Positions 1-39,446 of a stretch of DNA of 39,446 nt are shown here, piece by piece. Origin of the DNA: Treponema sp. (lineage in GTDB: Bacteria > Spirochaetota > Spirochaetia > Treponematales > Breznakiellaceae); NCBI GenBank assembly GCA_031259215.1, contig JAIRLU010000054.1, positions 1 to 39,446 on the forward strand, written 5' to 3'. Within the stretch, counting starts at the first letter, position 1; the number at the start of each line of letters is the position of its first letter. The translations under genes were made by a program, and so were the position numbers. Below the pieces are notes generated by a model. That model was not told where the DNA came from. It ran no database searches and was given only the letters and a program-made list of their open reading frames with translations.

Positions 1-387
1 AAGGCGGCCTACGACGGGGGTGTAAGCGCCATCTTCAGCATCAACCGCGTGAGCCTGCCGTTCACGGAAAACCGCAAACGCGGCAGAAACAACCTGCGCC
101 TGACGGTCGACAACCTGATGCGCTTCATGGCGGTGGTCCGATACAATTATTATCCGTGTATTGTCGTAAACATTGTTTGCTTCCAGGCAATCAAACCATT
201 CACCCGGCAGGTGAAAAGCCGCCGCGTAAACATGATAATGGGCATTCCCCGAAAACCGCCCGCCGCCTTTGTCTGTTACCGCTGTTACCGGAACATACAT
301 CGGCGCCTGCTGGAGCGCTTTGCGTTCCTTTATCGCAACCGCCAAACCGTCGCATACAGCCGGAACGTTATACGACATAAAATCTGA
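1..387 (+). CDS. Probable glycerate kinase, C-terminal fragment (5' end outside window); the family-like part ends near 130 and the frame continues to a stop at 385-387
   Basis: Frame 1 reads KAAYDGGVSAIFSINRVSLPFTENRKRGRNNLRLTVDNLMRFMA, resembling glycerate kinase C-termini. The tail after about 130 does not look like the family. Confidence 0.5.
   Translation, partial: KAAYDGGVSAIFSINRVSLPFTENRKRGRNNLRLTVDNLMRFMAVVRYNYYPCIVVNIVCFQAIKPFTRQVKSRRVNMIMGIPRKPPAAFVCYRCYRNIHRRLLERFAFLYRNRQTVAYSRNVIRHKI
270..373 (+). other. attC-like recombination site (3' half recognisable), integron-like cassette array site 0; left boundary uncertain
   Basis: Shares TTTGTCTG...ACCGCCAAACCGTC...ATACAGCCGGAACGTTATAC with the sites at 1140-1320 and 1954-2183. 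Right core is GTTATAC at 367-373. Confidence 0.5.
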
Positions 388-500
388 AATTTACGGGGGC
401 GGCGGCATCCGTGCCGCCGTTGCGGAACACCATTAAATAACAGTTTTATGAAATCAAACGCATAAAAAAATACTTTGTTGCCAAAATAAAGGAGAAAAAA

Positions 501-1118
501 ATGGCAAGATGTATTGAATGTGGTAGAACGTATAGTCCTATTAGTGGAACTGTTGCTGCTGGGCATACGAGAACTGATCTTTATTGTTCAGCTAAATGTT
601 AGCGAGCAGGGGAAGCGGCGAAAAAAGTCAGGGGGGCGGAGCAGGCTGCAGACATGGGGCGTGCCCTTAGACTGATTGGAATAGCATTTATGGCACTGGT
701 GGCAGTGTTTACAGTGCTTTGTTATAAATTTCCAAAATTTCTAAAGGGAAAAAACAAAAAGCTGTTGTATGCCTATATTATCTTATGGGTTGCTCTTGGT
801 GTTGGCGCAATAGTTTATTTTTCATTTTTTTCTCCGGAAGCAGTTTCCGGTATTAAAACCAAAATTGTTTCAGCTTCTTGTGAAACACAGGATGAATTTG
901 TTACAATCCTTAAAGAAGCATCTTCTAAAGCATCATGGAATGTGATAGAAGGTGAAGAATTTACTACTTATTCCAGGCAAGCTCGTGACGCGGTTAAAGA
1001 GAGAAATTCTGTACTTAAGGATGCCGTATATTTGGTGAGACTTCCAGACAAAATAAATGTTTATGTTTGGTTCAAAACTGAAGACCAAATAACAGCTTAT
1101 GTCTATAAAACAAAATGA
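501..1118 (+). pseudogene. Cassette-borne small zinc-ribbon plus transmembrane protein, interrupted by an in-frame TAG at 600-602
   Basis: Before the TAG: MARCIECGRTYSPISGTVAAGHTRTDLYCSAKC. After it, same frame: RAGEAAKKVRGAEQAADMGRALRLIGIAFMALVAVF... RBS-like GGAG precedes ATG 501. Two hydrophobic segments. Confidence 0.6.
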
Positions 1119-1139
1119 AAATGGCACAGATTTTACGGC

Positions 1140-1320
1140 GCATAACAGGACTGCATGCGCTTCGGGGCCTAAAGGCCCCTCGGCCTCCGCAATGGCTAGG
1201 TCATTCCGCTACGCTTCATTCCCACGCCATTGCTCCGGCACAGTTTGTCGGCCTTGGTCTTTGCTTCGCAAAGCCCTTATCCGGACCGCCAAACCGTCAT
1301 ATACAGCCGGAACGTTATGC
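1140..1320 (+). other. attC-like site 1 (about 181 bp)
   Basis: R''-like GCATAAC at 1140-1146, R'-like GTTATGC at 1314-1320. Internal inverted repeats GCAATGGC/GCCATTGC, CTTTGCTTCGCAAAG and GTTTGTCGG/CCGCCAAAC. Shares GGCTAGGTCATTCCGCTACG with site 2. Confidence 0.7.
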
Positions 1321-1429
1321 GAAATGGGGGCTAAAATTTGTTTGAATATTTTGAATAATTATGTAAAGTGGCTTCCCCACTAGTCGACAAACGAAATAAG
1401 TAAATGTATTGTTGAAAAAAGAGAGGCAT

Positions 1430-1929
1430 ATGAATAAAATTTTTGCATTATGTGGAAAGCCTGGTTCAGGTAAAAGTTATATAGCAAATAAAATTGCGGA
1501 ACATTATAAAAGTATAATATTTTCCGCGGATAAATTAATGAAAGAGAAGTATTTGAAGATAAATTAAAATTATGTAAAGAAATGATTTATGAAATAACTG
1601 ATAATATATTGGAAAATACACAAACAAATATAATATTTGATTTTGGTTTTTGGACGAGAATGGAAAGGAAAAATATAAAAGAACGGTTTAAAAATTATAA
1701 TGTAATATTTGTATATACAAATACAGCCGATAATATACGGTGGGAAAGGGTGGAAAGGAGGAACAATGAAGACTGTATAAATAATTATAATTTTGACAAA
1801 GAAACATTTGATTTTTTATCAAATTTTTTTGAAGAATTTTCTGATGATGAAGAATATATTATATTTGAAAATATGAAGAAATTAATTGTGAAAATAAATA
1901 AAAAAGGAATAAGAAATTATAAAGAGTAA
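1430..1929 (+). pseudogene. Cassette-borne P-loop kinase (AAA_33/zeta-toxin-like), frameshifted near 1545
   Basis: First frame: MNKIFALCGKPGSGKSYIANKIAEHYKSIIFSADKLMKE (Walker A GKPGSGKS), stop at 1565-1567. A different frame continues VFEDKLKLCKEMIYEITDNILENTQTNIIFDFGFWTRMERKNIKERFKNYNVIFVYTN... to 1929. Confidence 0.65.
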
Positions 1930-1953
1930 CATAATGATGTACGCCCCCACTTC

Positions 1954-2183
1954 GCATAACAGGACTGTTAGCGCTTCGCCGCCAGTAGGCGGCTCGTGGT
2001 TCCGGCTGGCTAGGTCATTCCGCTACGGCAACTTCGTTGCCGCCGCGTCCCAGTTTCGCTTGGGAACATTCCCAATCCGTTGATCCGGTACAGTTTGTCT
2101 GCCCTGGAAATGCTGCGCATTTCCTTATTCGGGCCGCCAAACCGTCGTCGAACCGCAGGTTCGCTACAGCCGGAACGTTGTCT
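1954..2183 (+). other. attC-like site 2 (about 230 bp)
   Basis: GCATAACAGGACTG... at 1954, ending CCGGAACGTTGTCT at 2183. Conserved blocks with site 1: GGCTAGGTCATTCCGCTACG, ATTCCCA, TCCGG-ACAGTTTGTC-G, CCGCCAAACCGTC. Confidence 0.7.
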
Positions 2184-2545
2184 GAATCAAGAATTTGGAA
2201 CACCTACTATTTGAGCATAACCAGGTCCAAAAGGGAATTCCATGGCCGGATCCTACGGTCATATTTCCTTGCTTGCCAATCGGTTATAATTCCCTCCATG
2301 TAACCAGTTTCCCCATGAAGCGGCTTGATACCGTACGCATTCCTGATAAGCCGAACTTAAGCCTTTCCGGAAAAATGAATAATCCGTAAGCGTTTTCGTT
2401 AAAACATACCCGCCAACACACGTGGTTTCACCCAGTAAAATAAACAAGAGTAAGCACAAAAAGAAAATGTGCCGCGGTATTCTCATTAAAATCATGCCGC
2501 TTTGAGCACATTGCCATTTACCTGGACAGCTATTCCTTTGAACGT

Positions 2546-3925
2546 TCAGGGTGTATGAGCGCCCGGCGATTCCTCCTGCTGAAAACGCTCGATGAGCCCG
2601 GCAGTCTCACCGTCTTTGACCAGGCCGGCTGCTAGGGCTCCGATAATCGCCGCGCCAAAACCAGCCCCATCAAAGCGGGGCGTCCGAACCGCCAGATTAA
2701 ACTGCCGCCTTATGGCTTCAACAAACATATCGTTTTTCCGGGGAGCATTTCCGGTAACCGTAACCGATGAAAGTCCCTGGGATTTTACAAAACCGGCAAG
2801 TTCCCAGACAATGCCGTCTATGGCGGCCAGTACGAGATTCCCCAAATGGAGATTGTCCAGACATATACCGGTAATCGAACCCCGCTTTGCCGTGTCCTGC
2901 CGGGTACCGTTGAGGGTGGTTTCAAAAACCAGGGATGGGTTCCCGTCCACGGCCCTGGCTGCCTGCTTCATCAGCGTAAACACCCCCTCCTCTTCAATAC
3001 AGCCACCTGACGCAAGAATAATTTCTTTTATAAGACCTGCAAGCGCCTCGTAACTTTTTCCTGCGGCCAGGGTAGCCCCTACTTGAAGGTAGCCTTTTCC
3101 CAGATAGGGACGAAGTTCCATGCCCGAAGGGCATACGGGTTTTGGGGAAAAGAAAGATATTTGACCGCTGGTGCCAATGCTGACCAGGCAGGCGTCTTCC
3201 GGATAGGGCATAACACCGAAAAAGCCCGCTTGATTATCCCCCACCGGATACGCCACAGGTGCACCACCGCCTGAACAAAGCCCGGCTGAAAGGCAGCCGG
3301 CCACTGAAAAGTGCGGGGCCCTATCGAGGAAGGCTGGACAATCAGGGGACAAGACCTCCCTAAGCAGCTCTGTCCGGCAGAAACCCTCAGGCGTACAGGC
3401 GCCAAAACTTGCCAGTATGCTGTCATCGGTCATGGAAAGCGGACCGCCCGTAAGACTTCCGGCCACCAGCTCGGTTATTCCCATAAGCCGCCGCGCCCCT
3501 GCGGGAACCCGGTCAAAAAGACGGTTCGCGTAATGGGTGAGGAGTCCTACACCGGCAGCAAGCCGCACGCCGGTCTTTGCTTCCAGCACCTCCTGGGGAG
3601 TGCGGTTGTTCCAGGGTTCCACCCCGCGGCGGTCAAGCCAGTTATAGAGCGGAGACAGGGGCCGCAGCGCTTCATCAGTATACACCATGCCGTGAACCTG
3701 GCCGGTAATGCCCACAGAAGACAGCGGCTCTTTTACCCGGCGTAACAGTTCCTTTACCGAAGCAACTATACCCACCGCATCCTGCTCATAGGCGTAGGGG
3801 TTATCCCTGGGGATTCGATGCACCGGCACGGAAAAGCGTTCTGCTACCCGGAAATTTTTTATATCCAACAGGATAAGTTCCAGATTGGTAGTGCCTAAAT
3901 CAATCCCAGCCGTATAAGTGCACAT
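2546..3925 (-). CDS. FGGY-family carbohydrate kinase (xylulokinase/sedoheptulokinase-like)
   Basis: MCTYTAGIDLGTTNLELILLD... (phosphate-1 motif), GITGQVHGMVY, ...VSIGTSGQISFF..., SVTVTGNAPRKN. The listed ORF extends to 4084; the internal start at 3925 fits the family. Confidence 0.8.
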   Translation of the reverse strand: MCTYTAGIDLGTTNLELILLDIKNFRVAERFSVPVHRIPRDNPYAYEQDAVGIVASVKELLRRVKEPLSSVGITGQVHGMVYTDEALRPLSPLYNWLDRRGVEPWNNRTPQEVLEAKTGVRLAAGVGLLTHYANRLFDRVPAGARRLMGITELVAGSLTGGPLSMTDDSILASFGACTPEGFCRTELLREVLSPDCPAFLDRAPHFSVAGCLSAGLCSGGGAPVAYPVGDNQAGFFGVMPYPEDACLVSIGTSGQISFFSPKPVCPSGMELRPYLGKGYLQVGATLAAGKSYEALAGLIKEIILASGGCIEEEGVFTLMKQAARAVDGNPSLVFETTLNGTRQDTAKRGSITGICLDNLHLGNLVLAAIDGIVWELAGFVKSQGLSSVTVTGNAPRKNDMFVEAIRRQFNLAVRTPRFDGAGFGAAIIGALAAGLVKDGETAGLIERFQQEESPGAHTP

Positions 3926-4115
3926 GACAATCTCAACCTTACATGAATTCGCCGTGGGGTTCAATACTTTATCGCTGCCGCTGGTATAAGCAGACGCAGA
4001 AGAAGCGCCGCACCCGATGAGTTCCCCTATGATGCTTTGAAAAAAATTGAAGGGCCTTAAAACGATGAGATAGGGTCTGTGCATAGGAGAGACCCTATCT
4101 CTGTGGCTTACTCGG

Positions 4116-4964
4116 CTATTCTTTAACGCCGCCCATAGCCACGCCGGAAATGATAAACCGGGACATGAACACGTAGAAGAGAACTATCGGAACAATTGAC
4201 ACCGCGATACCCAGGTAGATGCCGCCGTATTCGGTACGGTAAATATCACCCCGGAGGGCTTGTACCAGCATGGGCAAGGTGTACTTTCTCTGGGTTGAAA
4301 TGAGGACAAAGGGCGTGAAGAAGTTGTTCCAGCTGGCCACAAAGGCGAAAATAGCCTGCGCGGCAATGGCCGGGCTCAAAATCGGCAGAACCACCCTGTT
4401 AAAAGTGAGGAATTCCCCTGCACCGTCGATACGGGCCGCCTCGATCAATTCTTTGGAAAGCACTGCCTGCATGTATTGCCGCATGAAGAGCACTGTCCCC
4501 GCTGCCGCGATACTCGGTATGATGAGGGGGATGTAGTTATCCAGCAGGTGGAGCCGGGACATGAACTGATAGAAACCGATGAACGAGAGGGACGCCGGCA
4601 GCATCATGATGACCAGAATAATCGCCCACAGTGCAGTGCGGCCTTTGAAACGGTACACATGCACCCCATAGGCGGTCATGGAGGAAAAGTAAACGCACAA
4701 CACCGTAGAACACACCGCAATAAAGGCGCTGTTGAAAAAGCCCTGCCAAATCTGGAAACCCCGTCCGGTAAGCACCTTCCAGTTGTAAAGCATATTGGTT
4801 CCGGGAATAAGCGAAATTCCCTGATTGATCTGTTCCGTGCTCCGGGTGGCGTTCACCAGCAGCAGATAAATAGGCACAATCGAAAGGAGCACGAAAAACA
4901 CCATCAAGACGGAAATACTCGTCCGTTGAATGGTCAAAGAAAGTTTATACGATGATTTTTTCAT
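4116..4964 (-). CDS. ABC sugar transporter permease, MalG type
   Basis: Multiple TM segments; EAA-like loop ELIEAARIDGAGEFLTFNRVVLPILSPA. Confidence 0.85.
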   Translation of the reverse strand: MKKSSYKLSLTIQRTSISVLMVFFVLLSIVPIYLLLVNATRSTEQINQGISLIPGTNMLYNWKVLTGRGFQIWQGFFNSAFIAVCSTVLCVYFSSMTAYGVHVYRFKGRTALWAIILVIMMLPASLSFIGFYQFMSRLHLLDNYIPLIIPSIAAAGTVLFMRQYMQAVLSKELIEAARIDGAGEFLTFNRVVLPILSPAIAAQAIFAFVASWNNFFTPFVLISTQRKYTLPMLVQALRGDIYRTEYGGIYLGIAVSIVPIVLFYVFMSRFIISGVAMGGVKE

Positions 4965-5926
4965 GAACGGCCCCCTTTCTTTTTAAGATCCGATCTATCC
5001 TGCATGAAGAAGAAGATTAACAGCGCCAGTATCAAGGTGATGATAAACACGCCGATTGAAATCGCTGCGGCGTAGGAATAGTCGTTTACCCCTTGGAATG
5101 CCAGATTGTACAGATACACCGTGGTTGTCCTAATTTTGAAATCCGGCGCGCCCCGCATGTCGGTGAGCAGGAAGGGGACTTCCAGCATCTGCATACCGCC
5201 GATCATGGATGTTACCAGGGTGTACAGCATGATGGGACGGAGCAGGGGCAGGGTGATTTTCCAGGTGATCTGCCGGGAATTCGCGCCGTCAATGACCGCG
5301 GCCTCGTTCAGGGAAACGGGAATACTCGTAATCCCTGCCATGAGGAGAATCACCGTTTGCCCGTACCACATCCACCATTGGATAAACGAAACAATACCCC
5401 GGGAAATCGGCACCGAACGGAAGAAGTTAAACGCCTCCTGAACGATTTGCCCGTCCCGGACCACTTCCGCATAGATACCGAGGCTTTGCAAAAACTGGTT
5501 CACCGGGCCCACGGGATACGCGAAAAGACTGCGGAAAAGCATCGCGACCGAAGCCGCGGTCAGCAGATTCGGCATGTAGATAATCGCCCGAACCGCGCCG
5601 CATCCCTTTAACCGTAAGGTAACATCGGAAAACCAGATGGAAAGCAGGAACGCGATGCCCAACTGGGGCACGAAGTTCCAGCCCCACATGATAAAGGTAT
5701 TCCCCACCGCGCCCCAGAAATAGGGATCCTGGACGAGCCGGGAAAAATTGGCAAGACCGGCCAAGTGAAAGCTGGGATTTAATCCTTTCAGATCGGTAAA
5801 AGAAAGAAACAGGGTGTACACGGTCGGATACAGGTTGAATCCTGCGAAGACAAGAACAAAAGGCAGAACAAAAAAATACCCCCACTTTTGGATCCGCACT
5901 TCGTTCCCGCCGATTTTGGTTTTCAT
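4961..5926 (-). CDS. ABC sugar transporter permease, MalF type
   Basis: TM protein with EAA-like loop SLNEAAVIDGANSRQITWKITLPLLRPI; 4-bp overlap with the downstream permease. Confidence 0.85.
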   Translation of the reverse strand: MKTKIGGNEVRIQKWGYFFVLPFVLVFAGFNLYPTVYTLFLSFTDLKGLNPSFHLAGLANFSRLVQDPYFWGAVGNTFIMWGWNFVPQLGIAFLLSIWFSDVTLRLKGCGAVRAIIYMPNLLTAASVAMLFRSLFAYPVGPVNQFLQSLGIYAEVVRDGQIVQEAFNFFRSVPISRGIVSFIQWWMWYGQTVILLMAGITSIPVSLNEAAVIDGANSRQITWKITLPLLRPIMLYTLVTSMIGGMQMLEVPFLLTDMRGAPDFKIRTTTVYLYNLAFQGVNDYSYAAAISIGVFIITLILALLIFFFMQDRSDLKKKGGRS

Positions 5927-6010
5927 GGTGCCTCCTATAAAAACTCCCTCCGCACTGCGAAGAGGCGACTGGAATGTGAGGGTTTACCACGGGGCTATCT
6001 ATCGCATCAA

Positions 6011-6145
6011 TGGACTTGTTCAATAACCCGGTTGGTTATCTGCCAACCTGCGGTTAGCTTGCAAGTCTTGCAAAATGCTCCGCATTTTGCTGTTTTTAAG
6101 CGGAAGTTGTTCAGAAACTGAGGTTTCTGAACAACTCTATTATAG
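6011..6145 (-). repeat. Three-hairpin intergenic repeat, copy 1
   Basis: Minus strand: GTTGTTCAGAAACCTCAGTTTCTGAACAAC...AGCAAAATGCGGAGCATTTTGC...ATAACCAACCGGGTTATTGAACAAGTCCA, matching the other copies. Confidence 0.85.
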
Positions 6146-6409
6146 CATGGCTGGAGTGAGACCCTATCACGGCAGTCGCCGGCAGCCGTTCCGCGGCTTA
6201 ACCTCCCGTAGGGAGAACCGTATAAACCAAGTACCACCAGCTTAGCATACCCATTGGAAGACCATGAATCTTCTGCTCTGAAGGACGGGGTATGAGGCTC
6301 ACGGGAATAGATCCTCAAACGCCCGGCCACATTCAGGCTATCAAGGAGCAGGCAGGGAATCAGTTCAGGCCGGTCAAGGAATCACCGGTAGTACAAATTT
6401 ACAAAAAGT

Positions 6410-6690
6410 CTTCACGTTATTCAAAAAATAGCCCAGGACTCAGAGGGTCTTCTGGAATTAAGCGGGTCATAAAACAGTGCAAGCCAGACAAGGCTCTTAA
6501 TCCATGAACGCCGCAATAGAAGCAGCTCACCCAGGAGAAGCAGGAAAAGGATTTGCCCTCGTCGCCGGTGCAACCGAAGACATCAGGGGACATGCTTAAC
6601 ACCATTACAGAATCCACCAATTCCATAGCCCAATCAGCCGAGGGGTCCTATCAACACCCTGATGGAGGAAGGGTCAAAGTTTAAGGTGTA
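6410..6690 (+). pseudogene. Methyl-accepting chemotaxis protein signalling-domain remnant
   Basis: VIQKIAQDSEGLLELSGS*NSASQTRLLI, then in another frame MNAAIEAAHPGEAGKGFALVAGATEDIRGHA* (6504-6599), the conserved MCP hairpin tip. Confidence 0.75.
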
Positions 6691-6693
6691 GGC

Positions 6694-7980
6694 ATGGATG
6701 GCCGAGAGGCTCCGGAACTTTCTTGTGCCTTTATCCGTTCATGGGAGGGAAGCATTCACCATACCCGTAGAATATACTATAGTATCCTTATGTGCCAGAT
6801 GATGAGCGCCCTTGCCCTCTGTGGGGTGGGTGCGGAAAAGATCCTTTCCAATGAATTAAAGAAGCTCGGCCTCCCCGTACTGAGCGCGGTTTTTGGTAAG
6901 GTTCGTTTTAAGGCGGATCTGCAGGGTCTGTACCGGGCCTTGATGAGCCTGCGCACTGCGGATAGGGTCCTCTTGGAAGCAGGGTCTTTTCCTGCCTTTG
7001 ATTTTGACGCCCTCTTTGAAGGGGTACGAGCAGTCCCGTGGGAAGACCTCATCCCTCAGGGAATGGGAGTGCGGGTTGCTAAGGTCCGGGTAAACCGTTC
7101 TCAACTGCACGCCGTTGCCAGCGTACAAGGAATCGTACACAAGGCTGCGGCAGACCGGCTTTGTCAGCACCGGGGGCTGAATCGGCTTCCTGAACAGGGA
7201 AAACAGGGGGACCTGCGGGTATATATCGAAAAGGATCAGGTTTCCCTCCTCTTGGATCTTTCAGGAGAGCCCCTTTTTAAGCGGGGCTACCGTACTGAAG
7301 GGGGTATCGCGCCTTTGCGGGAGACCACTGCAGCGGCCATCTTGCTCCTCGCCAAGTGGCGACGGAAATTCCCCCTGTACGATCCCTTTTGTGGGTCTGG
7401 TACCATTGCCATAGAAGCGGCCCTGTACGCCTGGGATATGGCGCCGGGACTGGGCAGGGATTTTGCCCTTTCAGACCTTGCTCTGGGGAGCAGGGACCTG
7501 GAACAGGCGGTCCGGGAAGAGCTGTTGGGCCAGGTGGATTTTTCCCGGATTATCAGGATATATGGAAGCGATGAGGATCCCCGGGCCGTATCCCTTGCTC
7601 AATCCAACGGTGTGCGGGCCTATGAACTGGCCCAGGGGAGAGGAGCCGCGGGAAGGGGTATACGGCCAAAATTACCCTTGCCCTGGCTACCGGATTTTAG
7701 GGTATGCCCCCTGCAGCAGCTCAAGGCTCATTACCGTGCTAATGAAAGTCCGGGGTTCATTATTACCAATCCGCCTTATGGGAAACGCCTGGGAGACCGG
7801 GAAAGTGCAGAAACCACGTACCAGCACATGGAGATCCTCTCCCGAAAGTTTCCTGGATGGAAACTGGGAGTCATTACGAACCATCCGGGTTTCGAGTCTT
7901 TCTTTGGTAACAAGGCGGACTTCGGTAGAGACCTTACCCACGGTGCCATCCCTTCATATTTTTTTCTTTTTACGTTATGA
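6694..7980 (+). CDS. THUMP-domain class I methyltransferase (RlmL/YcbY-type rRNA N2-guanine MTase family)
   Basis: ALCGVGAEKILSNELKKLG..., LYDPFCGSGTIAIEAALYA, FIITNPPYGKRLGD. True start probably near MCQMMSALALCGVG rather than 6694. Confidence 0.8.
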   Translation: MDGREAPELSCAFIRSWEGSIHHTRRIYYSILMCQMMSALALCGVGAEKILSNELKKLGLPVLSAVFGKVRFKADLQGLYRALMSLRTADRVLLEAGSFPAFDFDALFEGVRAVPWEDLIPQGMGVRVAKVRVNRSQLHAVASVQGIVHKAAADRLCQHRGLNRLPEQGKQGDLRVYIEKDQVSLLLDLSGEPLFKRGYRTEGGIAPLRETTAAAILLLAKWRRKFPLYDPFCGSGTIAIEAALYAWDMAPGLGRDFALSDLALGSRDLEQAVREELLGQVDFSRIIRIYGSDEDPRAVSLAQSNGVRAYELAQGRGAAGRGIRPKLPLPWLPDFRVCPLQQLKAHYRANESPGFIITNPPYGKRLGDRESAETTYQHMEILSRKFPGWKLGVITNHPGFESFFGNKADFGRDLTHGAIPSYFFLFTL

Positions 7981-8028
7981 TGCTGAGCGCAGAAGCACTA
8001 CAAGAGACTCGTATCCAAGGAGCAGGTC

Positions 8029-8643
8029 ATGTCCATTATGATAGCCCATGAAAAGCGGCGGCGGGAAATTTTAGAACATGCCTTGGACGTTTTTATAGAT
8101 GAGGGATTTGAGGCTACCACGTTCCAGAAAATCGCGGATCGCTGCAGGATTACCCGGACGACGCTGTATCTGTATTTTAAAAACAAAAAAGATATTTTTA
8201 ATTACAGTATTAAACAGCTCCTGGATGAAGTGGAAGACCACATTCTCCGAGTGCGCCACGATACCAGTCTGAATGGGGCGGATAAGCTTATTCGGGTGTT
8301 ATCGGTGATTATGGACCGGCTGGAAGAAAACCGTCAGCTTCTGTCGGTGATCCTGGATTATCTGCGCTGCCTTTCCAAAGGAGATACCAACCCGGAAACC
8401 AGCGTCCGTCGCCGGACCATCCGGTTGCGCCATATCCTGGCAACTATGGTAATCGAGGGCATTCGGGAGGGAGCGTTCAGGCCGATTACGGTGAGAAACG
8501 CGGATGATCTCTTGTACGGCCTGTTGGAGGCCGCGATCTTCCAACTGACCGTACTCAACCGTCCCTCGGTGGAAGCGCTGAAACAAGCCGCAGCCTTGGC
8601 CATTCGGCAGATGCAGGCTGATTCCCCACCAGCATCTCCATAA
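8029..8643 (+). CDS. TetR-family transcriptional regulator
   Basis: N-terminal HTH RREILEHALDVFIDEGFEATTFQKIADRCRITRTTLYLYFKNKKDIF. Confidence 0.85.
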   Translation: MSIMIAHEKRRREILEHALDVFIDEGFEATTFQKIADRCRITRTTLYLYFKNKKDIFNYSIKQLLDEVEDHILRVRHDTSLNGADKLIRVLSVIMDRLEENRQLLSVILDYLRCLSKGDTNPETSVRRRTIRLRHILATMVIEGIREGAFRPITVRNADDLLYGLLEAAIFQLTVLNRPSVEALKQAAALAIRQMQADSPPASP

Positions 8644-8778
8644 AGGGATGTGGACGAGTCGTTCTACATACAGTCCCTTCAGAGATTTTTCATGTTTTTA
8701 GCTTTTGTAAGCTGCCAGTCCAGAAGTACTTCAATGCCTAGTACCTTGCTTAGCCTAAAACCCCTGTCATTCAAAAAA

Positions 8779-8995
8779 CACGAACCTCACGAACCAGCAC
8801 GAACGGAACAGGGCAACCTGCAGGTCGCTGGGTGTTTCATCTTGAGCGGTTTGTTCAACGGGTAGGGTACGTCAGGTAAAATCACCCCCTTGTCTCAGCA
8901 CAAGTTCGTGCTGTTCGTGGGATGACCGGCCAATTCTTCAAGGGTTCTATCGGCTCTCAAAGGACGACCGGATCGGTTCGTAGGGTTCGTGGTTC
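8779..8995. repeat. Cluster of TTCGTG/CACGAA inverted repeats
   Basis: CACGAACCTCACGAACCAGCACGAAC (8779-8804), with near-complements GTTCGTGCTGTTCGTGG (8904-8920) and GGTTCGTAGGGTTCGTGGTTC (8975-8995). Confidence 0.6.
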
Positions 8996-9100
8996 TTCTT
9001 AACCCTGCTTTTAGGCCAATCAACCTACGAGGGTGTCGAACTCAGGGTATGCTTAAAAGCGCAATGCCTCGGGTTACCTGATAGCCCTGAATAAAAATGC

Positions 9101-9128
9101 TTGACAACCCATGAGCTGATGGTATACT
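9101..9128 (+). promoter_or_regulatory. Sigma70-type promoter of the fdhF operon
   Basis: TTGACA (9101-9106), 16-bp spacer, TATACT (9123-9128). A second TATACT lies at 9135-9140. Confidence 0.6.
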
Positions 9129-9344
9129 AGGTACTATACTATATAGAAATCAATATCTGGTTATGCTATTTTGAGTATGCCTTTGGTGAGCAGATAGAAA
9201 CATAGATACCAAGAGAGGCGTTCACCAAAGTAGAGGCGCAATTACAGACATTCTAGGCCGGGGGATAATTCACGGTAAGCCGGTTTAGGGGTGTATGGTA
9301 ATCCTTATCGTACAGGTGTACGAAAAAAAGAAGGAGGGTACGCT

Positions 9345-11540
9345 ATGGCGAGCACGGACTCAGTACAAGAAATTCAGACGACGTGTTGCTATTGTGGTGC
9401 AGGGTGTCAGCTCTTGTTTACCGTTGATAAAGGAGCAAACAAGATCCTTGATGTTCATCCGGTATGGGGTAGAACCAACGAGGGCACGGCATGTCTTAAA
9501 GGCTGGTATGGCTGGGATTATCTCAATGATCCTCAGATCCTTACCACGCGTATTCGGGAACCGATGATCCGAAAAGGAGGGAAGAAATCGCCCTTGGAAG
9601 TGGTCAGTTGGGACGAAGCTATCAAATTTGTAGCGGATAATCTTCTGCGGATCAAGAAAAAATGGGGTCCGGATGCGTTCCTGGGGGCTGCTTCGGCTCG
9701 GGGACCGGGTAATGAAGCAGGGTATATCACTCAAAAATTTACCCGGGCAGTTATGGGGACCAACAACATCGACCATTGCGCTCGGATCTGCCACGCCGCG
9801 TCGGTGGCCGGTTCCCGGCAGACCATTGGGGAGGGCGCCATGTCCCTCTCTATCCCGGAAATCGAAGATGCGGAAGTCATCTTCAACATTGGGTATAATG
9901 CTGCGGCCTCCCACCCCATTGTGGCTCGCCGGATTGTCAAGGCCAAGGAGAAGGGCTGTTGCATCATCTGTGCAGATCCCCGGATCACCGAAACCGCTCG
10001 GATTGCGGACCTCCACCTCCAACTCAAGGGGGGGACCAACGTAGCCCTCACCAATGGCTTGGCCCATGTGATCATCAGCGAGGATTTGTATGATAAGGAG
10101 TTTGTCAAAGCCCATACCAAGGGATTTGACGAGTTCTGGGAAATTGTTAAGGACTATACCCCTGAAAAAGTAGCCCAGATCACCGGACTTTCCGCGCAAG
10201 ATATTCGTTTCACTGCCCGGAAGTACGCAAGTTCGAAGCACTCGGTGATCCTCTGGGGCATGGGCATCACCCAATTCTCCCAGGGAGTGGAAACCGTTAA
10301 ATGCTGTTGCAGCCTGGCCATGCTTACCGGTAACTTCGGACGCTATGCCTGCGGGACCGGCCCGGTGCGGGGTCAAAACAACGTCCAAGGTGCTTGCGAC
10401 ATGGGGGATCTCCCCGATGTGTACCCGGGTTATCAGAGCGTTACTGATCCGGCGATCCAGGCGAAGTTTGAGAAAGCCTGGGGGGTAAAGCTGGACAACA
10501 AGGTAGGCATTCAGCTTACCCGGGTTCCTGAATTCGTGATACATCAGCCGGATCCCGCAAAACGGATCCATGCCTACTATATCACCGGTGAAGATCCGGC
10601 TCAATCAGACCCGGATTTGGAAGAGATTCGGGAAAGCCTGAATCAGATTGACTTTGTGGTGGTCCAAGATATTTTCTGGAACAAGACCGCAGAACACGCC
10701 GACGCTATCTTGCCTGCCACTGCCTGGGGCGAACACGAGGGGGTGTACACCAGTTCCGATCGGGGCTTCCAGCGGATCCGTAAGATCCTGGAACCGGTGG
10801 GTAACGTCAAGACAGACTGGGAGATCACCTGCCTTATTGCCACTGCCATGGGGTATCCCATGCATTATAACAACACCGAAGAAATCTGGAACGAGATGAT
10901 CGATCTGTGTCCCAAGTTCACCGGCGCTACCTACGAGAAGATTGAGCGCCAGGGCAGTGTCCAATGGCCCTGCTGGGACAAGGGGCCTGAAGATAAGGGA
11001 ACCATGTTCCTCCATAAGGGGGGTAAATTCGCCACCCCCGATGGCATAGGCATCTTGAAAACCTCTCCCTATCACCCGCCCACGGAAGTGGAAAACAACG
11101 AGTTCCCCCTTACCCTCTGTACGGTACGAGAAGTGGGGCATTATTCGGTGCGAACCATGTCAGGGAATTGCCGTATGCTCCGTAACCTGGAAGACGAGCC
11201 GGGCTGGGTGGAAATGTCCCCCACGGATTGCGTCCACTTGGGTGTAAAAGAAGGGGATATTGTCAAAATTCTCTCTAAACGAGGCTATGCCTATACCCGT
11301 TGCAAGCCTACGGAACGGGTCAAAACCGGGGCAGTGTATATGACCTATCAGTGGTGGATTGGAGCCTGTAATGAGCTTACCATATCCTCTCTGGACCCCA
11401 CCAGCCGTACCCCAGAGTACAAGTACTGTGCGTGCCGGATAGAAAAGATCCCAGACCAGAAGTGGGCTGAAGAAGAGGTGGCTCGTCGGTATGCGGATAT
11501 CAGGAAGCGGATGCACATTGTCAAAGGGGTGGTAGCATGA
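9345..11540 (+). CDS. fdhF: Formate dehydrogenase H-type catalytic subunit, Cys variant (HDCR FdhF)
   Basis: N-terminal CCYCGAGC 4Fe-4S motif; NIDHCARICHAASVAGS with Cys (TGC 9789-9791) at the Sec/Cys site; molybdopterin oxidoreductase signature throughout. GGAGGG RBS before ATG 9345. Confidence 0.93.
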   Translation: MASTDSVQEIQTTCCYCGAGCQLLFTVDKGANKILDVHPVWGRTNEGTACLKGWYGWDYLNDPQILTTRIREPMIRKGGKKSPLEVVSWDEAIKFVADNLLRIKKKWGPDAFLGAASARGPGNEAGYITQKFTRAVMGTNNIDHCARICHAASVAGSRQTIGEGAMSLSIPEIEDAEVIFNIGYNAAASHPIVARRIVKAKEKGCCIICADPRITETARIADLHLQLKGGTNVALTNGLAHVIISEDLYDKEFVKAHTKGFDEFWEIVKDYTPEKVAQITGLSAQDIRFTARKYASSKHSVILWGMGITQFSQGVETVKCCCSLAMLTGNFGRYACGTGPVRGQNNVQGACDMGDLPDVYPGYQSVTDPAIQAKFEKAWGVKLDNKVGIQLTRVPEFVIHQPDPAKRIHAYYITGEDPAQSDPDLEEIRESLNQIDFVVVQDIFWNKTAEHADAILPATAWGEHEGVYTSSDRGFQRIRKILEPVGNVKTDWEITCLIATAMGYPMHYNNTEEIWNEMIDLCPKFTGATYEKIERQGSVQWPCWDKGPEDKGTMFLHKGGKFATPDGIGILKTSPYHPPTEVENNEFPLTLCTVREVGHYSVRTMSGNCRMLRNLEDEPGWVEMSPTDCVHLGVKEGDIVKILSKRGYAYTRCKPTERVKTGAVYMTYQWWIGACNELTISSLDPTSRTPEYKYCACRIEKIPDQKWAEEEVARRYADIRKRMHIVKGVVA

Positions 11541-12052
11541 ACTGTTTTATAAAAGCAAATCCGCTCCGGTGTATCGGATGCAGAACCTGTCTGATTAGCT
11601 GTGTCGTTGCCCATGAAGGGAAGCGGATCTTTGAAATAGACCCGGATGGGTATGCCTTTAACCCTAAGCTCTTTATGGTCAAGACCGCCCTGGTGAGCGC
11701 TCCCCTGCATTGTCGGCACTGTGAAAATCCGGCATGTAAAACCTCCTGTACTTCCAATGCCATCAGTATTGTGGACAACGTGGTGCTTATCAATACCAAG
11801 AAATGTATTGGCTGTAAAAACTGTGTGATCGCCTGTCCGTTTGGGGCAGTGGAGATCGTGGAAACCGGTGAGGTACAGACCGATGGCTCTATCAGAAAGG
11901 TGGCAAATAAATGCGATCTGTGTCTGGGGGTCGCAGATTCCCCATCCTGTATCCGAGTTTGTCCCACCGAAGCCCTGACCCTGGTTACGGAAGAGGCGAT
12001 GGAACAGAGTTTAGCGGAAAAACGCCGGAACGCGGTGCAGTATCAGGGGTGA
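11537..12052 (+). CDS. HycB-like multi-[4Fe-4S] electron-transfer subunit
   Basis: CIGCRTCLISC, CRHCENPACKTSC, CIGCKNCVIAC, CDLCLG...CIRVC; ATGA overlap with the fdhF stop. Confidence 0.9.
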   Translation: MNCFIKANPLRCIGCRTCLISCVVAHEGKRIFEIDPDGYAFNPKLFMVKTALVSAPLHCRHCENPACKTSCTSNAISIVDNVVLINTKKCIGCKNCVIACPFGAVEIVETGEVQTDGSIRKVANKCDLCLGVADSPSCIRVCPTEALTLVTEEAMEQSLAEKRRNAVQYQG

Positions 12053-12190
12053 TGAGGGTATAGATAGGCGAACAGATCGGGCGTAAGGCCCCAGGGGCTG
12101 AACTCAGTATCGTTCGTAGTGACGAAACGAGAAGATACAAAAGAACCGATAGGGGTCATTAAAGAGAAGGTTTATACCTTATTCATTGAT

Positions 12191-12322
12191 AGAGTTGTTC
12201 GGAAACCTCAGTTTCCGAACAACTTCCGCTTAAAAAACGATAAAAAATGTGGATTTTATTAAGAAATCCGCATTTTTTGGAGACTTGTTCGATAACCAAC
12301 CGGGTTATCGAACAAGTCCAAT
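12191..12322 (+). repeat. Three-hairpin intergenic repeat, copy 2
   Basis: GTTGTTCGGAAAC/GTTTCCGAACAAC; AAATGTGGATTT/AAATCCGCATTT; ACTTGTTCGATAACC/GGGTTATCGAACAAGT. Confidence 0.9.
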
Positions 12323-12383
12323 GACGAGCAGGTTCATACTTTTGCTTGTACGCCCGTGGATTTAGAGAAACCTGCCATAGGGT

Positions 12384-12707
12384 ATGCCTGAAGGGTATTT
12401 GCGGGATACCAGGGAGATTCAGGGCTTATCCTGGGGTAGAACGGTTCAGGAGCTTCGCTTAGGTATAAAAGCCGGGGAAGCTCCTGTTCCTTCTGTATAT
12501 GAAGGAGATGTTTCCCTTTAACTGGAGCGGGCGGTGGTCAAGGCGATGGAGAAGATGCAGATACAGCATAGCAATCCAGAAGGGAAAGCCTTTATATGTA
12601 GCCGCAGACGAGCCCTCACATGGTTTATGATGATTGAACGTACCGGGGTGAAGCGCTTATTATGCCGTGGGGCAGTGAGGCGGGCCAAAGCACAGGGGAT
12701 AACCTGA
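12384..12707 (+). pseudogene. Unidentified ORF with an internal in-frame TAA (12519-12521)
   Basis: MPEGYLRDTREIQGLSWGRTVQELRLGIKAGEAPVPSVYEGDVSL*LERAVVKAMEKMQIQHSNPEGKAFICSRRRALTWFMMIERTGVKRLLCRGAVRRAKAQGIT; protein-like on both sides of the stop. Confidence 0.45.
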
Positions 12708-12750
12708 GCGGGCCTTTTAAGGCGGGATTATATGTATAGCTATACCCATA

Positions 12751-13080
12751 GTGAAGGGATTATTGATGGAAAGGTGGAACATGAATACCGGAGGGACCTT
12801 TGAACCGCTATTGATACGATGTACGGGGTGTATGCAGAATCCCTGTACCCTATCTTGCGGGAGTAATGCGGTAGTTTATATCCGGGGGGATCTGCTATTG
12901 GAGGCTCATAAATGCAGCGTTTGTGAGCGGTTTCAAGAAGTGGCAGGTACCTGTACTGATGGTATACCTCCCTGTATTACCACATGTCATCATTCGGAAG
13001 ACAAAGTTGTGCTTGAAGTCCTGAGTGGAGCACAGAAACGAATAAAAAATGCGGATCTTTTACCGCTGCTGACCTTGTAA
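12751..13080 (+). CDS. Degenerate/short HycB-like Fe-S protein
   Basis: RCTGCMQNPCTLSCGSNAV ... CSVCERF ... PPCITTC; reduced Cys set relative to the HycB proteins on either side. Confidence 0.6.
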   Translation: MKGLLMERWNMNTGGTFEPLLIRCTGCMQNPCTLSCGSNAVVYIRGDLLLEAHKCSVCERFQEVAGTCTDGIPPCITTCHHSEDKVVLEVLSGAQKRIKNADLLPLLTL

Positions 13081-13192
13081 TGCACTATGTCTTGGACCAA
13101 GGGCTTGTGAGAGAGGAAAGCCCTGTGAAACCCATGGTATCTTTCCGGAACCGTAAAAGATTCCGGATAACCCTTTGAGAAGAGGTATTTTG

Positions 13193-13780
13193 ATGAATGG
13201 AGAGCAATCTTGTTTTGTGTTGGCAGATTTGGAAAAATGCATCGGTTGTAGGGCCTGTGAAGTCGCCTGTTTTGCCGCCCATCAGCCGGGGCAACTAAAA
13301 ACCGTTGGGGCGGTTACCACCCCGGTTATTCCCAATCTGTACCTCACCGTGTCGGAACGGGGCCGTATGCCGGTACAATGTCATCATTGTGAAAATGCGC
13401 CCTGCTTACGTTCTTGTGCAACGGGGGCTATTGAACGCCAGGATGGAACCGTTGTAATCAACCGGAAAAAATGTATTGGTTGCAAGAATTGTGTTATGGC
13501 TTGCCCCTTTGGGGCTATTGCAATTCTGGGGGCTAAGGACATGGAGGGGATACGCGATATTTTTGGCCCTGCCGGTGTACCCCAGGATCAAGGGGTCCTT
13601 CGGTTTGTCCACAAATGCGATCTTTGTACTGGTAAACAGGATGGCCCTGCGTGTGTGGCAATCTGCCCTAATCAGGCATTGCGTTTGGTTGATGCGGCTG
13701 TGGAAGTAAACGACAAAAGAATCAAGGCAACCACGGCGCTGGAAGGCGTATCGGACATCGTAAAACAAGGGAGGCAGTAA
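13193..13780 (+). CDS. HycB-like multi-[4Fe-4S] electron-transfer subunit (second)
   Basis: CIGCRACEVAC, CHHCENAPCLRSC, CIGCKNCVMAC, CDLCTG...CVAIC. Confidence 0.9.
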   Translation: MNGEQSCFVLADLEKCIGCRACEVACFAAHQPGQLKTVGAVTTPVIPNLYLTVSERGRMPVQCHHCENAPCLRSCATGAIERQDGTVVINRKKCIGCKNCVMACPFGAIAILGAKDMEGIRDIFGPAGVPQDQGVLRFVHKCDLCTGKQDGPACVAICPNQALRLVDAAVEVNDKRIKATTALEGVSDIVKQGRQ

Positions 13781-13783
13781 ATC

Positions 13784-15172
13784 ATGGCGGTTATTCAAAT
13801 TGATAAAGATATTTGTACCGGATGCCAGGAATGTAGTAAAGTATGTCCGGTATATGCGATTGAAGGTAATCCGCATGAACCCCAGACCATCGTTACCGAG
13901 CGGTGCGTCATGTGCGGACAATGTGTACAGAAGTGCAAGTCGTATATTTCCCTGATTGACCATGGAGTAACGGTTTATGCTCAAAAACGGCAAGAACGGA
14001 ACCTGCCCGATACGGTAACGGAGCCCTTGTTTGCTGCGTATAATGTGAGTCATGTAGAGGAGGTCATCAAAGCATTGCAGGACCCGAATATATTTACTAT
14101 GGTCCAGGCCGCGCCGGCAGTGCGGGTTGGTATTGCCGAAGACTTTGGCTTGCCCCTGGGTACCTTGGCATCGGGAAAAATGGCCGCAGCCTTACGGCGG
14201 CTTGGGTTTAACAAAGTCTATGATACCAATTTCACCGCGGATTTAACCATTATGGAAGAAGGTACCGAATTAGTGAAGCGGGTTACGGAAAAAGGGGTGC
14301 TTCCCATGTTTACCTCCTGTTGTCCAGGGTGGGTGAAATATATGGAAAATAACCATCCTGAACTGACAAAACACCTTTCTTCCTGTAAGAGTCCCCAGCA
14401 AATGGCCGGTGCGGTTTTTAAGACCTATGGAGCAAAACTCAATGGGGTGGATCCGGCTAAGGTATTTACCGTATCGGTTATGCCCTGTACCTGTAAGGCC
14501 TTTGAATGTGACCGGGAAGAGATGAAGGATAGCGGGTATAAAGACGTGGATGTGGTCATTACCACCCGGGAATTGGCGTATATGATTAAAAAGATGGGTA
14601 TTGAGTTCTCTGCACTCCCCGATGAACCCTTTGACCAGCCTTTAGGGGAATATACCGGTGCCGCTACCATCTTTGGGGTTACCGGCGGGGTTATGGAAGC
14701 GGCCATACGCACCGGATATACCCTTATCACCGGCAAGGAACTGAGTGACCGGGATGTGGATATCCTCCCGGTTCGTAGTACTGAAGGATTCCGTACTGCG
14801 GATATTAAGGCCGGGGATCTAACCTTAAAGGTGGGGGTGCTGACCAATTTAAAGAATATCGATCCGATCATCGAGCAACTACAGAACGGTACGTTGAACT
14901 TGCACTTTGTGGAAGTGATGACCTGTCCAGAAGGTTGCGTGAGCGGTGGTGGACAGCCTAAGCTCTTGGTGGACAGTGATAAACCTGCGGCCTATGAAAA
15001 CCGCCGGAAAGCCACCTTTGACCATGATAAGGCGTTGCCTCTGCGGAAGTCCCATGTCAACCCGGCGATCACCCAAATATATAAGGACTTTTTGGAGAAA
15101 CCCAACGGGAAACTCTCCCACAAGCTCTTACATACCAAGTATAAGGGCGGTTCGGCGAGCCATCACGAATGA
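13784..15172 (+). CDS. hydA2: [FeFe]-hydrogenase, short form (HydA2-like, HDCR)
   Basis: Two 4Fe-4S motifs (CTGCQECSKVC, CVMCGQCVQKC); H-cluster motifs TSCCPGW, MPCTCKAFE, EVMTCPEGC. Confidence 0.92.
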   Translation: MAVIQIDKDICTGCQECSKVCPVYAIEGNPHEPQTIVTERCVMCGQCVQKCKSYISLIDHGVTVYAQKRQERNLPDTVTEPLFAAYNVSHVEEVIKALQDPNIFTMVQAAPAVRVGIAEDFGLPLGTLASGKMAAALRRLGFNKVYDTNFTADLTIMEEGTELVKRVTEKGVLPMFTSCCPGWVKYMENNHPELTKHLSSCKSPQQMAGAVFKTYGAKLNGVDPAKVFTVSVMPCTCKAFECDREEMKDSGYKDVDVVITTRELAYMIKKMGIEFSALPDEPFDQPLGEYTGAATIFGVTGGVMEAAIRTGYTLITGKELSDRDVDILPVRSTEGFRTADIKAGDLTLKVGVLTNLKNIDPIIEQLQNGTLNLHFVEVMTCPEGCVSGGGQPKLLVDSDKPAAYENRRKATFDHDKALPLRKSHVNPAITQIYKDFLEKPNGKLSHKLLHTKYKGGSASHHE

Positions 15173-15179
15173 TTCGGCA

Positions 15180-15218
15180 AGCCTCCTTCTCCTTAGCCGA
15201 GGAAGGGGGCTTATCTTT
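15180..15218 (+). terminator. Probable hairpin terminator after hydA2
   Basis: AGCCTCCTTCTC CTTAGCC GAGGAAGGGGGCTT followed by ATCTTT; lies between hydA2 and mobA. Confidence 0.5.
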
Positions 15219-15253
15219 AAGGGGGGCGAGCGGGACTGGAGTAACCCGGGTGT

Positions 15254-15871
15254 ATGGTAATGGGAAGTGCCTTGATCTTGGCGGGCGGCCGAGGTACCAG
15301 AATAGGATATGACAAAAAAAAGTTGGAATTACGGGGAGAAACCGTAATAGCCAGCCTTATAACAAAGCTACAGCCCCTTTTTAGCGAAGTGTTGGTATCG
15401 AGTAATGAACCTTTTACCCATGATCAGGTAGTCGTTCTCCAGGACGAGCTTGGGGCAGGGCCGCTGGCAGGGATATATCGAGGGCTCACCTATTGCAGGA
15501 GTGCGTATCTCTATGTAGTTGCTTGTGATATGCCGTTTATCTCCCTGGCGTATATACGGTATATGCAGGAAGTGATCCGTAAGAAACAGGTGGACGCCTG
15601 TGTTACCCGTAGGGCAGATGGTTTTTATGAACCCTTTAATGCTTTTTTCAATAAGTCTTGTCTTAAACCGATGTATGAGGCCTTGGTAGGGCATACCTAT
15701 AAGATCAGCACCCTCTTGGATCGCTTGCAGTTGCATATCATTGATGCCTCCAGGCTTAACGGGTTTAATCCGGAAGATATGTTTTTTAATATCAACTATC
15801 AAGAAGATTTGGAACTGGCGAAGAGCAAAGCTCAGAGCTGCTCTCTCGAAAGGGAGGCCTGTTCATACTAA
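15254..15871 (+). CDS. mobA: Molybdenum cofactor guanylyltransferase
   Basis: SALILAGGRGTRIGYDKKKLELRGETVIASL nucleotidyltransferase signature; VVACDMPFIS. Adjacent to a molybdo/tungsto-enzyme operon. Confidence 0.85.
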   Translation: MVMGSALILAGGRGTRIGYDKKKLELRGETVIASLITKLQPLFSEVLVSSNEPFTHDQVVVLQDELGAGPLAGIYRGLTYCRSAYLYVVACDMPFISLAYIRYMQEVIRKKQVDACVTRRADGFYEPFNAFFNKSCLKPMYEALVGHTYKISTLLDRLQLHIIDASRLNGFNPEDMFFNINYQEDLELAKSKAQSCSLEREACSY

Positions 15872-15893
15872 GAAAATATGGTATGCTCAAACC

Positions 15894-16223
15894 ATGAAAA
15901 TATCCCAGGAACAACGGAAAAAAATTATCCGCCTTTTCCCCATACAACGAGGAAATGTCAGAGTCGATAACGACCGTTTCCTTGACGCAATCATCTATAT
16001 CTGTGAGAACGGCTGTACATGGCGCTCCCTCCCCGTATCCTTCGGCCCGTGGCATACTATCTATGTCCGTATCAATCGCTGGGCAAAAAGCGGTGTTCTG
16101 GAACGGGTGTTCCAGGCCTTGCGAGAAGAACACATAACAGACAAATCCATACGCGTGGTTTCCCTGGATTCACGTTCCATAAAAGTACATCCTGACGCTA
16201 CAGGAGCATTAAAAAAAAGGTAG
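15894..16223 (+). mobile_element. Truncated IS5-family transposase (orfA-like)
   Basis: MKISQEQRKKIIRLFPIQRGNVRVDNDRFLDAIIYICENGCTWRSLPVSFGPWHTIYVRINRWAKSGVLERVFQAL...SLDSRSIKVHPDATGALKKR. Ends at an A8 run with no orfB visible. Confidence 0.85.
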
Positions 16224-16338
16224 TGTGCAAAAGATGAGGAGTTCTTGGTAAAGAGCGTGATAAAGTGTGGTCTCTAAAGGAATTATAGTGAGAAGAAACA
16301 GATGAACAACGCCTTTCACCCACTACTGATTTTTTTTA

Positions 16339-16474
16339 TTAGAGTTGTTCGGAAACCTCAGTTTCCGAACAACTTCCGCTTAAAAAACGATAAAAAATAT
16401 GGATTTTATTAAGAAATCTACATTTTTTTGGAGACCTGTTCGATAACCAACCGGGTTATCGAACAGGTCCAGTA
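16339..16474 (+). repeat. Three-hairpin intergenic repeat, copy 3
   Basis: Near-identical to copy 2, with the paired change ACCTG/CAGGT in stem 3. Confidence 0.9.
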
Positions 16475-16618
16475 AAACAAGGGATCATTCCCTGGAAAGG
16501 GAACATTTTTCAAACGCTAGAAATGAACCGGATTTTTTACAAAACCTTGCTCCTGATTAAGAGAGAAACATATCGGGGCAGACCTCCCTGAGGGACTGAT
16601 CCTACCCCCGAAGTGTTC

Positions 16619-18739
16619 TTAGAGCTTAAACAGGAGTTCTTCGTAACCCGGGAAGGGCCAGGCATTCTTGGCGACTAGTTTCTCCAACCCATCCCCCCGA
16701 ATCCGAACCGCATCCATAGCAGGTCGTACTTTCTCAAAATACGCCTTAGCCTTGGTAAAGGGATCCTCCACTTCCTGAGCCTCTGCCAAAACCATTTCCA
16801 ACTTGGCGGTTTCATCATAGAGTTCTGCCGCAAGCTCAGCAATACGTTTGACCCGTTTCGCCTGGGGTATATTGGTAGCGCCCACAGAGGCCAAAGCAGC
16901 CGCGTCTTGGGCGAGGGTACCTGCATACGTGGTGGCTGCCGGGAATATATAACGTCGAGCCATATCTATGGTAACCCCGGCTTCGATATTTATCTGTTTT
17001 GCATATTTTTCCAGATAAATATGATACCGGCTCTCCATTTCATCTTTGGAGAACACCTGGTGAGCTTCAAAGAGCGCTATGGTTTCGCTTCGGGTAAGCA
17101 CCGAAAGGGCATCTACGGCGTTCCGTACATTGGGGAGCCCCCGCCGTTCCGCTTCCCGGACCCATTCCTCTGCATAACCGTTACCATTGAATACCACCCG
17201 TCGGTGTTTAGCATAGGATTCTTTGATGATAGTCTGAATCGTCTCGTTTTTATTACCCCCTTTCTCAAGCTTATCGGCAAATTCGGACAGTACCTGGGCC
17301 ACTGCCGCATTAAGATAGGTATTGGGAGTAGCAATGGACTGGGAAGATCCCACCATGCGAAACTCAAACTTGTTGCCGGTAAAAGCAAAAGGACTAGTTC
17401 GGTTCCGGTCAGATACGTCTTTCGGCAAGTTGGGCAGGCTCGTAACTCCTAGCTTTATTACCGCCCCTTCTTCGGTTTTAACGCTACTTTTTCCTTCCGC
17501 AATGTTGTCCAAGATTTCCGTTAGCGGTCCGCCAAAGAAAATGGAGACAATCGCTGGGGGTGCTTCATTGGCCCCCAGTCGGTGATCATTGGCAGAAGTA
17601 GCCGCGGAAGCCCGGATTAAGAGGGCATAGCGGTCCACTGCTTCTACCACTGCCGCCGCAAAAAGGAGAAACCGGGCATTAGACTCAGGGTTCGCTCCAG
17701 GATCAAAGAGGTTAATCCCGTCATCAGTAGCTATAGACCAGTTGTTATGCTTCCCAGAACCGTTTATCCCAGCAAAGGGCTTCTCGTGGAGCAAGCCTTC
17801 CATGCCGTGCCTACGGGCCACATTTTTGATGGTTTCCATAACCAATTGGTTCGCATCCACTGCTACGGTGGTATTGGTAAATACCGGGGCAATCTCAAAC
17901 TGGTTGGGAGCTACCTCGTTGTGCTGGGTCTTGGCCGCGATTCCCACTTTCCATAACTCGGTGTTCAGTTCCCGCATGAATCCTGCGACTCGTTCCTTGA
18001 TGGCCCCGAAATAATGATCCTCCATTTCCTGGCCCTTAGCAGGCATAGAACCAAACACGGTCCTGCCGGTAAGGATGAGATCCGGCCGCTGGTCATAGAA
18101 GGCTTTATCCACCAGGAAGTATTCCTGTTCCGGTCCCACCGTGGTGTACACCCGTTTAGAGGTATCATTCCCCAAGGCCCGCAGCACCCGAATCGCCTGT
18201 TTACTCAAGGCATCAATGGACTTAAGCAACGGCACCTTCTTATCCAAAGCCTGGCCGTAGTAACTGATAAAAGCAGTGGGTATGCACAGGGTTGTACCGG
18301 TCTGATCCTGCTTGAGAAAGGCAGGACTGGTAACATCCCAGGCAGTATATCCCCGGGCCTCAAAGGTGGCCCGTAGCCCTCCGGAAGGGAAACTGGATGC
18401 ATCCGGCTCACCCTTGATAAGTTCTTTACCGGAAAACTCCATGAGGACCCGACCGTCCATAGTAGGGGCAATGAAGGAATCGTGCTTCTCCGCGGTAAGC
18501 CCGGTAAGGGGGTGGAACCAGTGGGTATAGTGACTTGCGCCCTTGGCCAAGGCCCAATCCCGCATGGCCGCTGCCACCACTTCCGCCACTTCCAGGGTTA
18601 GTTCCTTTTCCCCTCCCTGAACCGCCAGAATTTCCTTGTAAATATTCTTAGGCAGTCGTTCCCGCATGACTGCATTAGAAAAACAGTTAGAACCATACAA
18701 AGCAGTTACCGGCGTCTTGGTAAAATCAACAATACTCAT
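16619..18739 (-). CDS. glnN: Glutamine synthetase type III
   Basis: About 706 aa; GPEQEYFLVD, KTQHNEVAPNQFEIAP, GINGSGKHNNWSI, TSANDHRLGANEAPPA. Confidence 0.93.
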   Translation of the reverse strand: MSIVDFTKTPVTALYGSNCFSNAVMRERLPKNIYKEILAVQGGEKELTLEVAEVVAAAMRDWALAKGASHYTHWFHPLTGLTAEKHDSFIAPTMDGRVLMEFSGKELIKGEPDASSFPSGGLRATFEARGYTAWDVTSPAFLKQDQTGTTLCIPTAFISYYGQALDKKVPLLKSIDALSKQAIRVLRALGNDTSKRVYTTVGPEQEYFLVDKAFYDQRPDLILTGRTVFGSMPAKGQEMEDHYFGAIKERVAGFMRELNTELWKVGIAAKTQHNEVAPNQFEIAPVFTNTTVAVDANQLVMETIKNVARRHGMEGLLHEKPFAGINGSGKHNNWSIATDDGINLFDPGANPESNARFLLFAAAVVEAVDRYALLIRASAATSANDHRLGANEAPPAIVSIFFGGPLTEILDNIAEGKSSVKTEEGAVIKLGVTSLPNLPKDVSDRNRTSPFAFTGNKFEFRMVGSSQSIATPNTYLNAAVAQVLSEFADKLEKGGNKNETIQTIIKESYAKHRRVVFNGNGYAEEWVREAERRGLPNVRNAVDALSVLTRSETIALFEAHQVFSKDEMESRYHIYLEKYAKQINIEAGVTIDMARRYIFPAATTYAGTLAQDAAALASVGATNIPQAKRVKRIAELAAELYDETAKLEMVLAEAQEVEDPFTKAKAYFEKVRPAMDAVRIRGDGLEKLVAKNAWPFPGYEELLFKL

Positions 18740-19188
18740 TCATCCTCCCTAATAAAATAAGAAAATACTCCATGGTAATACTAAGCAAAAGCTGTGCCAA
18801 ATACATAAAAGAACCAAACGGCGCTTCTATTGCTCTAGCATAATTGTATCCACTATAAAATACTATAACCCCCTTGTCGAGGGCTCCTCCTCCCCTGTCT
18901 AGGACTTGGACATCTCCTTAATATAAGTGAGGCAATTTCAAGATCTGACCCTTGGAACGTGCCTCCCGTAAAAAAATACCACCATCCTTTTTAATCCATA
19001 AAAAGCAAAAGTCCCTTTTTTACCTATACGAGCCCTTTCCCCCTATAAGATAAGAGAATAAGCACCTTTGGAAAGGACAGCCGCAAAAAGAATTATCAAC
19101 CAACCAACCCTGTTATGTATCATGTTACTACAAATAAGTAGGAAGATATCGGGAGGGCAGGGTATAGAACCGATACCCTCCCAAAGGA

Positions 19189-19530
19189 TTAGCCAATGGC
19201 TATGGCTCCGGTCTCCCCGGTCCGTATCCGGATACATTCCTCAATAGGAAGCACAAAAACCTTTCCATCTCCGATCTCGCCGCTCCGGGCGCCTTTGATG
19301 ATGGCATCCACCGTGGGTTTTACGAAGGTATCATTCACCGCAATTTCAATACGGACCTTCTTTAAAAGGTTGACTTCTATTTCAACCCCCCGGTACTGCT
19401 CGGTATATCCCTTCTGCTGACCGCAGCCCATGGCATTGGTAATTGAAATCTTGTAGACCTCAGCCTTGTACAGTTCCTGCTTAACCTCATTCAACACATG
19501 AGGTTGTATATAGGCAATTATCAATTTCAT
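19189..19530 (-). CDS. PII-family nitrogen regulatory protein (GlnB/GlnK-like) without T-loop Tyr51
   Basis: [29 protein letters not shown]...[26 protein letters not shown]; next to amtB. Confidence 0.92.
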
Positions 19531-19542
19531 TTTTCCACCCCC

Positions 19543-20898
19543 TTACATGTTGCTGAAAATCTGGAAGCCCGAATAGGCTTCGGCCTTGTGTTCAGCCAGA
19601 TCCAGCCCTATGGACTCTTCCTTGGGGCTCACCCGGAGACCCGTTATTGCCTTAATGGTAACGAAAAGGGCCAGACTAGTGAGAGCAGCCCATGCCCCTA
19701 CCGAAAGGATCCCCACCAGTTGTATGCCCAACTGACGGAGTCCGCCTCCGTGAAGAAGTCCGAGCGCCACCCCTTCCACATTACCCCAGATACCAACCGC
19801 TAGGGTACCCCAGATCCCGCAGGTCAGGTGCACTGACGAAGCCCCCACCGGATCATCAACTTTGAGGATTTTATCAATAAATTCAACCGATAGGACCACC
19901 AGGACCCCGCCGATAAGACCGATAATGATGGACGCTCCGGGGGAAACCACCGCGCAGGGAGCGGTAATAGAAACAAGTCCCGCAAGAAGGCCGTTCAAGG
20001 TCATGGAAGCATCGGGCTTCTTGAACCAAGACCAGGAGAAGAAGAGAGCACTCACCGCGCCGGCTGCGGCGGCCAAGGTAGTGGTCACGCAAACCCGGGC
20101 GATAGCAAGACCGCTCCAAATCCCACCTTCGCCCACGGTGGCGATGCCCGTGGACGCGCCGTTAAAGCCGAACCATCCGAAGAAAAGCAGCAGAACGCCC
20201 AAGGCCGCGTAGGGAATATTGTGGCCCGGGACGGCCTTCACCGATATTTTACCGTCGGGACCTTTCACGTATTTCCCGATACGGGGCCCAAGAACGATTG
20301 CGCCCATAAGAGCGGCCCAGCCGCCCACGGAGTGGACTACCGTAGAACCGGCAAAATCGTGGAATCCCAGATTGGCAAGCCAGCCGCCGCCCCATACCCA
20401 ATGGCCTGAAATGGGGTAGATAAAGGCCGAAATAAAGCAGGTATAAATCAGGTAGGATTTAAACTGAGTCCGTTCTGCCATAGCCCCCGACACAATGGTT
20501 GCCGCGGTGGCGGCAAAAACCACCTGAAAAAACCAGCTTTTGTAGAAGTTCCCACTGTCAAAATCCAGAGACATGGGCCCGTTAAAGAACTGATCGGTCC
20601 CGATGAGGCCGCCCAGGGCATCCGTCCCGTACATGAATCCCCATCCCAGAGCCCAATACACAATAGCCCCAAAACAGAAATCCATTACGTTTTTCATGGT
20701 GATGTTGGTAGCGTTTTTTGCCCGGGTTAAGCCGGTCTCAACTAACGCAAAGCCCGCCTGCATGATAAAGACCAGGATAGCCCCGATAAAAAGCCAGACC
20801 ATATCAAGCGAAAATCCCAGAGATTCAATACCTTCCTGCGCAAAGACAGAAGCGCCTACAAGTACAAGTAGAGCTAGACAGAATAGTTTCTTCCGCAC
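19543..20898 (-). CDS. amtB: Ammonium transporter
   Basis: Signal peptide, then GAILVFIMQAGFALVETGLTRAKNATNI, DFAGSTVVHSVGGWAALMGAIVLGPR, HLTCGIWGTLAVGIW. Confidence 0.93.
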   Translation of the reverse strand: MRKKLFCLALLVLVGASVFAQEGIESLGFSLDMVWLFIGAILVFIMQAGFALVETGLTRAKNATNITMKNVMDFCFGAIVYWALGWGFMYGTDALGGLIGTDQFFNGPMSLDFDSGNFYKSWFFQVVFAATAATIVSGAMAERTQFKSYLIYTCFISAFIYPISGHWVWGGGWLANLGFHDFAGSTVVHSVGGWAALMGAIVLGPRIGKYVKGPDGKISVKAVPGHNIPYAALGVLLLFFGWFGFNGASTGIATVGEGGIWSGLAIARVCVTTTLAAAAGAVSALFFSWSWFKKPDASMTLNGLLAGLVSITAPCAVVSPGASIIIGLIGGVLVVLSVEFIDKILKVDDPVGASSVHLTCGIWGTLAVGIWGNVEGVALGLLHGGGLRQLGIQLVGILSVGAWAALTSLALFVTIKAITGLRVSPKEESIGLDLAEHKAEAYSGFQIFSNM

Positions 20899-21087
20899 CT
20901 TTCATTCCTCCTCAATAATATTATGAAGTATTTAAGCAGGGACCGTGCCAACCTGATCAAAGAATTGATTTTTCTCTGAGGTTACGGTGAAAGTATCGCA
21001 CTTTATATTCCAGGCGGTCCGTTGTACCAGGAGAAACCTCCCTTTCTAGGCAAGGACAATCCTTCTCGGTCATAGGGTATAGGTACA

Positions 21088-21111
21088 TTTTCATACATAT
21101 ATGTATGAAAA
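21088..21111. promoter_or_regulatory. Perfect 24-bp palindrome upstream of amtB-PII
   Basis: TTTTCATACATATATGTATGAAAA is its own reverse complement; about 190 bp upstream of the amtB start. Confidence 0.6.
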
Positions 21112-21365
21112 AAAACAAGCCTTATACATTTTTGTAGGATCAATACCGTAGCAGGGGTATCCTATCAAGAATTTCAGAGCTTTTTTCAGCAAGTATCCCT
21201 ATCGGTTATTGGTTCTCCTTAAAATTGGTCTTTGAAAAAGACCAATGGGTACCGTTTATTTAAACTACCGATACCGTGCATACAGGTCTGTTTTGGATAA
21301 TAGACTCGCACGCTTTTCTTGTTCATGATGCATCCATTACCTATTGAAGAATCCATCCTTAAATA

Positions 21366-21493
21366 GCGTTGTTCAAAAACTGAAGTTTTTGAACAAATTT
21401 CGATAAAAAACAGCAAAATGCGAAGCATTTTGCAAGACGTGTGTCGGACTAAAGGCCACGATAACCAACCGGGTTATCGAACAAGTCCAATAA
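21366..21493 (+). repeat. Three-hairpin intergenic repeat, copy 4
   Basis: GTTGTTCAAAAAC/GTTTTTGAACAA; CAGCAAAATGCGAAGCATTTTGC; CGATAACCAACCGGGTTATCGAACAAGTCCAATAA. Confidence 0.88.
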
Positions 21494-21652
21494 TATAGGC
21501 TTTACGGAAAGCAATACAAACACCAGCACCCATGAGAAAGCCTTCGTATGATCCTGTCATTTTTTAAAGCCTACCAGCAGGGTTTCAAGTAGGGATACGT
21601 CGTGCCGGTCAGCCCCAGGAATGCAAAGTATCCAAAATAACGCTACCAGGCT

Positions 21653-24142
21653 TTAGGGATACAAAAACTGTTCTATGTGCCGGAGTATGGTTTTAAAGTC
21701 CTGAAAACTGGTTCTGGTTTTAGGTAGGGAACGAAGGAAGTACGGGCCGTACCGTTTCCAAAGAACCCGCCCATCTAGGACCACCACCACTCCATGATCG
21801 CTGGAACGGCGCATGAGCCTGCCGAAACCTTGCTTGAACTTCATCACCGACTCAGGGAGGGATAGTTCCATGAACGGATTAGCCCCCTGTTTTTGTAGGG
21901 CTTCACAACGGGCTTCGAATACCGGTTCATGGGGGGACCTGAAAGGCAGACGGCAGAGGACCACCAGGCGCAGGGTATCGCCGGGGGCATCCACCCCTTC
22001 CCAGAAAGAATCCGTGGCAAAGAGGACGCTCTGCTCATCCTCAAGGAAGGTCTTCAAAAGCCGGTTCCGATCATCATCTCCCTGTTTAAGACAACGGATT
22101 CCCTCCGACTCGAGGACGGGAACTGCGGCAGTATAGGCGCTCCTGAGCGCCTCATAGGAGGTAAAGAGCAAGAGGGCAGACCCCCCTGCACATTGAACGA
22201 GGGCCAGTGAAGCCTGATCCACAAAGGCTTGGTAAGGGTCTTGGTCAGGCAAAGGGGCGTCTTTGGGTATGGCCAAGAGCACTGAGGAGGAATAGGGGAA
22301 GGGAGATGGAAACTGCCCGGTAAGCACCGGCCGTTCGCGGACCAGACTCAGCCCGCAGCGTGCATTCCAATAGGCAAAGGAATCAGCCACCGTCAAGGTA
22401 GCGGATAGGCAGATCACCGTCTTATGAGGCTCAAAGAGGGCGTCCTTCAGGGAGGGAGCCACATCAATGGGGCTTACGGTAAATACTGCCCAGGGCCCTT
22501 TGGAGGGGCTGGTACTGCTACTGAAATGCCGTTCTATCCACAGGACCTCTGCGGTACGGTCCTGGAATTCGATAAAAGCCGTACAAATCGTCCCGATGGT
22601 ATCAAGCCGACGGAGGATGGCTCTGACTTCCCAGTCCACGGCAGTATCTTCATCCTGAGGGTCCAACTGATCCAGCATTTCTCGGATACGGCCGGTAAAG
22701 GTAAGGAGGTGACCACGGAGCGCGGTAAACTGAGGAACCAGAACCGCCTGGATACTCCTTTCCCGGGAGGGAGTCAAACGGAAAACCCCTTCGGTACGGC
22801 AGAGTTCCAGGGCCGAACGATCCAGCGTATCTGCTGTATCCCGGATGAGCCCTATGGCAGCTTCAAGCGCTTCAAGACGCGGTTCAGCAGATACCAGGGC
22901 TGCCAAGGTACGTAAAAAGCCCAAGGGGGTTCCTCCGCGGGTGTGGCGATACAGCCGTCCCAAGTGGCGATTGATCCCAAGACGGCTAAAGTTCTGGGAA
23001 AAAAATGCCGTAGCTGCTCCCTCCAGGGTATGGGCCTCGTCGAGGATGATCCGGCTGTAAGGGGGAAGCACCACCGTATGGCTGTACCCGGCCCCTTCAT
23101 GCCGAGCAGCGAGATCTGCAAAGAGCAGGTGATGGTTTACCACCAGAATCCGGGCATCTGCTGATGCTTTACGCAGGGCAAGGACGAAACAGGCTTCCCG
23201 TTCAGGGCAGCGCATACCCATACAGCAATCCGCTTCAGCACAGATTCGGGACCACAGCCCTTCTTTGGGCATGAAGGAAAGGTCTGAACGGCTTCCGGTC
23301 TTGGTGGTCTCTGTCCAGGCACGGATGGCGTGGAGGTCTTCGTACTCTCCATCAACCAAGAGACCCTGCTCCTGGAGGGCCTCTTCAAGCCGACGACGGC
23401 ACAGGTAATGCCCCCGTCCTTTAATGAGAACAACTTTGAGCTTCTTACCCTTTTTTTCTCGGTTCTCGATGGCTGAAGCCACCAGGGGTATGTCTTTTTC
23501 ATAAAGCTGCTGCTGCAAGGTGATGGTAGCCGTGGAAATCACCATTCGTTCATCATTGGTAAGGGCATACGTCAGGGCAGGGAGGAGGTAGGCGAAGGAT
23601 TTTCCTACTCCGGTTCCTGCTTCTGCTGCCACCAGGGCATCGTCGTTAAAACCTTGGATAATGAGCCGCATAAGCTCAAGCTGGGAATGACGATGCTCGT
23701 AAGCAGGAAGTTTTTTAGCTATGGCCCCTCCCCCTTCCAGGGCGGCCATGATGGCCGAGGCATTCAGCTTCTTATGGATCTGTTTCTTGATGGGTTCGGT
23801 TACTACATAGACCTGCTCCACCTGGTTATCCACGATGAAGCAGCCCACCCCTACTTGGGCAGCCTGGGCTGCGATGGCCAGATCCGCATCGCTGGGGATA
23901 AGCAGGCCTGAAGGGTGGTTGTGGATAAAGACATCTGCGGTTTCGAGTCGTGTATCCACGGCGAGGACCTTATCTTCCCTGCCCCTGGCGCTCACTTCAA
24001 TGGTGGCAACCAGACCCTTCTTGTCTAGGAAGCCCAGGGCAAAGACCTCATTCCCGTGGGCATCCTGGATTTCCGCTTGTAGTTGGGCGATACATGGTTC
24101 TGAGAACCGTTTTATAGCCTGCATAGGATTGCTTCCGAACAC
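21653..24142 (-). CDS. JAMM/RadC-like metalloprotease-type domain fused to a DinG/XPD-type Fe-S helicase
   Basis: N-terminal HNHPSGLLIPSDAD fits HxHx7Sx2D. Then AEAGTGVGKSFAYLLPAL (Walker A), C-x(6)-C-x(n)-C Fe-S cysteines, ILDEAHTLE (DEAH), and C-terminal GFGRLMRRSSDHG. Confidence 0.85.
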   Translation of the reverse strand: MFGSNPMQAIKRFSEPCIAQLQAEIQDAHGNEVFALGFLDKKGLVATIEVSARGREDKVLAVDTRLETADVFIHNHPSGLLIPSDADLAIAAQAAQVGVGCFIVDNQVEQVYVVTEPIKKQIHKKLNASAIMAALEGGGAIAKKLPAYEHRHSQLELMRLIIQGFNDDALVAAEAGTGVGKSFAYLLPALTYALTNDERMVISTATITLQQQLYEKDIPLVASAIENREKKGKKLKVVLIKGRGHYLCRRRLEEALQEQGLLVDGEYEDLHAIRAWTETTKTGSRSDLSFMPKEGLWSRICAEADCCMGMRCPEREACFVLALRKASADARILVVNHHLLFADLAARHEGAGYSHTVVLPPYSRIILDEAHTLEGAATAFFSQNFSRLGINRHLGRLYRHTRGGTPLGFLRTLAALVSAEPRLEALEAAIGLIRDTADTLDRSALELCRTEGVFRLTPSRERSIQAVLVPQFTALRGHLLTFTGRIREMLDQLDPQDEDTAVDWEVRAILRRLDTIGTICTAFIEFQDRTAEVLWIERHFSSSTSPSKGPWAVFTVSPIDVAPSLKDALFEPHKTVICLSATLTVADSFAYWNARCGLSLVRERPVLTGQFPSPFPYSSSVLLAIPKDAPLPDQDPYQAFVDQASLALVQCAGGSALLLFTSYEALRSAYTAAVPVLESEGIRCLKQGDDDRNRLLKTFLEDEQSVLFATDSFWEGVDAPGDTLRLVVLCRLPFRSPHEPVFEARCEALQKQGANPFMELSLPESVMKFKQGFGRLMRRSSDHGVVVVLDGRVLWKRYGPYFLRSLPKTRTSFQDFKTILRHIEQFLYP

Positions 24143-24401
24143 GCCAGGTGTTTATGAGGCCCACTGTTTGCATACATGATTGAAGATACTATGGATGAAA
24201 AGGCTCTCGCAAGTCTTTTTTCGTAACCCTGCACGGGGTCAACAGGCTGCATTTAAAAGACTTGAAAATAACCCCACATCAAAATCTAAACTTGACTCAC
24301 AAAAATAGTAAGGGGTATTTGGAGAAGCATTGGTTCGGAGATTGCTCGTTTCCCTGCAACCCTCGTAAGGCAAAATCCCTGGTCCATCCCTACTATGTTC
24401 T

Positions 24402-24860
24402 ATGAGACCATTACGTTTGCTCAAACAAGGAGTATGGTACGAAATCCACACCCGTATCAACAACCGGGAACCCCTGTTCCGTAAGCCTCGGGCTTTGGGG
24501 CTCTTTGCCAAGGTCTTCCATGAGACGAAAGGGCGGTTTGTTTTCGAGATTCGGGGCTTGCGTCTTGGGGACGACAGGCTTACGTTTTATATCAAGCCTG
24601 CGGAGGGCATGGAACTTCCGGCTATCATGAAATGGCTGAAACAGGTGTTTGCCCAGCGGTACAACCGTGCCCAAGCACGGGAAGGGCATATCTGGTGAGA
24701 CCGGTATAGGTCGCGGATACTTGAAGGGGAACCGTCTGAAGCGGAGCTTGGGGGGAAAGAGGATATGAGTATAAGGGTCAGACCCCCTTATAGGGAAGCG
24801 GAGACCAAAACCGCTTTTCTACTCCTGTTCCCGCTTCCCCTTGTCCCGACACCCGGATAA
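24402..24860 (+). pseudogene. RAYT-like (REP-associated Y1 transposase family) protein with degenerate HUH and in-frame TGA at 24696-24698
   Basis: YEIHTRINNREPLFRKPRALGLFAKVFHETKGRFVFEIRGLRLGDDRLTFYIKPAEGMELPAIMKWLKQVFAQRYNRAQAREGHIW*DRYRSRILEGEPSEAELG. Confidence 0.65.
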
Positions 24861-25185
24861 GGAGCGCCTATTCGCCCCGTGTTCTATAGCGGTTCCCCTG
24901 TTTGTCCCCAAGAGCAAACTCCTTGGGGAAAAGTCTGTCCTAGAACAGGCAATAAATACAAATATGGGTCAGGTTTAGGGCTTATTGCCTAAGGGCTATT
25001 CGATTGGCTCAAAAAGAAGTCTTTATGAGCCAGCAAGAAATCTCGATGAACCAGCAAGAAGTCTCTGGGGCTCAAAAAAAATACCGGTGAATCCCTTTTC
25101 CGGTATCTCAAGATGTTTGCTATGGGTATCTTCCTCGTCTTTTTTGAAGGGTTGTGCCCATCACTATGGGGTGAACCCTTCTTTA

Positions 25186-25300
25186 ATAGAGTTGTTCAAA
25201 AACTTCAGTTTTTGAACAAATTCCGATAAAAAACAGCAAAATGCGGAGCATTTTGCAAGACTTGTGAGATAACCAACCAGGTTATCGAACAAGTCCAATA
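25186..25300 (+). repeat. Three-hairpin intergenic repeat, copy 5
   Basis: AGAGTTGTTCAAAAACTTCAGTTTTTGAACAAATT...CAGCAAAATGCGGAGCATTTTGC...GATAACCAACCAGGTTATCGAACAAGTCCAATAA. Confidence 0.88.
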
Positions 25301-25307
25301 AGTACTG

Positions 25308-27380
25308 CTACGTACTGCTTTTTTTCCCTACGGCCCGTCGTTCTTGTATGACCTGCTTGAAAAGGGCATTGGCGTCAATTTTCTCATCAACTCCAAACTG
25401 GGGTATAATCCCTTCATCATTCACGCTCCGGAAGAGGGGTTCGTCATTATGCTCGTATGCCCAACTGTTGTAGCTATTGACCAAATGATCCAGCACGGTG
25501 GTAACCGCTAAGGTAAAGTATATCAGGGATGCGTTGTTTCTCTTCTTCGCCCCTAACAGCATATTGAGGCGCAGGGAAAGGGGATTAGATACCTGGAAAA
25601 CATAGGACTTCCAGGGGTTCTCGATCCCCTCGCAGCTACCTTCGCCTTCCGTCCATCCAGCCTTCTTGGTCACCAAGTCGATTTTAGCTGCTACAGTGCT
25701 AAGACAGTGACGCAATCTTCTCACCTCAGGATACACTGCGGTTATGCTACTTTTCTTAAAAGGGGAAGTTGATAAATTTTCAATTTTATAATAGGGAAGA
25801 TAATAAAGCCGCTTAATCCACTGCAATTCATTGTATATACGTTTCGCATAGGATGATGTCCTGGATTCTACCGAGGTATCTAAAAGGCGGCAATACTCTT
25901 GTAAACGGTTCAGGTATTCCTTGTTAAAGACAACTTCAAAGTCACGCCAATTCTCTAAGATATCTTCCATGATTTGCCCAATCGGCTCTGAAGACTCACC
26001 GGCTCCAAAAATCGTGCTAAAGGATACATACCGAAGTCCCGTAAACAACTCCTCTAAAATACGCATTAATATCACCACCTGCAGGAGCGGATCCCGAGGG
26101 GCAATCAGTTCATACCCTTTCCCTAAATCAAAAACTTTTGCAAAATACGCATAGAGATCAGGATACGTCGAGAGTTTATCCCAACCAGCCTTGGGAAACA
26201 GGGATTCCAGGATTCTCAGGCCCCGCTCAACCGCTTTTCGTTCCGATTCATCCTCTGCTTGCTGGGCCACGGCTTTATTATCCGTTTCCTGGGTATTTTC
26301 TGACTTCTCTTCTTGATGAGCTTCAGTGCTGTTTTCGTCACTTAGCTGAATATTGGGAAGAATGCGATCTTCCTCACTCACCCCGAGAAAAGCCATGATG
26401 CGATTTTTTCGTGCTGAAAAGAATTGCTCATAAGGTATCCATCTATCTGATACTAATTTCAGAAAGAGGGGATATAAGAGGTACTTGATATCCTTGCGTA
26501 TGATCGTATACGCGTCTAGGGCAGCACGAATAAGCTTCTGATACTTCTCCTTCGCTTCTATAGGATTTTCTATGTATAAAAACTTATACAACAACTTATA
26601 CGCTTCGGTAATATGAAAGTCTGTGGATAATTCTTCTAAGATAAAGAGGGGTCTATAAATATCCCGCACGATATCTGCACAATCAATGGTTCTAACATGC
26701 CGTGGATGGCTCTGTATTCGAGCCATGACATTGGTAATCCGTTCAATATTCCAATATCGAATGGTATCCAACACGGTGAATACAAATAAGGACATTTTTT
26801 TGAGCTGTTCGTTACGACGGAGATTATTCCGGGGAAACATGGTCCGGGTAGAAATCACCAAGAGTTCTATCTGTTTATAATATTCGTTCAGTCTTTGGGT
26901 AACAAACAAGGGACTTACCAAATCAGGAGCTTCCTTAAAGAAACTGAACATGGACACTAAGACCAGTCTAAGGGACTTTATATCAAATTCCGCTTGCGCC
27001 GCATATCGATCCATCTTGAGCCGCTCACTATAGCTTGCCTTAACCGGCACTTGCGGATCATCCCCGGTATCCGCTGCTTTATTGCCCACCTTTTTTTTTC
27101 TGGTACTTTCGTTAACCGCCTTGGGCGCGGAAACTGATTCTACCCGTGCTCTTTGACTTTGGGAAGTATCGCTCCGAGTATTCGATGATCCAGAATGAAT
27201 ACGGGGGGATCCAGACCTTCTCGGGACGCTTACCTTCGGGTTCGAGGACTTTTCAGTCCCCACTTCTCCACCCAGCATTTTAGCCAGCCGTTTGGCTTCC
27301 TGTTCATCAATAACCCCTAATTTGTCCCGGACCCGGTCTAATTCACCTGGAGCGTATATTGCCTTGTTTTGCTTTGCCAT
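25308..27380 (-). CDS. Uncharacterised, probably spirochaete-restricted large protein (possibly DUF5312-like)
   Basis: Single 690-aa ORF with a low-complexity Ser/Arg-rich N-terminal linker and a long helical-looking C-terminal part. The DUF suggestion is from memory only. Confidence 0.6.
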   Translation of the reverse strand: MAKQNKAIYAPGELDRVRDKLGVIDEQEAKRLAKMLGGEVGTEKSSNPKVSVPRRSGSPRIHSGSSNTRSDTSQSQRARVESVSAPKAVNESTRKKKVGNKAADTGDDPQVPVKASYSERLKMDRYAAQAEFDIKSLRLVLVSMFSFFKEAPDLVSPLFVTQRLNEYYKQIELLVISTRTMFPRNNLRRNEQLKKMSLFVFTVLDTIRYWNIERITNVMARIQSHPRHVRTIDCADIVRDIYRPLFILEELSTDFHITEAYKLLYKFLYIENPIEAKEKYQKLIRAALDAYTIIRKDIKYLLYPLFLKLVSDRWIPYEQFFSARKNRIMAFLGVSEEDRILPNIQLSDENSTEAHQEEKSENTQETDNKAVAQQAEDESERKAVERGLRILESLFPKAGWDKLSTYPDLYAYFAKVFDLGKGYELIAPRDPLLQVVILMRILEELFTGLRYVSFSTIFGAGESSEPIGQIMEDILENWRDFEVVFNKEYLNRLQEYCRLLDTSVESRTSSYAKRIYNELQWIKRLYYLPYYKIENLSTSPFKKSSITAVYPEVRRLRHCLSTVAAKIDLVTKKAGWTEGEGSCEGIENPWKSYVFQVSNPLSLRLNMLLGAKKRNNASLIYFTLAVTTVLDHLVNSYNSWAYEHNDEPLFRSVNDEGIIPQFGVDEKIDANALFKQVIQERRAVGKKSST

Positions 27381-27447
27381 ACCTTTAAGTATACCACCTT
27401 CTTTACATTTTGAAAATCCAGTTTAACCCTATTTACCCCTTTAACGC

Positions 27448-28497
27448 CTATACCCGCAGGTATAGGTGCTCTCCTAAACCCCAGAGATTCCGCACGTGAA
27501 TCGGTTTCCCCTCACCGTCCAGTACCATGCCGTTATAATACCCCAAGGGAGTATCATACTCGGTCTTGGTTATCACCATATTAAGTCCGCTACGGATCGA
27601 TTCCCGAGGAGTAAAAACCAGATCCACCATCCCCTCCATATCCTGGATTATCCAATCCGATTGGATCCCCTCCTGCATGGTAATATGCACCGGCGGCAGC
27701 GGGCTTAACTGTCCATCCACCCAGAGGGCATTTTCATTATTTTTAAACGTCTCTTTTGCCTGATTTTCCGCGACACTGAAACCAAAGCTGCGGTTTTCAG
27801 TATCAAACCCAAAGCCGGTACACCACACCGAACACATCCGGTAGGGATAATACCCCTTAAAATCACCAAAAAAACCCAAGGTCTTGGCAGGATCCAAAGC
27901 GATGTGCCGGCCTCCGAATACCATGTCTCCCCTGACAGGCGCAAGAACCTTATACGCATACATGCACCGCCGTTCGGTAAAGAGGAGATTCACCCCCATA
28001 GGAGTAACCTTGTTTCTATCCACATCGTACTCTACATGGGCAGTAAAGGAAGGACGTTTACGGGTCGCCTCAATATCCAGATCTACCCGGATGGTCCCTG
28101 CATCAAGCCAGTCATGGATACGGAAAAAAAACCCATAAGACCGGCTATCAATAGAAGCATTGGAAAGGGTTCGGGGCATCCGCCACCCGCTCAAGGGCAT
28201 GATCTTTCTGAACCGCAGCCGTTCTTGGGTATTTTTATCGTATAAAAAGACCTGGGCCCACCGGTACCATTTAACATTACAGAGCATCGCTTCAAGATAA
28301 AACCGATCATCCTGAATGACAAAAGACTCCCATTCTTTAATGCGAGAATCCAGCATCCATCGAGGCAAAGGCCATGAAAAAGGCCGTTGTATGGCCATGA
28401 GATCCACCTCATCAAAGGCCTCGGTCCAGGTTCCCTGAAGGGGTTTTCCCTCTTTAATGGGACTGGTCCTCTTGGGCTGTATTTCCCTTATATACAT
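27448..28497 (-). CDS. DUF2804-like protein
   Basis: GKPLQGTWTEAFDEVDLMAIQRPFSWPLPRWMLDSRIKEWESFVIQDDRFYLEAMLCNVKWYRWAQVFLYDK..., consistent with my recollection of the family. Confidence 0.6.
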   Translation of the reverse strand: MYIREIQPKRTSPIKEGKPLQGTWTEAFDEVDLMAIQRPFSWPLPRWMLDSRIKEWESFVIQDDRFYLEAMLCNVKWYRWAQVFLYDKNTQERLRFRKIMPLSGWRMPRTLSNASIDSRSYGFFFRIHDWLDAGTIRVDLDIEATRKRPSFTAHVEYDVDRNKVTPMGVNLLFTERRCMYAYKVLAPVRGDMVFGGRHIALDPAKTLGFFGDFKGYYPYRMCSVWCTGFGFDTENRSFGFSVAENQAKETFKNNENALWVDGQLSPLPPVHITMQEGIQSDWIIQDMEGMVDLVFTPRESIRSGLNMVITKTEYDTPLGYYNGMVLDGEGKPIHVRNLWGLGEHLYLRV

Positions 28498-28756
28498 ATA
28501 CTTCTTCTACTGCTTCGAAGGTAGCATACTTTTTTTGCCAAGTATACCCATCTGGGCTAGGACCGAGGCATCGAAGAATTTTAGAGGTACCCAGGATAAA
28601 CCCGGAACAGCATGACCTGTTGGCCTTATCGGGCTGAAGCACCCCTGGTGAGGGGGCCATTCCTGTGGAAGGAGCCGGCTCTGGGGGAGGGGCATCTCGA
28701 CCCCCGCTCCCGGAAGTTTTCTATGCCTTTATCCTACGGAGAGCAGAAACCTATGA

Positions 28757-29635
28757 TTAGACCGACTTCCCCTTCTTCTCAATACCGCAGGATAGGGTAT
28801 AGAGGACTAAGGCCAGGGCTGCTGGGACGCCTAAGAGGGCCGTAGCAGGAAGTCCTCCCCAGCCTTGCATACCCAAGCCCATATATTCGGCTAAGGCAAA
28901 TACCAAGGCGGCCAGCATGGTTCCTCCCACACGGCGGAAACCCAGGTATACCCCGGCTAAGGCTATCCAGCCCCGTCCAGCCACACCCCCCGGGGCATAG
29001 ACCCCTACCCTAAAGGTCAGGGCTGCACCGGCTAAGGCGGCAAGAAAAGTCGCCGCAGCCCAGGCCCCTGCGTGGTATCGGTCGGGGCGAATCCCCCGTT
29101 CCTGAGCCGCCTCTGGGGAAGCCCCCGCGGCCCGTAAGCGCAAGCCCAGGGAACTTCGGCTGATGATGAGGCTGGCAATGACGCTGCTCACCCAGGCCAC
29201 ATACACAAAGGGAAGCTGCCCTGAAAGCAGAACTCCCAAAACCGGGATATCCTCCACCAGAGGAAGCGATACCGGACCAGGTATGGATATGCCGGAATTC
29301 CGTAAAACTCCCTTGGTACCAAACCAGGTAATAGAAAGCGCATCGGTGATACCTCCGGCAGCGAGATTCAGGGCAAGCCCTACAATAAAGGGATTGGCTC
29401 CAGTAAACCTGACAAACCGAGCCAAGGCCCAGCCGCAGAGGGCCGCCGTCAGGGCGGTGATACCGGAACCCAAGAAAACCGACCCCGTCTGGATCGCGAT
29501 AATCCAGGCAAAGAAAGCCCCTAAGGTCATAAAGCCTTCGATGAATATCCCCAGGGCCCCGGATAACTCGGTACATAGGGCACCTAAACTTGCCAGCATG
29601 AGCGGGGCAGCTACGGTACATATACTGGAAATCAT
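28757..29635 (-). CDS. rfuD: Riboflavin ABC transporter permease
   Basis: BMP-type permease (ALCTELSGALGIFIEGFMTLGAF), last gene of the FMN-riboswitch operon; 4-bp overlap with rfuC. Confidence 0.82.
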   Translation of the reverse strand: MISSICTVAAPLMLASLGALCTELSGALGIFIEGFMTLGAFFAWIIAIQTGSVFLGSGITALTAALCGWALARFVRFTGANPFIVGLALNLAAGGITDALSITWFGTKGVLRNSGISIPGPVSLPLVEDIPVLGVLLSGQLPFVYVAWVSSVIASLIISRSSLGLRLRAAGASPEAAQERGIRPDRYHAGAWAAATFLAALAGAALTFRVGVYAPGGVAGRGWIALAGVYLGFRRVGGTMLAALVFALAEYMGLGMQGWGGLPATALLGVPAALALVLYTLSCGIEKKGKSV

Positions 29636-30693
29636 ACCGAGGTCCTGCGCTTTACGAGAGGAGGGGTAACCCGAACCGTGGCGAGGAGCAACACCAGGGC
29701 CTGAATGAATGCGGCCGTTTCAAAGTTGAGTCCCGTGGCCAACAGCGCGGCATCAGAACCGGCCTTGAGGGCGCCGTAGACTAAGGCCGCAGGGATCAAC
29801 GCCAGGGGGCGGTTCCGGGCAATGAGGGCCACCGCGATGGAGGACCAGCCCAGGCCACCGGGAAAGCCCAGGTGGCAACGACCGTAGGTTCCTGCCACCG
29901 CAAAAAAACCGGTAAGCCCCCCCAAGGCTCCTGCAATACTCATGGCCGGTATCCAGTAGGCCTCTGGCTCAATACCGCCATACCGGGCAAAAGCCGGGGC
30001 TGCGCCGGCGATGTTAAACCGATATCCCCAGATGGTCCTATTGATAAAAAGGTGCCCCGCCATGATGAGGAGCAGGGCGAACATGAAGGAAATCGAGAGG
30101 CTTGAGGGAGGCAAGAGGCGAAGGAGTAGCCCCTGTTCAGCGATGGGCGCCATGGCCAAGAGATTTCCCTTTGGATCCCGTAAGGGCCCTGCAATGAGGT
30201 AATCCACTACGGGCGTAATGGCCTGGGTAAGCAGGAAGGAGCTGATAAGCTCATGGGCGCCAAACCCCTTCTTGAGGAGACCTGCCAGAGCCCCCAAAGC
30301 ACCTCCGATGGCCAAAGCCATAAGCCCTGCAAGGCCCAAGGCTCCCCATCCCAGGAAACCCTCCCCTTTGAGCAGTACCATGGATGCGACCAAACCCCCA
30401 AGATAAATCTGACCTTCCCCTCCTAGATTGAAACAGCCTCCCCGGAATGCGATGGTCATGCCCAAAGACGCGGTGAGCAAGAGCCCTATATAATCCAGGG
30501 TATTTCCCAGAAACCAAGGGGATGACCAGGGACCCAGGAAAAAGGCGCGGATGGTTTTTGCGGGAACCGGTGCATTGAACCCCATGATGAGTAGGATCAA
30601 GAGGATCGCCCCCCCCAGGGCAATCAAGGCCCCAAAAACCGGTCCGGGGATGAGTAGCCGGTATCCCTTTGGGGGTGGCTCATACTGCCTCAT
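29632..30693 (-). CDS. rfuC: Riboflavin ABC transporter permease
   Basis: GMTIAFRGGCFNLGGEGQIYLGGLVASM, typical of BMP-type permeases; start MRQYEPPPKG at 30693. Confidence 0.82.
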   Translation of the reverse strand: MRQYEPPPKGYRLLIPGPVFGALIALGGAILLILLIMGFNAPVPAKTIRAFFLGPWSSPWFLGNTLDYIGLLLTASLGMTIAFRGGCFNLGGEGQIYLGGLVASMVLLKGEGFLGWGALGLAGLMALAIGGALGALAGLLKKGFGAHELISSFLLTQAITPVVDYLIAGPLRDPKGNLLAMAPIAEQGLLLRLLPPSSLSISFMFALLLIMAGHLFINRTIWGYRFNIAGAAPAFARYGGIEPEAYWIPAMSIAGALGGLTGFFAVAGTYGRCHLGFPGGLGWSSIAVALIARNRPLALIPAALVYGALKAGSDAALLATGLNFETAAFIQALVLLLATVRVTPPLVKRRTSV

Positions 30694-32341
30694 GGACTGA
30701 GCCCTCCTGAATACTACCCACCATGGCCTGGCCAATGCGTGTTTTGTATACATCCATAGGCAGGATTCCCTTGTTACAGGGATCCAGGGTAATGTGTGCA
30801 GAAAATGCACCGTTCCGTACTACCAAAATGGTATCCGATACGGCTACCAACTCCTCCACATCGGAGGAAAAGAGGAGCACCCCCCTCCCAGGTTTAACAT
30901 ACCGGCGCAGTTCCTCTCTCAGGCGTTCCCGGTTTTTTCGATCCAAACCCCAGCCCGGTTCTGCCAAAATAAGGAGGGAGGTCTTTTCCGCCAATTCCCG
31001 GGCCAGTAGGATCCGCTGCAGCATACCCCCGGAAAAAGCATGGGCTCTGGTTTTAAAAGACCCTGCAACCTGGGCCTGGCCCATGATGCGGGCAGCCCAA
31101 GAATCGAGAAACCCTTGTTCCATAATGCCCCATTTTCCCAAAAGCCCCTTTCGGGAACGGGGATGGGCGTGAATGATAATGCTGTCTTGCAGGGGCAGTT
31201 GGGGAGCTAGGGCGCTGCCGGTTCTGTCTGCACTCAAGTAGGCCCCTCCAGCCTCACGGAAGGTATGGATCCCCTTCCCCGCCAGTTCCCGGCCGTGGAG
31301 CCTTATGGTTCCCCCGGAGGGCGTAAGAAAGCCACTCAAGGCTAATTCCAGGGTTTCAAGCCCACTGTCCCGAACTCCGGCAATTCCAAGGATGGTACCT
31401 GGAGAGAGTTTTAAGTCGATCTGTCGTATGAAGGGTCTCCCCGGGACTTCTACAGAAAGCCCTTGCACGACCAGAAGGGGTTCTGAGGATATTCCCCTAC
31501 GAGGAGGAGGCAGCGATCGGGTATGGGAACTATCCGCACCGAGAGTCCTGTCCTTTACCGGCCTGCTTTCCTTATGAGGATCGATACCGAACATAAGCGC
31601 CTGTACGGTTTCATTCTGCAGGGACCGGGCGGATTGGCTCGCCTGGGTTTTTCCCTTCCGCAAAACCGTTACCCGGTCGGCAATCGCCATGGTTTCTTCC
31701 AGTTTATGCGAGATGAGCGCCAACCCTTTTCCTTCTGTTCTGAGTAGCCTAAAAAGCGCAAAAAGCCCTTCGGTTTCTCTGAGGGTAAGGACCGCAGTGG
31801 GTTCGTCGAAGATGAGGTACTGGGCCTGCCGGAGCAAGAGGGCCAGGACCGCGGTTTTCTGCCGCTGGCTTACGGTGAGATCCCTGGTATCCCGCTCAAG
31901 GGGCAGTTCAAAACCCCAGCGCTCTGAAAGGTCCCGGACCTGATTACGGGCCTTTCGAGGGTGCAAAAACCCAGGGAACCCTGGTTCTGCACCGAGTATA
32001 CACGCTTCCCAGACCCTAAACCCCGGGGTTACATGGGGATGCTGACGGACCATACCGATACCCACGGCCAAGGCATCGGCAGGGCTTGTAAAGCGCTGGG
32101 CCTTCATATCTACCCATATCCTACCGGCAGTGGGGGCCATATATCCCGCCATGATGTGCATCAGGGTGGATTTCCCTGCACCGTTTTCTCCGAGGAGGGC
32201 GTGTATCTCAGCCCTGTGGAGATCAAAATCGGTAGTATCCAGGGCATGAACCCCATTAACAGGAAAATATTTCTGTATACCCTGCAACTGTACACCTGTT
32301 CCCGGTACCCCTTGTAAGGGTATCGCCCTTGTACATACCAT
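30680..32341 (-). CDS. rfuB: Riboflavin ABC transporter ATP-binding protein (tandem NBDs)
   Basis: First NBD GENGAGKSTLMHIMAGY; second NBD with FSGGMLQRILLAREL; YufO/RfuB architecture. Confidence 0.87.
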   Translation of the reverse strand: MVCTRAIPLQGVPGTGVQLQGIQKYFPVNGVHALDTTDFDLHRAEIHALLGENGAGKSTLMHIMAGYMAPTAGRIWVDMKAQRFTSPADALAVGIGMVRQHPHVTPGFRVWEACILGAEPGFPGFLHPRKARNQVRDLSERWGFELPLERDTRDLTVSQRQKTAVLALLLRQAQYLIFDEPTAVLTLRETEGLFALFRLLRTEGKGLALISHKLEETMAIADRVTVLRKGKTQASQSARSLQNETVQALMFGIDPHKESRPVKDRTLGADSSHTRSLPPPRRGISSEPLLVVQGLSVEVPGRPFIRQIDLKLSPGTILGIAGVRDSGLETLELALSGFLTPSGGTIRLHGRELAGKGIHTFREAGGAYLSADRTGSALAPQLPLQDSIIIHAHPRSRKGLLGKWGIMEQGFLDSWAARIMGQAQVAGSFKTRAHAFSGGMLQRILLARELAEKTSLLILAEPGWGLDRKNRERLREELRRYVKPGRGVLLFSSDVEELVAVSDTILVVRNGAFSAHITLDPCNKGILPMDVYKTRIGQAMVGSIQEGSVHEAV

Positions 32342-32348
32342 GAACGCC

Positions 32349-33434
32349 TCATTCCTCCAACTGCAAGACCCCTGAACGGATCTGTTCTATCAAGATCCGC
32401 TGCTTTTCCCGGATAGGGGCGCTTACGGAAGCCTGATAATCTGAATCCGCCTCAATAAAATCAACGTATCCTTCGGCGACTCCTAAAAGCTCCGCCTTAC
32501 CAAAGGGAAGGGTGCCATCCAAGAACCGGATGGTTTGTTCATAGGCAGCCTTATCTTGGTACACTACCGCGCTACCTACCACCGTACCAGGCCGTACCCC
32601 GTAGCCGTTAGTATCAAACCAGACCACTTTGGCCCCGGCTTCAAAGGCCGCCTGAACCACCCCCTCGTTGGCTCCTCCGGCAATCGTGAGGATTACCTTT
32701 ACCCCTCCCCGTATCATGTCCGCGGCAAGCTCCGCACCTTTACCCGCATCAAACCAGTTCCCCACTACTCGAAAATCTACGGTACACTTCGGATCTACCT
32801 GCTGCGCTCCCTCCCGGTACCCTGGCAGTATCACCTCGTTCATGGCAGGGTATTCCTGACCTGCCACTAAGCCAACCCGAATGCCCGGACTGCTTTCGTG
32901 CCCGGCTTCTTTTGCCACCAGGGCCGCGATATGCCCCGCCATATATGCCTGTTCCCGTTGCTTATACCGCAGGGTGTAGATCTGGGGGTTTCCTGTAAGC
33001 GCTCCATCCAAAAGGAGAAACCGCTGTTTTGGAAATTTGGCGGATACTGAAGCGGCAATGGCAGGAAGGGATGGATTTGAAGATACGATAAGATCGTAGC
33101 TCCCTGAGGCTGCCAAGGCAGTGATCCGACTTTCCCATTCGGCTTGGTTAAACCCACCTTCAATAACCGTAACGGTAATCTTGCGCTGGGAGGTACTTTT
33201 TTCTGCAGCCCCCTGTTTGACCCCTTCTGCCAACATCTCATAGATGGGACTTCCCGACATGACTCCAGGAATGAATACCGCGATAGAAGGATGGAGTCCC
33301 CGGTCTCCGGATCCTTTTGTGGATGCATCGTTGCTTCCCAGGCCAAACCCCTTGCTACCGCCAACCCATAGCAGCAGCGAAAAAACCAGCATGATTCGCG
33401 GCATACCCCGGTATTTCCACGCGTGTTGTTTCAT
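32349..33434 (-). CDS. rfuA: BMP-family riboflavin-binding protein
   Basis: Signal-like N-terminus, IAVFIPGVMSGSPIYEMLAEGVKQGA, YDLIVSSNPSLPAIAASV; GGAGGG RBS before ATG at 33434. Confidence 0.85.
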   Translation of the reverse strand: MKQHAWKYRGMPRIMLVFSLLLWVGGSKGFGLGSNDASTKGSGDRGLHPSIAVFIPGVMSGSPIYEMLAEGVKQGAAEKSTSQRKITVTVIEGGFNQAEWESRITALAASGSYDLIVSSNPSLPAIAASVSAKFPKQRFLLLDGALTGNPQIYTLRYKQREQAYMAGHIAALVAKEAGHESSPGIRVGLVAGQEYPAMNEVILPGYREGAQQVDPKCTVDFRVVGNWFDAGKGAELAADMIRGGVKVILTIAGGANEGVVQAAFEAGAKVVWFDTNGYGVRPGTVVGSAVVYQDKAAYEQTIRFLDGTLPFGKAELLGVAEGYVDFIEADSDYQASVSAPIREKQRILIEQIRSGVLQLEE

Positions 33435-33465
33435 AAAAACTTCCCTCCGGTTACTTAGGGGTAAT

Positions 33466-33490
33466 AAAAAACCCCGGATGAAATCCAGGG
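33466..33490 (-). terminator. Intrinsic terminator between FMN riboswitch and rfuA
   Basis: Minus strand CCCTGGAT TTC ATCCGGGG TTTTTT (8-bp stem plus T-run). Confidence 0.75.
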
Positions 33491-33549
33491 TATAGGTGAA
33501 GAGGCAAGGCTTCCGAAACCTTCTCATGGTTCATGGGAATCACGAAAGC

Positions 33550-33716
33550 TCAATTTTCTTCCATCCGGACTATACCGTCGGCACCGGAATCTCACCGGTT
33601 CAGTTTAGGGTTTCTCTTTTTCCGTAAAAACCCTAAAGTCGCGGGCTATACCGCCGGTTGGGATTGGTACTCTACCATCGCAATGGTATGCACGCACCCG
33701 ACCCTGAAAATCGTAC
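33550..33716 (-). ncRNA. FMN riboswitch (RFN element)
   Basis: Minus strand contains CAGGGTCGGGTG...ACCGGCGGTATAGCCCGCGAC...GAACCGGTGAGATTCCGGTGCCGACGGTATAGTCCGGATGGAAGAAAA, the conserved RFN blocks. Confidence 0.95.
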
Positions 33717-33896
33717 CTTCAAGATACTCCATTTACTACGGTGAAGTCAAGGAAGGATCCAGGTATGTCCAGAATCGATAGACGGGTCTCCCTCAAAGGA
33801 GCATAGACCCTCCCCTCTTGTTTCTGGGGGGTTCCCCTTGTAATCTTCCCGTATCCGATTTTCTTTTATAGAAGTATATTTTATGGAGGATTTTTC

Positions 33897-34676
33897 ATGG
33901 AGAATTTTTTAATTAATACCTTTGAACCACAAGAGGGTCTGTGGTACTGTTGGAACGTGAACGGCGCCTTGGGGTACCTGAAAAAAGAAGGATCCCTCTG
34001 GCAAACCGCTTTTCAGGTAGTGCTCTTTAAGGACATGACCGATGATTTCTACGGACCCTACGAGGCGGTTCCCCCAAAAGCGCTTCCCCGCTCGGTTATG
34101 GTAGGACCGGGAACCGGCCTTACCCTGCACCCGATGGTGAGTGAAAGACCCTACTTACTACCCATGCAGGAGAAGATCTGCCTGGTTCCCGCTGCAGAAG
34201 TTCGTTTGACCCTGCTGTTTCCGCCGGTGTTGTCCTTTGAGACGGTGGATAATCAGCGGATAGCTGCCTTCACGCCCTTCACCTGCTCGGAAGCCTGGTT
34301 TGGGGATGATACTGCATCGGGGATGCTCTGCATCTCCCTCCCAGCCCATTGCATCATCTGGGATCATGAGGCGGCCTGCACCGCCCCCCCCGCTTTGATC
34401 CGTTGCCCCTTGGTAATCCGGAACCGTTCCAAAACACCGCTTGAATTGGACCGCTTGGCTATTTATACTGAACCTTTGAGCATTTATGAACATGAGGGCA
34501 GCTTATGGTCCGATACGGTAGCTTTGGATTCCATCGTCGGGGGGAATATCGAAATGAATGTGCTCCCAGAGACACCCGAATCATACCGGAAGATCCGCGT
34601 AGCTGCACGGAACGGCATGAGAGATATACTCATCCGTCAAGGCGCGGACTTCATAAAGAACATAACCAGTCTGTAG
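33897..34676 (+). CDS. DUF432-like conserved protein
   Basis: Single 259-aa ORF immediately upstream of mscS; family suggestion from memory and gene context. Confidence 0.5.
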   Translation: MENFLINTFEPQEGLWYCWNVNGALGYLKKEGSLWQTAFQVVLFKDMTDDFYGPYEAVPPKALPRSVMVGPGTGLTLHPMVSERPYLLPMQEKICLVPAAEVRLTLLFPPVLSFETVDNQRIAAFTPFTCSEAWFGDDTASGMLCISLPAHCIIWDHEAACTAPPALIRCPLVIRNRSKTPLELDRLAIYTEPLSIYEHEGSLWSDTVALDSIVGGNIEMNVLPETPESYRKIRVAARNGMRDILIRQGADFIKNITSL

Positions 34677-34686
34677 GGAGCCATAC

Positions 34687-35517
34687 ATGGATACTACCAT
34701 TCTTTCAGAAGCGGTAACGCAGTTTTCCGAGGAAACCAAGCCTTTGGATCTCATCGTCAGGATCATGCAAACCCTGGTCATGGTTCTCATCATCCTCATC
34801 GTGTTTAACCTGATCCAGTTCATTCTGGGGAAGGTCCTCAAGGGCAGGATCAGCGAACAACGCACGTTCATAGTCAAGAAGGGCATCCGGTACACCGGGC
34901 TGGTCATGGCAGTCCTCTTTGTCTTTAAAACTATGGGTATTGATACTTCAGCTATCCTGGGAGCAGCAGGAGTTGCAGGAATTGTCTTTGGGTTTGCCGC
35001 GCAGACCTCCATGTCCAGTTTTATTTCAGGACTGTTCATCCTCTCGGAACGTCCTTTCCAGGTGGGGGATGCCATTACCGTGAATACCATCACCGGGATC
35101 GTCATGTCTATGGACCTGCTTTCCGTGAAGATCCGTACCTACGATAATCTTTTCGTCCGTATTCCCAACGAAACCATCATCAAAAGCAACCTGATAACCG
35201 TTACCCGGTTTCCCATACGGCGGATGGATCTCAGCCTCACCGTACCCTATGCGGAAAACCTGGAACGGGTTCGGGACGTCCTTTTGGATGTAGCAGCTCA
35301 GAACATCTACTGTCTTGACAACCCCCCTCCCCTTTTCGGGATAGATAAATTCGACCGGACCGGGGTGGTTTTGCTCTTTGGGGTGTGGTTTGAGAAGACC
35401 AACTATTGGAACATCAGGAATTCGATACTTATAGGCATTAAACAGCGGTTTGAACAGGAACATATTGAAATCCCTTATCAAAAGATTGATATTTGTATTA
35501 AGCAAGATGTTTCGTAA
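34687..35517 (+). CDS. MscS-family mechanosensitive channel
   Basis: [43 protein letters not shown]. Confidence 0.9.
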
Positions 35518-35531
35518 TAAGGAGGGATTGG

Positions 35532-37454
35532 ATGGGTGAGCGAAAAAACAACAAGCATAAGGGGTTCAAATTCCCCTTTGGCGGTCCTCCGCTCCCCAAT
35601 CCCAAACCCTTTGGCGGCTGGAAATTCTCTATCATCTATATTTTGATCCTGGTGGTGGGGATGAGCCTCTTTAACTATGTCTTTATGAAACGGGTGAACC
35701 CGACCATTGATTTTTCCGAATTTAAGGCCAAGATCGCCTCTGGGGAGATTAAACGGGTGGAACTTACCGATTCCTATTTTACCGGCTATACTTCCCAGAA
35801 AAGGGAACTTCCTCCAGGGCCTTCTATTAGAAACCCCTACATGGCAACAGCAGAGCCGGTGTATCGTACGGTGCCCCTCAATGATCCGGATCTCATCAAG
35901 CTCATGGATGAAAAGCAGGTGGCCTATTACGCGGTTTCCCGGGAGGGAAGCGCCATCTTGAATATCATTTTTAGCTGGGTCCTGCCCATTGCCTTTTTCT
36001 TTTTCATTTGGCGTTTTCTCATGAAACGTTTGGGAAACATGGGGGGTAATGTGTTATCCGTGGGACAGAACCGGGCGGTGATCGTGGCGGAAGGGGATAT
36101 TGTTACCCGCTTCTCCGATGTGGCCGGGGTTGACGAGGCGAAGGAAGAACTGGTAGAGGTGGTGGATTTCCTCAAAAATCCCAAGAAATATACCGACATC
36201 GGAGGCAAGATCCCCAAAGGGGTCCTGCTCGTAGGGCCTCCAGGGACCGGAAAAACCCTCTTGGCCCGGGCCGTGGCAGGGGAAGCGGGGGTGGCTTTTT
36301 TCCGCATGAGCGGCGCGGATTTTGTGGAAATGTTTGTCGGCGTGGGTGCGGCCCGGGTTCGGGATCTCTTCAAGCAAGCCCGGGACAAGGCTCCCTGTAT
36401 CATCTTCATTGATGAGCTGGACGCCATCGGCAAGAGCCGGATCAATAACATCGCCGGAGGTAACGATGAGCGGGAACAGACGTTGAACCAACTGCTGGTG
36501 GAAATGGATGGGTTTGACGCCACGAGCGGCCTCATCATCCTGGCCGCCACCAACCGGCCCGATGTCTTAGATCCGGCTCTGCTGCGGCCCGGACGTTTTG
36601 ACCGGCAAGTGCTGGTGGACCGGCCTGACCTCAAAGGCCGGGAAGCGATCCTGCGGATTCATTCCAAGGCCGTCCGGCTTAGTCCTCAGGTGGACCTGGA
36701 TGCCATTGCCCGGCTCACTTCCGGTTTTGTAGGGGCCGACCTCGCAAACATCGTCAACGAAGCGGCGCTCCTAGCGGTCCGAGGAGGGAGAACCCAGGTT
36801 ATTCAGAAGGACTTTGAAGAGGCTATCGAGAAAACCGTGGCAGGACTCCAGAAAAAGAACCGCATCATATCCCCAGATGAACGCCGGATCGTGGCTTTCC
36901 ACGAAACCGGCCATGCCTTGATAGCAGCCTTTACCCCAGGTTCAGATCCGGTGCAGAAAATCTCCATTGTGCCTCGAGGTTTTGGAGCCCTGGGGTATAC
37001 CCTACAAATGCCGATAGAGGACCGCTACCTTATGACTGAAGAGGAACTTCTGGGTAAAATCGATGTGCTCCTCGGCGGCCGGGCGGCAGAGGAACTGATC
37101 TTCGGTAAGATCTCTACTGGCGCGGCCAATGATCTCACCAAAGCCACTGATATTGCCCGCCGGATGATCACTGATTACGGCATGAGCAGCCGTTTCAAAA
37201 ACGTGGCCCTGACCCAGCGCGGGGCAGGGATGTTGGGCGGGCCCCAGGCCTCGGAACCCCTGTTACACCGGGAATACTCTGAAGCAACCCAGCAGTACAT
37301 TGATGAGGAAATTGCCCATATCCTGGAAAAACAATACGCCCGAGTCAAGGACGAGCTTTCCCACAATAAGGCCCTCCTCAACACCGTAGCAGGTCTTCTC
37401 CTGGAAAGGGAATCTTTGGACGAAAAAGAGTTTAAGGACATTATTTCTGGGTGA
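35532..37454 (+). CDS. ftsH: ATP-dependent zinc metalloprotease FtsH
   Basis: [40 protein letters not shown] zinc motif. Confidence 0.97.
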
Positions 37455-37578
37455 AGTCGGTTACGTGGCATGAGGGGGGTACGCCGGTTGGGGTTGTGGC
37501 AAGAAACACCGGGTTTGTAATACACCGTAGCGACTGGGTAAAGGGGAAGGGGGTTTTCTAGGCCCCTTCATTTTGTAT

Positions 37579-39446
37579 ATGGATTATGACGGTATCATTG
37601 TAGGCGGAGGCCATGCGGGCATAGAAGCGGCCTTGGCCTTTACCCGCCTGGGATTCACGGGGCTGCTCATCACCCAAAACCCTGACCGGATCGGCGCGCT
37701 CTCATGCAATCCTGCAGTGGGGGGACTTTCTAAAGGTAACCTGGTTCGGGAAGTAGATGCTTTGGGCGGCGAAATGGGGAAACTCATTGACACCAGCAGC
37801 ATTCAGTACCGGATCCTCAACCGTTCCCGGGGGCCTGCGGTACAAGCCCCCCGTGCACAGGCGGATAAATGGGCTTACCAGGCAGCGGCCCGATCCGCCC
37901 TGGAAAGCCAGAAGGGACTTTCGATCCTGATGGATACGGTGCTTGACCTTTTAGTGGCAGCATCTCCGGACCGTGTCCAGGGGGTCCTCACCGAGCGGGG
38001 GCGCTGCTTCCGCGCCCCGGTGGTGATCCTCACGACCGGTACGTTCATGGAGGGAAAGATCTTTATCGGCGACTATGACGCGCCTCAAGGCCGCCTGGGA
38101 GAAGGGGCGGCTCTAGGACTGGGGATCAGTTTGCGGCGCCGAGGGTTTCCCTTGGGTAGGCTCAAAACCGGTACCCCTGCTCGTATCGCGGGGAACAGTA
38201 TTGATTATGCCCAGTTGGAACGGCAGGATGGCGAAGAACCTGCGCCCTTTTCCTTTGATGTGGACCCTGGGGTCTTGTTAGACCGGCCTTCGGTTCCCTG
38301 CTGGATCACCTATACCACGCCCCAAACCCATAGGATCATCCGGGAGAATATCCATCGATCCCCCTTGTACGGCGGTAAAATCCGCGGGGTTGGTCCCCGG
38401 TATTGCCCCTCTATTGAAGACAAGGTGATTCGATTCCCGGAACGGGACCGGCACCATATTTTCATTGAGCCTGAAGGTCTTACCACCCATGAAATGTACC
38501 TGAACGGCGCCTCCAGTTCCCTCCCGGAAGAGGTCCAACAGGATTTCATCCACAGCATTCCCGGTCTTGAGGAAGCCCGGATCGTGAGACCCGCATACGC
38601 CGTGGAATACGATTACCTTGACCCCTTGGACCTCTTCCCCACCTTGGAATCCAAGCGTCTTAAAGGTTTATTCGTGGCAGGTCAGACCAATGGCAGTTCC
38701 GGTTATGAAGAGGCCGCGGCTCAGGGTATCATCGCAGGGATCAACGGGGCCATGCAGCTCCGGGGAGAGTCGCCCTTGGTTTTAAGCCGGGCTGAGGCGT
38801 ATATCGGGGTCTTGATCGATGACCTTACCACCTTGGGCACCACCGAACCCTACCGGATGTTCACCAGCCGGGCAGAACACCGCCTGGTATTACGCCATGA
38901 CACGGCGGATGTCCGGCTCTCTTCCAAGGCCCGAAAACTGGGCCTTGTGCAGGAACAGCGCTGGGAACGGTTCCAGCGAAAAACCCAAGCCCTGGAGGTG
39001 ATCCGGGAACTCTTGCGAAACCGCACCGTACCGGGTCTTCGGGAACAGGAGCGTTCCGGCGCTGCCTTGAGTCTCCGGCCTCATGGGGGCGCTACCCTGG
39101 AACGAACCTTGACGGACACGGCAGTGCACCTGGAAGAATTGCTCCCCTATGCCCCGGAACTCGCGGCCTATCCCCCGGAATGGCTTAATTCTGCGCGGCT
39201 GGATATAAAATACGCGGGGTATTTGGAAAAGGAAACCCGCGCGGTTGCCCGGAACGCCAAAATGGAAGCCATCAAGCTGGATCCGGCCTTAGATTACCGG
39301 TCCATCCCCGGTCTTTCCGCAGAATCCAAGGAGAAACTCTCCCAGGTTCAGCCCCTTACCCTGGGCCAGGCCGCCCGGATTCCCGGAGTCCGTCAGGGGG
39401 ATGTGGCGCTGCTCATGGTATTGGCCCGGACCAAGCACGCACCGGC
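37579..39446 (+). CDS. mnmG: tRNA uridine-5-carboxymethylaminomethyl modification enzyme, partial (runs off the window)
   Basis: [25 protein letters not shown]...[26 protein letters not shown]...[15 protein letters not shown]; not in the ORF list because it is open-ended. Confidence 0.95.

Follow-up and report, generated by a model that had tools for sequence, protein, structure and literature searches.

The three-hairpin repeat that occurs five times in a 39,446-nt stretch of Treponema sp. DNA (the window) is a transposable element of the MITE type without an enzyme of its own. The window is contig 57 of a 290-contig, 2.73 Mb assembly (a MAG, 77% complete). The repeat represents a MITE family that is new, ordinary in kind and unusual in its hairpin ends. 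In all likelihood it is mobilised in trans by an IS5-type transposase, with the pairing of its stems kept mainly by template switching and no RNA function needed. On this reading, what looked like a conserved RNA structure becomes a family of mobile elements for which there is a likely enzyme, and would provide a compact natural case of compensatory base changes arising without an RNA function; repeat families call for caution in covariation-based RNA discovery.

Copies of the repeat and their fold

The repeat is present at all five of the sites reported in an earlier note on this DNA, with borders AGAG...GTCC (Table 1). When copy 2 is folded as a single strand, exactly the three proposed hairpins are obtained, with z-scores of −13.6 (DNA) and −12.7 (RNA); none of 200 shuffled sequences folded as well. 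The stem variants that had been quoted are correct, with GG/CC, AG/CT and AA/TT in hairpin 1 and ACTTG/CAAGT in hairpin 3, which is altered by a compensated change to ACCTG/CAGGT in copy 3. In these variants the stems do stay paired while their sequence changes, but hairpin 3 is partly unpaired in three of the copies: copies 1 and 4 contain added sequence in its left arm, limiting the pairing to the inner stem, and copy 5 has a 2-nt mismatch.

Table 1. The repeat copies of the window, their hairpins and flanking triplets, and insertion sequences with ends of the same type.
Feature	Position or length	Strand	Description
Copy 1	6012–6138	-	127 bp, AG class; extra segment in hairpin 3; flanking triplets AAT/ATT
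Copy 2	12191–12319	+	129 bp, long GG class; AGAG...GTCC
Copy 2, hairpin 1	12192–12225	+	Left terminal repeat and its inverted copy, 4-nt loop
Copy 2, hairpin 2	12241–12279	+	Central, outside the terminal repeats
Copy 2, hairpin 3	12282–12318	+	Right terminal repeat and its inverted copy, 5-nt loop
Copy 2, flanking triplets	12188–12190 and 12320–12322		GAT (left) and AAT (right), imperfect target duplication
Copy 3	16341–16470	+	130 bp, GG class; flanking triplets ATT/AGT
Copy 4	21365–21488	+	124 bp, AA class; extra segment in hairpin 3
Copy 4, target duplication	21362–21364 and 21489–21491		Exact AAT
Copy 5	25188–25296	+	109 bp, short AA class
Copy 5, target duplication	25185–25187 and 25297–25299		Exact AAT
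Insertion sequence L149	901 bp		ATT/ATT duplication
Insertion sequences L165, L171, L172, L177, L180	886–896 bp		Complete, same ends, ANT duplications; from the scan of named genomes
Insertion sequences L202, L203	about 906 bp		Sulfurimonas, more distant; AGACTTCTTTCATAACC ends, same kind of duplication

The repeat had not been recognised as a named family, and no Rfam family matches it: a search of the window gave no repeat family above the curated threshold, the only match being an FMN riboswitch elsewhere in the window (RF00050, 33549–33715, minus strand, 97.8 bits). The phage and plasmid collections that were searched contain no match to the repeat, and no earlier description was found in targeted literature searches.

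In its own genome, the hairpin 1 pattern has 304 forward and 306 reverse matches, while a mirrored control pattern has none. As the pattern is near-palindromic, forward and reverse matches together represent about 300 sites, a density of roughly one per 9 kb. In a BLAST search of 61 related genomes the repeat was located in 29, of which 28 belong to the same GTDB family; the closest named relatives of the MAG are termite-gut treponemes. The elements, 109–130 bp long in their own genome and longer in some relatives, are non-coding and predominantly intergenic. In 574 kb of contigs from the own genome, picked because they hold copies, 61 of the 70 copies away from contig ends are located between open reading frames of at least 100 amino acids, though such frames make up 80% of the bases. 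The neighbouring genes are in tandem for 40 copies, divergent for 15 and convergent for 6, a distribution that tracks intergenic length, with no excess of copies between convergent genes in these sampled contigs. A role as transcription terminator was rejected for lack of this enrichment.

Target duplications and partner insertion sequences

That the repeat is a mobile intergenic element, as had been proposed, is borne out by its target duplications, by ends shared with insertion sequences and by its placement between genes. In the own genome, the two flanking triplets are identical for 81 of 102 copies, compared with a mean of 55.6 and a maximum of 66 in 500 shuffles, and there is no duplication signal in these copies at lengths above 3 bp. 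AAT is the commonest triplet, with ATT/ATT (8), ACT/ACT (2), AGT/AGT (2) and AAA/AAA (2) also present; the composition of the flanks is symmetric, giving a TWY-ANT-RWA target. Copies from relatives, each taken in one orientation, have exact triplets in 63 of 77 cases (shuffled mean 37.2, maximum 46). The duplication is thus of fixed length, 3 bp (ANT); about 20% of copies are without an exact duplication, which counts against the mobile-element reading. The terminal inverted repeats, AGAG-TTGTTCGRAAACC and GGAC-TTGTTCGATAACC, belong to the least variable parts of the element.

The cleanest empty site is located within a transposase gene. At locus L160 of the own genome, a copy of the repeat (910–1019, flanked by ACT/ACT) interrupts a fragment of a partner-type (PF13359) transposase gene. 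When the flanks are joined with a single ACT, an open frame (...LPKLSVTDKRYITFKYLREYRTMESIGAEYG...) results, which reads like the related transposase of locus L148. In a congener (G002), the site of copy 2 is without the element in flanking DNA of 94% identity, and copy 3 is absent from the same place in genomes G001 and G007; at these sites the joint is not base-exact.

Loci of PF13359 (DDE_Tnp_4) transposases carry the MITE-type ends. The complete insertion sequences found there measure 0.86–0.91 kb; they have AGACTTGTTYRATAACC-type ends flanked by ANT duplications and encode a PF13359 transposase. Loci of PF01609 transposases were also considered as partners and rejected, none of 30 having matching ends. 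The repeat thus shares its ends with an autonomous element in the same or a related genome: at the right end, up to 19 of 22 positions match those of the insertion sequences, while the correspondence at the left end is weaker and only suggestive. The sequence in common is limited to the terminal 20 bp or so, and the complete insertion sequences do not contain inverted copies of their ends.

The partner transposase is made up of PF13613 and PF13359, the latter recognised at 52 bits (cut-off 24.8). Its best NCBI model is that of the IS5 family (NF033581, E-value 7.5e-26), a match that is below the curated cut-off on the partial protein. Among named relatives, most carriers are termite-gut Treponema or other Spirochaetaceae MAGs, the termite-gut origin being read from sample names. 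The own genome has two partner-type loci: the L148 transposase is frameshifted at an A-run, and the L160 transposase is truncated by the contig end and has a glutamate at the first acidic site. No intact, demonstrably active partner transposase was found in this 77% complete MAG. The frame break at the A-run is at the same codon in insertion sequences from two genomes (L148, about 1517–1526, GGAAAAAAAACGG; L149, about 838–846, GGGAAAAAAACGG), which suggests programmed frameshifting. At another locus (L219, 1502–2192), part of the partner transposase gene lies between two directly oriented copies of the MITE; AAT is found at both outer borders, and the arrangement recalls a small composite element. 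Fragments of the partner transposase gene are also present in MAGs labelled Planctomycetaceae and Tannerella (L166, L167, L179 and L187), either through transfer between gut bacteria or through mis-binned contigs.

A 3-bp ANT duplication, as seen in the partner insertion sequences, is a hallmark of the ISL2 group. The partner sequences resemble this group in size, in the duplication and, for some of them, in having two open reading frames, which break at the A-run. Its members ISCaa2 and ISCaa3 are 914–916 bp long and contain two open reading frames (PMC3196728); the partner sequences are likewise of about 0.9 kb and, like the group, encode PF13613/PF13359 transposases. The MITE differs from these insertion sequences in being non-coding, with only the ends of about 20 bp in common. 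It is probably moved by an ISL2-like IS5 transposase. In the mechanism we propose, an IS5-family (DDE_Tnp_4, ISL2-like) enzyme would mobilise the MITE in trans, recognising terminal repeats that contain TTGTTC and duplicating 3 bp on insertion at ANT. Each terminal repeat would at some point have gained its own inverted copy, producing a hairpin at each end in addition to the central one.

Prokaryotic MITEs, including Correia, ERIC, QMITE and Chunjie, have been reviewed (PMC10969869). The repeat shares with them its short length, lack of coding capacity, hundreds of intergenic copies, terminal inverted repeats, target duplications, stable stem-loops and presumed derivation from an insertion sequence. 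It differs in that each end is itself a perfect hairpin, composed of the terminal repeat and its own inverted copy, in the third hairpin located between these, and in the existence of single-hairpin versions of 36 bp.

Covariation and the maintenance of stem pairing

Covariation was assessed against a tree-aware null (FastTree, Fitch counts and simulated columns), in imitation of R-scape. Within the own genome, no pair is significant against this null, since the three states of hairpin 1 mark three founder subfamilies, and covariation is equally strong in unpaired columns. Across genomes (104 distinct copies from 18 sources, 2850 column pairs), the top-scoring pair is a stem pair of hairpin 3 (TA 45, CG 30, GC 16), with an E-value of 0.005 over all 2850 pairs. 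Four of the five highest-scoring pairs are stem pairs, with E-values of about 5e-5 to 0.02 if rescaled to the roughly 29 proposed stem pairs. Stem covariation is therefore weak within the own genome, a founder effect, and real across genomes; the earlier note's claim of covariation comes out positive on the second scale and negative on the first. Its further claim, that such covariation implies selection on an RNA or single-stranded DNA structure, is unsupported, the loop inversions and the homogenisation of several arm bases at once being signatures of template switching.

The loops of all three hairpins occur as exact reverse complements: TTCA/TGAA (26/13) in the AA stem class of hairpin 1, CTCA/TGAG in the other two classes (23/2 and 21/1), GGA/TCC (51/4) in hairpin 2 and AACCG/CGGTT (77/1) in hairpin 3. 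A three-base change of a left arm, GTGAG, is mismatched in 10 copies and matched by CTCAC in the right arm of two others. In hairpin 3, 27 matched double changes are counted, compared with about 0.8 expected if the arms were independent; this number includes inherited cells and is inflated by shared descent, so that the true events are fewer. In the single-hairpin forms, the fourth base of AGAG faces another G and is often a C (AGAC), as arm correction would predict. Exact loop inversions and copying of several bases between arms point to template switching at replication rather than to RNA selection. Switching between the arms would copy one arm onto the other and sometimes flip the loop, and the stems would remain paired mainly for this reason. 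Arm homogenisation, matched changes of several nucleotides and inversion of the loop (spacer) have been described in the evolution of hairpins by template switching (PMC8794818, PMC8604942). Those studies cover rRNA, microRNA and coding genes, whereas here about 100 copies of a repeat within one bacterial genome are compared.

Pairing could instead be maintained by selection on the hairpin ends during amplification, and not by mutation bias, for example if four transposase-binding sites or an extruded hairpin raised transposition. This is possible, if clearly the less favoured option. The architecture is kept across genera while the sequence changes, and three of the four classes have their strongest conservation in the outer repeats, both of which fit such selection. 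However, mismatched arms are common and copies that have them still multiplied (for instance GACTTGTGAG/CGAACAAGTC in 10 copies), and the absence of inverted end copies from the complete insertion sequences argues that hairpin ends are not required by the transposase.

A structured RNA, attenuator or terminator, in which three transcribed hairpins are kept by selection, is improbable. Selection on a structure would likewise produce the covariation seen across genomes, which counts against template switching, and the very stable fold of copy 2, the rank of the stem pairs and the T-run that ends hairpin 2 in the long class agree with an RNA role. On the other hand, placement follows intergenic length, the loops invert freely and, outside the terminal repeats, paired sites show no consistent reduction in variability relative to unpaired sites. 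Hairpin 2 is wholly different between genomes, a terminator scan of 12100–16600 made no call at the copies themselves, and congeners lack the copies at the two sites examined.

HUH (Y1) transposition is not expected to yield 3-bp target duplications. REP/BIME-like palindromes moved as single-stranded hairpins by a Y1 transposase (RAYT or IS200/IS605) are the least credible explanation, even with 19 Y1_Tnp matches in the own genome (one in the window, at 24432–24734) and 36-bp forms that resemble REPs: no such hairpin ends were seen at the five independent Y1 loci that were inspected beyond the window, the one in the window merely has copy 5 nearby, and the transposases of the insertion sequences that share the repeat's ends are of the DDE type. 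The repeat does resemble REP/BIME sequences with their RAYTs in being a high-copy intergenic palindrome, above all in the single-hairpin forms, but here target duplications are present, the partner is of the DDE type and no Y1 gene flanked by the palindromes is linked to them at the loci inspected; a Y1 or RAYT partner was rejected. The earlier suggestion of mobilisation through a folded intermediate likewise finds no support, the 3-bp duplications fitting double-strand DDE transposition rather than a single-stranded intermediate.

Single-hairpin forms and other features of the window

In the sampled contigs, 10 of 100 hairpin 1 sites are without a hairpin 3 nearby. Among them are copies left incomplete by a contig end, but others are complete 36-bp units, AGA[G/C]-TTGTTC...GAACAA-GTCC, with exact duplications of their own. 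Each unit is equivalent to two 16-bp ends of the insertion sequence around a 4-nt loop. Exact triplets, among them ACA/ACA and AAG/AAG, flank 37 of 46 such units over five genomes; in the own genome the count is 17 of 19.

Either these units arose by deletion or they are mobile elements of exceptionally small size; independent mobility is rather doubtful. A deletion between the GAACAA repeats of hairpins 1 and 3 would yield an identical 36-bp product. The AGAC end, frequent in the single forms and not seen in the tabulated full copies of the own genome, speaks, like the exact triplets, for independent mobility, but it can also be accounted for by arm homogenisation. The AA type makes up about 40% of full copies and is absent among the GTCC-ended single forms of the own genome, which argues mildly for separate lineages; as a counterpoint, the AA class seems to be young, and its direct repeat is shorter. 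If independently mobile, the units would be among the smallest DDE-moved elements known and offer a DDE-type route to REP-like palindromes; the full MITE would then consist of two of these hairpins with a central one between them. They pose the testable question of how small a DDE-mobilised element can be, and that of whether IS5-type transposases can give rise to REP-like palindromes.

Two other features of the window were observed. A repeated element located at 24285–24981 is about 0.7 kb long and contains a Y1 (IS200/IS605-type) transposase. It has about 19 matches in the own genome, and the five other copies that were compared are 89–95% identical; the copy in the window has an in-frame stop, and its ends differ from those of the MITE. 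Near the start of the window (317–2150) there are direct repeats that have long inverted repeats and cores like CGCATAACA...GGAACGTTATGCG. These resemble the integron attC sites of a cassette array, and the segments between the direct repeats contain only small open reading frames.
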